The translations under genes were made by a program, and so were the position numbers. The notes beneath the pieces were generated by a model. That model saw nothing but the letters and a program-made list of their open reading frames with translations, was not told the origin of the DNA and made no database searches. Shown in pieces: positions 1 to 58,463 of a stretch of DNA of 58,463 nt (position 1 is its first letter; every line of letters starts with the position of its first letter). This DNA comes from Paracoccaceae bacterium (lineage in GTDB: Bacteria > Pseudomonadota > Alphaproteobacteria > Rhodobacterales > Rhodobacteraceae): assembly GCA_029247845.1 (NCBI GenBank), contig JAQWKM010000192.1, positions 1 through 58,463 on the forward strand, in the 5' to 3' direction.

Positions 1-1
1 A

Positions 2-883
2 CCTAAAAAACAATTGGGAAGCCCTAAACCAAGAATATTCAGGCTTGAAAAACTCGCCGAACTAATGGTCGGCCGTAAAGTCCTTCTTCGTGTTGACAAG
101 AAACCTGCCAAACCGGGTGCTAAAATTCTTGATGTAGAGAACTTAAGGGTTGTAGATGACGTTGGAATCGAGCGTCTTAAAGGTGTAAACTTGCACGTAT
201 GCGCCGGAGAGGTTCTGGGAATTGCTGGTGTTGCGGGCAATGGGCAATCCGAACTTCTTGCAGTTTTAGGCGGGTATCAAAAGGCCACTGGGACAGTCAA
301 AATAAATGAAAAACCCATTGAAGTTGGAAGTGCATCTCACGGCCAGAACCGACGCGCCGACGGGTTATCCCATGTGCCAGAGGATCGTCAGAAAGAAGGA
401 CTAATCATGGAGTTTACGGCATGGGAAAACTCGATCTTTGGATATCATCATGACGCAGATATTCAAAACGGCATTTTTATGAACAATGCGGCAATCCGCG
501 ATGAAGCGCAGGCAAAGATGGAACGGTTTGACATAAGGCCGTTAGACCCCCGTCTCAAGGCGCGGAATTTCAGCGGCGGCAACCAACAAAAAATTGTTCT
601 CGCCCGCGAGATTGAGCGCGATCCAGAAATTCTGTTAGTTGGGCAACCGACACGCGGGGTCGATATTGGTGCTATTGAATTCATTCATCAACAGATTATG
701 ACGCTGAGGGATAAAGGCAAAGCCATCCTTTTAGTTTCGGTGGAACTTGATGAAGTTTTATCCTTATCCGATAGAATTGCAGTTATGTTTGACGGCAGTA
801 TTATGGGCGAGCGATTGGTAAGCGAAACCGATGAAAAAGAACTTGGTCTTTTAATGGCCGGTGTGAAGACTGGAACGAACTGA
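2..883 (+). CDS. BMP/nucleoside-type ABC transporter ATPase, C-terminal part (partial at window edge)
   Basis: This is the second nucleotide-binding half of a two-domain RbsA/YufO-like ATPase that would power import of nucleosides or related compounds through the two permeases that follow. The frame is open from base 2, and the stretch [14 protein letters not shown], which links the two ABC domains in this family, lies about 20 codons in, so the first domain must lie upstream of the window. The TTG at 14 is not a credible start. Visible motifs are a degenerate Walker A ([12 protein letters not shown]), the signature [14 protein letters not shown], a Walker B ending in [10 protein letters not shown], and a switch region without the usual His, which is normal for the degenerate second domain. 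Its TGA overlaps the next ATG by one base, so translation is coupled. Family assignment is strong; nucleoside specificity is inferred from the permease type. Confidence 0.88.
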
Positions 884-1983
884 TGCAGAAAATCCCCCAA
901 TGGGCAGATGTCGTTCTGGTTCCCCTTATTTCATTGTTATTGGCCACAATAATTTCTGCTTTGGTGATCCTTGCGATCGGGCAGGATCCCGTAGAAGCCG
1001 TGAAATTAATGGTTATAGGTGCATTAGGCTCAACATATGGCTGGGGATATACGCTTTATTATGCGACCAATTTTATCTTCACTGGGCTTGCCGTGTCAGT
1101 GGCTTTCCATGCCAAACTGTTCAATATTGGTGGCGAAGGTCAGGCCATGATTGGCGGTCTTGGCGTCGCGATTGCCGCACTCTATATTCCTTGGCCACAC
1201 TGGAGCATCGCCTTATTAGCATGCACATGTTCCGCTGCAGTTTTTGGCGCACTTTGGGGATATTTACCCGCTATTTTGCAGGCCAAGCGTGGAAGCCATA
1301 TCGTTATTACCACGATCATGCTCAATTTCATCGCGGCAGGATTGTTAAATTACATTCTTGTAAATGTTTTGCGGCCACCAAAGTCTATGGACCCGGCAAC
1401 GGCTACTTTTCCACCTGCAACGCATCTTCCTACCTTGCATGACATTCTATTGCCGCTTGGCATGAATTTCTCACGCACGGCGCCTGCCAATATCACTTTG
1501 CTCATTGCTCTGCTAGCAGCTGTGTTTGTTTGGCTCTTAATCTGGAGAACAAGGCTTGGATATTCGATCCGCTCGTTTGGGCAATCTGGATCGGCCGCAC
1601 AATATGCTGGCATAAATCCTGTCAAAATCACCGTCATCACGATGCTGATCTCTGGCGGCCTGGCTGGTATGATGTCCATCAATACAACGATGGGTGAAGC
1701 CGAACGATTGATCCTAAATGCGCCAGAGGGTGCTGGGTTTATTGGTATAGCCGTTGCCCTGATGGGACGAAGCCATCCTCTAGGAGTAGTTTTAGCATCC
1801 TTGCTATTTGGATTTCTCTATCAGGGCGGTGCAGAGCTCGCCATGTGGATGGCAATACCACGTGAGCTAATTGTAGTTATTCAGGCTTTAGTAATCCTTT
1901 TCACTGGTGCTCTTGATAATATGGTCCGTATGCCAATCGAAGCGTTCTTTTCTGCTCTACGTAAATCAGGAGATGCAAAATAA
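883..1983 (+). CDS. ABC transporter permease, BMP/nucleoside type (YufP-like)
   Basis: Inner-membrane permease of 366 residues, forming one half of the translocation channel of the importer whose ATPase ends just upstream. It has repeated hydrophobic segments starting at about residue 10, and the conserved loop FNIGGEGQ at about residues 80-87, typical of the branched-chain amino acid/BMP-type permease family (COG4603). The ATG shares a base with the ATPase stop, and its own TAA shares a base with the next ATG, so the three genes form a tightly coupled operon. The periplasmic binding protein is not in the window and presumably lies upstream. Family call is secure; the substrate (nucleosides, purines or similar) is inference. 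Confidence 0.88.
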   Translation: MQKIPQWADVVLVPLISLLLATIISALVILAIGQDPVEAVKLMVIGALGSTYGWGYTLYYATNFIFTGLAVSVAFHAKLFNIGGEGQAMIGGLGVAIAALYIPWPHWSIALLACTCSAAVFGALWGYLPAILQAKRGSHIVITTIMLNFIAAGLLNYILVNVLRPPKSMDPATATFPPATHLPTLHDILLPLGMNFSRTAPANITLLIALLAAVFVWLLIWRTRLGYSIRSFGQSGSAAQYAGINPVKITVITMLISGGLAGMMSINTTMGEAERLILNAPEGAGFIGIAVALMGRSHPLGVVLASLLFGFLYQGGAELAMWMAIPRELIVVIQALVILFTGALDNMVRMPIEAFFSALRKSGDAK

Positions 1984-2975
1984 TGGATGTCCTGAATGAT
2001 CTTATAACCGTTTTGAATTCCACTCTTCGTCTCTCAACGCCCTTACTGTTGGCCTGCCTTGCTGGTCTTTTTTCCGAAAGAGCTGGTATTTTTGATATCG
2101 GACTGGAAGGCAAAATGCTTTGTGCAGCTTTCTTTTCCGCAGCAGTTGCCACCGTACATATCCCATGGATAGCTCCTACAGGGTCGGTATGGGTCGGTAT
2201 GGCGGCTGGTATATTTGCAGCACTTACTCTTTCAGCTTTACATGGTATTGCCTCGATTACATTCAGAGGAAACCAGTTGATATCTGGGGTTGCAATTAAC
2301 TTTCTTGCCACGGGTATGACCGTTCTTATTGCCCAAAGTTGGTTCAAACAAGGAGGTCGCACGCCTTCGCTCAAGGGTAATGGCAGGTTTAACCCCGTTG
2401 AGTTACCTTTTGCCGAAAGCCTAAAGGACGTTCCAGTATTTGGACCAATTTATCATGGTCTTATCTCCGGGCATACGATCCTTGTGTACATTGCGCTCTT
2501 GATGGTGCCACTCACTTGGTGGATGTTGTATCGAACGCGCTTTGGGCTGCGCCTACGGGCTGTTGGAGAGGCACCCGAAGCGGTGGATACCGCGGGTGTA
2601 TCAGTGATGCAGCTGCGTTTTGCGGCTGTTGGTATTTGCGGTGTCTTATGCGGTATCGCAGGCGCTTATCTGGCAACAGGTTTACAGGCTGGCTTTGTAA
2701 AAGATATGACAGCCGGACGTGGATATATAGCACTTGCTGCGCTTATCTTTGCAAAATGGCGTCCATGGTACGCATTGATGGCCTGTATACTTTTTGGATT
2801 TCTCCAGGCAATCGCACTTCGACCTGACCTGATCGAGGCATATCTGTCATTTAAAGTACAAGTCCAGCTTTTGGATGTACTTCCCTATATTTTGACAGTG
2901 ATCATCCTCGCAGGATTCGTTGGTAAAGCTACACCGCCAAGAGCCGGTGGTGAGCCCTACGTGAAAGAGCAGTAA
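1983..2975 (+). CDS. ABC transporter permease, BMP/nucleoside type (YufQ-like)
   Basis: Second inner-membrane permease (330 residues) of the importer, COG1079 type. The motif ERAGIFDIGLEGKML at about residues 32-46 is the counterpart of the FNIGGEGQ loop in its partner and is typical of this subunit. Multiple hydrophobic spans follow, and the C-terminus is short and polar. It overlaps the upstream permease gene by one base (TAATG) and is the last gene of the operon in the window; a TauE-type exporter starts 84 bases later and may be read through. In many alphaproteobacteria such importers sit beside purine catabolic genes, but none is present downstream here. Confidence 0.88.
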   Translation: MDVLNDLITVLNSTLRLSTPLLLACLAGLFSERAGIFDIGLEGKMLCAAFFSAAVATVHIPWIAPTGSVWVGMAAGIFAALTLSALHGIASITFRGNQLISGVAINFLATGMTVLIAQSWFKQGGRTPSLKGNGRFNPVELPFAESLKDVPVFGPIYHGLISGHTILVYIALLMVPLTWWMLYRTRFGLRLRAVGEAPEAVDTAGVSVMQLRFAAVGICGVLCGIAGAYLATGLQAGFVKDMTAGRGYIALAALIFAKWRPWYALMACILFGFLQAIALRPDLIEAYLSFKVQVQLLDVLPYILTVIILAGFVGKATPPRAGGEPYVKEQ

Positions 2976-3059
2976 TAGATATGCGAATTATTGCATGTTT
3001 TGGTCAAGAAGCGCGCGAGTGATATTGCATTCATAGCACTCGCTAGTTTAGGACAAACC

Positions 3060-3977
3060 ATGCAAATATATCTGCCAATTGCCGAAGTATCGGTCAATGC
3101 CTTTCTCCTTTTGGGCTTAGGCGGACTTGTGGGCGTTTTATCCGGGATGTTTGGAGTTGGCGGAGGGTTTTTGATGACACCGCTTCTTTTTTTCATCGGC
3201 ATTCCACCGGTAGTCGCCGTTGCCACAGAAGCCAACCAGATTGTGGCATCCTCTTTTTCTGGGGCACTGGCCCATTTCAGACGACGAACGGTCGACTTTA
3301 AAATGGGTCTTGTGCTCATGTTGGGCGGACTACTAGGCGCAGCACTTGGTGTTTTGTTATTCAATTACCTCAAAAGCCTTGGCCAAGTCGATCTTTTAGT
3401 CCGGCTTTGCTATGTGATATTTCTTGGAATTATCGGTGGGCTGATGTTCATCGAGAGCTTGAATGCACTGCTAAAATCAAGGCAACCAGGCGGCGTCAAA
3501 AAAAGGCGAGAACGCAACTTGGTTCACAGCCTTCCACTTAAGGTTCGGTTTCGCACATCTGGCCTTTATATCTCTGCTATTCCCCCCTTCGTAGTAGGTA
3601 TTTTTGTGGGTATTCTTTCTGCAATAATGGGGGTTGGCGGTGGCTTTATTATGGTGCCAGCAATGATTTACATCCTCGGCATGCCCACCAAAGTCGTGGT
3701 AGGAACCTCATTGTTCCAGATTATATTTGTCACTGCCTTTACGACACTCCTACATGCTACGACAAACTATACAGTAGATATGGTTCTCGCGGTTTTGCTC
3801 TTGGTAGGTGGTGTTATTGGCGCGCAAGTTGGAACCCAGCTTGGAACACGCCTGAAAGCTGAGCAGCTCAGAATTTTATTGGCCTTTATGGTTTTAGCCG
3901 TATGCGGAAAACTGGCCCTTGACCTGCTCTTGCAACCCGCTGAGCTTTACTCGCTTGGCGCAGCGCAGGGGCATTGA
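3060..3977 (+). CDS. TauE/SafE-family sulfite/organosulfonate exporter-like permease
   Basis: Polytopic inner-membrane protein of 305 residues, made of two homologous halves. Each half has the glycine-rich hairpin of the COG0730 family: GMFGVGGGFLMTPLL at about residues 29-43 and GVGGGFIMVP at about 190-200. Family members export sulfite, sulfoacetate or related anions. The frame is open from 2991, but the ATG at 3060 gives the N-terminus MQIYLPIAEVSVN, the usual start in relatives, so I use it. The stop TGA overlaps the ATG of the next gene by one base; the pairing with a TIGR02186 protein is a recurring alphaproteobacterial arrangement and suggests that the two act as a unit. Substrate is not determined by the sequence. 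Confidence 0.87.
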   Translation: MQIYLPIAEVSVNAFLLLGLGGLVGVLSGMFGVGGGFLMTPLLFFIGIPPVVAVATEANQIVASSFSGALAHFRRRTVDFKMGLVLMLGGLLGAALGVLLFNYLKSLGQVDLLVRLCYVIFLGIIGGLMFIESLNALLKSRQPGGVKKRRERNLVHSLPLKVRFRTSGLYISAIPPFVVGIFVGILSAIMGVGGGFIMVPAMIYILGMPTKVVVGTSLFQIIFVTAFTTLLHATTNYTVDMVLAVLLLVGGVIGAQVGTQLGTRLKAEQLRILLAFMVLAVCGKLALDLLLQPAELYSLGAAQGH

Positions 3978-4738
3978 TGGCACGGCTTCTGTTCGCCCTA
4001 TTTATATTTTCCAGTGTGACGCTTGCTCAGGCAGAAGAAGTCGTATTGGGAATGAGCCAAAATAAGGTGGCTATTACAGCAACCTTTGACGGATCCAATA
4101 TTCTTGTCTTTGGCGCGATCAAAAGGGACAGTCCGATCCCTAAGACTCCACTGCATGTGATAGTTTCAATTGCTGGCCCATCCAAGCCTGTGGTTGTCCG
4201 TCGTAAAGAACAGCGGCTTGGTATTTGGGTGAACAAAGATGCTGTTGAAGTCGATGCAGCCCCCAGTTTTTATGCCATTGCAACTACTGGACCGTTTCAA
4301 AAGGTCTTGAGCGAAACGGAAGATTTACGCCATAAAGTGTCGATAAATCGCGCTATTAGATCCGTTGGCGCTCCGATGGATGTGTCTAATGCACAGAGTT
4401 TTAGTGATGCACTTATCCGCATTCGGCGCGAGCAAGGGCTTTACCAATCACTAGAGGGTACAGTTGCCCTTGACCAACAAACGCTGTTTCTCACTACGAT
4501 TAAAATGCCCGCCAACCTGACAGAAGGTGAGTATAGAACACGGATTTTTCTAACGCGCGAGGGTAAGGTATTAAACCAGTTTGAGACCAGCATCGACGTG
4601 CGCAAAGTAGGGCTTGAACGCTTTTTGTTTAAATTATCACGAGAAAACCCGCTCACTTACGGCTTGCTGTCTATCGCGATTGCAATTTTGGCCGGGTGGC
4701 TGGCTTCAGCATTTTTCCAAGTGATTAGAAGCAGATAA
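3977..4738 (+). CDS. TIGR02186-family membrane-anchored protein
   Basis: Protein of 253 residues with an N-terminal signal peptide (MARLLFALFIFSSVTLAQA), a beta-rich extracytoplasmic domain and a single C-terminal membrane span near residues 230-250. This matches the alphaproteobacterial family TIGR02186, which has no proven biochemical role and is typically encoded next to TauE-type exporters, as here. The ATG shares a base with the stop of the exporter gene. A TTG one codon upstream is in frame but less likely. I infer a role as an accessory subunit of the exporter; nothing in the sequence proves it. It is convergent with the SDR gene that ends at 4744. Confidence 0.8.
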   Translation: MARLLFALFIFSSVTLAQAEEVVLGMSQNKVAITATFDGSNILVFGAIKRDSPIPKTPLHVIVSIAGPSKPVVVRRKEQRLGIWVNKDAVEVDAAPSFYAIATTGPFQKVLSETEDLRHKVSINRAIRSVGAPMDVSNAQSFSDALIRIRREQGLYQSLEGTVALDQQTLFLTTIKMPANLTEGEYRTRIFLTREGKVLNQFETSIDVRKVGLERFLFKLSRENPLTYGLLSIAIAILAGWLASAFFQVIRSR

Positions 4739-4743
4739 CCCGA

Positions 4744-5511
4744 TTATCTGGGGGCCATGCGAATGGCACCATCAAGACGGATTGTTTCCCCGTTAAGCAT
4801 CTCATTTTGGACAATGTGACAGGCGAGTTTAGCGTATTCACCCGGCGCTCCCAACCGCGACGGAAAAGGTACCTGCTGACCGAGGGACGTCTGGACATTT
4901 TGGGGCAACCCTTCCAACAAAGGTGTGAGGAATAATCCGGGAGCAATCGTGCAAACTCTTATACCACTATCGGATAAATCGCGTGCCATAGGTAGGGTCA
5001 TGCCAACAATTCCGCCTTTTGACGCTGCATAGGCAACTTGGCCAATCTGACCTTCATAAGCGGCTACAGAGGCCGTGTTAATGATTACCCCGCGCTCTCC
5101 GTCTTTGGTGATTGGTGCCCCGCGAAGCATTGCTGCAGCACACTGAGAGGCGCAATAAAAAGAACCAACTAAGTTCACGCCGATCACTTTAGAAAACATA
5201 TCCGGATCGTGCGGTTCACCGCGCGAAATTGTCTTTGACGCTGACCCAATTCCGGCACAGTTGATTAAAATATGCAGACTTGAATGTGCCGCATCGACAG
5301 CCTTGACCGCATCGGCAACCTGGCTGGCGTCAGAGACGTCAACAGCTTTGAACTCTGCGCCAATCTCGGCCGCCTTTTGTTCACCAAAATCTGGATTCAT
5401 ATCAAAAATGGTAACTTTTGCACCATGCGCTGCTAAAGCCGTCGCTGTCGCAGCACCTAGGCCAGAAGCCCCACCAGTTACAATCGCAACTGTTTTTTCT
5501 GTAATCTGCAT
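4744..5511 (-). CDS. SDR-family 3-hydroxyacyl-CoA dehydrogenase type 2-like oxidoreductase
   Basis: Short-chain dehydrogenase/reductase of 255 residues, close in pattern to the HSD10-like 3-hydroxyacyl-CoA dehydrogenases, which oxidise (S)-3-hydroxyacyl-CoA with NAD in beta-oxidation and branched-chain amino acid breakdown. Visible are the nucleotide-binding motif TGGASGLG (residues 12-19), the NCAGIG strand, and the catalytic YxxxK in [10 protein letters not shown]. The C-terminus [10 protein letters not shown] is also characteristic. The start chosen is the ATG at 5511, preceded by GGAGA at proper spacing; an in-frame TTG at 5523 is weaker. It is transcribed alone and is divergent from the thioesterase gene at 5661. 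The exact substrate cannot be read from the sequence. Confidence 0.85.
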
Positions 5512-5660
5512 CTTTGTCTCCAATTTGCGTCTTTTGAACTCTAGCGGGACACCGAGGTCAATGAAAGATCGCAGATAGCCCTACGTCGCAAAGATAAGCT
5601 TGATTTTCCCTCATACTCTAGGGCACAGTTTGACAGCTAAATGTAATTGGCGGAAAGCTC

Positions 5661-6104
5661 ATGAGTAGACCATCCCCTTCGGATAAAGATAAATATATCG
5701 CATTCTATCAATTGCCTACACGCTGGATGGACAATGACCAATACGGCCACATGAATAATGTGATCCACTATTCATTAATCGATACAGTCGTGACCAATTG
5801 GCAGCTTGATCAGAATCTCTTTGATGCAAGCGGGACTGACATTCGTTTCCTCGTGGTCGAAAGCGGCTGTCGATACCATGCCGAAGCTGGATTCCCCGAT
5901 CTTATCCATGCTGGACTTCGGGTTGGCCATATCGGAAATTCATCTTGGTCATACGAAGTTGGGCTATTTCGCAACGAGGACCCGTTGGCCTTTGCAGAAG
6001 GTTTTTTTTCCCAAGTTCAAGTAGACGCCAAATCTGGCAAACCCACAGGGCTTTCAGATCAATTTAGAAAACGGCTTGAGCAACTTTTACTGCCCTACGA
6101 TTAA
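5661..6104 (+). CDS. Acyl-CoA thioesterase, hot-dog fold (YbgC/FadM-like)
   Basis: Single hot-dog-fold thioesterase of 147 residues. The N-terminal motif WMDNDQYGHMNNVIHYSLID carries the conserved aspartate and GHxNN of the 4-hydroxybenzoyl-CoA thioesterase/YbgC group, which hydrolyses acyl-CoA thioesters in the cytoplasm. GGCGGAAAG lies just before the ATG. It is convergent with nrdJ, with a 93-base gap in which I see no clear terminator. The divergent SDR gene upstream suggests a shared role in acyl-CoA metabolism, but that is inference. The chain length or type of acyl group is unknown. Confidence 0.84.
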   Translation: MSRPSPSDKDKYIAFYQLPTRWMDNDQYGHMNNVIHYSLIDTVVTNWQLDQNLFDASGTDIRFLVVESGCRYHAEAGFPDLIHAGLRVGHIGNSSWSYEVGLFRNEDPLAFAEGFFSQVQVDAKSGKPTGLSDQFRKRLEQLLLPYD

Positions 6105-6197
6105 GCTCCACACTAGTGTTCTCGCAAAGCATCACGCGATTTGTAGATCAGTTTCAAAACCAGTGGCCCGCACAGCCCTTGGGAGAAAGCTATAAGC

Positions 6198-8453
6198 TTA
6201 GCCACACTTTGAATGACCACATGACGCACACGTCATGCACCCTTCGACCATACGCAATTCATATTGGTTACAACTTGGGCATGGCTTGAGATCTCCAAAA
6301 CTGACAACCTGTGCTTTTGGATCTTCTTTTAACCCAAGACCTTCACCTGCCAAGAATCCTGTAGTAATTAAGTGCTTTTCAATGACACCACCAATCGCCG
6401 CAAGGATCGACGGTATATATTTGCCATTAACCCAAGCCCCACCACGCGGATCAAAGACCGCCTTAAGCTCTTCCACAACAAATGAAACATCACCACCACG
6501 ACGAAACACAGCCGAGATCATGCGAGTTAGAGCCACTGTCCAAGCAAAATGCTCCATGTTTTTTGAATTCACAAAAACTTCAAATGGACGGCGATGACCG
6601 TTCAAAACGACGTCGTTCACTGTAAGATAAATAGCGTGTTCACTATCCGGCCATTTAAGTTTATAAGTTTTTCCTTCTAGCGATTGCGGACGATCCAACG
6701 GCTCGGACATATATATGACATCTGCCCCATTATCGACTTCAGGGGTGGCGTCGCTTGTTTCAGAGACACTTAAAACCGAACCTGTAACTGCATTAGGGCG
6801 ATACGTCGTGCAGCCTTTGCATCCTGTTTCAAAGGCTTCAAGGTAGACATTTTTGAATTCTTCAAAACCGATATCTTCAGGACAATTGATTGTTTTCGAG
6901 ATTGAGCTATCGATCCATTTTTGCGCTGCAGCCTGCATTTTTACATGCGCTGTTGGGGCAAGCGTTTGAGCATTCACAAAATACTCTGGCAATTCTTTAT
7001 CGCCAAACTTGTCCCGCCACATCTGAACTGCGTAATCTATTACTTCTTCTTCAGTGCGCGAGCCATCTTTTTGCAGAACCTTACGAGTATACGCATAAGC
7101 AAAAACCGGCTCAATCCCAGAACTGACATTTCCAGCATAAAGGCTTATCGTTCCTGTTGGTGCGATGGATGTTAAAAGCGCGTTTCGAATGCCGTTGTTA
7201 GCAATTGCCTCGCGCACGTCTGTGTCCATTTTCATCATTGCGCCAGACGCAAGAAACGGATCGACATCAAAAAGTGGGAAGGCCCCTTTTTCTTTTGCGA
7301 GGTCTACGGAGGCCAAATAGGCAACACGCGCAAGTGCACGCAACCATTTTTCTATTAACTCAACACCTCTTGGCGATCCATATTTCGTCCCCACCATAAG
7401 CAATGCATCGGCAAGTCCTGTAACTCCAAGACCAATGCGCCGTTTGTTGCGAGCTTCTTCTCCCTGCGCCTCTAACGGGAAATTAGAAACATCAACTGTA
7501 TTGTCCATCATCCGCACAGCTATGCCAACGAGGTCTCTAAGCAAATCTTCATCCAACTGTGCATCGTCTTCAAAAGGGTTTTTCACGAGCCGCGCAAGAT
7601 TGATAGAGCCAAGCAAACAGGCCCCATAAGGTGGCAATGGTTGTTCACCACACGGATTTGTTGCGGCGATTGTCTCACAGTAATTTAGATTGTTAGCTTG
7701 ATTGATGCGATCTATAAAAATCACACCCGGTTCTGCAAAATCATAGGTCGACTTCATAATCCGATCCCAGAGTTCACGCGCCGATACTGTCTTGTAGACA
7801 TTCCCCTTAAACCTCAGATCCCAATCCCTGTCGGCTTTGACGGCTGCCATAAAAGCGTCAGTGATAAGAACAGACACATTAAACATTCTAAGACGCGCAC
7901 CATCCGATTTTGCCTCGATAAAATCTTCAATATCGGGATGATCGCACCGCAAAGTAGCCATCATCGCACCACGGCGCGAACCCGCACTCATGATTGTGCG
8001 GCACATAGAATCCCACACATCCATAAAAGACAAAGGGCCAGAAGCATCTGCGGCCACGCCGTGGACAAGCGCACCCTTGGGACGAATTGTGCTAAAATCA
8101 TAACCGATTCCACCGCCTTGCTGCATCGTCAAAGCAGCTTCTTTTAGCATTTCAAAAATGCCCCCCATATCATCCGGGATTGTGCCCATGACAAAACAGT
8201 TAAAGAGCGTCACTTTACGCTTAGCACCAGCGCCTGCTGTGATCCGACCCGCGGGAAGAAATTTAAAACCCTCCAGCGCGTTATAAAATTTCTGTTCCCA
8301 TTTGGTGGGCGCTTTTTCAACGCTAGCAAGGTCTTTGGCAATTCGCCGCCATGTGTGTTCCACCGTTTCATCAATCACGGTGCCATCCGCCTCTTTAAGA
8401 CGATATTTCATATCCCATATTTGTTCTGCTATTGATGCTGCGAAATGATTCAT
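6198..8453 (-). CDS. nrdJ: Adenosylcobalamin-dependent (class II) ribonucleotide reductase
   Basis: Reduces ribonucleotides to deoxyribonucleotides using an adenosylcobalamin-generated thiyl radical, so DNA synthesis here needs B12 but not oxygen-dependent radical formation. The protein has 751 residues. The active-site region includes the first redox cysteine in FNCFVMGT, the NPCGEQPLPPYGACLLGSIN segment with the thiyl cysteine, and a C-terminal Cys-rich tail (CPSCNQYELRMVEGCMTCAS and the following CGHSKCG) typical of the alphaproteobacterial NrdJ. I see no ATP-cone at the N-terminus. The ATG at 8453 (MNHFAASIAEQIW) is preferred to an in-frame GTG at 8468. The gene stands alone; no nrdAB or nrdR is in the window, and I saw no cobalamin riboswitch upstream. 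Confidence 0.95.
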   Translation of the reverse strand: MNHFAASIAEQIWDMKYRLKEADGTVIDETVEHTWRRIAKDLASVEKAPTKWEQKFYNALEGFKFLPAGRITAGAGAKRKVTLFNCFVMGTIPDDMGGIFEMLKEAALTMQQGGGIGYDFSTIRPKGALVHGVAADASGPLSFMDVWDSMCRTIMSAGSRRGAMMATLRCDHPDIEDFIEAKSDGARLRMFNVSVLITDAFMAAVKADRDWDLRFKGNVYKTVSARELWDRIMKSTYDFAEPGVIFIDRINQANNLNYCETIAATNPCGEQPLPPYGACLLGSINLARLVKNPFEDDAQLDEDLLRDLVGIAVRMMDNTVDVSNFPLEAQGEEARNKRRIGLGVTGLADALLMVGTKYGSPRGVELIEKWLRALARVAYLASVDLAKEKGAFPLFDVDPFLASGAMMKMDTDVREAIANNGIRNALLTSIAPTGTISLYAGNVSSGIEPVFAYAYTRKVLQKDGSRTEEEVIDYAVQMWRDKFGDKELPEYFVNAQTLAPTAHVKMQAAAQKWIDSSISKTINCPEDIGFEEFKNVYLEAFETGCKGCTTYRPNAVTGSVLSVSETSDATPEVDNGADVIYMSEPLDRPQSLEGKTYKLKWPDSEHAIYLTVNDVVLNGHRRPFEVFVNSKNMEHFAWTVALTRMISAVFRRGGDVSFVVEELKAVFDPRGGAWVNGKYIPSILAAIGGVIEKHLITTGFLAGEGLGLKEDPKAQVVSFGDLKPCPSCNQYELRMVEGCMTCASCGHSKCG

Positions 8454-8577
8454 GGCATATAATCCCACCCAAAGTTCTGACTAAACAGAGGATACAGTAT
8501 TAATCCTAAGAAGGCTTCAGGTCAACTTGTCATATGCAAAATTAAGGCTAATGTGTTCAACAGCTAGAGGAACATCC

Positions 8578-9009
8578 ATGTCAAACCACATACATCTAGT
8601 AAAATTATGCGTTGGGACCGAAACGGTCGAAGACTTACTCGCATGGCAATCAAGTTCGCGCGCGCAAGGGCGTGATGGATATCCGCGCCATGTCACCCGC
8701 ATGTGGCCAAAACGCGAAGAGGCATTGCTAAAGGGCGGCTCAATTTACTGGGTAGTAAAAGGCTTTTTACAGTGCAGGCAGGAAATACTAAGGCTTGACG
8801 AAGTGAACGGGAAAGATGGAATTCGCCGCTGTGCCATTGTTCTTAACCCAACGATCATTCGCACGACGACAGCAAAGAAACGACCGTTTCAAGGTTGGCG
8901 CTATCTAGAACCCGATCAGGCGCCACGCGATTTATCCAGCCGACCCTCAGAAGAAGATCCGCTGCCTGCAGAATTGGCCGGAGCGCTTGCCGATATTGGC
9001 GTTATCTAG
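8578..9009 (+). CDS. DUF1489-family conserved hypothetical protein
   Basis: Cytoplasmic protein of 143 residues of the alphaproteobacterial family DUF1489, for which no function is established. Typical family stretches are visible: LVKLCVGTETVEDLLAWQ near the N-terminus, RHVTRMWPKREEALL, GGSIYWVVKG and PFQGWRYLEPDQAP. The start is the ATG at 8578, with AGAGGA seven bases upstream; an in-frame ATG at 8527 would add 17 unlikely residues. The stop codon lies in the tetranucleotide CTAG shared with the hisG stop on the other strand, so the two genes overlap tail to tail by four bases. It lies beside histidine genes, but I would not infer a role in that pathway. Confidence 0.82.
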   Translation: MSNHIHLVKLCVGTETVEDLLAWQSSSRAQGRDGYPRHVTRMWPKREEALLKGGSIYWVVKGFLQCRQEILRLDEVNGKDGIRRCAIVLNPTIIRTTTAKKRPFQGWRYLEPDQAPRDLSSRPSEEDPLPAELAGALADIGVI

Positions 9010-9698
9010 AGGCCAAGACCGTCTATAAAATGGGCTAGCACTTTAGCATGTTCTTGGTCAAGATTGTGCTTTTTCGCATAAAATAGTGTTGCCTGAGACT
9101 CTAGTACCAGCCCATCCTGCAAAATCTTGAGATGATTTACTTTCAACGTCTGACCGCTTGAGGTGATGTCTGCAATTGCCTCGGCAGTCTGGTTCTTAAC
9201 AGTACCCTCTGTCGCCCCCTGGCTATCGACAATCTGATAATCTGCGATGCCTTCATTTTGGAGAAATTCACGCACCAAACGGTGATACTTGGTCGCAATG
9301 CGCAACCGAAACCCATGCGTTTTTCGAAATGAAGCTGCAACTGCGTCGAAATCATCAAGCCTATCAACATCAACCCAGCATGAAGGCACAGCAATAATCA
9401 GGTTTGCATATCCAAAGCCCAATTCGGCGATAGGATCAACAATCGTTTGCCAATTTACCAGCTTTTCTCTTATCAAATCGGTGCCTGTCACACCAAGCTG
9501 TATGCGGCCAACTGCCAGTTCGCGCGGGATTTCACCCGCTGATAAAAGTACCAATTGAATCCCACTGCCGCCTTTGATCTCCGCCGAATACTCGCGCTCA
9601 GATCCAGAGTGTGATATGAGCACCCCTCGGCTTTGGAACCAATCAAACGTCTTGTCCATCAAACGGCCTTTGGAGGGAATGCCCAATTTAAAAGTCAT
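9006..9698 (-). CDS. hisG: ATP phosphoribosyltransferase catalytic subunit, short form (HisG)
   Basis: Catalyses the first step of histidine synthesis, condensing ATP and PRPP to phosphoribosyl-ATP. At 230 residues it is the short form, lacking the C-terminal regulatory domain of the long enzyme, and so needs the HisZ subunit encoded immediately upstream. The N-terminus MTFKLGIPSKGRLMDKT is the family signature, and the segment GATEGTVKNQTAEAIADITSS holds the PRPP-binding region. The start is set by the ATG at 9698, which overlaps the hisZ stop by four bases (ATGA); the frame is open further upstream, but only within hisZ. It is the last gene of hisS-hisZ-hisG and ends tail to tail with the DUF1489 gene. 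Confidence 0.95.
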   Translation of the reverse strand: MTFKLGIPSKGRLMDKTFDWFQSRGVLISHSGSEREYSAEIKGGSGIQLVLLSAGEIPRELAVGRIQLGVTGTDLIREKLVNWQTIVDPIAELGFGYANLIIAVPSCWVDVDRLDDFDAVAASFRKTHGFRLRIATKYHRLVREFLQNEGIADYQIVDSQGATEGTVKNQTAEAIADITSSGQTLKVNHLKILQDGLVLESQATLFYAKKHNLDQEHAKVLAHFIDGLGL

Positions 9699-10780
9699 AC
9701 CTGCCCTCGTGTCTTGACCAAAAGATCTGGGCGAACTACGCCACCGACAGCAGGAAGATGACTGCCATTTCCCAAACAACGGGTCAACGCATCATAACGC
9801 CCCCCTGTAGCAATCAATGAAAAATCTTTGCCTGTGTTGTCATAAAAGCCAAAAACAAACCCATCATAATATTCCATAGAGGTGCGGCCATAACTTGCTT
9901 CAAACATCAATTCACCAGTGTCAATGCCACGCTTCTCAATTTCTTCTAAGCGCTTTTCAAGTCTTACAATCGCGACTGAAATAGCTGGAAGATCAACCGC
10001 AAAATCCTGTAATTGTGCCAGAATGTTGGGATATGTTTCGCGCAGCTGTGTGATGCCCGTCAGCAAATCAAGCTCTGTTTTAGAAATAGGCGCAGCTTGA
10101 GAATCACGGTGAAGACGCGTAATACGGTCTCCAATCTCTACGGCGCTGCGCAACCCAATATTATGTTCAGAATGCGCCAATGGGTCTTTGATCGCCAACA
10201 ACTGGCGCCGGCTTTCGGGCTGAGGCGAAATCCCAGCATAACGCTCAAGCAAGAAGCGAAATCGCTGGGGCCTCCAGATATGGCGCAACAAAGCCGCTTT
10301 TCGCTCGTCAGTAGTTCTAAGCCCACCAACAGCCACCATCAAGACACTCATATCACCCGTCTGGACCCTTAACGGCAACCCATCCAAGGCTTGCCACATG
10401 GCGGAAAAAACATCTGCGTCTGCCTGAGCTGAGTCCTGTGCGCCAAAAATCTCATAGCCGACTTGGATATATTCATTAGCCCGATCAATCTCAGTTTCTT
10501 GTTTGCGAAAGACCTTACCCGCGTAAGTATAGCTTGCCGCTGTCGCGCCTGCCTGCATATGATTTTGCACAACTGGTACCGTGTAGTCAGGCCGCAGCAT
10601 AAGGTCACCTCGAAGGGGATCGGGGGTAAGATAAGCGCGGGCTCTGATATCCTCGCCATAAAGATCGAGTAAAAGATCTGCCGGCTGCAATAGGCTCGGC
10701 TCGACGCTTTCTGCCCCAAGAGATTGAAAAAATCCATGCAACCGCTCAGTTTCAGCAAGTATCGGATCAGTTTGTGCCAT
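9695..10780 (-). CDS. hisZ: ATP phosphoribosyltransferase regulatory subunit (HisZ)
   Basis: Paralogue of the histidyl-tRNA synthetase catalytic core that has lost aminoacylation and serves as the allosteric partner of short-form HisG. The 361-residue protein retains class II synthetase-like motifs (DLMLRPDYTVPVVQNHM near residues 65-82 and ATGGRYDALTRCLG near the C-terminus) but lacks the anticodon-binding domain found in HisS. Its ATG overlaps the hisS stop by one base and its TGA overlaps the hisG start by four, so all three are translationally coupled. A joint histidyl-tRNA synthetase and ATP-PRT operon is common in Rhodobacterales. Confidence 0.93.
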   Translation of the reverse strand: MAQTDPILAETERLHGFFQSLGAESVEPSLLQPADLLLDLYGEDIRARAYLTPDPLRGDLMLRPDYTVPVVQNHMQAGATAASYTYAGKVFRKQETEIDRANEYIQVGYEIFGAQDSAQADADVFSAMWQALDGLPLRVQTGDMSVLMVAVGGLRTTDERKAALLRHIWRPQRFRFLLERYAGISPQPESRRQLLAIKDPLAHSEHNIGLRSAVEIGDRITRLHRDSQAAPISKTELDLLTGITQLRETYPNILAQLQDFAVDLPAISVAIVRLEKRLEEIEKRGIDTGELMFEASYGRTSMEYYDGFVFGFYDNTGKDFSLIATGGRYDALTRCLGNGSHLPAVGGVVRPDLLVKTRGQV

Positions 10781-12252
10781 TAGTTCTGGCTCTTCAGAAT
10801 CGCACTTACAGCTTTAACCAAATCAGAACGGAGCGATTCTGACTGAGCAGGGTTTTCCTTCCATTCTTCGAGCGTTGCATTTAGAGCAATCTTACTTCCC
10901 AAGATAAGATCTTTGATCTGCACCAATCCATTTTGCTTTTCTGTATCACCTTCAATAACAGCAACGGGCGCATTGCGCTTATCGGCGTACTTGAGCTGAT
11001 TGCCAAAATTCTTCGGATTTCCAAGATAGACTTCTGCGCGAATACCGGCTTGCCGCAATTCACTTACCATCGCCTGATAGTCAGCCATACGGTTACGGTC
11101 CATCACAGTGACTACAACAGGGCCCGTTGTTTTGGCAGTGATCCGACCCTTTTCGCGCAGAGCCGCCAAAAGCCGGTCAACACCGATAGAAATGCCAGTT
11201 GCTGGTACTTCCTGACCGGTAAAGCGTTTGACAAGATCATCATAGCGCCCACCGCCAGCAACTGACCCAAACTGGCGTTTTCGACCTCTTTCATCAAGGA
11301 TTTCAAAGGTTAGTTTGGCTTCAAAGACGGGGCCAGTGTAATACCCCAAACCTCGCACAACCGAAGGGTCTAAATCAATCTGATCCGATCCATACCCGCC
11401 CGCAACCAATAATTCTGCGATGGTCTCAAGCTCATCAACACCCTTTGCACCTGTTTCAGAATGGCCAACAGCCTCTCTAAGATTAGAGATCGTTTTAGAG
11501 GTATCTTCGCCTTTGGATGTTAAAAAAGCCAGAACAGGTTCTGCCTGATCCTCAGTCAATCCAACACCATCAATATAAGCACCCGACGCATCCAGAAGAC
11601 CTTTCCCCAAAAGCTCTCTCACACCGGACGCGCCAACTTTATCGAACTTATCGATTGTTCTGAGAACAGCATCACGCTCTTGCTGGTGCACCAACCCCAT
11701 CGTTTCAAGAATACCATTAAGCACTTTGCGGTTATTAACTCGCACCACATAATCACCCCGTGGAATGCCAACCCGCTCCAGCACGTAAGCAAGCATCATG
11801 CAAATCTCTGCATCTGCCGCCATATTAGCTGCACCAACAGTATCCGCATCACATTGGTAAAATTGACGATAACGACCCGGCCCAGGTTTTTCATTACGCC
11901 AGACCGGTCCCATTGAAAAACGCCTGTAAGGTATCGGTAAGTCATTGCGATACTGTGCATAAACCCGTGCCAAAGGTGCGGTTAAATCATAACGCAAAGC
12001 AAGCCAGTCGCTGTCTTCTTCCTGCCAGGCAAACACACCCTCATTGGGCCGGTCAACATCTGGAAGAAACTTTCCCAAGGCCTCGACTGTTTCAACAGCA
12101 CTGCTTTCAAGCGCATCAAAACCATATTGATGGTAGACCGACACAATAGTCTCAAGCATTGCGTTGCGCTCTGCAACTTCCACCCCAAAATAGTCACGGA
12201 AGCCTTTCGGGGTCTGCGCCTTTGGACGAGGTGTCTTTTTCTCTTTGGCCAT
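10780..12252 (-). CDS. hisS: Histidyl-tRNA synthetase
   Basis: Charges tRNA-His with histidine. The 490-residue class II synthetase has motif 2 around [15 protein letters not shown], the histidine-specific [11 protein letters not shown] segment, motif 3 within [15 protein letters not shown], and a C-terminal anticodon-binding domain including [13 protein letters not shown] and an [20 protein letters not shown] stretch. It is longer than the E. coli enzyme (424 residues), as in other alphaproteobacteria. The ATG at 12252 follows a purine-rich AGGGGA. It is the first gene of hisS-hisZ-hisG, so the promoter should lie in 12253-12372, the 120-base divergent spacer with the SDR gene. Confidence 0.95.
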
Positions 12253-12372
12253 TAGTTTCCCCTGTCGCTACACTGTGGGCGGGTTTATCCCACTCGTAAA
12301 AAATGAGCAAGCATCGCACACGCATCTCAATCAGTTCTTGATTATCGACGGGCTCCTTCTAAGTGAACGCCC

Positions 12373-13038
12373 ATGAAACAAATTTTATTAATTGGAAACA
12401 GCGGCGGTATTGGCAAAGCGCTAGAAACAGCTTTCAAGGGTCGCGGTAATCATGTGACAGGCCTATCACGGAGCAAGAACGGCTTTGATATAACAGATGA
12501 GGCGAGCGTTGAGCGAGGGTTGCGGAGGCTAAAAGGTAATTTTGATATTGTGTTTGTCGCCACAGGTGCTTTGACAACACCGGACAGCCGCCCAGAAAAA
12601 TCGCTCTCACAGCTATCCCTTACAGCGATGAGTGACCAATTTCTGCTCAATGCCGCAGGACCAGCAATGGTTTTAAAACACAGTAAAAAACTTTTACGAA
12701 AAGATGCACCCAGCACATTCGCAGCACTCTCCGCTCGCGTTGGATCAATCGGGGATAATCGACTAGGCGGCTGGTATTCCTACCGCGCTGCTAAAGCGGC
12801 GCTTAATCAGCTGATCCATTCTGCGTCAATTGAGTTGAAACGAACGCATCCACAGTCTATTTGCGTGGCTCTGCATCCGGGTACTGTGAGAACAATTTTA
12901 ACCAAAAAATATGTCGCAAGCCACCATGCTGTCACACCAAACGAGGCTGCAAACCACCTTTTGTCAGTTTTAGGAAACCTGTCCCCTGAACAATCTGGCC
13001 TATTCTTTGATTGGGCAGGCAAGCAAGTAGAATGGTGA
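12373..13038 (+). CDS. SDR-family oxidoreductase (CsgA/C-factor-like)
   Basis: Short-chain dehydrogenase/reductase of 221 residues. The N-terminal nucleotide-binding loop reads GNSGGIGKAL in place of the usual TGxxxGIG, a variant seen in the C-factor-like subgroup, and the catalytic pair lies in WYSYRAAKAALNQL. The C-terminal part contains PGTVRTILTKKYV followed by a short tail. Substrate and pathway are unknown; members of this subgroup are usually annotated only as SDR proteins. It is transcribed alone, divergently from hisS and convergently with glnT. The spacing to glnT (122 bases) shows no strong terminator to my eye. Confidence 0.8.
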   Translation: MKQILLIGNSGGIGKALETAFKGRGNHVTGLSRSKNGFDITDEASVERGLRRLKGNFDIVFVATGALTTPDSRPEKSLSQLSLTAMSDQFLLNAAGPAMVLKHSKKLLRKDAPSTFAALSARVGSIGDNRLGGWYSYRAAKAALNQLIHSASIELKRTHPQSICVALHPGTVRTILTKKYVASHHAVTPNEAANHLLSVLGNLSPEQSGLFFDWAGKQVEW

Positions 13039-13160
13039 AACTTGATTAAGTTTGGACTTACATAGCCGACCAGCTTACGGCAATCAGGCTATCCCAAGTT
13101 GCGCAAAGGGATAAATTCTGATCCTTCTAAGCCTTTGATAAAAATACTTTAATATGGCCC

Positions 13161-14492
13161 TTAAATATCGAGCGTATTTTCTTTTTCCCAAGAACTCAGA
13201 TGGGACATGTAAGCATCCCACTCGCTGTGCTTAAGCTTTAAGAAGGCCGCTGAGAATTCTTCGCCCATCGCCGCCTTGAGAACCTTGTCACGATCATACA
13301 TGCGCAGCGCGTCCAACATATTCAAAGGCAGTTTTGGCGCACCGCGTACTTTGTGACCCTCGGCATACATGTCGATGTCATAACGCTTGCCCGGATCGGC
13401 ATCCGTGTGAATACCATCAAGACCTGCTGCAATGATGACTGCCTGCAACAGATAAGGGTTTGCCGCCCCGTCAGGCAAGCGCAGTTCAAAGCGGCCTGGA
13501 CCAGGTACACGGACCATATGGGTGCGGTTATTACCTGTCCAAGTCACAGTGTTTGGTGCCCAAGTGGCCCCTGACATTGTTCGTGGAGCATTAATACGTT
13601 TGTAGCTGTTCACCGTCGGGTTAGTGATTGCGGCAAGGGCATTGGCATGTTTCATGATCCCACCGAGAAAGGCACGACCCTGTTCAGACAATCCAAGTTC
13701 TCCAGTCTGACCTTCACCTTTTTCAGTTGCAAAGACATTCGTTTTAGCTTGGTCGCCGGGGGCGTCCCAGACTGAGATATGCGCGTGACAGCCGTTTCCT
13801 GTCAGCCCTGCGATGGGTTTGGGCATAAATGTTGCCCGAAAACCGTGCTTTTCAGCCACTGATTTGGTCATAAACTTAAAGAAGGAATGTTTATCTGCCG
13901 TCTTTAAGGCATCGTCAAATTCCCAGTTCATTTCAAACTGACCATTGGCATCTTCGTGATCGTTTTGGTAGGGTCCCCACCCCAGATCAAGCATATAGTC
14001 ACAGATTTCACGCACGACATCATAGCGGCGCATAACAGCCTGTTGATCGTAACAGGGCTTTTCAGCCGTGTCGTATTCATCACTCAAAGCAGACCCATCC
14101 GCAGTGAGAAGGAAATATTCCGCCTCAATCCCCGTTTTGACATAAAGACCTTCGCTCGTAGCCTCATAAATCAGACGACGCAGAACATTGCGCGGGGCTT
14201 GCGCGACGTCTTGTCCTTCCATGACAGGGTTCGCCGCCACCCATGCAACTTCGGGTTTCCAGGGCAATTGAATAATAGATGATGGATCAGGAAGGGCCAG
14301 CATATCAGGATGCGCCGGCGTCATATCCAGCCAAGTTGCAAAACCGGCAAAACCTGCACCATTTTTCTGCATATCTGCAATCGCTTGCGCAGGAACAAGT
14401 TTCGCCCTCTGCCCTCCAAAAAGGTCAGTAAAAGAGATCATGAAATATTTCACACCATTTTCCGCAGCAAAAGCGGCCAGATCATTAGTCAT
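13161..14492 (-). CDS. glnT: Type III-like glutamine synthetase / gamma-glutamylmethylamide synthetase (GlnT/GmaS)
   Basis: Glutamine-synthetase superfamily enzyme of 443 residues that ligates ammonia or an amine such as methylamine to glutamate with ATP. GS motifs are present: the glutamate/metal-binding EAEYF near residue 123, NDHEDANGQFEMNW (178-190), TGNGCHAHIS (231-240), and RVPGPGRFELRLPD towards the C-terminus. The family contains both GlnT of rhizobia and GmaS, which makes gamma-glutamylmethylamide in methylamine users; the sequence alone does not separate them for me. It is the last gene of the glxB-glxC-glxD-glnT order, 64 bases after glxD, with GGGAGA before its ATG. The upstream trio matches N-methylglutamate synthase MgsABC, which favours an amine-related role, but no mgdABCD dehydrogenase is in the window. 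Confidence 0.85.
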   Translation of the reverse strand: MTNDLAAFAAENGVKYFMISFTDLFGGQRAKLVPAQAIADMQKNGAGFAGFATWLDMTPAHPDMLALPDPSSIIQLPWKPEVAWVAANPVMEGQDVAQAPRNVLRRLIYEATSEGLYVKTGIEAEYFLLTADGSALSDEYDTAEKPCYDQQAVMRRYDVVREICDYMLDLGWGPYQNDHEDANGQFEMNWEFDDALKTADKHSFFKFMTKSVAEKHGFRATFMPKPIAGLTGNGCHAHISVWDAPGDQAKTNVFATEKGEGQTGELGLSEQGRAFLGGIMKHANALAAITNPTVNSYKRINAPRTMSGATWAPNTVTWTGNNRTHMVRVPGPGRFELRLPDGAANPYLLQAVIIAAGLDGIHTDADPGKRYDIDMYAEGHKVRGAPKLPLNMLDALRMYDRDKVLKAAMGEEFSAAFLKLKHSEWDAYMSHLSSWEKENTLDI

Positions 14493-14556
14493 TAAATTCT
14501 ATCTCCCTTTTGTTTTTTTCAGACGCATCCAAAACGGACAGCCTATTCTTTATCAT

Positions 14557-15891
14557 TCAATACCCAGTCCCAGGTTTTCCAGGGTACCATTCTGTGCCCG
14601 CAAGCGGAACCTGCGCCATGGCAGCAGCCTCTACGGTTAATGCGCATAAATCTTCCGGCTCCAAGTTGCGAAGATCATTATGCCCGCAAGCACGCGCAAT
14701 AGTCTGAGCTTCTAATGTCATTACTTTCAAATAGTTACGCAGACGGCGCCCTGCGTCAACCGGGTCAAGCCGTGCGGCAAGCTCAGGGTTCTGTGTAGTT
14801 ATTCCAGCCGGATCAAGCCCTTCATGCCAATCGTCATAAGCGCCAGCTGTCGAGCCAAGTTTTTGATACTCGGCCTCCCACTTGGGGTCATTATCCCCAA
14901 GTGCAATAAGCGCGGCCGTTCCAATCGCAACGGCGTCTGCCCCAAGAGCCATAGCCTTGGCCACATCTGCCCCATTTCGGATACCACCCGAGACAATGAG
15001 CTGAACCTCGCGGTGGACTCCAAGATCCTGAAGGGCACGCACAGCGGGACGTATCACTGCCAGCGTTGGAATTCCAACGTGTTCGATGAAAACATCCTGC
15101 GTTGCCGCTGTCCCACCTTGCATGCCATCCAGAACGACAACATCAGCCCCCGCTTTTACCGCAAGCGCAGTATCAAAATATGGTCGCGTTCCTCCAACTT
15201 TAACGTAAATGGGAACTTCCCAGTTTGTGATTTCACGCAATTCCAAAAGCTTGATCTCAAGATCATCAGGCCCGGTCCAATCGGGATGACGGCAGGCAGA
15301 CCGCTGATCTATGCCTTTTGGCAAAGTGCGCATATCTGCAACGCGGTCAGAAATTTTTTGCCCTAAAAGCATGCCGCCGCCACCGGGCTTGGCCCCCTGA
15401 CCCACCACAACTTCTATGGCGTCTGCTTTGCGCAAATCATTTGGACTCATCCCGTACCGCGATGGAAGATACTGATAGACGAGTTTTGTTGAATGGCCTC
15501 GCTCTTCCGGCGTCATACCGCCATCCCCTGTCGTCGTAGATGTCCCAGCGGCACTTGCGCCACGGCCTAACGCTTCTTTTGCCTGACCCGAAAGCGCCCC
15601 AAAGCTCATGCCTGCAATCGTGATTGGAATATCAAGCTCGATAGGAAACTTGGCAAAGCGCGTTCCAAGTGTAACACTTGTATCGCAGCGCTCTCGATAG
15701 CCCTCAAGAGGATAGCGCGATACCGATGCCCCCAAAAATAGGAGGTCATCAAAATGCGGCACGCGTCGTTTCGCGCCACCGCCGCGGATATCGTAAATGC
15801 CTGTTGCAGCAGCACGGCGAATTTCTGCATTCACCTCTTGCGTAAACGTTGCTGATTGGATTGGGACCGTACGTGGTATTTTGCTGTCCAT
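14557..15891 (-). CDS. glxD: FMN-binding glutamate synthase-like subunit (GlxD/MgsC)
   Basis: Protein of 444 residues corresponding to the central FMN-binding synthase domain of glutamate synthase, found as a separate subunit in GlxD and in MgsC of N-methylglutamate synthase. The TIM-barrel flavin site is visible in VKVGGTRPYFDTALAVKAGA, VVLDGMQGGTAATQ and LIVSGGIRNGADVAKAMALG. The C-terminal CGHNDLRNLEPEDLCAL holds cysteines that may contribute to an iron-sulfur cluster. It would combine a ligand from the GATase subunit with a keto acid or glutamate. It lies 16 bases after glxC and 64 before glnT, in a single operon. Choice between glutamate synthase-like and N-methylglutamate synthase activity is unresolved. 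Confidence 0.86.
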   Translation of the reverse strand: MDSKIPRTVPIQSATFTQEVNAEIRRAAATGIYDIRGGGAKRRVPHFDDLLFLGASVSRYPLEGYRERCDTSVTLGTRFAKFPIELDIPITIAGMSFGALSGQAKEALGRGASAAGTSTTTGDGGMTPEERGHSTKLVYQYLPSRYGMSPNDLRKADAIEVVVGQGAKPGGGGMLLGQKISDRVADMRTLPKGIDQRSACRHPDWTGPDDLEIKLLELREITNWEVPIYVKVGGTRPYFDTALAVKAGADVVVLDGMQGGTAATQDVFIEHVGIPTLAVIRPAVRALQDLGVHREVQLIVSGGIRNGADVAKAMALGADAVAIGTAALIALGDNDPKWEAEYQKLGSTAGAYDDWHEGLDPAGITTQNPELAARLDPVDAGRRLRNYLKVMTLEAQTIARACGHNDLRNLEPEDLCALTVEAAAMAQVPLAGTEWYPGKPGTGY

Positions 15892-15907
15892 TAAGATTTT
15901 TCCGTCT

Positions 15908-16591
15908 TTAATAAGTCATATTGCGATCTACATCAAAGTTATAAAGCTGACGGGCAGAGCCATAGCGTTTAAAGTCTGCTGGCTTGGCGTCACTTTCGGC
16001 ACGCTCAAGAAGGTCTTGAAGCAGTGCCGTATGCTCAGGGCGTATCCCTTTTTCGATACAATCCGCCCCAAGGCTTTTCACAGATCCCCGCACAAATAAT
16101 CGCGCCTCATAAAGAGAGTCTCCGAGGGCCTCACCAGCATCTCCACAAACAACCAAGTTGCCTGCCTGTGCCATAAATGCGGACATATGCCCAATATTGC
16201 CATGGACGACAATATCGATGCCCTTCATCGAGATACCGCATCTGGAACTGGCATTTCCTTTGACAACCAATAGGCCGCCATGGCCAGTTGCACCGGCGTA
16301 TTGGCTGGCATCACCATCAACAATGATAACGCCGGACATCATATTTTCGGCAACCCCTGGCCCCACAGAGCCTTCGACATGGATAAGTGCCTGCTGGTTC
16401 ATACCACCACAGTAATAGCCTGTTGATCCCCGGACGGTCACCTCGATTTCGGCATTCAATCCAACTGCAATAGCATGGCTACCCTTTGGGTTCACAACTT
16501 CCCAATTATTTTGATTGGTATCGATAGTTTGCCGTTGCAGTGATGAATTCAATCCGCGCAAGCCGTCAGCTTCCAAATCATAAGTTAACAT
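15908..16591 (-). CDS. glxC: GXGXG-motif glutamate synthase-like subunit (GlxC/MgsB)
   Basis: Protein of 227 residues made up of the GXGXG beta-helix found at the C-terminus of glutamate synthase large subunits, here as a free subunit like GlxC/MgsB. The repeated glycine pattern is plain: VEGSVGPGVAENMMSG, VDGDASQYAGATGHGG, VKGNASSRCGISMKG, VHGNIGHMSAFMAQAG and VCGDAGEALGDSLYEA. This domain has a structural role linking the amidotransferase and FMN sites. The frame is open to 16666, but the ATG at 16591 (MLTYDLEADGLRG) starts one base after the glxB stop and is the sensible start. It is the second gene of the glx operon. Confidence 0.86.
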   Translation of the reverse strand: MLTYDLEADGLRGLNSSLQRQTIDTNQNNWEVVNPKGSHAIAVGLNAEIEVTVRGSTGYYCGGMNQQALIHVEGSVGPGVAENMMSGVIIVDGDASQYAGATGHGGLLVVKGNASSRCGISMKGIDIVVHGNIGHMSAFMAQAGNLVVCGDAGEALGDSLYEARLFVRGSVKSLGADCIEKGIRPEHTALLQDLLERAESDAKPADFKRYGSARQLYNFDVDRNMTY

Positions 16592-16592
16592 A

Positions 16593-17489
16593 TTAGTGGC
16601 TCCAAAAATATACAGTTGCAGGCTCAGGTTCCCAGACTCGCGCAGATTCAATCCTAGGTAATCCAACTAAGGCACGATACTCGCTTCCAAATGCGACATA
16701 CTGATCCGTTTCAGCCAAAACCGCAGGTTTACAGGCAATCGGATCACGGACGACGCCAAATCCATCTTTGGTGCCAACAACGAAGGTGAAAAAACCGTCT
16801 AGATCCTCAAGAGATGCTTCCAAGGCTTCACCCAAAGTTGCGCCTTCTTGCATTTTCCAAGTGAGATAGGCTGCTCCAACCTCTGTGTCATTTGCACTTT
16901 CGATCCGAATACCTTCCCGGCACAACTTGCGACGAAGGTTATTATGATTTGAAAGTGAACCGTTGTGCACAAGGCATTGATCCGGACCCGTTGAAAACGG
17001 ATGCGCACCATCTGTGGTCACGGCAGATTCGGTCGCCATACGCGTGTGACCAATCCCATGCGAACCAGACATCGTAGAGAGTTGAAATCGCTGAGCGACA
17101 TCCTTTGGAAGTCCAACTTCCTTGTAAATCTCAATTGCATCTCCATCGCTCATTATGCGGACGTCTGCCCTAAGTTTGGCAATTGCTTCACGAGCCAACT
17201 CGGTTTTATCAGAAGCAACTCCTAAAACTGCATGCGTGTCGTTGCGTTGTAGCGTCACATCCGATCCAATTTCGCGGCTTACATCCGTCACAAGCGTCGC
17301 AAAATCACGATCCGCCTGATCCGACTGAATTGTCAGCTTCGAGTCGACGCCATTATCAGAACCGTAAATTGCAATACCTGCACTGTCTGGGCCACGGTCT
17401 GTCATCGTGATCAACATTTCTGTCAACAGACCACCCAATTTTGGTTCGAGCAACTTATCTTTTAAAAAGAGACCAACTATCCCGCACAT
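16593..17489 (-). CDS. glxB: Class II glutamine amidotransferase subunit (GlxB/MgsA)
   Basis: N-terminal-nucleophile amidotransferase of 298 residues. The sequence begins MCGIVGLF, with Cys2 becoming the catalytic N-terminal residue after methionine removal, and contains GIGHTRMATESAVTTDGAHPF and LVHNGSLSNHNNLRRKL, the glutamine-binding and oxyanion regions of class II GATases. It would release ammonia (or methylamine from gamma-glutamylmethylamide) for the synthase subunit. It is the first gene of glxB-glxC-glxD-glnT, with GGAG seven bases before its ATG. The promoter should lie in the 278-base spacer shared with the SLC13 permease gene. Compared with full-length glutamate synthase, this operon is a split version with no small NADPH subunit in the window. 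Confidence 0.87.
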   Translation of the reverse strand: MCGIVGLFLKDKLLEPKLGGLLTEMLITMTDRGPDSAGIAIYGSDNGVDSKLTIQSDQADRDFATLVTDVSREIGSDVTLQRNDTHAVLGVASDKTELAREAIAKLRADVRIMSDGDAIEIYKEVGLPKDVAQRFQLSTMSGSHGIGHTRMATESAVTTDGAHPFSTGPDQCLVHNGSLSNHNNLRRKLCREGIRIESANDTEVGAAYLTWKMQEGATLGEALEASLEDLDGFFTFVVGTKDGFGVVRDPIACKPAVLAETDQYVAFGSEYRALVGLPRIESARVWEPEPATVYFWSH

Positions 17490-17767
17490 ATGGCTACTCC
17501 ATGATATTATTTCGAAATTTCTCGCGCTTTTGCGATCCTACTATTTTTTGATATGGTCATATGACGAGTGTTTAGACAATCATGCTGGCATAAAATTACT
17601 GCGCCTATATGTCAATGATAGGTAGGTTAAAGGGTTTAACCGCTACTTTATTAGGCTCACATTTTTAGCATAGACGACAAAACTCGGGAAACCACGTTCC
17701 AGATTTTGCTTTATAAGGTGAAAATTACATTCTAGACAGACCAGCATAATAAATGGTGTGACCCAAT
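17490..17767. promoter_or_regulatory. Divergent promoter region between glxB and the SLC13 permease gene, with two small palindromes
   Basis: AT-rich spacer holding two perfect inverted repeats: GTCATATGAC at 17556-17565, and GGTTAAA-ggg-TTTAACC at 17625-17641. Either could bind a dimeric regulator controlling one or both divergent units. No regulator gene is adjacent, and I cannot identify a sigma-54 or NtrC site with confidence. The palindromes are seen; their role is inference. Confidence 0.4.
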
Positions 17768-19540
17768 ATGACCGAACAACAAATCATCCTCTTTGCCCTT
17801 TTTGGAGCCGTGTTTTTATGTCTGTTATGGGGTCGGTTTCGATACGATATGGTTGCCTTCTCAGCGCTGATAATAGGCGTGATCGTCGGAGTGGTGCCCA
17901 CCGGATCGGCATTCTCAGGCTTTGGGCACCCCGCGACTATCATAGTTGCCTTGGTATTGGTGGTCTCATCGGGCCTTGTACGTTCGGGTGCGGTATATTT
18001 GATCACCAATAATTTTGTGAAAGCGTCTCGGTCCCTGTCAGCACATATTGCCTTTATGGGGTTCATTGGCGGCATATTATCCGCCTTTATGAACAATGTT
18101 GCAGCTTTAGCTCTTTTGCTGCCTGTAGATGTTCAGACCGCGCAAAAGGCAAAACGCGCCGCTGGACTTTCCCTCATGCCATTAAGCTTTGCAACGATTT
18201 TGGGCGGCATGGCAACGCTTGTCGGGACCCCGCCAAATATCATTATATCCTCGTTTAGAGAAAAAGCTTTGGGTGAACCTTTCCGCATGTTTGATTTTGC
18301 GCCGGTTGGCGTCCTAGTGGCTTTTACAGGCATTACATTTGTCGCGCTGCTAGGGTGGAAACTTATCCCCAAGCGCGACACCCAAAAATTGACCAGTCGC
18401 GATATTGACAGTTACATCGCAGAGCTAACAATCCCAACAAAAAGCGCGTTGATCGGCCAAAGGTTGGCCGAGCTCAACGAGGCGGCACTGCTCACCGATG
18501 TCTCTATCATAGGCATGATCAGAGATGGAAAACGACTATATGGATCTCCACAAAGTGCTGTTCTAAAGGCTCAAGATGCTCTTATTTTAGAAGCCGTACC
18601 AAATGCAGTTGACGAGTTTCGTAGCAATCTAAATTTGGACTTTTCAGATGAGAAACGCGAAGGCATGCTCAGAGCCGAAGGCGAAGGCCTCAGTTTAAGC
18701 GAAGTCATCGTTACAGACAGATCACGATTGCACGGAAAATCTGTGCAAAGTGTTGGCTTGGCATGGCGCTATGGGACCATTCTTATGGGCGTTTCTAGGA
18801 ATGGCAAAACAATCCTCGAACGCTTGCGCAAACTGGTTCTGCTACCGGGGGATATTTTGCTTCTTCTGTCCCCCAAAGAAAATGCGCATACTGTGATTGA
18901 ATGGCTTAATGTCCTACCCCTTGAAGATCGGGGAACACAATTAACAGCCAATACAAAGACCACCCTTGCCATTTTTCTCTTTGCTGCAACGATCCTAGCC
19001 TCGGCGGTTGGTCTTATATATCTGCCCATCGCTTTGGGGCTATTGGTCGTGCTTTATATCCTGTTTGGAATTTTGGCCCTAGAGGGGCTTTATGAAAGTA
19101 TCGAATGGCCCATCATTGTGCTCTTGGGATCAATGATCCCGCTAGGATTGGCACTGGAAAATTCGGGAGGGACTGCTCTTTTAGCACAGGTCTTGCTAAG
19201 CCTGACGCAAGGTCAACCCAACTGGGTCGTTTTGACCATTTTAATGATCGTCACCATGACTTTGTCAGATGTGCTCAACAATACTGCTACCACGATTGTC
19301 GCCGCACCTGTGGCGCTACATTTGGCCAAACAGCTAGAGGTCTCGCCAGACCCTTTTTTAATGGCTGTAGCCATTGCTGCAAGTGCTGCGTTTCTAACAC
19401 CAATAGGCCATAAGAATAATACGATTATCCTTGGACCAGGGGGATATCGCTTTTCCGATTACTGGCGAATGGGGCTTCCTTTAGAGATTATGATTGTTGC
19501 AATCTCTATCCCGGCGCTGCTGTTGTTTTGGCCACTATGA
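17768..19540 (+). CDS. SLC13/DASS-type permease with two TrkA-C (RCK-C) domains
   Basis: Inner-membrane anion or dicarboxylate transporter of 590 residues (ArsB/NhaD-DASS superfamily). Membrane spans fill the N-terminal 200 residues, followed by two soluble TrkA-C-like domains at about residues 212-283 and 304-381, then a second membrane block to the C-terminus. The halves carry the family motifs NNVAALALLLPV near residue 110 and LNNTATTIVAAPVALHLA near 505. Proteins with this plan are often annotated as sodium:sulfate symporters, but real substrates vary (sulfate, dicarboxylates, arsenite-like anions). It is divergent from the glx operon and convergent with the GPH symporter gene. Whether it is functionally tied to glx is unknown. 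Confidence 0.82.
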   Translation: MTEQQIILFALFGAVFLCLLWGRFRYDMVAFSALIIGVIVGVVPTGSAFSGFGHPATIIVALVLVVSSGLVRSGAVYLITNNFVKASRSLSAHIAFMGFIGGILSAFMNNVAALALLLPVDVQTAQKAKRAAGLSLMPLSFATILGGMATLVGTPPNIIISSFREKALGEPFRMFDFAPVGVLVAFTGITFVALLGWKLIPKRDTQKLTSRDIDSYIAELTIPTKSALIGQRLAELNEAALLTDVSIIGMIRDGKRLYGSPQSAVLKAQDALILEAVPNAVDEFRSNLNLDFSDEKREGMLRAEGEGLSLSEVIVTDRSRLHGKSVQSVGLAWRYGTILMGVSRNGKTILERLRKLVLLPGDILLLLSPKENAHTVIEWLNVLPLEDRGTQLTANTKTTLAIFLFAATILASAVGLIYLPIALGLLVVLYILFGILALEGLYESIEWPIIVLLGSMIPLGLALENSGGTALLAQVLLSLTQGQPNWVVLTILMIVTMTLSDVLNNTATTIVAAPVALHLAKQLEVSPDPFLMAVAIAASAAFLTPIGHKNNTIILGPGGYRFSDYWRMGLPLEIMIVAISIPALLLFWPL

Positions 19541-19562
19541 TCTGAACGAGTTGGTCGAAACC

Positions 19563-20921
19563 TTAGCCATCATTGGCCGCAATTGAGCGAAGATAAACAA
19601 AGATCAGGCCCAAAATTGCCACTGCAAGAATAACCAATGGCACAATCGTAATCGACATACGCAGGGCATTTATTGCTTCTGGTAATTGCTCAGTGATGCC
19701 TTTTGTCGTTTCGCGCCAGCCATAGATGCTTAAAATGAACGCCAGTAAGGATGGCGCCAAAGCATTGGCAAATTTCTGTCCAAAGAGCCAAATTGCACTA
19801 AAGGCACCCTCAATAGCCGCACCAGTTTTCGCCCGCGTGATGTCCATAAGGTCAGGATACATTGCCCACGGTATTTGCTGGTAGGCACCATTCGTCATAC
19901 CAGCCAACATAAACAGGCCTGCAATTGCCGTCACATTCACCGAAGGCAGAGCACGATAAATCACAAAGAGCACAATTATATAAAGGACCAGCCCGGCGAT
20001 AAGCGCCAATGTCTTGCCAAGTTTGGTCGACAGCCAAACCCAGACCGCCTGACTTAGGATCGAGCCTAAAACAAAGGCCGCAAACATAAGTGAAAGGACA
20101 CCTAACCCACTGGCGACAGACGATAGCATTGTCTCACCATCGTCCAAAATGAGGTACATCGCAGCAAATGGCAGACCGGCAGTGATCAGAGCAATCGCCA
20201 GTGTCATCACGCCATAGATAATAACAAGAATCATAAATGACGTATTATTCCAGACAAGTGAGGCCATCTCCCATGGGTTTTGACGGCTCGGTTCCATAAT
20301 ACGAGGGGTTTTTCTGGTCGACCAAATCGATCCCCAGATCGCGAGAACCATGATCGGAACAACAATGATCACAGCACTCAGATGTCCTTCGCGGGTGCCG
20401 CCCGCAAGTTGCGGAATAACTGCTCCACCCAGCAAGATACCTAGACTGGCAAAAGCCATACGAAAGCCCATCATAGCCGAGCGCTCTTGGGGGTTTTGTG
20501 TCATTTCCCCCGCAGTTGCGCCATAAGGAATAGCAACCATCGTAAAACCGATTGTCGCCAAAATGAAAAACCCACTCACCCATAAGATCGTGCTGGTAAG
20601 ATCAAGTTTCTCTGGAACACCAAAAAGACCGACTGTACCGGCGGCAAGGACCAACGCCCCAACAAACATCCAAGGCGCACGCCGCCCCCACCGTGTGTTT
20701 GTTCGGTCCGATAAATATCCGATCAGCGGATCAGTTATCATATCAAAGAATAAAATCCCGGTTGTCACCATACCGGCGATTGTGACTGGAACGCCAAGAT
20801 AATTGGTCAAAAAGGACAAAACTAGAAGTTGCTTTACGATCACAAAAACAACAATTCCCATATCGGCAAGACCCCAGCCCGCCTTTTGTCCTAAAGAAAG
20901 TCTCCTATCCGTATCTTGCAT
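19563..20921 (-). CDS. GPH-family (MelB-like) MFS cation symporter
   Basis: Twelve-span MFS transporter of 452 residues of the glycoside-pentoside-hexuronide:cation symporter group. The diagnostic segment FDMITDPLIGYLSDRTNTRW lies near residue 55, as in MelB, where the aspartates bind the coupling cation, and a counterpart region GMTNGAYQQIPWAMYPDLMD occurs in the second half. Substrate is unknown; homologues carry sugars, glucuronides or similar. It ends tail to tail with the SLC13 permease gene (22 bases apart) and starts 49 bases after the RNase E/G stop, where a yacG gene usually sits in this lineage, so it may be read with infA-maf-RNase or from its own promoter in that short gap. Confidence 0.82.
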   Translation of the reverse strand: MQDTDRRLSLGQKAGWGLADMGIVVFVIVKQLLVLSFLTNYLGVPVTIAGMVTTGILFFDMITDPLIGYLSDRTNTRWGRRAPWMFVGALVLAAGTVGLFGVPEKLDLTSTILWVSGFFILATIGFTMVAIPYGATAGEMTQNPQERSAMMGFRMAFASLGILLGGAVIPQLAGGTREGHLSAVIIVVPIMVLAIWGSIWSTRKTPRIMEPSRQNPWEMASLVWNNTSFMILVIIYGVMTLAIALITAGLPFAAMYLILDDGETMLSSVASGLGVLSLMFAAFVLGSILSQAVWVWLSTKLGKTLALIAGLVLYIIVLFVIYRALPSVNVTAIAGLFMLAGMTNGAYQQIPWAMYPDLMDITRAKTGAAIEGAFSAIWLFGQKFANALAPSLLAFILSIYGWRETTKGITEQLPEAINALRMSITIVPLVILAVAILGLIFVYLRSIAANDG

Positions 20922-20970
20922 ATTATCTCTGCCAGTCCCATTTCGTATTGGAATCTTGAAAGTTAACTAA

Positions 20971-21981
20971 TCACAACGCAAAAGGCGCGCGGTTTCTCGC
21001 TCTTTGAAGTTCAATAAGACCAAGTGCGGTCCACCCTAAGACATGGGTTTGAACATTGTCATTTCTAAGGGCCGCTTTTAAGGCAGAGTCTAGCAATTTG
21101 CGATCTTTTTTGGGCATAGGAGCTGGATCAATCACAATTTGACCACCTATGCCACGCAAGCGAAGCTGCCGTGGCAGATCACGCGCCATCGCAATATTGG
21201 CCTTTAGACCGGCTGCAAGCGACGTATCACCGCCCGTATTTACATCAATCGCCGTAAGCGCCCGTGTCTGTTCGATAAAATAGGTTGAAAATCCAATTTC
21301 AACCTTTGGACTATGCAATGCCTCGATTTGATCCAGAACACCACTGTCTTCAATACACCCAGTATCCGCCTCAATACTTTCAACATCCCCCCATTCGCGC
21401 CATGCCATTTGATGCGGCCCTTCCGCCTCAAGAAGCATGCAAGGTCCCGGATCGTCATCTGTCATAACAGTCCGTGCCGCATCTAGAACTAGCCGCGCAT
21501 CTTCCAAAATATCGTCAAAATCAGCAGTCATACAGCTTGACCTGAGGATCATGCCATAGCTGAGAGGTGCCAGCGCATCATGCATAAACTCAAGCAAACG
21601 ATCGCGTAGCTCTTCGTCGCGGATACTGCGCGAAATATTCAAGCCAGGAGCCTCAGGGGTCACTATCACAAAACGGCTTTTGAACAGCAGTTGAGTTGTG
21701 ACCGGAACAGCTTTTCCCGCCTCCGCGTATCCAGAGACTTGAACCAGCAGGGATTGCCCTTGAGAAACACCTTTTATTTGACGCAAAAAGCCTTTGCCTT
21801 CCGGCATAGACAGGAAGATACCACCCTGACCTTTGGCAGGCCGATCCGCTTTGCCTTTAAAGATACTTTCAGGTGATAGCGCGTCAGTTTCAATAAACAA
21901 ATCCTGCAAAAGCCCATCAACCACAAGCGCAGCCACTTCGCGATCTTTAAGATGATCCAGAAATATCTGGCTGCCTTTCAT
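20971..21981 (-). CDS. Short RNase E/G-family endoribonuclease
   Basis: Endoribonuclease of 336 residues of the Rne/Rng family, expected to act in RNA processing or turnover. The catalytic core is visible: [12 protein letters not shown] carries the first metal-binding aspartate (equivalent to D303 of E. coli RNase E), and [20 protein letters not shown] the second. The protein starts [19 protein letters not shown] but lacks an S1 RNA-binding domain and the CxxC zinc-link, and is far shorter than RNase G (about 490 residues), a pattern seen in alphaproteobacterial secondary paralogues. Its ATG overlaps the maf stop by four bases (ATGA). A full-length RNase E is presumably elsewhere in the genome. 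Confidence 0.86.
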
Positions 21982-22556
21982 GATCTTCCTCCAAAATCTC
22001 GATAACCAGCCGCTTGTAGGATGGCTTGCGTCTCGGCCAAGGGAAGACCGACGATGGCGCTATATGAACCGCTGATCCAAGGAATGAAAGCAGAAGCCGG
22101 CCCCTGTATCGCGTAACCGCCAGCTTTCCCTTGCCAATCGTTCGTGTCCAAATAGCCCTGTATATCAGAGCCTGAAAGATGCTTCATGCGCACGACACTT
22201 GTGACATCACGCTCCCAAATACGATTTTGATACTTGACCGCAATTGCAGTAATCACTCGGTGACGCCGCCCAGATAGCAAACGCAGAAAGGTTTCTGCCT
22301 CACTGCTGCTCTCAGGTTTTCCAAGGATTCTTCTGCCAACTGCAACCGCCGTATCTCCACACAGAACCAATTCGTCGTCGGCAGAGCGAAGGGCAAGTAC
22401 TTTTTCTTTGGTAACCCGCCGACAATAAGCAAGCGGTGCTTCGTTTATATGCGGAGTTTCGTCGATGTCTGCGGGGCGAACCTCTGACGGCGTAACCCCT
22501 ATTTGAGCCAACAACTCCCTACGTCGTGGACTGGCAGAACCAAGAACAAGCCGCAA
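21978..22556 (-). CDS. maf: Maf-family nucleoside triphosphate pyrophosphatase
   Basis: Cytoplasmic pyrophosphatase of 192 residues that hydrolyses non-canonical or pyrimidine nucleoside triphosphates to keep them out of nucleic acids. The N-terminal signature [16 protein letters not shown] is clear, followed by [18 protein letters not shown] with the catalytic aspartate and [16 protein letters not shown]. It sits between infA (5-base gap) and the RNase E/G gene (4-base overlap), the normal alphaproteobacterial order. Substrate preference (dTTP/UTP or m7GTP) cannot be judged reliably by eye. Confidence 0.92.
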
Positions 22557-22561
22557 GAGAA

Positions 22562-22780
22562 TTATTTGAAACGATAGTTGATGCGGCCTTTGGTCAGGTC
22601 GTAAGGGGTCATTTCGACCTGCACCTTATCTCCTGCCAGAACGCGGATGCGGTTCTTGCGCATTTTTCCTGCCGTATGTGCGATGATTTCATGGCCGTTT
22701 TCCAGCTCAACCCTAAATGTCGCATTTGGCAGAAGTTCTTTCACGACACCTGGAAATTCGAGCGTATCTTCCTTGGCCAT
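22562..22780 (-). CDS. infA: Translation initiation factor IF-1
   Basis: Essential single-domain OB-fold protein of 72 residues that binds the 30S A site during initiation. It is nearly invariant: [19 protein letters not shown] at the start, [20 protein letters not shown] in the middle, and [13 protein letters not shown] at the end. The frame is open to 22855, but the ATG at 22780 with AGGAG eight bases upstream is clearly correct. It leads the infA-maf-RNase unit; the promoter should lie in the long AT-rich spacer upstream. Confidence 0.97.
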
Positions 22781-23063
22781 ACTCACTCCTACTTTTGTTA
22801 CCGTTATATATTTTACGATGCCGCCCTCAATGGCCCGATTTAAGTGTATTTTCAACCCTTGTGTCGCATCAGAGTGATTTATCTTTTAAATCATTGTATG
22901 GAAATTTGAGATTCAAGTAGCTAATCCTAATGAATCTGGCTACGGCCGATGTTCTGAGAATCAGTAACTGAGTATCCTCATCCTGTTTAGAGGGACCGTT
23001 ATTAACCGCTTCTGTTGACGAAATAATGCATTTTTCAAACCTACTGTCCCGGTATAATCGACG

Positions 23064-23261
23064 TTAAAGCCACATAGCTCGCTCCAGCCCACAAATTTCA
23101 TCAGCCATCATGTATAGCAAATCTGGAGCTTCACTGGAGCCATTGGTCAATGTCATAACATCATCGTAAGTGGCCACTAGATCAACCTTGGCACCAATTA
23201 TTAACAATGCATTTGTTAATTTGGAGGCGTCGCACTCAAACTTGCCACAATGATAATTCAA
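23064..23261 (-). CDS. Possible small protein or gene remnant, unrecognised
   Basis: A frame of 65 residues in an otherwise empty spacer. The C-terminal part (APDLLYMMADEICGLERAMW) has a natural amino acid make-up for an amphipathic helix, and KLTNALLIIGAKVDLVATYDD reads like a folded domain, so it may be the surviving part of a gene. Against it being intact: the only start is a TTG at 23261 without a good ribosome-binding site. I do not recognise the family. Confidence 0.3.
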   Translation of the reverse strand: MNYHCGKFECDASKLTNALLIIGAKVDLVATYDDVMTLTNGSSEAPDLLYMMADEICGLERAMWL

Positions 23262-23638
23262 GCCGGCCCAACACGGTCCTGTGTCTCCAAAAGGAAAGAA
23301 CTGATAAAAGCGAATGTTGGACCAGCCATAAGTTAGTCACGTGCAGTCTGGCTACAAGTACCGCATTAGTTGATTGTTTGGTCTTTGACGAGACAGTGGA
23401 CCTAACCACTATTCCCTATTAGTAGTCTGTATAAACACCATCGAAAAGTTAATAAATCATTGCTTTATGGATTTTTGATACCTAACTTGGAAAATTAACG
23501 TAAAATTTCCCATTTCTTCAAATTCTTACCCGGCGTGCTGTCCAAGCTTTATTTGCCTGAACCTTAAAATCATCAGTCACTTAGATATACGATTAATCAC
23601 CCTAAACTTGCAATCTAACTGTTCTTTTGTCGGGCAAG

Positions 23639-23689
23639 TGTCATTTTAAAATTTTAAGTAGCGCTCCATAATCTTATTTTAAAATGACA
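23639..23689. repeat. Perfect 14-bp inverted repeat with 23-base spacer
   Basis: The arms TGTCATTTTAAAAT (23639-23652) and ATTTTAAAATGACA (23676-23689) are exact reverse complements. Each arm also contains the self-complementary ATTTTAAAAT, so the site is both an inverted repeat and a pair of palindromes. It could be a double operator, a stem-loop in RNA, or the remnant of a mobile-element end. It lies about 420 bases before the decarboxylase start. Confidence 0.55.
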
Positions 23690-24105
23690 GAACATGACCA
23701 TTTAAAACACATTAAGTATTACTTTAGCGTATACATAAAATATAATATTAAGATTTTGAGTCATCTTCCAAATTCGACAAACTGCCAAAAAAAGATTGTC
23801 TTGTGAAACACGGGCGTAAGAATGACAGCCATTTTATGAAACGGCTAATTCAATCTGGAAAACTACTGCAGACCTAGGGATCTTGAACTATCAAGATTGA
23901 AGCGTTGCCTAAAGAGTATCTATACATCCTCAAACAAAGCCACCTTGGCCAAGGCTTTTTTAAAAAACAGAGGAAATAATTCAAAAATCCTAAAACAAAA
24001 CGATACGTTTCTGTGTCTTTTTTACAATGTCTGGAATAATTGTTTTAAATCTGAATTAGCCCGAGAGCGCTACAGATCGGGTAACCACGCGAAAAGGACA
24101 CTTTT

Positions 24106-25527
24106 ATGGATTGGGATGACTACGAAGGGTGGGGCAAGAAAATCTCAACGTGGGGTGCCAATTACCACAAAGCCCTGCGGGACTATCCTGTTAGATCTCA
24201 GGTAAAACCTGGAGATATCCTTAATAAATTGGATACATCTGCACCCGAAGAGGGTACCCAGATGGAAGATATCATGAAAGATTTCAACGATATTGTAATA
24301 CCAGGCATGACCCATTGGCAACATCCCAGATTCTTTGCCTATTTCCCTTCCAATGCATCTCCCCCTGCGATCCTTGCCGATTTTCTGACGTCGACAATGG
24401 CGGCACAGTGTATGCTTTGGCAAACATCGCCTGCGGCGACTGAGATGGAAACAAGGATGATGGACTGGCTCAGACAGGCGGTTGGATTACCCGAGCATTT
24501 TGAGGGTGTCATCCAAGACAGCGCCTCTTCGGCAACCCTATCGGCCGTCTTGACTATGCGGGAAAGAGCGCTTGGCTGGCAGGGTAATAAAAAAGGATTG
24601 AGTGGCCTGAACCAGCTTCGCATTTATGTGTCAGATGAGTCCCATAGTTCAATCGATCGCGCAATATGGATTTCCGGCATAGGGCAGGAAAATTTGGTCA
24701 GATTGCCTGTTGTAGGGGATTTGAGATCGTCGGATTCTACGGCCCTGCGCAATGCGATCAAAGCCGACATTGCCGCAGGCTACACTCCGGCTGGGGTGAT
24801 CTGCGTTACTGGAGCAACGGGCATGGGAGCCTGTGACGATATATCGGCAATGACTTCAGTGGCAAAGGAATTTGACCTCTATGTTCACGTAGATGCAGCC
24901 TGGGCCGGTTCTGCCATGATCTGTCCAGAATTTCGCTATCTCTGGCAGGGCGTTGACGATGCCGATAGCGTTGTTTTAAATCCGCATAAATGGCTAGGTG
25001 TACAATTTGACTGTTCTGCACATTTCCTCAAGGCACCGTCAGATTTAGTGCAAACCTTGGCTATTCAGCCAGAATATCTCAAAACCTATGGGCAAGATGG
25101 TGTTATCAATTACTCGGAGTGGTCGATCCCCCTAGGTCGCCGCTTCCGCGCCCTTAAACTTTGGTTTTTATTGCGCTCTTACGGATTAGAAAACTTGAGA
25201 ACCAGAATTCGAAATCACGTACATTGGAGCATTGCTTTTGCTAAAAAGCTGCATCAGACGTCACATTTTGAAGTTACGACCGACCCGATCTTATCTTTGT
25301 TTACATTTCGCTATTTAGCACCCTGTTGTGAAGATCATGATGAGTTCACTCAGCAATTAGTAGAAATGATAAACAATGATGGGCGTATTTATTTAACGCA
25401 AACCAATGTTAACGGGCAAAGGGTCATCCGCTTTCAAACAGGTCAATTTGAGACAACTCAGGACGATGTTGACCAAGCCTTCTACGTCATTCAGGAAATA
25501 GCTGAAAAGTTGTCAAAATCCCTGTAG
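24106..25527 (+). CDS. PLP-dependent aromatic-L-amino-acid decarboxylase-family protein
   Basis: Group II PLP-dependent decarboxylase of 473 residues, expected to remove CO2 from an aromatic amino acid (tyrosine, tryptophan, phenylalanine or DOPA) to give the amine. The PLP Schiff-base lysine is K295 in NPHKWLG, preceded by HVDAAWAGSAM with the cofactor-binding aspartate. The early segment THWQHPRFFAYFPSNASPP is the substrate-binding loop typical of the family. The ATG at 24106 follows AGGACA at eight bases. It is transcribed alone behind a long spacer and is convergent with the SGNH esterase gene. Some homologues act as aldehyde synthases; I cannot exclude that by eye. Confidence 0.87.
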   Translation: MDWDDYEGWGKKISTWGANYHKALRDYPVRSQVKPGDILNKLDTSAPEEGTQMEDIMKDFNDIVIPGMTHWQHPRFFAYFPSNASPPAILADFLTSTMAAQCMLWQTSPAATEMETRMMDWLRQAVGLPEHFEGVIQDSASSATLSAVLTMRERALGWQGNKKGLSGLNQLRIYVSDESHSSIDRAIWISGIGQENLVRLPVVGDLRSSDSTALRNAIKADIAAGYTPAGVICVTGATGMGACDDISAMTSVAKEFDLYVHVDAAWAGSAMICPEFRYLWQGVDDADSVVLNPHKWLGVQFDCSAHFLKAPSDLVQTLAIQPEYLKTYGQDGVINYSEWSIPLGRRFRALKLWFLLRSYGLENLRTRIRNHVHWSIAFAKKLHQTSHFEVTTDPILSLFTFRYLAPCCEDHDEFTQQLVEMINNDGRIYLTQTNVNGQRVIRFQTGQFETTQDDVDQAFYVIQEIAEKLSKSL

Positions 25528-25595
25528 CTAAGAGACATATCCAAAAGATAATTTTGTGCTGATCCTCCAAAATAAAGTCTGCTTGAACACAGCGA

Positions 25596-26264
25596 CTAAT
25601 CCTGGATGAGCTTTTGAACATCTGGCCCCATGGCTTGTATGATTTCCAAAACACCTTTAGCATTAGGATGTAGCATATCTAGTTGCAAGAAACTTTGTAG
25701 TTGCTCACCTTCGTCGACCTTGCCCAGCAATGCCCCTATAAAATTTTCAACCAAGATAAGATTGTATTTCTCAGCTAGTTTGGGGTAGATCGCGTCAAAA
25801 TCTTGTTTGTACTTAGGCCCATAGTTTCCGAGTGCCTTATACCCTATTAGCAAAATTTTGAGATCGTTTTTGAGACCAATTCTGATGATCCCATCAAGAT
25901 TTTTCTGTGTTTCGGCAGGATCAATACCACGCAAGAAATCATTTCCTCCAAGGGCGACAATCATCGCGTCGACATCCTCCTCAAGCGACCATTCGACGCG
26001 CGCCAAACCACCTGCGCTCGTATCACCAGAAACGCCTGCATTTATGATCCGGATACGATCACCATTTTGATCCATCCAAGTTGACAATTGCGCGACAAAC
26101 CCATCTTTCTGGCGCAACCCGTATCCTTGCGTCAAACTATCACCAAGCGCCAGTATCGTCGTATCAGCTACGCAGAACGGAGCCCAAAACCCAAAGCAAA
26201 AGGTCAAAAGCACTGTTTCGCTAATCGCCAACATTTTATTAATTTTGAAAGTAAATTTATACAT
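25596..26264 (-). CDS. Secreted SGNH-family arylesterase/lysophospholipase (TesA-like)
   Basis: Periplasmic GDSL hydrolase of 222 residues. An N-terminal hydrophobic segment (LLTFCFGFWAPFCVA) ending near residue 33 acts as a signal peptide. Block I is ALGDSLTQGYGL with nucleophile Ser43, GGNDFLRGI supplies the oxyanion asparagine, and DMLHPNAKG carries the Asp196-His199 of the triad. It resembles TesA-type arylesterases that hydrolyse short acyl esters or lysophospholipids. The ATG at 26264 has TAGGA upstream; an in-frame upstream start is weaker. In many relatives an ABC transporter operon is divergent from this gene; here the upstream neighbour is instead the decayed radC. Confidence 0.85.
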   Translation of the reverse strand: MYKFTFKINKMLAISETVLLTFCFGFWAPFCVADTTILALGDSLTQGYGLRQKDGFVAQLSTWMDQNGDRIRIINAGVSGDTSAGGLARVEWSLEEDVDAMIVALGGNDFLRGIDPAETQKNLDGIIRIGLKNDLKILLIGYKALGNYGPKYKQDFDAIYPKLAEKYNLILVENFIGALLGKVDEGEQLQSFLQLDMLHPNAKGVLEIIQAMGPDVQKLIQD

Positions 26265-26454
26265 ACTAATCCTACAAAGATCCGACACCATTTTCAGCTA
26301 AGATAAGATTTTATCTGAATTTAACAATGTAGGCAGCAAAGTTAGCTTCATATATTCGCTTAATCAATGCTATCTTTGGCTCCTAGGGCAAGTATGCAAC
26401 TTATCGTGGGCGCAATATTTGCAATGAGCGAAATACTAAACACATTTGCGCCAC

Positions 26455-27205
26455 TACATCGCATGAATTTAATGACTTAGCCCCGTCCCTGTTGGTCTAA
26501 ATAATATAGCTTGTGTGACCTAGACAGCGAACCACAACCCTGATCAGTCATATCGATGTCCTGAGGGGCGAAGGTTTCAGATCGCCAGATGGGTAATTAT
26601 GAACCAGTATAAGCGCCGATACAGTCAGTTTTAACTTGAACTTTACAATTTCGCGCGGATAAACCGATAAGCGATCGACCGCTCCATTCGCCTGCCATTC
26701 ATTCTCTATAAAAGTATTTTTGTGGTTCAAATAAAGAACCTTAAATTGCTCAACCGTCTTTTAGGCCATAGTCGCCTAACAATACTCAAGCAAGCTTTCT
26801 CAACTCAAAAGAATAGGCCTACCAATCATTTTTTTATCCACCAACCGATACGCAGACACTTATATAATTTTGATTTTCTGAAGTACCGCGACACTAAGCC
26901 CTTTGACTACTAAAAATATATCCTCTGCAGCAGAAACCACTGCGTTAAAATCACCAAACTCTTTTAAAAGGACCCAGGCTGAAGGCTTTACACCTTGGCC
27001 CTAGGTTGCATGAAACAAGACTAATTCAAGTTTCATAATCTTAAAAAGCATCCGCATAGCCAAGCAAAACGGTTCTCTCAATCACGTCTGGTAGTCGTTT
27101 ATGTAGCATGCAAGGGGTTTTCCCCAGACTATCAAACAAAGTCTTATGCTCTTTAAAAAGGCTAGGACAGGTTTCGTCATAAACTAGTCTTTGTTCATGG
27201 CCCAT
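26455..27205 (-). pseudogene. radC: Decayed radC (JAB-domain DNA repair protein) pseudogene
   Basis: Conceptual translation of the minus strand follows RadC almost end to end, but with at least six in-frame stops and at least two frameshifts. From the N-terminal side one can read LHKRLPDVIER, then ADAF-stop-DYE, a shift of frame into LELVLFHAT-stop, FGDFNAVVSAAEDI, VVKGLSVAVLQKIKII-stop, MIGRPILLS-stop-ESLLEYC-stop-ATMA-stop, then an intact core (TVEQFKVLYLNHKN, VDRLSVYPREIV, VSALILVHNYPSGD). The JAMM metal-binding H-x-H is changed to HNY. After GDLKPS a frameshift near 26563 leads to QDIDMTDQ. Overall length (about 750 bases) matches a full radC, so it decayed in place by point changes rather than deletion. 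Boundaries are approximate. It lies between dnaJ and the esterase gene. Confidence 0.92.
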
Positions 27206-27271
27206 TTTTGGCTTGTGAACTTTAAATTTGTGTTAAGTTCTGGTGGTATTCAACCGTTAAAACAAGTTGCT

Positions 27272-28411
27272 TTACCCTTTCATGGTATCCCAAAAAGACT
27301 TAACGCTTGAGAAAAAGCTTTTACTTTCTGGATTATTATCCTCCGAGAGTTTTTCAAACTCTCGCAAAATCTCTTTTTGACGACCGGTCAGATTAACTGG
27401 TGTCTCAACAGCAAGCTCAATGAACATGTCACCTATCTGAGATGATTTTATTGCTGGCATTCCCTTGGAACGCAAACGCATTTGACGCCCAGACTGACTG
27501 CCCTGTGGAATCTTCACGCGACTGCGACCACCATCAATTGTTGGAACTTCGATATCGCCACCAAGCGCTGCCGACGCCATGGAAACAGGCACGCGGCAAT
27601 AAAGATTTGTTCCCTCGCGTTGGAAAATGTCATGCGACGACACTTCTATAAAGATATAAAGATCACCCGATGGCCCTCCACGCAGGCCAGCCTCGCCTTC
27701 GCCAGAAAGCCTAATCCGAGTTCCAGTTTCAACGCCGGCTGGAACGTTCACGCTTAGCGACCTATCTTTTTCGACACGCCCTACACCACTGCATTCGCGG
27801 CAAGGGTTTTTGATCGTCTGCCCCATCCCAGAGCAGGTTGGACAGGTGCGTTCAACGGTAAAGAACCCCTGCGTTGCACGGACTTTACCCATACCAGAAC
27901 AAGTTGGGCAAGTGGCAGGCTCTGAGCCGCCTTCTGCCCCTGATCCACGACAAGAACCACATTGTACCGACGTGGGAACATTGATTGATTTTTGCAGACC
28001 AGAATATGATTCTTCGAGCATTATGCCCATATTGTAGCGAAGATCAGACCCACGCGAGGCCCGGCTCCGCCCGCCACCGCCGCGGCTTCCGCCCATAAAA
28101 TCGCCAAACAAATCATCAAATACGTCCGAAAAGGCGCTGCTAAAGTCTCCCTGACCGCCTGAACGACCACCACCTCCCATGCCACCTTCGAAGGCTGCAT
28201 GACCATATCTATCATAAGCGGCTTTTTTTTCAGCGTCTTTTAGAACATCATAGGATTCATTAATTTCTTTGAATTGTGACTCTGCTTCAGGCTTGTCGGC
28301 ATTTCGGTCTGGATGCAATTCTTTTGCCTTAGCCCGATACGCTTTCTTAATCTGATCAGCCGAGGCACCCTTTGCGAGGCCGAGCAACTCGTAGTAGTCA
28401 CGTTTCGACAT
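27272..28411 (-). CDS. dnaJ: Chaperone protein DnaJ
   Basis: Hsp40 co-chaperone of 379 residues that delivers clients to DnaK and stimulates its ATPase. Domains in order: J domain with HPD at residues 33-35, a Gly-rich linker (about 85-130), a zinc-binding region with four CxxCxGxG repeats ([32 protein letters not shown]), and the C-terminal peptide-binding domain. The start is the ATG at 28411 ([12 protein letters not shown]); the frame is open a little further, but only through the intergenic hairpin. It follows dnaK by 73 bases in the same operon and is expected to be heat-inducible with it. Confidence 0.96.
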
Positions 28412-28438
28412 TGATCTATTCCTTTTTAAATGCAGAAA

Positions 28439-28461
28439 CCGGCCCATTAACTTGGGGCCGG
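28439..28461 (-). terminator. GC-rich hairpin between dnaK and dnaJ
   Basis: CCGGCCC (28439-28445) and GGGCCGG (28455-28461) form a perfect 7-bp stem with a 9-base loop in the dnaK-dnaJ spacer. No run of T follows it on the minus strand, so it is more likely an RNA-stability or partial attenuation element setting dnaK above dnaJ than a full terminator. Confidence 0.6.
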
Positions 28462-28484
28462 CCTGTTAGTTCCATTTGAATTTC

Positions 28485-30389
28485 TTAAGACCGTTTGCTG
28501 TCATCAAGATCTTCAAAATCGGCATCCAAAATATCTTCATCCATAACGTCTGCGTCTGCTGGTGCTGCTCCTTCTTCTTCCTGAGAAGCCTTATAAATAG
28601 CCTCACCAAGTTTCATCGCCGCCTCAGTTACATTCTGACTACCAGATTTGATCTTACCAGCATCCCCAGTTTCCAATTCGTCTTTAAGAGCAACAATGGC
28701 GAGTTCTATCGCCTCAATCGTTGTCGGATCAACTTTTTCGGCATGCTCTTCCATTGATTTTTCAGTCGAGTGGATCAAGCTCTCGGCTTGATTTGTCGCT
28801 TCAATGAGGTCGCGACGCTCTTTATCAGAATCAGCGTTTTCTTCAGCTTCACGCACCATGTCTTCGATATCACTATCCGACAGGCCACCAGAGGCTTGGA
28901 TTGTAATGTTTTGTTCTTTTCCTGTGCCTTTATCTTTCGCAGACACTGAGACAATGCCATTCGCATCAATATCAAATGTCACTTCGATCTGAGGCAAGCC
29001 ACGCGGTGATGGAGGAATATCTTCAAGGTTAAATTGGCCTAAAATCTTATTATCGGCCGCAATTTCCCTTTCACCTTGGAATACTCGAATAGTGACAGCG
29101 CTTTGATTGTCTTCCGCAGTCGAAAACACCTGAGATTTCTTGGTTGGGATTGTTGTATTCCGGTCGATTAAACGCGTGAACACGCCACCAAGAGTTTCGA
29201 TGCCAAGAGACAGCGGTGTCACATCGAGCAACACTACATCTTTTACATCGCCTTGCAGAACGCCGGCTTGAATTGCCGCGCCCATTGCGACAACTTCGTC
29301 TGGATTCACGCCTTTGTGGGGCTCTTTACCAAAAAACTTGGTAACTTCTTCCGTAACCCGTGGCATCCGCGTCATGCCACCAACAAGCACAATCTCGTCT
29401 ATATCACCGGCACTAAGACTCGCATCTTTCATCGCCGCTTTGCAAGGCTTCAAAGACGCTTTGATCAAGTCACCGACCAAACTTTCAAGTTTTGCCCGTG
29501 TTAGCTTCATCACAAGGTGAAGAGGCTGACCTGTAGAGCCATCCATGGAGATGAACGGTTGGTTAATTTCAGTCTGGCTAGTTGATGATAATTCAATTTT
29601 CGCCTTTTCAGCAGCCTCTTTAAGACGCTGTAACGCCATTTTATCTTTTGTAAGATCAACGCCATTTTCTTTTTTGAATTCATCCGCAAGATAGTTAACG
29701 ATGCGCATATCAAAATCTTCTCCACCAAGGAAAGTATCGCCATTGGTAGACTTTACTTCAAAGAGACCATCATCAATCTCAAGAATGGTAACGTCAAACG
29801 TACCACCTCCCAAGTCATATACTGCTATCGTTTTTGTCTCTTTTTTATCCAGACCATAGGCTAAAGCAGCGGCTGTTGGCTCGTTGATAATACGCAACAC
29901 TTCGAGACCAGCAATTTTACCAGCATCTTTCGTTGCCTGACGCTGAGCATCATTAAAGTATGCAGGTACAGTAATAACAGCCTGAGTAATTCCTTCACCC
30001 AGATAGCTTTCTGCTGTTTCTTTCATCTTCTGCAAAATAAATGCTGAAATCTGGCTTGGGCTATAAGTTTCACCGCGTGCTTGTACCCAAGCATCGCCAT
30101 TGCCACCATCCGTGATAGAAAAAGGGAGATTCTTTTTATCTTTTGCAAGATCTGGGTCGTCATTGCGGCGTCCAACCAATCGCTTAACACCAAAAATCGT
30201 GTTTTCCGGGTTAGTGACCGCCTGACGTTTTGCAGGTTGACCGACAAGACGCTCATCATCTGCAAAGCCAACAATCGATGGCGTTGTACGAGCACCCTCG
30301 GCATTTTCAATTACGCGCGGTTGCGATCCATCCATGATCGCTATGCAGCTATTTGTCGTTCCAAGGTCTATACCAATAACTTTGGCCAT
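28485..30389 (-). CDS. dnaK: Chaperone protein DnaK (Hsp70)
   Basis: ATP-dependent chaperone of 634 residues, close to the usual alphaproteobacterial length. Visible signatures are [17 protein letters not shown] at the N-terminus, [15 protein letters not shown] in the nucleotide-binding domain, the linker [14 protein letters not shown] leading into the substrate-binding domain, and a helical C-terminal lid with an acidic tail ([13 protein letters not shown]). It binds exposed hydrophobic stretches of unfolded proteins and works with DnaJ, encoded downstream, and GrpE, not in the window. A heat-shock-type promoter lies about 110 bases upstream of the start. Confidence 0.97.
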
Positions 30390-30498
30390 TTCACTGATCC
30401 CTCTTAATTTTAGGCGATAACAAGCGAAGCAAACCCATTACGGCATTTGCCTCACAACGTCAGCTGGTGATTGAACGATGTGTCGTTCTGCTGGGTTT

Positions 30499-30527
30499 AT
30501 ATAGTCAGCCACTTTGTAGGCTGCAAG
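30499..30527 (-). promoter_or_regulatory. Candidate RpoH (sigma-32) heat-shock promoter of dnaK-dnaJ
   Basis: On the minus strand CTTGCA (30522-30527) is followed after 17 bases by CTATAT (30499-30504), matching the CTTG and C-rich/TATA pattern of alphaproteobacterial RpoH promoters. It points towards dnaK with a leader of about 100 bases. Sequence match only; no start site is known. Confidence 0.55.
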
Positions 30528-31550
30528 CGTTCGGTTGGTTAAAATTAAAATAATAGAACAAAAATTTGACTTACATGAGCAAATTCAAAAGAATTTAGAG
30601 TATTCTAACCCTTGGCAGTCCAACTGAACTGGGTCAGGCGCGCTGGCGAGTATAATATTCACCCAAAAGGCCAATCTTAAAAAGGCAATCGTGACCTAAA
30701 GCGCACATTAGAAATCACTATTGGGCGGATTATACATAATAAAACTGAAACCTCAGGTCTGATCGATGAAGTGAAATATTGGGCTTCAATCAAACATTGT
30801 TAATATGAAAGGTGCGGAGTATTGGCAAAAACAATTTCACCAGACTCGATCATATTGCCATGCTGATAAGGCGTCAGAAGAAACCCAAAAACAGCTGGAG
30901 TTCAATGTTTAATTGAATAAAAGACTAAGCCAATTGCATATCCAGACAGCCATACCACTGAGAAAATGCAAAATGCGACCAACGAAACACAAATTTCAAA
31001 TGAACTAAAAAAAGACATAATAAATTGCCAAATGGAAAAGATATAAATCGTCTGAACATAACGCCGCTGCGGTAATTGAAATCACAGTAGCCATTAGCCT
31101 ATTTTACATCATCGAAGAGGTTGGGCCCTCAGAAACAAAAACAGCACCCACAGCTTTCGCATACATTATCACCGAAAAACCTCACTGTATTTTTATAAAA
31201 CAAAATCACCCTTTAATTCAGCAACTTTAATGCCAAAAAATTGAACCATCATCTAGAATCTTATAATCAGAACAACCGACTGAAACATTTCCATTAAAAG
31301 CGACATAATAGGCTTCGACTGAGATTTTTGTGCGTCTTTTACGATCGCATTGCATATCAAGCCCAGCAGGTTAATCGTCTTGCCAACCGGATCTTTTTTC
31401 CTGTCCTAAACATTGTACCACTCTTAATTAGTTAATTATCTACTATGCATGAACCCTTTTGAGGGATGCCTATTATTGCACCCTAATCAATATTTACACT
31501 TATAATTTCCCAAATATAATAAACCTGGTTTGTAAATGATAGGGGCCGCC
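30528..31550. other. Gene-poor AT-rich spacer between dnaK and cysQ
   Basis: About 1 kb with no confident gene. The one protein-like stretch is a 38-residue minus-strand frame (30902-31018), given separately. Beyond it the same frame continues past one stop for some 30 codons (ending NTPHLSY), which suggests the remains of a small membrane-protein gene. I saw no tRNA, ncRNA signature or long repeat. Confidence 0.5.
30902..31018 (-). CDS. Possible 38-residue single-span membrane peptide or gene remnant
   Basis: Starts with an ATG at 31018 and encodes MSFFSSFEIC followed by one strongly hydrophobic span (VSLVAFCIFSVVWLSGYA). There is no convincing ribosome-binding site. After its TGA the frame stays open for about 33 more codons, so it may be the broken 5' end of a longer membrane protein. 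Family not recognised. Confidence 0.22.
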   Translation of the reverse strand: MSFFSSFEICVSLVAFCIFSVVWLSGYAIGLVFYSIKH

Positions 31551-32351
31551 GTGTTAAAAAATCATCTCGTGGAAATCATGCGTATTCTGGCCATCCAAGC
31601 GGGCGATAAAATTATGGAAATCTACAATTCCGATGACTTTGACATCCGTAAAAAGAATGATTCTAGCCCTGTAACTGTCGCAGACGAAGTTGCCGATGTA
31701 TTGATTTCAGCAGGGCTCAAGAAATACTTTCCCGAGATTGCGCTCGTGACTGAAGAGCAAGCCGCATCCCATGCAAAGTGCCACTCGACGTTCCTTATCG
31801 TTGACCCATTAGATGGAACAAAAGAGTTCATCAACCGAAGAGACGAATTTACCGTCAATATTGCGCTCATCGAAAATGGGGTCCCAACATTAGGCATTGT
31901 TTATGCTCCGGCAATAAAACGTTTATTTTATACTTCAACAAATGAAACCGCCGTCGAAGAGTTTCCACCCTTTAGAGAGACTGACATTGGAGAACAAAAG
32001 CCGCTTCATGTGGGAAAACCCGATAACAATTCTTTGATAGTAGTCGCCTCAAAATCACATCGCGATCAAGCAACGGACAAATATATTTCCAATTATAAAA
32101 TAAGAGATAGTAAGAGCGCAGGCTCGTCCCTAAAATTTTGTCTTCTGGCTGCGGGAGAGGCTGATTTCTATCCCAGGCTAGGGCGAACAATGGAATGGGA
32201 TACCGCTGCAGGAGATGCACTCTTGCGCGCAGCGGGCGGAAGAGTGGTCAATTTTAAAACAGGAGAACCGCTTACATATGGGAAAGTAGGCTACGAAAAT
32301 CCATTTTTCATTGCTTTGGCAGACGGGGTTAAGCTATTAGAAGACAGCTAG
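31551..32351 (+). CDS. cysQ: 3'(2'),5'-bisphosphate nucleotidase / inositol monophosphatase-family protein CysQ
   Basis: Cytoplasmic Mg-dependent, Li-sensitive phosphatase of about 266 residues that degrades 3'-phosphoadenosine 5'-phosphate, a by-product of sulfate assimilation. Metal-binding motifs are present: TEEQ, then DPLDGTKEFINRRDEFTVNI, and WDTAAGDALLRAAGG near the C-terminus. Two starts are possible. I prefer the GTG at 31551, with AGGGG directly upstream; the ATG at 31536 would overlap that ribosome-binding site. It lies upstream of galU on the same strand, 162 bases apart. The family also includes inositol monophosphatases, but the motif pattern is CysQ-like. Confidence 0.86.
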   Translation: MLKNHLVEIMRILAIQAGDKIMEIYNSDDFDIRKKNDSSPVTVADEVADVLISAGLKKYFPEIALVTEEQAASHAKCHSTFLIVDPLDGTKEFINRRDEFTVNIALIENGVPTLGIVYAPAIKRLFYTSTNETAVEEFPPFRETDIGEQKPLHVGKPDNNSLIVVASKSHRDQATDKYISNYKIRDSKSAGSSLKFCLLAAGEADFYPRLGRTMEWDTAAGDALLRAAGGRVVNFKTGEPLTYGKVGYENPFFIALADGVKLLEDS

Positions 32352-32513
32352 AACTGATAACTTTGTATAACGATGTATTTCAATAGAGGAAAACAATACT
32401 CCGTTTTGAACTGCGTTGTTTGTAAATGCCGGGATTTTTTTTAAAACTAGCTCTAATGGATCTTTTTTGACCATTATGTGACGAACTGTATTAAGTTATG
32501 ATTAAAGAGTGAA

Positions 32514-33410
32514 ATGATGCAAACAAAAGTAACAAAAGCTATCTTTCCAGTTGCCGGGCTAGGAACACGTTTCTTGCCTGCGACAAAATCGATTCCAAAA
32601 GAAATCATGACACTTGTTGATCGACCATTGATTCAATATGCTATTGATGAAGCACGAGAAGCTGGAATTACTGAATTTATATTTGTTACATCCAGAGGCA
32701 AAGGTGCGCTAGAAGACTACTTTGACCATGCTCCACAATTAGAGGCTGAACTGCTTAAAAAAGGCAAAACAGAACTCTTAGAGCTTCTGAAAAATACGAA
32801 TATGGAAAGTGGGACCATTGCATATATTCGCCAGCATAAAGCGCTTGGATTGGGTCACGCAGTTTGGTGCGCAAGGCGCCTCATTGGCAATGAACCCTTT
32901 GCCGTAATTCTGCCAGATGATGTTATCTCTGCAGAAAAATCTTGCCTAAAACAAATGGTCGACGCCTACCAAGACGTTGGGGGTTCAATGGTGGCTGCAA
33001 TGGAAGTACCGCAGGATAAAACATGCTGTTATGGTATATTGAACATAGGTCAACAGGATGACAATTTACTGGCAGTAAACGGTATGGTTGAAAAGCCTGC
33101 GCCAGGGTACGAACCTTCCAACTTTGCAGTTATTGGCCGATATATTCTTACACCAAATATTTTTATGCATATTGAAAACCAAAAATTTGGATCTGGAGGA
33201 GAGATCCAACTTACAGATGCGATCGCAAATGAAGTTACCCTTGGAAACGCCGTAAATGGCCTTCGCTTTGAAGGTCAAAGGTTTGACTGCGGCACAAAGG
33301 CAGGGTTTCTCCAAGCAACAATTTCCTTTGCTTTAGCCCGCCACGATTTGCGCGATGAATTGACGGCTTACTTAAACGAGCTTGTTTCAGTCGCAAAGGC
33401 AGCTCAATAA
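32514..33410 (+). CDS. galU: UTP-glucose-1-phosphate uridylyltransferase
   Basis: Makes UDP-glucose from UTP and glucose-1-phosphate, the precursor of cell-surface glycans and, via GalE, UDP-galactose. The 298-residue protein carries the nucleotidyltransferase signature FPVAGLGTRFLPATKSIPKE near residue 10, PFAVILPDDVI with the metal-binding aspartate, and GSGGEIQLTDAI. Two adjacent ATG codons (32514, 32517) are both acceptable. In relatives galE often follows directly; here the following 600 bases hold only a decayed galE copy, so UDP-galactose supply through this locus has been lost. Confidence 0.95.
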   Translation: MMQTKVTKAIFPVAGLGTRFLPATKSIPKEIMTLVDRPLIQYAIDEAREAGITEFIFVTSRGKGALEDYFDHAPQLEAELLKKGKTELLELLKNTNMESGTIAYIRQHKALGLGHAVWCARRLIGNEPFAVILPDDVISAEKSCLKQMVDAYQDVGGSMVAAMEVPQDKTCCYGILNIGQQDDNLLAVNGMVEKPAPGYEPSNFAVIGRYILTPNIFMHIENQKFGSGGEIQLTDAIANEVTLGNAVNGLRFEGQRFDCGTKAGFLQATISFALARHDLRDELTAYLNELVSVAKAAQ

Positions 33411-33427
33411 CGAATTAGAGCTTCACA

Positions 33428-34010
33428 TTGGTACGTGTTTTAGCAGTTAGTGGCACCAGTTATATAGGTGCGAGTGCGTGCAAAGCTTTCAAAGCCAAAG
33501 GTTACACGCCAGCCACATTCGATAATTTATTTACTGGCTGGCAGAATGCGGTCAAATTTGCCCCCCCTTTATAAGGGGCCTAATTGATCAGGATGCTCTG
33601 GCTCAGGCCTTTGGGAGTTATAAATGACAGGCCTGTCCTAATTTTGCAGGGCTTAGTCAAGTTGGTGAGAGCATGCAAGGTCCACGGCATTACTGGCGAA
33701 AGAATGTTCAAGGCTTATTAAACCTAATTGATACGTCACTTGCATCTGGTTGTGATCAATTCGTATTTTTGTCGGCGTGTGCAATTTAGGGAGAGCAAGA
33801 CAATCTTATTTTGTATGAAGAGAGTCCCTAAACGCCAATTAACCCTTACGCTACTTCAAAGCTCTCAATTGAGCATATCTCGCATGATTGTGATCGATCA
33901 TCTGAAGACAAGCTCTTGCTAGTCTATTATAACAAACTCGAAGAGCTCGCGGTATATATTTACAAAAAGGATTACGTCCACTTCGATTGTGGACCTTGGA
34001 GAGCCCAATG
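33428..34010 (+). pseudogene. galE: Decayed galE (UDP-glucose 4-epimerase) pseudogene
   Basis: The plus strand just after galU reads as GalE through several frames. It opens VRVLAVSGTSYIGASACKAF (the Rossmann glycine loop, already altered) and FDNLFTGWQNAVKF, loses frame at a run of seven C (33561-33567), resumes as LIDQDALAQAFGSYK, shifts again into LSQVGESMQGPRHYW, NVQGLLNLIDTSLASGCDQF and CAI-stop-GEQDN, then SP-stop-TPINPYATSKLSIEHI with the YxxxK active-site pair still recognisable. After LLLVYYNKLEELA a large part is deleted, leaving DYVHFDCG as the last match. At least three stops, two frameshifts and one deletion are visible; boundaries are approximate. Confidence 0.92.
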
Positions 34011-34024
34011 TCAGTCGTCTTTAC

Positions 34025-34489
34025 CTAGGCAGCAGCAGTATTCTGTGAGGCAGTCAAAATAGTGTAAAGCGTAGCACTATCTTGGTTCGAGCGCAGCTTG
34101 GCACAAAATGACGAATCTCTAAGAGTACGTGAAACCAAAGCCAACGCTTTAAGATGGTCAACCCCAGCGGCTTCTGGTGCAAAGAGCGAAAAAACTAAGT
34201 CGACAGGCTGATTATCAACCGCACCAAAATCAACCGGCTTTTCCAGAAGTATAAAAGTACCTACGACGTGCTCCATGGTTTTACTACGCGCATGGGGCAA
34301 AGCAACGCCATGCCCCACTCCAGTCGGACCAAGGGTTTCACGTTCTTGCAGGGCGCTTACGGTTTCAGACACATCCAGACCGTAAACAGAATTAGCGAGT
34401 TCTCCAACAACCTGAAGCAGACGTTTTTTGCTCGATACCGTAGAAACAACTTTCACTGCCTCTGGCTTCAGAAGATGTAACAATTCCAT
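34025..34489 (-). CDS. ptsN: Nitrogen-regulatory PTS IIA protein (PtsN, EIIA-Ntr)
   Basis: Phosphocarrier of 154 residues, the terminal acceptor of the regulatory nitrogen PTS (PtsP-PtsO-PtsN), which adjusts potassium transport and stress and nitrogen responses according to its phosphorylation state. The active histidine is His66 in GVALPHARSK. The domain is complete and of normal length. It follows hpf by 44 bases in the usual lptB-hpf-ptsN order. The galE remnant lies immediately beyond its stop on the opposite strand. Confidence 0.93.
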   Translation of the reverse strand: MELLHLLKPEAVKVVSTVSSKKRLLQVVGELANSVYGLDVSETVSALQERETLGPTGVGHGVALPHARSKTMEHVVGTFILLEKPVDFGAVDNQPVDLVFSLFAPEAAGVDHLKALALVSRTLRDSSFCAKLRSNQDSATLYTILTASQNTAAA

Positions 34490-34533
34490 AAAAGGTAATT
34501 CCCTAAGTTTGAGCCGCCTTACTAGAGGAAAAT

Positions 34534-35100
34534 CTACTGCGGTTCAATCCATCCAATATTCCCATCGTCACGCCGGTAAACCACATTAACATTCTTCTTT
34601 CCCTCATTGCGAAAAACAAGAAAATGAGAGCCAGTCAGTTCCATTTGCATTACCGCTTCTCCTACAGAAATAAAAGGGATTTTCGACTCTGTTTCTGCAA
34701 CAATAATTGGCTGCAATGTGTCAGAATCAGTATCTTCTTTCTGGTCTATAGATGAAAGGACGTATGACGACGCATCAGAGAGCTCAACAGGTTGCGTCCT
34801 GTGCCTATGATGATCTTTTAATCTCCGTTTGTAACGCCTTAACTGTTTTTCTAATTTGGCACTACAACTGTCAAAAGCAGCATAAATTTCGGTCTCGCGG
34901 GCTTTTGCAGAAGCATTTAACCCAGTCGATAAGTGGATCGTAATTTCACAGACGTATTCATGCGCACTGCGTGAGAAAATGATATTTGCATCCGTTGGAC
35001 GCTGTGCGTATTTGCTCGCGACGTCACCTAAATGGCGTTTCACATGTTCTTGCAGTGCTTCACCAATATTAATTTGCTGTCCTGAAATTTGATACCGCAT
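34534..35100 (-). CDS. hpf: Ribosome hibernation-promoting factor, long form
   Basis: Protein of 188 residues that binds the 30S mRNA channel and, through its C-terminal domain, pairs ribosomes into inactive 100S dimers. It has the N-terminal S30AE domain (MRYQISGQQINIGEALQEHV) and the C-terminal long-form domain with LTGSHFLVFRNEGKKNVNVV and YRRDDGNIGWIEP, joined by a variable linker. The ATG at 35100 with AGGAG eight bases upstream is preferred to an in-frame start at 35127. In many proteobacteria rpoN lies between lptB and hpf; here the 223-base gap holds no gene. Confidence 0.94.
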   Translation of the reverse strand: MRYQISGQQINIGEALQEHVKRHLGDVASKYAQRPTDANIIFSRSAHEYVCEITIHLSTGLNASAKARETEIYAAFDSCSAKLEKQLRRYKRRLKDHHRHRTQPVELSDASSYVLSSIDQKEDTDSDTLQPIIVAETESKIPFISVGEAVMQMELTGSHFLVFRNEGKKNVNVVYRRDDGNIGWIEPQ

Positions 35101-35323
35101 AATGTCTCCTTTTTTGTTCAAGGCCACCTTAAATATTCACAACAGTCAAAACAAAGTATCTTTGCGACCAATTTCGGCGCCAATGATAACCTGTTCAACT
35201 TTACTGAACTCAATTAAAGCACAGCGCGTCTCCAATTTACTGGTAAAGCGCCAATATCTCATTGATGCGGATAGGCAGCAATACTGTCAATGGGCGCAAA
35301 TCGTTAAATTTAAAACTGCTGCA

Positions 35324-36085
35324 TCATGATTGGGTAGAAAAGCTATCGCCAAGGTAAACTTTTCTAACATTTTCGTTCTCAATCACTTCTTTTGCGGTGC
35401 CAGACATTAGAACTTTTCCGTCATGTAGAATATAAGCCCTATCAACCAAATCGAGCGTTTCGCGTACATTGTGATCGGTAATTAAAACCCCAATGGAACG
35501 TTTTTTTAATTCCGAAACTAATTGCCTGATATCACCCACAGCGATTGGGTCCACTCCTGCAAAGGGTTCATCAAGGAGCAAAAAACGCGGGTTTGCGGCA
35601 AGACTTCTGGCAATTTCCACTCGCCGTCTCTCGCCTCCAGATAAGGCCAAGGCAGGCGTTTGCCGCAAATGCTCGATCGCAAACTCAGCCAGAAGCTTTT
35701 CCAGTCTTTCACGGCGCTTATGCAAATCAGGTTCTGCGATATCCAAAATGGCCGCTATATTCGCTTCCACCGTCAAACCTCGAAAGATTGACATTTCTTG
35801 CGGCAAATACCCGATGCCTAACCGCGCCCTGCGGTACATAGGAAGCCTTGTTACATCTTGATTATCTAACATGACTTGACCACCATCGGCGTTTATCAAT
35901 CCTGCAATCGCATAAAATGTCGTTGTTTTTCCAGAGCCATTTGGCCCTAAAAGTGCGACAACTTCACCCTGTTGAAGAGATATTGAAACATCACGAATTA
36001 CGACTCGCTTGCGATAGCTTTTGCGCAATCCCTTTACAACCAGACCACTCGCGCTGACCTGCGTTAAAGGTTGGGAAGGCTGCAT
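35324..36085 (-). CDS. lptB: LPS export ABC transporter ATP-binding protein LptB
   Basis: Cytoplasmic ATPase (253 residues) that drives lipopolysaccharide extraction from the inner membrane with LptFG. Walker [10 protein letters not shown], the signature [15 protein letters not shown], Walker [14 protein letters not shown] and the switch [20 protein letters not shown] are all intact. The Asp-Pro-Ile after Walker B is the LptB-specific form. The ATG at 36085 lies one base after the lptA stop; the frame is open further upstream, but within lptA. Part of rnd-lptC-lptA-lptB, read from the minus strand. Confidence 0.95.
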
Positions 36086-36086
36086 G

Positions 36087-36581
36087 TCAGTCCTGCTCTG
36101 ATGGTGCAATTAAAACCGATTTCACGCGACCCGACATAGATGTAGCACCACTATCGATATCAAATTCCGCTCTATCCGCACTCACTGTATTTCCATCCTG
36201 ACTCACCAAAGCGTTTCCTGTCATCACAATTGTCCCACGCTCTAGGTTATAATCAGCCTCATTGGCAGTCGCACGATCTTCACCACTAATCAAAACAACA
36301 TTATCGCGGGCAAAGAGCGCATCAATTTTTGACTGGTTTTTCGAATAGGTGATGCGTACAAAGTCTGCATAAAGCAATAAATCACCTTGCGCTATTTCAA
36401 CATTGCCGATCAATTCCGCCTGCGAAATTTCACTATCAACAGTCATCTGATCTGAGCTCGTCATGATGGGCTCTTTTGTATCTTCGGATAAATTACCAAA
36501 TCCAGGTTTATTTTCATCCGCCAAAACAGGCGCCACCGCAAAGATTGCAATAACACTCAGGATAATTGAAATTTTTCTCAT
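36087..36581 (-). CDS. lptA: LPS transport periplasmic protein LptA
   Basis: Periplasmic bridge protein of 164 residues that carries LPS between the inner and outer membrane. An N-terminal signal peptide ([21 protein letters not shown]) is followed by the beta-jellyroll OstA-type domain, with repeats such as [37 protein letters not shown] and [20 protein letters not shown]. It lies between lptC (8-base gap) and lptB (1-base gap), as expected for this operon. The length is normal for alphaproteobacteria. Confidence 0.92.
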
Positions 36582-36589
36582 GCCAGCCT

Positions 36590-37189
36590 CTAGTCCTCAG
36601 GAAGATATATCATTTTAACGCCACCTTTGAAATTAAAATTCAAAGCACCGGTTTCTGCCGATCTCACGATTTCTAGTGATCCTGCGTCGAGCCGTCCATA
36701 GGGTACAGAACCTTGGATCGGTCCTTGGGCAAAGATCCATGTCTGATCAAGCCGCGCATCGATTTTAGACGCTCTGAGCTGATATCCATCCGTCGTTATA
36801 ACGGAAACTGAACCTTCCATCACGACCATCTCAGTATCGTTATATAAAAACCCACTATCAGAAAACATATGGATCGTGGCACCATCTTTAGTTTCTAGTT
36901 TGGAGCTTATCTGATCTGCAAATGCATTTGAGCCGTTGTGCCCATCTGGTTTTAGCGCATTTGCAGCAACGCTGATTTTATCGCCGGATCTAGTGACCCC
37001 TAGATAGTAGGGGGTCGACATCTGTTGCCCCTTGCTTCGCTCAATTAATTCGCGCTTACTGAACGGAATTTCAGTTAGCTCAGGAACTTTTTTGGACATC
37101 AGAAACATGCTGACCAATAGGCCCAGCGCAACCAGTGGCAGGATCACTTTCAAAGTAGTTACCATCATGGAATGATTAATGTTTCGCAT
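36590..37189 (-). CDS. lptC: LPS export system protein LptC
   Basis: Bitopic inner-membrane protein of about 199 residues, which passes LPS from LptBFG to LptA. One N-terminal span (LKVILPLVALGLLVSMFLM) is followed by a periplasmic OstA-like domain (SDSGFLYNDTEMVVMEGSVS, then DGYQLRASKIDARLDQ). LptC is poorly conserved, so the call relies on topology, fold pattern and position between rnd and lptA. The ATG at 37189 is chosen; an in-frame TTG at 37207 is possible. Confidence 0.88.
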   Translation of the reverse strand: MRNINHSMMVTTLKVILPLVALGLLVSMFLMSKKVPELTEIPFSKRELIERSKGQQMSTPYYLGVTRSGDKISVAANALKPDGHNGSNAFADQISSKLETKDGATIHMFSDSGFLYNDTEMVVMEGSVSVITTDGYQLRASKIDARLDQTWIFAQGPIQGSVPYGRLDAGSLEIVRSAETGALNFNFKGGVKMIYLPED

Positions 37190-37221
37190 AGTCGCCAAAA
37201 GGTGCAAACTTTCTCAGATGT

Positions 37222-37833
37222 TTAATGTGAAAAGATATCCGTCTCAGGCCATCCCGCTAAATCAAGCTTGGCCCGCATAGGCAAGAAATCAAAGCAAGCC
37301 TGCGCGATCTCAGTCCTATTTTCGCGTTCTAACATTTTGTCGAGGCAAGCTCTTAGTTTATGGAGATACAAAACATCAGACGCCGCATAGTCTAATTGAG
37401 CCAGCTTTAGATCCCACGCACCCCAGTCAGACGTTTGCTGCTGTTTGGAAATATCTACCTCTACCAGCTCTTGAAGAAGATTTTTTAATCCATGTCGGTC
37501 GGTATAGGTCCTGATCAGTTTACTGGCTATTTTCGTGCAATAGACCGGCGCCGCAAGAACGCCAAAAGCATTGTATAAAGCTGCTATATCAAACCTACCA
37601 AAGTGAAAAAGTTTGATCACATTATCATCTTTAATCAGGCGACTAAGGTTAGGTGCCTCGGTTTGTCCCTGACTTATTTGTACCAGATGTGCATGACCGT
37701 CCCCAGATGAGAGCTGAACGAGGCAGAGCCTATCACGATGCGGATTAAGCCCCATCGTCTCACAATCAATCGCCACTGCATTTCCAAGATCAAGACCTTC
37801 GGGAAGGTCATTTCGGTAAAGATGATTCGTCAC
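37222..37833 (-). CDS. rnd: Ribonuclease D-family 3'-5' exonuclease, short form
   Basis: DEDD-superfamily exonuclease of 203 residues that trims the 3' ends of stable RNAs. Exo I is VAIDCETMGLNP, Exo II lies around HFGRFDIAALYNAFG, and Exo III is YAASDVLYLHKLR. It lacks the HRDC domains of E. coli RNase D (375 residues), as is usual for this alphaproteobacterial form, which sits at the head of the lptCAB operon. It is divergent from the acyl-CoA ligase gene. Confidence 0.92.
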   Translation of the reverse strand: MTNHLYRNDLPEGLDLGNAVAIDCETMGLNPHRDRLCLVQLSSGDGHAHLVQISQGQTEAPNLSRLIKDDNVIKLFHFGRFDIAALYNAFGVLAAPVYCTKIASKLIRTYTDRHGLKNLLQELVEVDISKQQQTSDWGAWDLKLAQLDYAASDVLYLHKLRACLDKMLERENRTEIAQACFDFLPMRAKLDLAGWPETDIFSH

Positions 37834-38008
37834 TTTTTATCCTAATTTTCCAAACACCCTTCTACTGACATAAAGCCCAGAGGGCGTCGACGCAACAGGT
37901 TGACCCTTATAAGAGAATAGTCGCTCAAATTAGTGTGCGAGTTTACACTCGGTGGACCTTGATAGAAATTTAAAAATCTGCATTCTTGACATTTATGGAA
38001 CAAAGCTC

Positions 38009-39667
38009 GTGAAACAGAATAAGAACTGGCCCGCAGGGGTCCCAAAAAATATCGTTTTCCCAAAGCAAACGCTGCCAGAAAACCTTTTGGCGTCGGCGCA
38101 GCGCGTCCCATTAAGAAAGGCATTGATTTTTTATGGTGCTGAATACACCTATCAAGAGGTTCTGCAACTGGTCGAAAGACTAAGTGGCTACCTACAGAGT
38201 GTTATACAGATAAAGCCGGATGAACCCGTCTTGCTTTATATGCAAAACAGCCCTCAGTTTATTATTTCATTTTATGCAATTTTGCATGCCGGCGGCGTGG
38301 TCATTCCAGTCAACCCAATGTCCAGAAAAGCCGAACTCAACTACATCCAAAAAGACACAGATTCCCGCCTAGTCATCGCAGGCAGTGAAGTATCAGAATT
38401 TGTCCAGCCGCTGCTTATGACGGGGGCTATAGAACAGCTTATAAGTACAAACTATGCCGATATGACCGATCCAGAATATGACCTTTGTTTGCCAGCGTCT
38501 TTGTACCCCCACGATCCTGACTTGATGCGCAAACTCGGTTATGTGATGTGGCAGGACGCAATAAGCTCTGCTTATCCAGTACCCCCGGTCAACCGATCCG
38601 CTTCTGACCTTGCCGTTATACCCTATAGTTCTGGAACAACGGGAAATCCAAAAGGCTGCATGCATAGCCATTATACCGTGAATGTTACAGCAGTAGGAGG
38701 CGTTGTCTGGCATCAATTTGAAGAGGACAGCATATCGCTTGCAACGCTGCCAATGTTTCATGTGACCGGAATGCAGGGGGCCATGAACGGGCCTATTTAT
38801 GCAGCGGGCACTCTGGTGATCATGGCCCGCTGGGACCGCCAGATTGCCGCTGAACTTATTCGGCGTTACCAAATCACACGTTGGCGATCTATTGCTACGA
38901 TGGCAATTGATTTTGTAAATGATCCCAATATCAGATCCTATGATCTCTCATCTCTCAAAGCAGTTGGCGGCGGCGGAACTGCGATGCCCGCCCCGATTGC
39001 AAGAAAGCTTAAAGACCTGACTGGGCTTGATTATTTAGAAGGGTATGGCCTGAGCGAAACTATGGCGGCAACGCACTTGAACCCCACAGATGCGCCACGT
39101 GCGCAATGTCTTGGCATAGCAGTGTTTGATGTAAAATCTTGCATCTGGTCACCACAAAATCACAAAAAGCTTGGCCCAAACGAAATTGGGGAAATTCTGA
39201 TTGCCGGACCGCAGGTATTCTTGGGCTATTGGCGTCGACCAGAGGACACCAAAGAGGCTTTCGTCACTTTGGACGGCGTTGCCTATTTTCGCACTGGTGA
39301 TATCGGGTATGTAGATGAAGACGGATTTTTCTATATGGTCGACCGTCTTAAGCGCATGATCAATGCCTCGGGCTTTAAAGTCTGGCCAGCCGAAGTAGAA
39401 GCTATTATGTATGGTCATCCCGCAATTGCGGAAGCTTGCGTCATAGCCAGTAAAGATCCAAGACGCGGCGAAACCGTAAAAGCCATAGTTGTAAAAACTC
39501 GAAATGAAAAAGCGCCGAGCCCAAGAGAGATAATATCATGGTGCAAAACAATGATGGCAGCCTATAAGTGCCCAACCGAAATCGAATTTGTTGAAGTGCT
39601 ACCCAAATCAGGCTCCGGAAAAGTGATGTGGAGAGCTTTAACCGATAAAGAAAACACGCATTGCTAA
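38009..39667 (+). CDS. AMP-dependent acyl-CoA ligase
   Basis: Activates a carboxylic acid to its CoA thioester through an acyl-adenylate. About 552 residues with the P-loop-like motif PYSSGTTGNPKGCMH, the gate segment YGLSETMAATHLNP, the YFRTGDIGYVDEDGFFYMVD hinge region and the C-terminal catalytic lysine in SGSGKVMWRAL. It resembles medium- or long-chain fatty acid ligases. Start choice is uncertain: the frame is open from a GTG at 37952, but the GTG at 38009 gives an N-terminus (VKQNKNWPAGVPKNIVFP) like that of relatives. It is the first of eight same-strand genes ending at 45268 that look like one catabolic unit, although a 139-base gap follows it. Confidence 0.87.
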   Translation: MKQNKNWPAGVPKNIVFPKQTLPENLLASAQRVPLRKALIFYGAEYTYQEVLQLVERLSGYLQSVIQIKPDEPVLLYMQNSPQFIISFYAILHAGGVVIPVNPMSRKAELNYIQKDTDSRLVIAGSEVSEFVQPLLMTGAIEQLISTNYADMTDPEYDLCLPASLYPHDPDLMRKLGYVMWQDAISSAYPVPPVNRSASDLAVIPYSSGTTGNPKGCMHSHYTVNVTAVGGVVWHQFEEDSISLATLPMFHVTGMQGAMNGPIYAAGTLVIMARWDRQIAAELIRRYQITRWRSIATMAIDFVNDPNIRSYDLSSLKAVGGGGTAMPAPIARKLKDLTGLDYLEGYGLSETMAATHLNPTDAPRAQCLGIAVFDVKSCIWSPQNHKKLGPNEIGEILIAGPQVFLGYWRRPEDTKEAFVTLDGVAYFRTGDIGYVDEDGFFYMVDRLKRMINASGFKVWPAEVEAIMYGHPAIAEACVIASKDPRRGETVKAIVVKTRNEKAPSPREIISWCKTMMAAYKCPTEIEFVEVLPKSGSGKVMWRALTDKENTHC

Positions 39668-39806
39668 ATCCAATAAATTTGACCACGGTTTTGGGGCATC
39701 AACCGATATTTTTGCCCCTTTGCAATAGAACGTTGCGGCATTTTGTCAGAGAACTGTTGCACTTGGGATGAAAGGCCATTCTGCTAGTAGGAAATGGAAA
39801 AGATTA

Positions 39807-40622
39807 ATGACACCTGAAAATCTGTTTGACCTTAAAGGAAAAGTTGCCCTCGTAACTGGTGGAGCAACAGGCATCGGACGAATGGCATCGATCGGGCTTG
39901 CCTCAGCTGGAGCGCGCGTTCTTATTGCCAGCCGCAAAGCCGAGGCCTGCCAAGCTGTTGCCGCAGATATCAACGAAATGGGGCTGGCCGGATCCGCCGA
40001 AGGATTCGGTGGCAATATTGCCACTCAGGACGGAATCAGCGATTTAATCACCGCTTTAAAATTGCGAACAGACAAGCTTCATATTCTGATGAACAATGCA
40101 GGGCGAACCTGGGGGGCTCCTTTGGGAGTATTTCCCTACGATGCATGGGACAGAGTAATGGCTTTAAATGTGACGGGAATGTTTCACCTGACACAAGGCC
40201 TAATTGAATTTCTGGCTGCTTCGACAGACGCAAACGATCCAGCCAGAGTGGTGAACGTTGGCAGCGTCATGGGGGAAATCCCCATGGGCGACGACGCCTA
40301 TTCCTATGCTGTCTCAAAATCTGCAGTGCACCACATGACCCGAATATTGGCCAAAGAACTGCTTGAGCGCAATATCACTGTGAATGCATTGGCGCCGGGA
40401 CCTTTTCAATCTGGAATGACCAAATTTGCGATTGGTGATGACGATAGCTCTGACCGGGTTGGCCTGCGCGTTCCTGCCAGGCGCGTTGGACGATCTGAAG
40501 ATATTGCAGCCTGCATGCAATTTCTGTGTGGATATGGCGGGTCTTACATCACAGGCGCTATTCTTCCCGTCTCAGGGGGTATAAATGTTTCTACGGGGCA
40601 TTCTATCTTTGGTGAGGATTAA
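39807..40622 (+). CDS. SDR-family oxidoreductase in acyl-CoA cluster
   Basis: Short-chain dehydrogenase of 271 residues. The dinucleotide-binding motif is VTGGATGIGRMASIGLA near residues 14-30, NNAGRTWGAP follows, and the catalytic YxxxK is in DAYSYAVSKSAVHHM. The C-terminal GYGGSYITGAILPVSGG is usual for gluconate 5-dehydrogenase/3-oxoacyl reductase-like SDRs. The start is the ATG at 39807; the frame extends to 39768, but with an unlikely basic leader. Three bases separate it from the MaoC gene, so the two probably act in sequence: hydration or dehydration, and oxidation or reduction of a 3-hydroxyacyl-type intermediate. LvaD of the levulinate pathway is an SDR in a comparable place. Confidence 0.85.
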   Translation: MTPENLFDLKGKVALVTGGATGIGRMASIGLASAGARVLIASRKAEACQAVAADINEMGLAGSAEGFGGNIATQDGISDLITALKLRTDKLHILMNNAGRTWGAPLGVFPYDAWDRVMALNVTGMFHLTQGLIEFLAASTDANDPARVVNVGSVMGEIPMGDDAYSYAVSKSAVHHMTRILAKELLERNITVNALAPGPFQSGMTKFAIGDDDSSDRVGLRVPARRVGRSEDIAACMQFLCGYGGSYITGAILPVSGGINVSTGHSIFGED

Positions 40623-40625
40623 TCC

Positions 40626-41081
40626 ATGTCATTGATGTCCCTTGAAGATTTCAAAGGCCATGTTGGACAAAAGATTGGAACATCGCGTTGGTTTTTTTTA
40701 AACCAGTCCAGAATTGATCTTTTCGCAGATGTGACAGAAGATCGCCAATTCATTCATGTCGACGCTGACTTGGCGTCTGAAACTCCTTTTGGCACGACTA
40801 TCGCGCATGGTTTTCTGACACTTTCAATGCTTTCTGCCATGAGCTATGACAGTATCCCACGCATTAAAGGCGTTACAATGGGCGTAAATTACGGTTTCAA
40901 TCGAATACGCTTTGTCACCCCGGTGACTTCAGCTTCCCGGGTGCGCGCACATTTCACACTTGCCTCTTCCGACACTGAAAAACCTTCAGAAATAACCAAT
41001 GTTTTTGATGTGAGCGTGGAGATACAAGGGAATGATCGTCCTGCTCTCGTGGCTGAATGGATCAGCCGACAGTACTTTTAA
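40626..41081 (+). CDS. MaoC-family enoyl-CoA hydratase/dehydratase
   Basis: Hot-dog-fold hydratase of 151 residues, in the NodN/R-specific enoyl-CoA hydratase group. The catalytic segment is FADVTEDRQFIHVDADLA, with Asp and His as in MaoC enzymes, followed by TPFGTTIAHGFLTLSML. It would add water to a 2-enoyl-CoA (or reverse this), giving a hydroxyacyl-CoA for the SDR just upstream. GAGGA lies before the ATG. Chain length and stereochemistry are not visible from sequence. Confidence 0.88.
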   Translation: MSLMSLEDFKGHVGQKIGTSRWFFLNQSRIDLFADVTEDRQFIHVDADLASETPFGTTIAHGFLTLSMLSAMSYDSIPRIKGVTMGVNYGFNRIRFVTPVTSASRVRAHFTLASSDTEKPSEITNVFDVSVEIQGNDRPALVAEWISRQYF

Positions 41082-41097
41082 ATAAATAGGAAAAAAT

Positions 41098-42081
41098 ATG
41101 CCAGGGTTACCCTTAATCTTTTCTAAGCTACGTCTTCCCGTTGTGGCCGCACCTTTATTCATTATATCCAACCCAGACCTCGTGATTGCCCAATGCAAAT
41201 CTGGCGTAGTAGGATCATTTCCAGCCCTGAATGCACGCGAAAAAGAAGGTGATCCAATCATGTTGGATCTCTGGCTAAAAAGAATAACGGAAGAACTGGA
41301 TCGGTATAATCAGGTCAATCCAGATAATCCAGCAGCACCCTATGCCGTCAATCAAATTGTCCACAAATCAAATGAACGGCTTGAACGGGATCTTGAGATT
41401 TGCGCAAAGTGGAAAGTACCGATCTGGATTACATCTCTTGGAGCCCGTGTCGAAGTCAACGATGCCGCGCATAGTTGCGGGGGCATTGCACTGCACGACA
41501 TTATCAACAACAGATTTGCCAAAAAAGCGATCACAAAAGGCGCCGACGGATTGATTGCCGTGGCAGCGGGTGCCGGCGGGCATGCCGGCCAACTTTCTCC
41601 AATGGCATTGATCAGTGAAATTCGGGAATGGTTTGAAGGCCCACTTTTATTGTCTGGATCAATTGCAACTGGCCGAAGTATTCTCGCAGCTCAAGCAATG
41701 GGCGCAGATCTTGCCTATATCGGCTCACCTTTTATTGCCACGCATGAAGCAAATGCAGAAGATGCCTACAAACAGATGATCGCTGATTCATCGGCGGCCG
41801 ATATTATTTATTCGTCGTTGTTTACTGGTGTTCACGGCAACTACCTTAAACCCTCGATCACCAGAGCAGGTATGGATCCGAATAATCTTCCCGCCTCAGA
41901 TCCCTCTGCAATGAATTTTTCAGACAAAAGTGAAAAACCAAAGTCTTGGAAAGAGATTTGGGGTTCTGGTCAAGGAATTGGTGCAATCAAAGAAGTCATG
42001 CCAACCAGTGGGCTCGTAGATCAGTTCCAAGCTGAATACACACAGGCAGGCAAAGCGCTTCAAGGCGATATATATGGCTGA
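41098..42081 (+). CDS. Nitronate monooxygenase-family flavoprotein
   Basis: FMN-binding TIM-barrel enzyme of 327 residues of the 2-nitropropane dioxygenase/NMO family. Family motifs are PVVAAPLFIISNPDLVIAQC at the N-terminus, GAGGHAGQLSPMALISEI for the phosphate-binding loop, and SGSIATGRSILAAQAMGADL. True members oxidise alkyl nitronates such as propionate 3-nitronate, but many homologues have other roles, including enoyl reductase-like chemistry (FabK). It is the fourth gene of the acyl-CoA cluster and overlaps the next gene by eight bases. Its presence beside a ligase and hydratase suggests detoxification of an intermediate or a flavin-dependent reduction; this is inference. Confidence 0.83.
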   Translation: MPGLPLIFSKLRLPVVAAPLFIISNPDLVIAQCKSGVVGSFPALNAREKEGDPIMLDLWLKRITEELDRYNQVNPDNPAAPYAVNQIVHKSNERLERDLEICAKWKVPIWITSLGARVEVNDAAHSCGGIALHDIINNRFAKKAITKGADGLIAVAAGAGGHAGQLSPMALISEIREWFEGPLLLSGSIATGRSILAAQAMGADLAYIGSPFIATHEANAEDAYKQMIADSSAADIIYSSLFTGVHGNYLKPSITRAGMDPNNLPASDPSAMNFSDKSEKPKSWKEIWGSGQGIGAIKEVMPTSGLVDQFQAEYTQAGKALQGDIYG

Positions 42082-42739
42082 ACTCTACCTTATCAGGCAT
42101 GCTCAGGCGAGTTTTGGTGCAGATGATTACGATAAGCTCTCCGAACTGGGTCACGAGCAAAGCCATGCTCTAGGCCAAGCTCTTACCGCGCAAGGCGTGC
42201 GGCCTGATGCTTGGGTCATGGGGGATATGCGGCGGCATCGCGAAACGATCGAAGGTATTGCGAAAGGCATGGGGCTCAATACCGTAAACGCAGAAATTCA
42301 CACTGGCCTTAACGAATTTGATTTAACTGGACTTTTAAACGCACACTATCGCGGACACCTAGCGCCAGAGAATATGCACACGGACCGAAAAACATACTTT
42401 CGCGCGTTGCGCGAAACTGTGCTGGCCTGGCAAGAAAATGACATTCAAAAACCACCAGAAACCTGGGTCGAATTTGGACAACGTGTTGAAGCCGACCGAA
42501 AATTTGTTATGCGCGATGGGGTAAATTCTGTACTGGCGCTAAGTTCAGGAGGTGCAATTTCACAAATGATATCAGCGGCCTTGCAGACCCCTAAGGAACA
42601 ACAAATCCGTCTTCAACTACAAATGAAAAACTGCTCAGTAAACAGATTTATATTTACGCCTAAAGGATTTTACTTGCATGGATTTAATGAGACCCCACAT
42701 ATTAGGCAAGAAACCAACCATTTTTTGACATATAGTTAG
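42074..42739 (+). CDS. Histidine phosphatase-family protein
   Basis: Member of the phosphoglycerate mutase-like superfamily, 221 residues. The catalytic RHG-type motif is LIRHAQASFG (Arg8-His9), and the second histidine lies in the LSSGGAISQMIS region, where the usual GHG is not clearly kept. It overlaps the NMO gene by eight bases and precedes the kinase-like gene by 14, so it is co-transcribed. Such phosphatases frequently neighbour ACAD10-type phosphotransferases; a role in removing phosphate from a phosphorylated acyl intermediate is possible but unproven. Confidence 0.8.
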   Translation: MAELYLIRHAQASFGADDYDKLSELGHEQSHALGQALTAQGVRPDAWVMGDMRRHRETIEGIAKGMGLNTVNAEIHTGLNEFDLTGLLNAHYRGHLAPENMHTDRKTYFRALRETVLAWQENDIQKPPETWVEFGQRVEADRKFVMRDGVNSVLALSSGGAISQMISAALQTPKEQQIRLQLQMKNCSVNRFIFTPKGFYLHGFNETPHIRQETNHFLTYS

Positions 42740-42753
42740 CTTTAGGAAGCATC

Positions 42754-43782
42754 ATGTCTGATACATCTTATTTGGATACGGCGGCAGTCAATAAATGGCT
42801 ATCGGCCAATCTCAGTGGGTTTTCTGGTCCTGTTGAAGCACATAAATTTGCAGATGGTCAATCAAACCCGACCTTTGCTTTAAAAACTGCGCGCAGAAAT
42901 TATGTACTGCGCAGAAAACCTCCCGGCATCCTGCTGAAATCGGCGCATGCCGTAGACAGAGAGTTTCGCGTCCAGAAAGCCTTGGCAGACACGGATGTTC
43001 CAGTGGCCAAGATGCACGTGCTTTGCGAAGATGACACAGTAATAGGCTCGGCTTTCTATGTGATGCAAATGATAGATGGTAGGAACTATGACAATCCAAG
43101 CCTTCCAGAACTGCCTTTCGACGATAGAAAGCCAGTCCTGTATGAAATGAACCGTGTTTTAGCTGCAATTCACAGTGTTGATCTTGTCAAAGTCGGGCTA
43201 TCCGATTTTGGTCCTGACGGGAATTATTACCGCCGCCAGACAGACCGCTGGACAAAGCAATATCGGGCGACAGAGACCGAAACCATACCACAGATGGATG
43301 AATTGATGGTCTGGCTGGATGATCATATGCCTTTAGATGACGGTCAACGCGCATTAGTACATGGAGATTATCGCATTGATAACATGCTATTTTCCAAGAC
43401 AGACCCAGAATGCCTGGCCGTTCTGGACTGGGAATTATCGACCATCGGTCATCCTTATGCAGATCTGGCAGCAGTTATAATGCAGTGGTCGATGCAGGCG
43501 AGCAAAGAGGGCCGTGGACTTGCCGGAATTGACAGGAATTTACAGGGATTGATGGAAGATCCCGAATTTATCGATCTTTACTGTGACCACCGTGGAATTT
43601 CTGAGATAGAAAACTTTGGATTTTATCTGGCCTTTTGTTTTTTCCGGATGGGTGGTATTTTGCAGGGTGTGAAAAAACGGGCATTAGATGGCAATGCGTC
43701 AAACCCACAACGCGCCCTGCGCGTGGGAAGCTATGTCAACGATTGTGCAAATGCCGGCCTTAAAGCGACGAAAACGTTATGA
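42754..43782 (+). CDS. APH-fold phosphotransferase, ACAD10/LvaA-like
   Basis: Kinase-like protein of 342 residues with the aminoglycoside phosphotransferase fold. The catalytic loop is VHGDYRIDNMLF and the metal-binding DFG-equivalent is VLDWELSTIGHPYADLA; the N-terminal ATP-binding lobe contains NYVLRRKPPG with the expected lysine. This subgroup corresponds to the N-terminal kinase domain of ACAD10/11 and to LvaA, which phosphorylate 4-hydroxyacyl-CoA so that the hydroxyl can be eliminated. The setting (ligase, SDR, hydratase, thioesterase) fits such a role. It overlaps the thioesterase gene by four bases (ATGA). The hydroxyacyl specificity is inference from the family. Confidence 0.84.
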   Translation: MSDTSYLDTAAVNKWLSANLSGFSGPVEAHKFADGQSNPTFALKTARRNYVLRRKPPGILLKSAHAVDREFRVQKALADTDVPVAKMHVLCEDDTVIGSAFYVMQMIDGRNYDNPSLPELPFDDRKPVLYEMNRVLAAIHSVDLVKVGLSDFGPDGNYYRRQTDRWTKQYRATETETIPQMDELMVWLDDHMPLDDGQRALVHGDYRIDNMLFSKTDPECLAVLDWELSTIGHPYADLAAVIMQWSMQASKEGRGLAGIDRNLQGLMEDPEFIDLYCDHRGISEIENFGFYLAFCFFRMGGILQGVKKRALDGNASNPQRALRVGSYVNDCANAGLKATKTL

Positions 43783-44225
43783 CTTTATCTGATGAAAAAA
43801 ACCTCTCACTTCATAGCGAAGCACCTTATCCACTTCAAAATCACCTTGGATTTGAACTGACAGAATGGCACAAAGACTATTGCCGTGTAGAATTGCCGTT
43901 AAAGCCTTTTTTGTTAAATAGATATGGAATTCCGCATGGCGGGATCCACGCAACTCTGCTCGATACAGCTATGGGGTACTGCGCCTGCTATTCAGAAGAT
44001 CCCAACAAACCAATTTTTGCAATGACGCTCAGCCTTACGGTAAACTACTTGGGTCAAAGCACAGGCAACGCTCTTATCGCTGAGGCCAACCGAACGGGTG
44101 GAGGCCACAAAACATTTTTTGCCAAAGGAAGGGTAACAGATGATACTGGACAGCCAATAGCAACAGCAACAGGTGTATTCCGGTTTCGTTCGGACGCTAA
44201 TCAAAACTCTAAAAAGAAAGAATAG
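43779..44225 (+). CDS. PaaI-type hot-dog thioesterase
   Basis: Acyl-CoA thioesterase of 148 residues. The signature GIPHGGIHATLLDTAMGYCA holds the HGG motif and the catalytic aspartate of the PaaI/YdiI group. It would release free acid from stalled CoA thioesters and so recycle CoA. Its ATG overlaps the kinase stop by four bases, and the following reductase gene starts two bases after its stop. The charged tail (DANQNSKKKE) is not conserved in the family. Confidence 0.85.
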   Translation: MTLSDEKNLSLHSEAPYPLQNHLGFELTEWHKDYCRVELPLKPFLLNRYGIPHGGIHATLLDTAMGYCACYSEDPNKPIFAMTLSLTVNYLGQSTGNALIAEANRTGGGHKTFFAKGRVTDDTGQPIATATGVFRFRSDANQNSKKKE

Positions 44226-44227
44226 AT

Positions 44228-45268
44228 ATGTCGGAGACCATGCAAAGGGTTGCCCTAGCAGAGCGCCCGATCGGCGCACCAGGTGACCATAATTTTCGTT
44301 TGGAAACGATTGAAATCCCAGCTTTGTGTGACGATGATGTTCTCGTTGAAATTGAATACATGTCGCTCGATCCTTATATGCGCGGCCGCATGGATGATGC
44401 AAAGTCCTATGCATCCCCAGTTCCGATTGGAGGAACGATGGAAGGTGGTGCTGTAGGTCGGGTCATCGCTTCAAATTCATCCAAATTTGCTATTGGTGAT
44501 TTCGCATTTGGCCAGCTTGGCTGGGCAAGCCACGGATGCGTTCCGGCACGTGAATTACGCAAGCTCGATCCCGATTTAATGCCCATCACAACGGCACTTG
44601 GCGTTCTTGGTATGCCAGGATTTACAGGGTGGTACGGGTTAAAAGAACATGGCCGGCCAAAGAACGGTGAAACGCTTGTCGTTGCAGCCGCCACTGGTCC
44701 AGTGGGTTCAATGGTGGGTCAAATTGCCAAAACACATGGGCTGCATGTCGTGGGGATTGCAGGTGGGATTAAAAAATGCGCTCTTGCAGTCGAAAAGTTT
44801 GGCTTTGATCATTGCCTGGATCATAAGGCCTATGAAGATAGCCGTTCGATGAAAACAGCCCTGCAAGAGCTTTGTCCAAATGGCATCGATATCTATTTTG
44901 AAAATGTGGCTGGCAAAACTCTTGATGCGATTTTGCCATTAATGAATACCGGTGCACGGATTCCTATCTGCGGTATGATAAGCTGGTATAATGCGGGCGC
45001 ATTAGGGGCCAACGCAGGGGGCGAGACTGACAAACTCCCAAAAATGTGGCGCAGTATTCTGGTCAAGAAAATGTCAGTCAATGGCTTTATTATCTCAGAT
45101 CACTGGGATCGGTACAGCGACTTTTTGAGCGACGTGGCTCCAATGCTTTCAGCGGGCCAGATTGCTTACAAAGAAGATATTGTTGTCGGTCTGAAAAATG
45201 CTCCAAAAGCCTTTATGGGCCTACTGGAAGGTCATAATTTTGGCAAACTTATCGTAAAGATAAAATAA
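44228..45268 (+). CDS. NADP-dependent MDR-family alkenal/one oxidoreductase
   Basis: Zinc-free medium-chain dehydrogenase/reductase of 346 residues, similar to curcumin reductase, prostaglandin reductase and plant 2-alkenal reductase, which saturate the C=C of alpha,beta-unsaturated carbonyls with NADPH. Visible features are YMSLDPYMRGRMDDAKSYA at the N-terminus, the glycine-rich VAAATGPVGSMVGQIAK, and FENVAGKTLDAILPLMNTGA. It is the last gene of the acyl-CoA cluster, two bases after the thioesterase stop, and convergent with the iol aldolase gene 14 bases away. In this setting it could reduce enoyl or enal intermediates. Confidence 0.87.
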   Translation: MSETMQRVALAERPIGAPGDHNFRLETIEIPALCDDDVLVEIEYMSLDPYMRGRMDDAKSYASPVPIGGTMEGGAVGRVIASNSSKFAIGDFAFGQLGWASHGCVPARELRKLDPDLMPITTALGVLGMPGFTGWYGLKEHGRPKNGETLVVAAATGPVGSMVGQIAKTHGLHVVGIAGGIKKCALAVEKFGFDHCLDHKAYEDSRSMKTALQELCPNGIDIYFENVAGKTLDAILPLMNTGARIPICGMISWYNAGALGANAGGETDKLPKMWRSILVKKMSVNGFIISDHWDRYSDFLSDVAPMLSAGQIAYKEDIVVGLKNAPKAFMGLLEGHNFGKLIVKIK

Positions 45269-45282
45269 CTTAGGCTCTTCAA

Positions 45283-46113
45283 TTAGGCAAGTTTGAAAGA
45301 TTTCAAAACCTGCCGCGTGGCAGCAACGAGTGGCCCGTGCGTGTCTTTCAGGATCGCGACTCGGTCAAAGCGATTGGGATCTGACAAGACCGAGCTTCTA
45401 AGAGCCGCACCAAATGCTAGACGCAATTCGGTGCCGATATTAAACTTGCAGATGCCTGATGTCTGGGCCAGACGTCGACGCTGCTCTATCGGCACGCCTG
45501 ATCCACCATGTATCACCAAAGGCACATCGCAAGCCGCATCTATTGCGCGAATGCGTTCTTCGTCCAATACACCAGATTGGTAAGTCTGCAAGTGTACATT
45601 GCCAACAGAAATTGCCATAGCATTAACATGGCTATCCACAGCAAATTTTGCAGCTTCTGAAGGGTCCGTGCCAGACGAATTTTCACCACCTGAATAGCCA
45701 ACAAAGCCAATCTCGCCCTCGCAAGATATACCCGCTTGATGCGCAAGCTCTGCCACCTGCGCAGTCTCATCTATATTTTGCTGGAGGGGCTTTCTTGATC
45801 CGTCAAACATCACCGAAGTAAACCCGCTATCTAGCGCCTCTTGGCATTCATCAAATGTGTATCCGTGATCGAGATGAGCAACGACAGGGACTGATGCACT
45901 TTCGGCCAAATGGCGGAACATTTTGCCTAAAATAGGCAAAGGCGTATGGGCTCGGCAACTTGGACCCGCCTGCAATATAACTGGCACTTGCTCCAGCTCT
46001 GCCGCCTCAACATAGGCGCGCATGTCTTCCCATCCAAGGGTCACTAGACCAGCCACAGCGTAGCTACCGCTCAAAGCGGGTTCCAAAACGTCCTTTAGCG
46101 TCACAAGTGTCAT
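45283..46113 (-). CDS. iolJ: Class II aldolase of the inositol pathway (IolJ/fructose-bisphosphate aldolase-like)
   Basis: Zinc-dependent class II aldolase of 276 residues. In this position it most likely cleaves 2-deoxy-5-keto-D-gluconate 6-phosphate to dihydroxyacetone phosphate and malonate semialdehyde. Zinc ligands are visible in PVVAHLDHGYTFDECQEALD and in VIHGGSGVP; the acidic residue lies in CEGEIGFVGYSGGENS. It is the last gene of iolD-iolC-iolB-aldolase and overlaps the iolB stop by four bases. The motifs alone would also fit a general fructose- or tagatose-bisphosphate aldolase; the pathway assignment rests on context. Confidence 0.82.
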   Translation of the reverse strand: MTLVTLKDVLEPALSGSYAVAGLVTLGWEDMRAYVEAAELEQVPVILQAGPSCRAHTPLPILGKMFRHLAESASVPVVAHLDHGYTFDECQEALDSGFTSVMFDGSRKPLQQNIDETAQVAELAHQAGISCEGEIGFVGYSGGENSSGTDPSEAAKFAVDSHVNAMAISVGNVHLQTYQSGVLDEERIRAIDAACDVPLVIHGGSGVPIEQRRRLAQTSGICKFNIGTELRLAFGAALRSSVLSDPNRFDRVAILKDTHGPLVAATRQVLKSFKLA

Positions 46114-46952
46114 TTAAACTTAGCAACCATGTCTTTAATGCCGGGAATAGTCTCAATTTGATAGGCATGTGTGGGCTGAAAATACTGCACCAGCGGCCGC
46201 TGCGTTAGACCACCAAGAATGGTGAAGTAGTACATTTCGTACCCGGGCAAAGCTGCACAAGGGTGATAACCATCGTCGATACAAATCGTCGAGCCATCGA
46301 CAATATGGTATGCGTCACCCGGTTCGTTATCAATCCTTTGAAGCATCTGAAGGCCTGATCCGTGGTTGGGTTTGAACCGAAAGTTATACGTTTCATCGTG
46401 GCGAGTTTCGGTCGGAAGCCTATTAGTATCATGCTTATGAGACGGGAAGCCGGACCAACCACCTTGGCCGACAGTAAACAGTTCACTTACCAATAACCTG
46501 CCAACCTTGTCGTGCTGCTTTTGGCCCAGGATATGTTTAATCTTACGATGTGTCTTTGTTTCATCACTGCCATATTGTACGAGGTCTATACCGTCTTTGC
46601 GGATATCAAAGGGATCAAGGACCTTATCATATTTTGCTCCAGCAATTAATATTTCAGTAGCATCAGATAAACAAGTCATAGTAACCTTAGCTCCAGAGGG
46701 GATATATACCCCTTCGGGTTCTCCGTCCCACACGTCTTCTCCGCGATTGCCCAGCGCTGCAAAGTGAACACCTTCAACATCAATATCCAAACTTCCTGTC
46801 GCAGGAACGATACATGTTTCATAACCAGGCACTTGATAATCAAAGGACTGCCCGTTGGTCAGCTTGACAATATTGAAATAATTGAGCGGGACCGTTGGAT
46901 TTTCAACATCCACAATTGGCAAGTTATTATTATCAAATGGTGCAATATGCAT
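46110..46952 (-). CDS. iolB: 5-deoxy-glucuronate isomerase
   Basis: Cupin-fold isomerase of 280 residues converting 5-deoxy-D-glucuronate to 2-deoxy-5-keto-D-gluconate in myo-inositol breakdown. The metal-binding region SHKHDTNRLPTETRHDETYN, and GYHPCAALPGYEMYYFTIL near the C-terminus, are characteristic of IolB. It lies 14 bases after iolC and overlaps the aldolase gene by four bases. Length matches the family. Confidence 0.92.
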   Translation of the reverse strand: MHIAPFDNNNLPIVDVENPTVPLNYFNIVKLTNGQSFDYQVPGYETCIVPATGSLDIDVEGVHFAALGNRGEDVWDGEPEGVYIPSGAKVTMTCLSDATEILIAGAKYDKVLDPFDIRKDGIDLVQYGSDETKTHRKIKHILGQKQHDKVGRLLVSELFTVGQGGWSGFPSHKHDTNRLPTETRHDETYNFRFKPNHGSGLQMLQRIDNEPGDAYHIVDGSTICIDDGYHPCAALPGYEMYYFTILGGLTQRPLVQYFQPTHAYQIETIPGIKDMVAKFK

Positions 46953-46966
46953 ATTGGTTTCCTATC

Positions 46967-47947
46967 TCATAATTCCGTTGGGCCAGCATGGCCACGCAAA
47001 AACTCATCCAGTTCAAGGGTGGTGGGCATCGCCGGGGCACAGCCAACACGTGCCACAACCATAGAGGCACAAGCAGAGCCGCGCAAAACGGCCTCTTTCA
47101 GCGGGCACCCGTCTGCCAGACCAGCAACAAAGCCACCCATAAAACTATCGCCAGCGCCGGTAGGCTTTAGCGCTTTCACAGGATAAATTCCTGTGCGAAT
47201 TTCACTATTAGCTGTGAGAGTGATCGCTCCGAGTTCACCCATTTTATACACAACAATTTTTGCCGTGGTGTTCGCAAGATCTCTGGCCTTTTTCAGACCT
47301 TGACCATAATCCCCCGCCATAAAGCCAAACTCGACATCATTGCCTACAATTATGTCACAATATTCCGCAGCGCGAGAGTAAGTCTTAGACGCAACCGTGG
47401 CACTCGGCCAGCTATATGGACGGTAGTCCACATCAAAAATCAAAGGCAAGCCTGCTGTTTTTGCCAAATCAAATGCCTGAAAGGCAGCACTCCTGGAAGG
47501 CTCAGCTGCAAAAACTGTTCCGGTGGTAATCAAAGCGCTATACCTTGCATACTCTAAGACCTGAACATCATCTAATGTCATTTCAAAATCAGCCGCTCCA
47601 TTGCGATAAATTACAGATTGATGATCTTCGACACGGCTTTCCACGATTGCCAGCGAATTGCGCGCCTCGCCGCCCACAATACGCACATGCTTTCGATCAA
47701 CCTCGTAATGATCAAGCTGGTTCAGGCAGTAACGACCGATTGCATCATCAGAGACACAAGTGACCAGAGATGCGCGCGCGCCATGTTTATTCAGGGCAAC
47801 GCAAATATTGGCGGATGATCCACCAAGGGCAGCAAAAAAGTGGGTCGCTTCTTCCGTCTTAGTCCCGGGGGGATCTGGATAAAAATCCATACCTGCCCGG
47901 CCAATAATCAAAAAATCTTTACCTGAGAGACGATCTAATGATGCCAT
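46967..47947 (-). CDS. iolC: 5-dehydro-2-deoxygluconokinase
   Basis: PfkB-family sugar kinase of 326 residues, which phosphorylates 2-deoxy-5-keto-D-gluconate for the aldolase. It has the N-terminal substrate region IGRAGMDFYPD and GGSSANICVALNKHGARASL, and the C-terminal ATP/anion-hole motif KPTGAGDSFMGGFVAGLADG with the catalytic aspartate. Many IolC proteins carry an extra C-terminal DUF2090 domain; this one is the kinase only. Its ATG shares a base with the iolD stop (TAATG). Confidence 0.92.
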   Translation of the reverse strand: MASLDRLSGKDFLIIGRAGMDFYPDPPGTKTEEATHFFAALGGSSANICVALNKHGARASLVTCVSDDAIGRYCLNQLDHYEVDRKHVRIVGGEARNSLAIVESRVEDHQSVIYRNGAADFEMTLDDVQVLEYARYSALITTGTVFAAEPSRSAAFQAFDLAKTAGLPLIFDVDYRPYSWPSATVASKTYSRAAEYCDIIVGNDVEFGFMAGDYGQGLKKARDLANTTAKIVVYKMGELGAITLTANSEIRTGIYPVKALKPTGAGDSFMGGFVAGLADGCPLKEAVLRGSACASMVVARVGCAPAMPTTLELDEFLRGHAGPTEL

Positions 47948-49815
47948 TAGACACCCTTTCTTTGTCTGCTACGCCCTGCTTCTTGGTCGGCATGAGCGGC
48001 ATTTATATTTTCGCTGTCACTCACCTCAGGCGTCCCGACTTCCCACCAAGTATGGCCCTCATCCGTCCATCCGTCATATGGATCAACTTGCATACAAATA
48101 ACACTGGTCTTGTCACTCTGTTTCGCGCGCTTGAAGGCCTCAGCAAATTCCAAAGGGTTTTGTACTGTTTCCGCATTAGCCCCCATCGATGCCGCATGGC
48201 TCTGAAAATCAACTGCAAAAGGATCATGAACCGTTGGACAATCTGCTATCAAATTGTTAAAGCTTTCGTTTCCAGTGTTATTTTGCAATTTATTGATCAC
48301 GGCAAAGCCCCCGTTATCAAGCACAACAATGATAAGTTTTTTACGGCTTAGGACGGAGGAGTAAATATCTGAGTTCAAAAGCAAATACGAGCCATCTCCA
48401 ACCAATACAATCGTATCACTGTCTGGTTCGCGCTCGGACTGTGCGATACGCGCGCCCCAACCGCCTGCTATTTCATACCCCATACAGGAAAATCCGAATT
48501 CCACATCAACTGTGCCGATTCCCAATGTTCGCCAATTTGCAGTGACTTCTGCGGGCAAACCACCAGCGGCCGTAACAATACGATCCCGCGGATCGCAGAG
48601 TTCGTTCACAACGCCAATGACCTGAGCATAAGAATTGGGGCCATTGTCCAACGAAACATTAAAAGCTACATAATCATCCCAAATTTGTCGCTCTTTTTTG
48701 GCTTTTTTGGTCCAGTCTGGCGTAGTATGGAAACCATCCAGCGCTTCGTGAAGGCTGTTAATTGCAACCTTTGCGTCGGCTACCATTGGCAGCGACAAAT
48801 GCTTGTGCGCATCAAAGCGCGCCGCATTGATCGACACAAACTTTGCGTCCTGCGCGAATGCCGTCCACGAACCTGTGGTGAAATCCTGTAGGCGCGTACC
48901 AATTGCCAAAATGACATCAGCCTTTTCAGCGATATTATTTGCGCTGCTTGATCCAGTGACGCCTATTGGCCCAATGTTAAGCGGATGCGTGGCCAGCATA
49001 TTAGCTCTTCCAGCAATAGTTTCCACTACTGGAATTCCGTAAGTCTCTGCAAATTCTCTAAGCTCTTGGACCGCACCGCTATATTGGACACCCCCACCAG
49101 CAATAATCATGGGACGCTTGGCCGTTTTCAAAACCTCTACGGCGGCTTTGATGTCTTCGCTATCGGGCGCACTACGCCGAATGCGATGCACTTTTTTCTC
49201 AAAAAGCTGTTCTGGATAGTCATAGCTCCAACCCTGTACATCCTGTGGAAGCCCAATAAAGGCCGGGCCACAATCTGCAGGGTCGAGCATTGTCGAGATT
49301 GCTTGTGGCAAAGATTGAATAACTTGCGCAGGATGGGTAATTCGATCCCAAAACCGAGTGACCGTTTTAAACGCATCATTGAGACCCAAACTGGGGTTAT
49401 TAAAATGTTCAACCTGTTGCAAAACAGGATCAGGTAAGCGCGTGATATAAGTATCTCCGCACAAGAGCAAAAGCGGCAAGCGATTGGCATGTGCCAAAGC
49501 TGCAGAGGTCAGTAAATTTGATGTTCCGGGCCCAGCACTAGCCGTACAGAACATAAAACGCCGGCGCAACCATTGTTTAGCATACGCAGCAGCCGCAAAG
49601 CCCATGCTCTGTTCATTCTGTCCACGATACAGCGGCAACTCGTCTTTCAAATTATAAAGAGCTTCTCCAAGGCACGTCACATTTCCATGACCAAAAATCC
49701 CAAATCCACCGCCACAGAGCCGCAATTCCTGTCCATCAATTTCGATAAATTGATTTCCTAGATATTTCATAGTGGCCTGGGCGGTTGTAAGACGGACTGA
49801 TCTTTCGCTCTGCAT
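47947..49815 (-). CDS. iolD: 3D-(3,5/4)-trihydroxycyclohexane-1,2-dione hydrolase
   Basis: Thiamine diphosphate-dependent enzyme of 622 residues that opens the inositol-derived ring, giving 5-deoxy-glucuronate. Structure follows the acetolactate synthase family: an N-terminal Pyr domain with the glutamate region around YRGQNEQSMGFAAAAYA, a central domain, and a C-terminal PP domain with GDGSYLLLNSDIYSSVL and VLDNGGFAVIN, the ThDP/Mg motif. The ATG at 49815 (MQSERSVRLTTAQATMKYLG) with AGGA upstream is chosen; the frame is open to 50037, but that stretch covers the operator and divergent iolE start. First gene of the minus-strand iol operon. Confidence 0.95.
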   Translation of the reverse strand: MQSERSVRLTTAQATMKYLGNQFIEIDGQELRLCGGGFGIFGHGNVTCLGEALYNLKDELPLYRGQNEQSMGFAAAAYAKQWLRRRFMFCTASAGPGTSNLLTSAALAHANRLPLLLLCGDTYITRLPDPVLQQVEHFNNPSLGLNDAFKTVTRFWDRITHPAQVIQSLPQAISTMLDPADCGPAFIGLPQDVQGWSYDYPEQLFEKKVHRIRRSAPDSEDIKAAVEVLKTAKRPMIIAGGGVQYSGAVQELREFAETYGIPVVETIAGRANMLATHPLNIGPIGVTGSSSANNIAEKADVILAIGTRLQDFTTGSWTAFAQDAKFVSINAARFDAHKHLSLPMVADAKVAINSLHEALDGFHTTPDWTKKAKKERQIWDDYVAFNVSLDNGPNSYAQVIGVVNELCDPRDRIVTAAGGLPAEVTANWRTLGIGTVDVEFGFSCMGYEIAGGWGARIAQSEREPDSDTIVLVGDGSYLLLNSDIYSSVLSRKKLIIVVLDNGGFAVINKLQNNTGNESFNNLIADCPTVHDPFAVDFQSHAASMGANAETVQNPLEFAEAFKRAKQSDKTSVICMQVDPYDGWTDEGHTWWEVGTPEVSDSENINAAHADQEAGRSRQRKGV

Positions 49816-49882
49816 TGGGACATCCTTTTCTGGAGGGTCAGCTTTTGAAGCTTGCGCTCTTACGATTCTAAAGATACTACTT

Positions 49883-49898
49883 TTGCAACCGGTTGCAA
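49883..49898. promoter_or_regulatory. Palindromic LacI-family operator in the iolD/iolE divergent spacer
   Basis: TTGCAACCGGTTGCAA is a perfect 16-base palindrome with the central CG typical of LacI/GalR-family operators. It sits 68 bases before the iolD start and 128 before the iolE start, and the same core recurs at 53163-53180. It is most likely bound by the LacI-type protein encoded at 52091-53092 to repress both divergent iol units. Sequence is direct; the regulator pairing is inference. Confidence 0.85.
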
Positions 49899-50025
49899 CT
49901 GAATTTGAAACACCTGTAAGGACGGCCCATGCGCTTATCTGTTTGCGCTCTTTTAAACCAGGATTGCGATTTACATTCCATAATTCTGTTTGCTGGTATC
50001 TTCGCTTAGAAAGGGAGTTTTCTTC

Positions 50026-50925
50026 ATGACTATTCAAATTGGTAATGCCCCTTGTTCTTGGGGTGTTGAGTTTGCTCGGGACGAGCGAAATCCAACTTGG
50101 CAGACCGTATTGTCAGAATGCGCGAAAGCAGGCTATCGCGGCATCGAGCTTGGTCCAATCGGATTTATGCCAGAAGACCCCCAAATCCTAGGCCCAGCTC
50201 TAGAAGAACATGATCTGACCTTAGTCGGTGGCGTTGTTTTTCGACCATTTCATATTCCAAATAAATGGGATGAAGTCCAGGATGCTATTCAACGCACTTG
50301 CGAGGATTTAACGGCACACGGTGCAAAACATCTAGTTCTTATCGATTCTATTTCCCCCCGCCGCGCTCCAACAGCAGGACGCGCCTCAGAGGCGGAACAC
50401 ATGGATGCCTCCGAATGGGCAGATTTTCGGGATCGTCTAAAGACTGCGGCACAGATTGGCACCGAAGAGTATGGTCTGACGGTTGGTATGCATGCGCATG
50501 CAGCAGGCTTTATTGATTTCGAGCCTGAGCTAGAACGCCTGCTAGAGGAGATTGACTCAAACATTTTGAAGATCTGCTTTGATACTGGGCATCATTCTTA
50601 TGCTGGCTATGATCCTGTTAACTTCATGAAACGACATATCAACCGCATTTCATATATGCACTTTAAAGACATTAATCCTGCTGTGAAAGCCGATGTTATC
50701 AAAAAACGTACTGGGTTTTATGACGCTTGCGGTGAAGGTATCTTTTGTAATCTGGGTCAAGGCGATGTTGACTTTGCGGTTGTAAGACAAATTTTGTTGG
50801 ATGCTGATTTTGAAGGCTGGTGCACGGTTGAGCAGGATTGCGATCCGACAATGAACATAAGCCCACTTGATGACGCAAAAGAGAATAGATCCTATCTGCA
50901 ATCAATTGGGTTTTCCGAGGAGTAA
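50026..50925 (+). CDS. iolE: Inosose dehydratase (IolE)
   Basis: TIM-barrel enzyme of 299 residues of the xylose isomerase-like family that dehydrates 2-keto-myo-inositol. The family start IQIGNAPCSWGVEFARDERN is unmistakable, with GYRGIELGPIGFMPEDP, then CFDTGHHSYAGYDPVNFMKR and ISYMHFKDINP for metal binding, and WCTVEQDCDP near the end. The ATG at 50026 follows AAGGGAG. It starts the plus-strand iol unit, divergent from iolD across the operator, and is followed after five bases by the dehydrogenase gene. Confidence 0.95.
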   Translation: MTIQIGNAPCSWGVEFARDERNPTWQTVLSECAKAGYRGIELGPIGFMPEDPQILGPALEEHDLTLVGGVVFRPFHIPNKWDEVQDAIQRTCEDLTAHGAKHLVLIDSISPRRAPTAGRASEAEHMDASEWADFRDRLKTAAQIGTEEYGLTVGMHAHAAGFIDFEPELERLLEEIDSNILKICFDTGHHSYAGYDPVNFMKRHINRISYMHFKDINPAVKADVIKKRTGFYDACGEGIFCNLGQGDVDFAVVRQILLDADFEGWCTVEQDCDPTMNISPLDDAKENRSYLQSIGFSEE

Positions 50926-50930
50926 AGACG

Positions 50931-52088
50931 ATGGCAAAGTTAAAATGGGGCCTAATCGGAGGTGGTGAAGGCAGTCAAATAGGTCCAGCACATAGATTGG
51001 GTTCAGGGCTCGACGCTTTGTTTGAATTTACGGCTGGGGCTTTGGATCATCGACCAGAGGAAGGGCGCGACTACGCTCAGAGACTGGGTCTACAAAAAGA
51101 TCGTGCTTACGGTGACTGGAAAGAAATGCTGGATGGTGAAAAGAGCCACAAAGACCGCGTTGATCTGGTCACAGTCGCCACGCCAAACTCAACCCATTTT
51201 GAAATTACAAAATCCTTTTTAGAAGCTGGATTTCACGTTCTATGCGAAAAGCCCATGACAATGACCGTACAAGAAGCTGAAGACATCGTACGCATAAGCG
51301 AAAAGAGCGGGCAAATTTGTGCGGTAAATTATGGCTATTCTGGCTATTCATTAGTGCGCCACATGAGGGCAATGGTTGCTCGCGGAGAACTGGGGGATAT
51401 TCGTTTGGTGAAAGCAGAATTTGCCCATGGCCATCATGCAGATGCGACTGACGCAGATAATCCTCGCGTGCGATGGCGCTATGATCCTGCGCAAATTGGC
51501 GTTTCTGCCCAATTCGCAGACTGTGGAATTCACGCAATGCATATGGCATCTTTTGTGACTGGGCAAGAAGTGACCACCCTGTCAGCAGATACAGTTTCTT
51601 GTATTCCTGGACGCACCCTTGAAGACGATGCAATGGTAAACTTTCGCATGGATAAGGGAACCGTTGGACGGCTCTGGACGTCTTCAATCGCACTTGGACG
51701 CCAACATGGACTAACCCTTCAGGTCTTTGGAGAAAAAGGTGGCCTAAGCTGGGCACAAGAACAGCCCAACCAGCTCTACTGGATGCCACTCAACGGTCGG
51801 CTTGAAACAATCGAGCGCGGCGAGGCAAGTCTATCTCCAGAAGCAGATCGTAGCACGCGGGTCACAATAGGACACGCCGAAGGAATGCCTCTGGCATTTG
51901 CCAACATCTACAGAGATCTTGCCGAAGCTATTTTTGCACAAAAAGAGGGCTGCCCCATGGATCCGGCTGCAAATATCTTTCCGACAGCAAAAGATGGCCT
52001 TCGCTCAATGGCAGCGGTTTATGCTGTTGCTGACTCGGGCGCAAAAAATGGCGTTTGGGTAGATGCCCGACCACCGATGTTCCAATAA
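50931..52088 (+). CDS. Gfo/Idh/MocA-family dehydrogenase, probable inositol dehydrogenase
   Basis: NAD(P)-dependent sugar or polyol dehydrogenase of 385 residues. The Rossmann start is WGLIGGGEGSQIGPAHRLG, the catalytic lysine is in HVLCEKPMTMT, and DCGIHAMHMASFVTG holds the conserved His of the active site. By position it should perform the first oxidation, myo-inositol (or another isomer) to inosose. It is some 50 residues longer than the classic IolG (about 330-340), so it belongs to a different subgroup and may act on scyllo- or chiro-inositol or a derivative. It is co-transcribed with iolE and ends two bases from the convergent lacI-type gene. Confidence 0.87.
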   Translation: MAKLKWGLIGGGEGSQIGPAHRLGSGLDALFEFTAGALDHRPEEGRDYAQRLGLQKDRAYGDWKEMLDGEKSHKDRVDLVTVATPNSTHFEITKSFLEAGFHVLCEKPMTMTVQEAEDIVRISEKSGQICAVNYGYSGYSLVRHMRAMVARGELGDIRLVKAEFAHGHHADATDADNPRVRWRYDPAQIGVSAQFADCGIHAMHMASFVTGQEVTTLSADTVSCIPGRTLEDDAMVNFRMDKGTVGRLWTSSIALGRQHGLTLQVFGEKGGLSWAQEQPNQLYWMPLNGRLETIERGEASLSPEADRSTRVTIGHAEGMPLAFANIYRDLAEAIFAQKEGCPMDPAANIFPTAKDGLRSMAAVYAVADSGAKNGVWVDARPPMFQ

Positions 52089-52090
52089 TA

Positions 52091-53092
52091 TTAAAGACGG
52101 GGCCGTAATGTGCCCCGTTCTACAAAAGTGCAAGGGAACAGGCTAGCTTCTGGCGCCTGATTGGGGTCGGCGAGCATGCCCACTATAAGATTTATTGAGG
52201 ACTGGATAATTTCTGCAAACGGTTGGTGTATTGTGGTCAGGTTTATATTATGCCACCCAGCCATTTCCATATCATTTACACCGATCACCCCCACGTCCTC
52301 AGGAACCGCAAGACCTTTGTCAGCAATTGCAGTCAGAGCACCGACCGACAAAACGTCATCACCACAAAAATAGGCTTCCGCATGGCGACCATATTGTAAA
52401 ATACGCGCCATTTCCGTTCGCCCTGCTTTATACGAGTAAGCTTGAGCGAAGGAGTGCGACCACTCTACATCAGAATGTAACTGCAATTCTTTTTCAAAGC
52501 CTTTCAGGCGGTATTGAGTGGATGTGGCGTCTTTGGGACCTCCCATAAAAGCGACCTTCTTATACCCTCGCGCAACCAACTCGCAAGCTGCAAGTCTCCC
52601 ACATGCGAAGTCGTCGATGCCGAGCACATGAACCTCTGGCATGGCTTCATAACGTCCAAAACTATTGACCACTGGCAATCCTGCATCGCGGAACGCTTTG
52701 GAAAATTCGGGAGGCAACGTGGACGAAGCTACAATGACCGCGTCCACAGAATACTGCCTTAGCATCCGCACAGAGGCCGTAGCCTCTCTTTCGTTGGTCA
52801 GGTTGACCAACAAGGGCCTTAGACCGCGATCCTGAAGACCTCGCGTAAATTGATCAAAAACTTCCAAAAAAATTGGGTTATGAAAGTTGTTTGAGACAAG
52901 GCCGATAAGCTTGGTCGACCGCGTGGTCAAACTACGCGCAAGGAAGTTTGGACTATAGCCCAGATCATTCGCTGCATTTTCGACTTTGGTGCGCATAACC
53001 GCAGATACAGAAGCACCTGGAGTGAAGGTACGAGATACAGCAGAGCGCGATACGCCTGCTCTCTTTGCAACATCATCTAAGGTAACGGCCAT
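52091..53092 (-). CDS. LacI-family transcriptional regulator of the inositol genes
   Basis: Repressor of 333 residues: an N-terminal helix-turn-helix and hinge (VTLDDVAKRAGVSRSAVSRT, then NDLGYSPNFLARSLTTRSTK) followed by a periplasmic-binding-protein-like effector domain. Most inositol regulators in rhizobia are RpiR-type and in Bacillus DeoR-type, so a LacI-type regulator here is noteworthy. It is encoded between the iolE-dehydrogenase unit and the importer, and identical palindromic cores lie before iolD/iolE and before the binding-protein gene, which is divergent from it. The effector is presumably inositol or an early intermediate. Confidence 0.9.
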   Translation of the reverse strand: MAVTLDDVAKRAGVSRSAVSRTFTPGASVSAVMRTKVENAANDLGYSPNFLARSLTTRSTKLIGLVSNNFHNPIFLEVFDQFTRGLQDRGLRPLLVNLTNEREATASVRMLRQYSVDAVIVASSTLPPEFSKAFRDAGLPVVNSFGRYEAMPEVHVLGIDDFACGRLAACELVARGYKKVAFMGGPKDATSTQYRLKGFEKELQLHSDVEWSHSFAQAYSYKAGRTEMARILQYGRHAEAYFCGDDVLSVGALTAIADKGLAVPEDVGVIGVNDMEMAGWHNINLTTIHQPFAEIIQSSINLIVGMLADPNQAPEASLFPCTFVERGTLRPRL

Positions 53093-53162
53093 GATTACAG
53101 ATCTTTCTGGAATTTGATTTCAAGCGCTTAAACATGAGAGAGTATGGCCAAAAGAAATTGTC

Positions 53163-53180
53163 TTTGCAACCGGTTGCAAA
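53163..53180. promoter_or_regulatory. Palindromic LacI-family operator between the regulator and importer genes
   Basis: TTTGCAACCGGTTGCAAA is a perfect 18-base palindrome sharing the 16-base core found at 49883-49898. It lies 71 bases before the regulator start and 122 before the binding-protein start, so it should control the importer and give autoregulation of the repressor. Confidence 0.85.
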
Positions 53181-53302
53181 TTTAGCGAATTTATGGTTCC
53201 TTGATTCGTGGAACTTTTTGTAAGTTCTAAATGGACGAACCACCAACAACTGGTGCTAAAGCCATAATGCTGTCAAAGATGGCTAAAAATGGGAGATTAT
53301 TT

Positions 53303-54220
53303 ATGAAAGTTACGAATAAATTAGTGATGGCGCTATCAGCAATGGCGCTAATGGCCGGCGCGGCTTCGGCAGAACGCTATGTAATGGTCACACACGGCGA
53401 AGGGAAAGACCCCTTCTGGCCAGTCGTTCAAAAAGGTGGTGAGGATGCAGCGCGTCACATCGGCGCTGATTTTGAATATGTATATACACCATCAGCTGAC
53501 ATGGGCGACATGGCGAAATCAATCGCTGCTGCTGCTGCAACTCAGCCAGATGGATTGGTTGTATCTTTGCCAGATCCTGAAGCTTTGGGTCAGGCGATCA
53601 AAGATGCGGTTGCGTCTGGTGTTCCAGTGATAACTATGAACTCTGGTCTAGAATCTTCAGCTTCTGTTGGTGCTTTGATGCACGTTGGACAGCCTGAGTA
53701 TTTAGCTGGTCAGTCAGCTGGTGCACTCGCAAAAGCCGAAGGCGCAACAAGCGCGCTTTGCATGATGCACGAGCAGTACAACACTGCTTTGAATGATCGT
53801 TGTAACGGATATGGCGAAAACGTATCTATTGCATCAACAGTTGATACAACTAGCGATCCTGCAACAATCACAACTCGCGCTGCAGCGGCTCTTCAAGCCA
53901 ACCCAGGCGTCGATGCTGTATTGTCAGTTGGACCGCACACATGCGTAGGCGTACAACAGGCGATTGACGAGCTTGGAATGACACTACACCATTCTTGCTT
54001 CGATCTCAGCCCACCAGTTATGGATGCGATCAACGCAGGCAAAGTTGCGTTCACAATCGATCAGCAGCAGCGCTTGCAAGGCTACATGCCAATTATCGTT
54101 CTGCACCTTTACAATAACGGTGCTGGCCTTCTTCCGGGTGCAAACATCCCATCAGGACCAGGCTTTGTTGACAAATCAAATGCTTCTTCTGTTGCTGCCC
54201 TTGCAGGCGTAGACAGATAA
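53303..54220 (+). CDS. Periplasmic sugar-binding protein of the inositol-linked ABC importer
   Basis: Periplasmic binding protein of 305 residues of the ribose-binding (Peripla_BP_4) type. The signal peptide MKVTNKLVMALSAMALMAGA, ending at ASA, is clear and leads into ERYVMVTHGEGKDPFWPVVQ. Other typical stretches are GLVVSLPDPEALGQAIKDAV and TIDQQQRLQGYMPIIVLHL. GGGAG lies before the ATG at 53303; the frame is open to 53231, but those residues are not signal-like. The operator upstream links it to the iol regulon, so the ligand is probably myo-inositol or an isomer. Codon use looks tuned for high expression, and two terminator-like hairpins follow. Confidence 0.9.
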   Translation: MKVTNKLVMALSAMALMAGAASAERYVMVTHGEGKDPFWPVVQKGGEDAARHIGADFEYVYTPSADMGDMAKSIAAAAATQPDGLVVSLPDPEALGQAIKDAVASGVPVITMNSGLESSASVGALMHVGQPEYLAGQSAGALAKAEGATSALCMMHEQYNTALNDRCNGYGENVSIASTVDTTSDPATITTRAAAALQANPGVDAVLSVGPHTCVGVQQAIDELGMTLHHSCFDLSPPVMDAINAGKVAFTIDQQQRLQGYMPIIVLHLYNNGAGLLPGANIPSGPGFVDKSNASSVAALAGVDR

Positions 54221-54234
54221 GATAAAAAAATTTA

Positions 54235-54264
54235 GTGGATGGCTTTGTGCCATCTACTTTTTTT
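54235..54264 (+). terminator. Rho-independent terminator/attenuator after the binding-protein gene
   Basis: GTGGATGGC (54235-54243) pairs with GCCATCTAC (54249-54257) as a 9-bp stem with one G-U pair and a 5-base loop, followed by seven T. It should end most transcripts after the binding-protein gene and so give that protein in excess of the membrane subunits. Confidence 0.8.
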
Positions 54265-54273
54265 GAAAGCCAT

Positions 54274-54301
54274 GGGTAGCGATTTGCTATCCAATTTTTT
54301 T
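54274..54301 (+). terminator. Second tandem terminator-like hairpin before the permease gene
   Basis: GGGTAGC (54274-54280) pairs with GCTATCC (54286-54292) as a 7-bp stem with one G-U pair and a 5-base loop, then AA and seven T. It ends only ten bases before the permease ATG, so it may also affect ribosome access to that start. Confidence 0.65.
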
Positions 54302-54311
54302 GGGAATAGTT

Positions 54312-55898
54312 ATGACTTCATCGACAGAACTTCGCCAAGAAGCAGATCGCCACGCTCCTAAGAAACAGTTTTGGGCTATGTTTGTTCGGCCTGAAATCGG
54401 CCCTATCGGGGTTATGATCTTGTTGTTTGGAATGCTTGGCTATTTCTCAATTCCCGCTGCAGAAAGTACATGGAACCCTTTTGCAGGAGAAGGTTTCAAC
54501 GCACTTGGTATCCGAAATAACCTACGTGTGATTTCACAACTTGGGATTATAGCGCTTGGCGCGGGTCTGTTGATTATTGCCGGAGAGTTTGACCTTTCCA
54601 TTGGATCAATGATCGGATTTGCCGGTGCATGTATGGCCATGATCCTCCGTTGGGGCTTTGCAGTCCTTATTCCTTATATTTCTTTCGATGGTGGAGTTCA
54701 TGTTGAGTATTTTACAATATTCTCAGTGGACCATGTCACACCGGTATGGGCTATATTTATAACGATGTGCTTTACTCTCACTTTTGGTTGGATCCAAGGG
54801 TTTATAGTTGTTCGGTCTGGACTGCCCTCTTTCATCGTAACACTGGGTGGATTGTTTTTCTTGCGCGGGTTAACAGAAGTGTCACTGCGCGCGTTCAACC
54901 ACAGGCCCGACCAAAGCGCTGGCTCAACCACTGTGACAGAGATACCCGATCTCAAGAATATTATTGATCTTCAGGGACATGGTGAATTGAGTAGATTAGA
55001 TGCCAAATCTCTACCTGAAGCAGATCTTGTCAACCTGACGCAATCCCTCTCTACAGACATGGTTGCAACACTGACCGAACGTTTGGCGTATACTTACAAT
55101 CGTGTGGCCGAAGCTAAAACCGCCATCATGGAAACTAAAGGTGTTAAGCCGCTCGAAAAAGCCTTGGAAAATGCTGTGCAGTCGGGCAACGACTACATGG
55201 TAAATACCATTCAAGATAAAATCGCCAATTTCAGCGTTGATCCAGTCGTTCCTAAAACTGTAAGCGATGTGGATGTAGCGCGAGCTTATATCGATACGAT
55301 ACCAACCGTCAACCAAGTAGCCAATTTCTTTGGTGGGAACATTTTAGAGGGCCTTTTTGATTGGCTCTATTACCCAATAGATTGGAACACAAATAACTTT
55401 GGCAATCAATTTGCACCAGGACTTTATTCCTGCGTGATGATCTGGCTGATCCTATCAATTTTTTGCTATATTGTACTTAGCCGTACACAAGCAGGAAATT
55501 GGATTTATTCAACTGGTGGGAACCTCAGCGCAGCGCAAGCGAATGGTGTTCCAACGAACAAGGTAAAAATTTCGCTCTTTGTCTTTTCCGCTTTCTGCGC
55601 AACGATTTTTGCGGCCTGTCAAGTATTTGAAGTCAACACAAGTGATGCAGCCAAGGGCAATCTAAAAGAGCTCGAAGCGATCGCAGCTGCCGTTATCGGA
55701 GGATTGGTCATGACAGGAGGTTTTGGGACTGTCTTGGGCATCATTGTAGGGGCGTTTATCTTCGGCCTTGCCCGAGAAGCATTTTTCTATATTCCCGGGA
55801 TCGATGGATCGTTTTACAGGGTCTTTTTGGGTCTGGTTATAATCGCCTCTGCCTTGCTTAATGAAAATATTCGTAAACGTATTATGGGGAATATATAA
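54312..55898 (+). CDS. CUT2-type ABC permease with large inserted loop
   Basis: Inner-membrane permease of 528 residues, far longer than RbsC-type permeases (about 320-350). The N-terminal half has the family motif GEFDLSIGSMIGFAG (about residues 91-105) and spans to about 190; the C-terminal half has TGGNLSAAQANGVPTNKVKI (401-420) and further spans. Between them, at about residues 196-360, lies an extra soluble, helix-rich segment (including ERLAYTYNRVAEAKTAIMET), placed in the loop that is extracytoplasmic in RbsC. It may help dock the binding protein. The start is the ATG at 54312; an in-frame TTG four codons earlier is unlikely. The ATPase gene starts right after its stop. Confidence 0.87.
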   Translation: MTSSTELRQEADRHAPKKQFWAMFVRPEIGPIGVMILLFGMLGYFSIPAAESTWNPFAGEGFNALGIRNNLRVISQLGIIALGAGLLIIAGEFDLSIGSMIGFAGACMAMILRWGFAVLIPYISFDGGVHVEYFTIFSVDHVTPVWAIFITMCFTLTFGWIQGFIVVRSGLPSFIVTLGGLFFLRGLTEVSLRAFNHRPDQSAGSTTVTEIPDLKNIIDLQGHGELSRLDAKSLPEADLVNLTQSLSTDMVATLTERLAYTYNRVAEAKTAIMETKGVKPLEKALENAVQSGNDYMVNTIQDKIANFSVDPVVPKTVSDVDVARAYIDTIPTVNQVANFFGGNILEGLFDWLYYPIDWNTNNFGNQFAPGLYSCVMIWLILSIFCYIVLSRTQAGNWIYSTGGNLSAAQANGVPTNKVKISLFVFSAFCATIFAACQVFEVNTSDAAKGNLKELEAIAAAVIGGLVMTGGFGTVLGIIVGAFIFGLAREAFFYIPGIDGSFYRVFLGLVIIASALLNENIRKRIMGNI

Positions 55899-56690
55899 AT
55901 GGCACAGTCTGGCTCAATACCCCTGATCAAGACCAGCAATCTGGTTAAGAAATTTGGTTCTTTTACAGCACTTAACGGCGTAAACCTTGAGATCCACCCT
56001 GGCGAAGTGCATGCCTTGCTGGGCGATAATGGAGCTGGCAAGTCAACTTTAATCAAAATCCTATCAGGCGTTTTTCCCGCGACCAGCGGGGAGATCGAAA
56101 TTGAAGGGAAGCCTATACACTTTGCCTCGCCCCGCGATGCTAGCGATGCAGGTATCGGCACAGTTTACCAAGATCTGGCTTTGAATGCACTAACATCGGT
56201 TACCAGAAATTTCTTTCTCGGTCGTGAAATAACCAGCTTTAACAGTCCCTTTGGTTTGATGAAGATGAGGGAAATGGACCGTATCGCCTCTGAAGAAATG
56301 GCTAAAATCGGTATTAGCATCACAGATCCTGAACAGGCCGTCGGAACAATGTCTGGTGGGCAACGCCAAACCCTTGCCATTGCGCGTGCCATTTATTTTG
56401 GAGCGAAAGTATTAATCTTGGACGAACCCACTTCGGCTTTGGGCCAAAAGCAGCAGATGGAAGTTTTAAAAACCATCAAACGCGTTCAGAAACTTGGTGA
56501 TATTGCGATTATTTTGATAACGCATAATGAAATCCACGCGCGCTTGATTGCTGACCGTTTCACATTCCTGTCACTTGGAGAAGTGATTGGCAGTGGAACA
56601 GCAGAAGATTTAGCCGGAGATGATATCAAAACGCTTATGGCTGGTGGTGCAGAAATCGGAGATTTAGCAAAAGAGCTTGAAACTGTCTGA
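55899..56690 (+). CDS. CUT2-type ABC transporter ATPase, single domain
   Basis: ATP-binding subunit of 263 residues for the inositol-linked importer. It has one complete ABC domain: Walker A LGDNGAGKSTLIK, Q-loop around GTVYQDLALN, signature MSGGQRQTLAIARAI, Walker B VLILDEPTSALG and switch His in ILITHNEIHARLIADR. Ribose-type importers usually have two fused ABC domains (about 500 residues); here there is one, so two copies presumably form the working dimer, as in the FrcA-type arrangement. Last gene of the importer operon. Confidence 0.9.
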   Translation: MAQSGSIPLIKTSNLVKKFGSFTALNGVNLEIHPGEVHALLGDNGAGKSTLIKILSGVFPATSGEIEIEGKPIHFASPRDASDAGIGTVYQDLALNALTSVTRNFFLGREITSFNSPFGLMKMREMDRIASEEMAKIGISITDPEQAVGTMSGGQRQTLAIARAIYFGAKVLILDEPTSALGQKQQMEVLKTIKRVQKLGDIAIILITHNEIHARLIADRFTFLSLGEVIGSGTAEDLAGDDIKTLMAGGAEIGDLAKELETV

Positions 56691-56809
56691 TAAGACGACA
56701 TTTTTATCTTGAAAAAGCGAGTTGGTTTTGTCAAACTCACTATTTTTAAACCTTTGCAAATTTAGGTCGTAACCAAAGACCAGTTCGTTACACGGCGATG
56801 ATGCTACGC

Positions 56810-57292
56810 CTAATCAATTTCAAGCTCAGCTTCTATTTCAATTGCAAAATTCATTGGCAAACCTGCTAATCCAATCGCAGATCGGGCATGGCGGCCAACA
56901 TCTTTTCCAAAGACATCAATGATAAGATCGCTAAACCCGTTTATAACCAGATGTTGCTCGCTGTAGTCCGGTGCTGAGTTGACCATTCCAAATACCCGGT
57001 TCCAGCCCGTAACACGCGATAGATCTCCAATTTCATATTTCAGGTTCGACAATACTGAAAGTCCAATATCGCGCGCGGCCTCTTGCGCTGCTTCGGTCGT
57101 AAGGTCTTGGCCAACTTTGCCAAACGGCCCTGCTATTTTACCGTCGGAGGACTGTTTCGGGTGACCCGATATAGAAACCCGACGTCCACGCACGTTTACA
57201 AATTTAAAAGGAAGATGCAAACTGGGAGGTATAGTCAAAGGTGAGGGAAGGGTTAGACCAAGCCCGGTCAGTCTTTTTTCTGGGGTCGTCAT
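56810..57292 (-). CDS. RidA/YjgF-family protein
   Basis: Protein of 160 residues related to RidA, which hydrolyses reactive enamine/imine intermediates formed by PLP enzymes. The C-terminal segment RHARSAIGLAGLPMNFAIEI keeps an arginine in the position needed for deaminase activity in RidA, and the fold pattern is complete; it is about 30 residues longer than classic RidA, with an N-terminal extension (MTTPEKRLTGLGLTLP) usual in the YjgF_endoribonc subgroup. It is transcribed alone, divergently from the nitrilase-family gene and convergently with the importer operon. Substrate unknown. Confidence 0.82.
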   Translation of the reverse strand: MTTPEKRLTGLGLTLPSPLTIPPSLHLPFKFVNVRGRRVSISGHPKQSSDGKIAGPFGKVGQDLTTEAAQEAARDIGLSVLSNLKYEIGDLSRVTGWNRVFGMVNSAPDYSEQHLVINGFSDLIIDVFGKDVGRHARSAIGLAGLPMNFAIEIEAELEID

Positions 57293-57461
57293 TTATATTG
57301 CTCCACTTTGCATATCATTTTAACTGTGTAAAGATTTCGTCACCAAATGCTATCCTTAGATGCCCTTTGGTAATTTTGACAAAGAGCCAAAGATACAAAT
57401 ATCTTTAAGTCATCAGCAACGTTAGGATGATTTGCACCAGTAAGGAGCCGCAAATATAGCC

Positions 57462-58295
57462 ATGTCCTCAAACCTTAGATTGACCATTGCCCAAACTACC
57501 TCGTCAAACAGTCATGCCAAAAATGTTGCGACACTTGGGTATATAGTGGACATGGCCGTGACGGACGGCTCTCAGATGTTGGCCCTCCCAGAAGCATTTG
57601 GACTAATGGAGCGCAATCGTGAAAATGCCCTGGTGCAGGTCGTCTCAGTGGATCAGGACCCGTTTATATTGGCCTGTCAGGCGCATGCAGCAAAACATAG
57701 TTTGTGGATACAAGCAGGTTCAACTCCAATCTTGGGGACCAACAAAAAGTTTTTGAACCATGCAACAATGATTAATCCTTTAGGAGAAATAATTGCCTCA
57801 TACGATAAGTTACATTTGTTTGATATCTTCCTGACAGGAAAGTCGCCAACTGGAGAGTCTGAGCGCTATGACGCCGGAAGTGAGGCCATCGTAGTGACAA
57901 CTCCATTTGGTCGTATGGGCTTAACCATTTGCTATGATCTTCGCTTTCCACATCTTTATCGCGACATTGCCAAAGCTGACGCAAAAGTCGCATTTGTTCC
58001 ATCCGCTTTTACAGTGCCAACAGGAAAAGCCCACTGGGAGGTTCTACTGCGCGCACGTGCGATTGAAAATGGGATTTGGATAATTGCAGCGGCCCAAGTT
58101 GGAGCGCACGCTGACGGTCGACGCACATGGGGGCATTCGCTGATAATTTCCCCTTGGGGAGACATAATTGCGGACCTAGGCGGTGAGAAAACTGGAACCC
58201 GCACGTTAGACTTAGATCTTCAACAATCCAAAGCAGCACGCAATCAAATCCCATCTCTAAGCAACGAAAGACCCTATGATCTGGTTATCAAGTGA
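57462..58295 (+). CDS. Carbon-nitrogen hydrolase (Nit1/omega-amidase-like)
   Basis: Nitrilase-superfamily amidase of 277 residues. The Glu-Lys-Cys triad is visible: Glu44 in LALPEAFGLMERN, Lys116 in SYDKLHLFD and Cys157 in LTICYDLRFPHLY. The pattern fits Nit1/Nit2-like enzymes, which repair deaminated glutathione or hydrolyse alpha-ketoglutaramate. An AGGAG lies 15 bases before the ATG, slightly far, but no better in-frame start is present. It is divergent from the RidA gene; both can be seen as metabolite-repair functions. The last 168 bases of the window after it hold nothing I can identify. Confidence 0.88.
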   Translation: MSSNLRLTIAQTTSSNSHAKNVATLGYIVDMAVTDGSQMLALPEAFGLMERNRENALVQVVSVDQDPFILACQAHAAKHSLWIQAGSTPILGTNKKFLNHATMINPLGEIIASYDKLHLFDIFLTGKSPTGESERYDAGSEAIVVTTPFGRMGLTICYDLRFPHLYRDIAKADAKVAFVPSAFTVPTGKAHWEVLLRARAIENGIWIIAAAQVGAHADGRRTWGHSLIISPWGDIIADLGGEKTGTRTLDLDLQQSKAARNQIPSLSNERPYDLVIK

Positions 58296-58463
58296 CCACT
58301 TGGAAATGGACGTCGTCTCATATGCACATGGACGTTTAATTGAGCTATTTTGCACTGATAGACCCTATTCAATCTGAAGTATTTTCCACATACCTACAAG
58401 GCCTTCCGCGCATTCATCTGCTTTACCTTTACAATATCCATCACGCACACAAATTGACTTATC

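Follow-up and report, generated by a model that had tools for sequence, protein, structure and literature searches.

Gene content and organization of the cluster

We analyzed a 58,463-nucleotide stretch of DNA from a Paracoccaceae bacterium (the window), in which eight open reading frames, all on the plus strand, span positions 37952-45268. The families assigned to the window's ORF list with Pfam and NCBIfam agree with the first-pass annotation, which had described a one-strand acyl-CoA cluster of these eight kinds of gene. The first gene (37952..39667, +) encodes an AMP-forming long-chain acyl-CoA ligase of the PRK08314 group (PF00501; NF006181 at 765.8 bits against a cut-off of 705); its annotated start is a GTG, and another GTG farther downstream, at 38009, could serve instead. 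It is followed by an SDR oxidoreductase (39768..40622, +; PF00106/PF13561), for which an ATG at 39807 may be used instead, a MaoC-type hydratase (40626..41081, +; PF01575), and an FMN flavoprotein of the NMO/FabK type (41098..42081, +; PF03060). Next are a histidine-phosphatase-fold protein (42074..42739, +; PF00300) and an APH-fold kinase (42754..43782, +; PF01636), a probable 4-hydroxyacyl-CoA kinase by homology. The cluster ends with a PaaI-type hotdog thioesterase (43779..44225, +; PF03061; TIGR00369 at 61.4 bits against a cut-off of 36.6) and a CurA/PTGR-type NADPH enone reductase (44228..45268, +; PF16884 and PF00107; NF058644 at 445.8 bits against a cut-off of 440).

The seven genes from the SDR to the reductase are separated by gaps of -8 to +16 bases, and the largest gap in the cluster is the 100 bases between the 3' end of the ligase and the SDR. 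A scan for promoters and terminators returned no more sites than were found in shuffled sequence. Pfam detected no acyl-CoA dehydrogenase (ACAD) in the cluster or in the twelve flanking genes scanned, and neither an ActP-type transporter nor an LvaR-type regulator is present among the same genes.

Conservation of the gene set in relatives

We compared the window with 80 loci carrying a related kinase, assigning neighbor genes by tblastn or profile; a few neighbor families (regulator, transporter) were named from a greedy ORF clustering that mixed in spurious reverse-strand ORFs. Of the five nearest loci, two (L053 and L054) contain the whole set of eight intact genes in the same order. Two more (L052 and L055) also hold all eight in order, with the L052 reductase and the L055 ligase cut by the contig and the L052 ligase reading in three frames, and the fifth (L056) starts within MaoC. 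The gene rnd directly adjoins the ligase in all seven genus genomes, including the window, with the ligase broken in one of them. In the genus member G005, rated 96% complete, the ligase is spread over three frames; the sequence may be misassembled, or the enzyme may not be needed in that genome. Farther out the set is partial: of the 80 loci, only 5 have a ligase of the window type close to the kinase and 13 have the reductase there, and two of 20 far regions (L234 and L246) carry a ligase 51-53% identical to that of the window near both kinase and ACAD. The eight-gene set is more than chance packing, and it is conserved as a unit in the closest relatives.

A kinase related to the kinase domains of ACAD10 and ACAD11

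The nearest matches of the kinase in the PDB are 3dxp (E 7e-103) and the kinase domain of ACAD11 (8v3v; E 2.1e-73, covering residues 9-340), with 99 of 231 positions identical to ACAD11 in the part compared. Its residues D205, N210, and R161 align with D220, N225, and R176 of ACAD11. The published R86 of ACAD11 does not fall on an arginine by simple PDB-chain numbering; R69 of the kinase corresponds to the arginine described for ACAD11 beside the alphaC glutamate, and is kept. In our kinase tree, from which LvaA was left out, ACAD11 forms a long branch of unsure placement. On the basis of this sequence kinship and the catalytic residues, we assign the kinase to the ACAD10/11 kinase-domain type, as the first-pass annotation had proposed, and its substrate is probably a 4-hydroxyacyl-CoA.

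A candidate partner dehydrogenase is encoded on another contig

The first-pass annotation had also stated that the set lacks an acyl-CoA dehydrogenase and had suggested that elimination proceeds without one. The first statement holds locally; the genome as a whole contains 14 ACADs matching PF00441. One of them, a 411-aa enzyme on contig C35, contains QGRLGPGRIHHCMR and ADGPD, which constitute the RxxxxRxxHxxR and catalytic-Asp signature of the ACAD11/LvaC type. The equivalents of R626, H634, R637, and D753 occur together in this enzyme alone of the 14. It is about 80% identical to the ACADs that abut or lie near the kinase in relatives. The kinase itself is on contig C180. DmdC is a longer enzyme, and an assignment of the C35 enzyme as DmdC was ruled out by its size and its ACAD11 residues. 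The C35 ACAD gene is paired with an acyl-CoA ligase gene whose group is present in the kinase cluster at 40 of 80 loci; this ligase is similar to 3-(methylthio)propionyl-CoA ligase, scoring 740 bits (under the cut-off of 822), and could belong to another pathway.

Of the 80 related loci, 25 have an ACAD of this kind no more than 9 kb away from the kinase, and in 20 of these the two genes abut (gap of at most 71 bases). Searchable genomes were available for 44 ACAD-less loci, and 37 of these encode the enzyme outside the locus, although two of the 37 matches (L074 and L087) have identities of only 51-52%; at a locus truncated by the end of its contig, the ACAD could be adjacent but placed on another contig. 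The other 7 of the 44 genomes contain no such ACAD at E<=1e-110: five come from records labelled MAG, one matches G002 (62% complete) by coordinates, and the genome of L083 (Shimia litoralis) is a draft from an isolate. Across 61 genomes, 22 have both kinase and ACAD, 3 ACAD only, 6 kinase only, and 30 neither (Fisher p 3.6e-8, uncorrected for kinship and with two different E cut-offs). The genus members G001 and G006 are among the three "ACAD only" genomes, but their contigs end inside the cluster, so the apparent absence of the kinase is an effect of assembly. Taken with its diagnostic residues, this distribution suggests that the C35 enzyme is most likely the expected partner of the kinase, carrying out the elimination from outside the cluster; a dedicated dehydrogenase elsewhere in the genome leaves elimination without one unsupported.

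An ACAD-free route, in which the phosphatase-like protein or MaoC performs the elimination and the C35 ACAD has another function, has some appeal in the makeup of the kinase loci: among 75 of them, 42 have only the phosphatase, 19 only the ACAD, 5 both, and 9 neither, so that phosphatase-bearing loci mostly lack an ACAD. The idea of phosphate removal by a phosphatase was also proposed by the authors of the Pseudomonas citronellolis study (PMC6692424). However, on the kinase tree the anti-association amounts to just three switches between presence and absence of the ACAD, and we dropped it as evidence for that reason. The ACAD elsewhere in 37 of the 44 genomes also counts against this route, as do three of 20 far regions (L227-L229) with the order phosphatase-ACAD-kinase. 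We regard ACAD-free elimination as highly improbable.

The histidine-phosphatase-like protein has an altered active site

Branch 1 histidine phosphatases have, by definition, two catalytic histidines. The cluster protein matches PF00300 but has only one of them: the nucleophile His9 is kept, and the second is replaced by Ser158, as placed by alignment to PDB 9mmh and 6e4b. The replacement is present in all 56 distinct kinase-linked sequences (59 rows minus repeats; 55 with SSGG and one with TSGG). It also occurs in 28 of 28 rows of a second alignment that includes paralogues and has some proteins in common with the first. We considered the serine as an adaptation specific to association with the kinase and rejected this, since paralogues elsewhere in the same genomes carry it too. 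No kinase or ACAD was found within flanks of about 1.5 kb of the paralogues (L255-L269), whereas the same search did detect kinases in 28 loci (L227-L254).

The flavoprotein and other additional enzymes

The flavoprotein is 61-94% identical to 13 aligned relatives. It is absent from 11 of the 28 kinase genomes and has matches in three of 20 genomes without a kinase match (G006, G029, and G050), the G006 match being merely 39% identical and containing a stop. Pfam labels it NMO, in keeping with a reading in which the cluster detoxifies nitro-acids such as 3-nitropropionate around a nitronate monooxygenase, with the acyl-CoA genes as accessories. Among solved structures, however, its profile gives a stronger match to FabK enoyl reductases (2e-22) than to 2-nitropropane dioxygenases (1e-14), which weakens this idea, and the kinase and its ACAD account for the remainder of the genes without nitro chemistry. 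We give nitro-acid detoxification almost no credence.

In another reading, the flavoprotein and SDR are an IpdC/IpdF-like pair in the catabolism of steroid- or other ring-like acyl-CoA and the kinase acts on a ring hydroxyl; IpdF belongs to the SDR family. The flavin-bound IpdC (30% identical to FabK) acts jointly on a CoA ester with IpdF, a relative of a ring-ketone reductase, and the likeness is that of a FabK-related flavoprotein working with an oxidoreductase; the Ipd substrate is itself a ring (PMC5380842). In keeping with ring catabolism, heterodimer-type ACAD pairs and a thiolase are present at some of the related kinase loci, but such pairs are missing from the window-clade loci L052-L056, and there are no ring-cleavage genes in the cluster or the flanking genes scanned. 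The NCBIfam matches of the flavoprotein include no IpdC model, though NCBIfam may contain none. We consider ring catabolism quite unlikely. We regard four proteins, the FabK-like flavoprotein, the CurA-type reductase, MaoC, and the thioesterase, as probable additions to a core pathway, with putative roles.

Relation to known pathways

The closest described system is the levulinate cluster of P. citronellolis LA18T (PMC6692424). Like the genome studied here, it combines a CoA ligase, an LvaA-type kinase, a histidine phosphatase (in place of the LvaB of P. putida), an LvaC-type ACAD, and an SDR. In P. citronellolis the kinase, phosphatase, ACAD, and SDR genes are adjacent, whereas here the ACAD is on another contig. 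The lvaABCDE genes of P. putida KT2440 likewise include a ligase, SDR, kinase, and LvaC-type enzyme, a likeness by kind of gene (PMC6692424, PMC11342911, PMC12440821); the P. putida ACAD lies within the cluster, unlike that of the window. Judged by gap size (at most 100 bases), there is no room for an LvaB-like gene between the packed genes of the window.

The four matching kinds of gene in the cluster (kinase, SDR, ligase, and histidine phosphatase) and the LvaC-type ACAD in the genome would fit a levulinate operon proper, converting levulinic acid to 4-hydroxyvaleryl-CoA, 4-phosphovaleryl-CoA, and 3-hydroxyvaleryl-CoA. However, the window ligase passes a long-chain fatty-acid cut-off, whereas LvaE takes C4-C6 acids (PMC6692424). 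The P. citronellolis cluster also contains an ActP transporter and an LvaR-type regulator, which are lacking from the window cluster and the flanking genes scanned, and its gene table lists no flavoprotein, MaoC, thioesterase, or enone reductase; these four and a long-chain ligase are in the cluster studied here. We think it unlikely that the cluster is a levulinate operon proper.

Mammalian ACAD10 and ACAD11 share the kinase catalytic residues and the RxxxxRxxHxxR/Asp signature (PMC12440821, PMC11342911). In mammals, kinase and ACAD form one polypeptide; here they are two genes on two contigs. LvaA and LvaC orthologues of Burkholderia pseudomallei substituted for ACAD10 domains in vitro (PMC11342911). 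The kinase of ACAD10 is restrained by its own degenerate HAD domain (PMC12440821, PMC11342911), whereas here the gene beside the kinase encodes a histidine-phosphatase-like protein whose active site is changed.

Searches of an open-licence library turned up no described pathway with exactly these eight genes, in line with the first-pass annotation. Papers on lactones (among the matches listed), histidine phosphatases, and IpdC contained nothing on this gene set, and we found nothing on oxylipins in Roseobacter in the open-licence literature. Five of the components were nevertheless already described together in P. citronellolis, and the module is therefore a split, elaborated form of a known pathway.

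A proposed 4-hydroxyacyl-CoA module

We consider it likely that the cluster supplies the greater part of a bacterial module for 4-hydroxyacyl-CoA catabolism, with its ACAD encoded elsewhere; the reactions and substrate are assigned from homology and signature residues. The long-chain ligase would form the CoA ester, and the SDR, like LvaD, would interconvert the ketone and hydroxyl of 4-oxo- and 4-hydroxyacyl-CoA. The kinase would add phosphate to the 4-hydroxyl, the C35 enzyme would eliminate it to yield a 2-enoyl-CoA, the two steps used by human ACAD10 and ACAD11, and hydration by MaoC would lead into beta-oxidation. Upstream of these steps, the flavoprotein and CurA-type reductase probably act on unsaturated oxidised acids, saturating their enoyl-CoA or enone forms. 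The thioesterase may free stalled CoA esters, and the phosphatase-like protein may be a kinase partner or remove stray phospho-esters.

More speculatively, and with considerable doubt on our part, the phosphatase-like protein may be no phosphatase at all and instead a dedicated, catalytically degenerate kinase partner, an LvaB stand-in that resembles the kinase-restraining HAD domain of ACAD10 in role and not in descent, and the flavoprotein, SDR, and enone reductase may be a front end for 4-hydroxy- and 4-oxo-2-enoic acids from algal lipid peroxidation. The flavoprotein, enone reductase, and degenerate phosphatase are three extra proteins now named as candidates for a role in the pathway. There is a parallel in ACAD10, where a degenerate phosphatase domain holds back the kinase in a way that is still unexplained. 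Ordinary beta-oxidation is largely incompatible with 4-hydroxy fatty acids, and reports of genes that handle them date from 2017 to 2025. The presence of a conserved, elaborated module in the marine Roseobacter group suggests that 4-hydroxy or oxidised lipids are real substrates in the carbon cycling of the surface ocean.

The kinase cluster and its surroundings

We confirmed the eight-gene cluster, with gene families as named in the first-pass annotation, by open reading frames and by Pfam and NCBIfam matches. Eight ORFs at 37952-45268, all on the + strand, encode a long-chain acyl-CoA ligase, an SDR, a MaoC hydratase, an NMO/FabK-type flavoprotein, a histidine-phosphatase-fold protein, an APH-fold kinase, a hotdog thioesterase, and a CurA-type reductase. 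Gaps among seven of the eight genes run from -8 to +16 bases, and 100 bases separate the end of the ligase from the SDR. The flanks, with gene names read from Pfam matches, are unremarkable. One holds rnd, LptA-type, ABC ATPase, hpf- and ptsN-type genes and an LptC-position protein (no match in the Pfam scan); the other holds inositol-catabolism-type genes. The latter, directly downstream at 45283-52088, encode a class II aldolase, an IolB-type isomerase, a PfkB kinase, and a TPP enzyme, along with xylose-isomerase-like and Gfo/Idh/MocA proteins.

The ligase adjoins rnd in 7/7 genomes of the genus; contigs end within the cluster in two of them (G001 and G006). In the close relative G005 (L052 1453-2948, and the corresponding stretch of contig C119, L271), the cluster ligase is in three frames with a stretch missing, and the remaining seven genes seem intact up to the contig end.

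The kinase is of the ACAD10/11 type

The proposed kinase assignment holds at the sequence level. Its top PDB matches were 3dxp (7e-103) and ACAD11 (2e-73), and it scored at most 31 bits against NCBIfam antibiotic-phosphotransferase models, whose cut-offs are 205-390. Excerpts of PMC12440821 name D220, N225, R176, and R86 of ACAD11; kinase residues D205, N210, and R161 align with the first three. The PDB chain has no Arg numbered 86, but the Arg adjoining the alphaC Glu is kept in the kinase. In a kinase tree (LvaA left out), ACAD11 sits on a long branch whose position is uncertain.

Heterodimer-type acyl-CoA dehydrogenase pairs lie near related kinases in loci L062, L076, L081, L098, L099, L108, L116, L118, and L123, several also with a thiolase, an IclR regulator, and a branched-chain-amino-acid-type ABC transporter. 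In these loci the same kinase type possibly serves a different class of substrates.

A matching acyl-CoA dehydrogenase lies elsewhere in the genome

The first-pass annotation had suggested elimination without an adjacent acyl-CoA dehydrogenase (ACAD). In treating the enzyme as absent it was wrong, as a search of the window's genome (a 2.6 Mb draft assembly of 203 contigs, completeness 75.7%) located a dedicated one on contig C35. Among 14 PF00441 matches, it alone carries RLGPGRIHHCMR and an Asp replacing the usual catalytic Glu, an ACAD11-type signature that excerpts of PMC12440821 link to 4-phosphoacyl-CoA. It is ~80% identical to kinase-adjoining ACADs of relatives, and a kinase-adjoining homologue of it matched 4hr3 (5e-136) and ACAD11 (2e-125) in the PDB. 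The C35 ACAD gene is paired with that of an acyl-CoA ligase from the PRK07008/PRK06018 group (under both cut-offs), and the two make up one unit; no second copy of this ligase turned up in the genome at E<=1e-60. Within the genus, the ACAD is present in 6/7 genomes (G002, 62% complete, is without it) and the C35-type ligase adjoins it in five of those six; the sixth locus, L145, is cut at that point.

Across 61 genomes, the kinase was found in 28, the ACAD in 25, and the flavoprotein in 20. Kinase and ACAD occurred together in 22 genomes, ACAD only in 3, kinase only in 6, and neither in 30 (Fisher p 3.6e-8, kinship not corrected). Kinase and flavoprotein were also positively associated (17/3/11/30 in the same order; p 2.4e-5, kinship not corrected).

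A second ACAD subfamily (RLxxARLTHCMR and VDGADEV), likewise with the Asp and R/H/R residues, adjoins more distant kinases in L046, L047, L049, and L219. At L133 1062-3317 (G000 contig C183), an ACAD pair resembles the two subunits, large and small, of pimeloyl-CoA dehydrogenase, though neither member reaches its family cut-off; in L071, L086, L117, and L127, relatives of the pair are encoded close to the kinase cluster, on the opposite strand.

Neighbors of the kinase in 80 loci

We chose loci by kinase similarity (best 80 of 131) and counted neighbors with >=40% identity that share the kinase's strand and lie no more than 9 kb from it. Contig ends truncate many loci; a subset of 58/80 has flanks of >6 kb on the upstream side of the kinase and 3 kb on the downstream side. 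Among these best 80 of 131 (long-flank subset in parentheses), the kinase had nearby a phosphatase in 49 (38/58), a flavoprotein in 44 (31/58), a thioesterase in 44 (35/58), a C35-type ligase in 40 (34/58), an SDR in 32 (23/58), MaoC in 25 (14/58), an ACAD11-type ACAD in 25 (18/58), a reductase in 13 (7/58), and a window-type ligase in 5 (3/58). The ACAD11-type ACAD abuts the kinase (gap <=71 bases) in 20/25 loci and is ~700-820 bases off in the other five. Of the same best 80 of 131, 10 had other ACADs only and 45 had none; the genomes of 44 of the latter were searchable, and at E<=1e-110 the ACAD11-type enzyme was present away from the locus in 37 (just 51-52% identical for L074 and L087) and missed in 7.

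In distant proteobacteria (L234 2383-8103 and L246 2538-8772), a ligase that shares 51-53% identity with that of the window is found near a kinase, SDR, and ACAD11-type ACAD. Because a window-like ligase is near the kinase in such distant loci, the ligase-kinase link appears to be old.

Putative accessory proteins

A Ser replaces the second catalytic His in 56/56 distinct phosphatase-like sequences (59 rows, three repeats), a position backed by alignment with solved phosphatases. Paralogues elsewhere carry the same change (28/28 rows of an alignment that also includes kinase-linked sequences), so it marks a wider subfamily. The 61 genomes gave eight phosphatase matches >300 bits, all directly adjoining the kinase, and 20 other kinase genomes gave none above that score. 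Three far proteobacterial genomes, among 20 regions examined, have the order phosphatase-ACAD-kinase. According to excerpts of PMC6692424, the P. citronellolis cluster of an LvaA homologue has a histidine phosphatase at LvaB's place in P. putida, its authors suggest that this enzyme takes off phosphate, and P. putida LvaB co-purified with LvaA by pull-down; a portion of PMC11342911 describes the ACAD10 kinase as held back by a degenerate HAD domain. From these descriptions, the phosphatase-like protein of the window may act as a partner of the kinase.

The flavoprotein profile is nearer FabK than nitronate monooxygenase, and a FabK relative, IpdC, acts together with IpdF on a CoA ester, per excerpts of PMC5380842. 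The CurA-type reductase barely exceeds its NCBIfam cut-off (445.8 vs 440). Both have a putative place in the pathway.

A probable variant of a known pathway

The original lva system is cited here as other papers describe it, e.g., PMC6692424. Open-licence literature on bacterial ACAD10/LvaC or this gene set comprised, among the matches listed, two mammalian papers and others unrelated by title or abstract. The kinase type in the first-pass interpretation stands, but the absence of a dehydrogenase does not, given the ACAD on C35. Judged by sequence, the cluster probably represents the known 4-hydroxyacyl-CoA pathway in a split and elaborated form, plus two or three putative accessory proteins.
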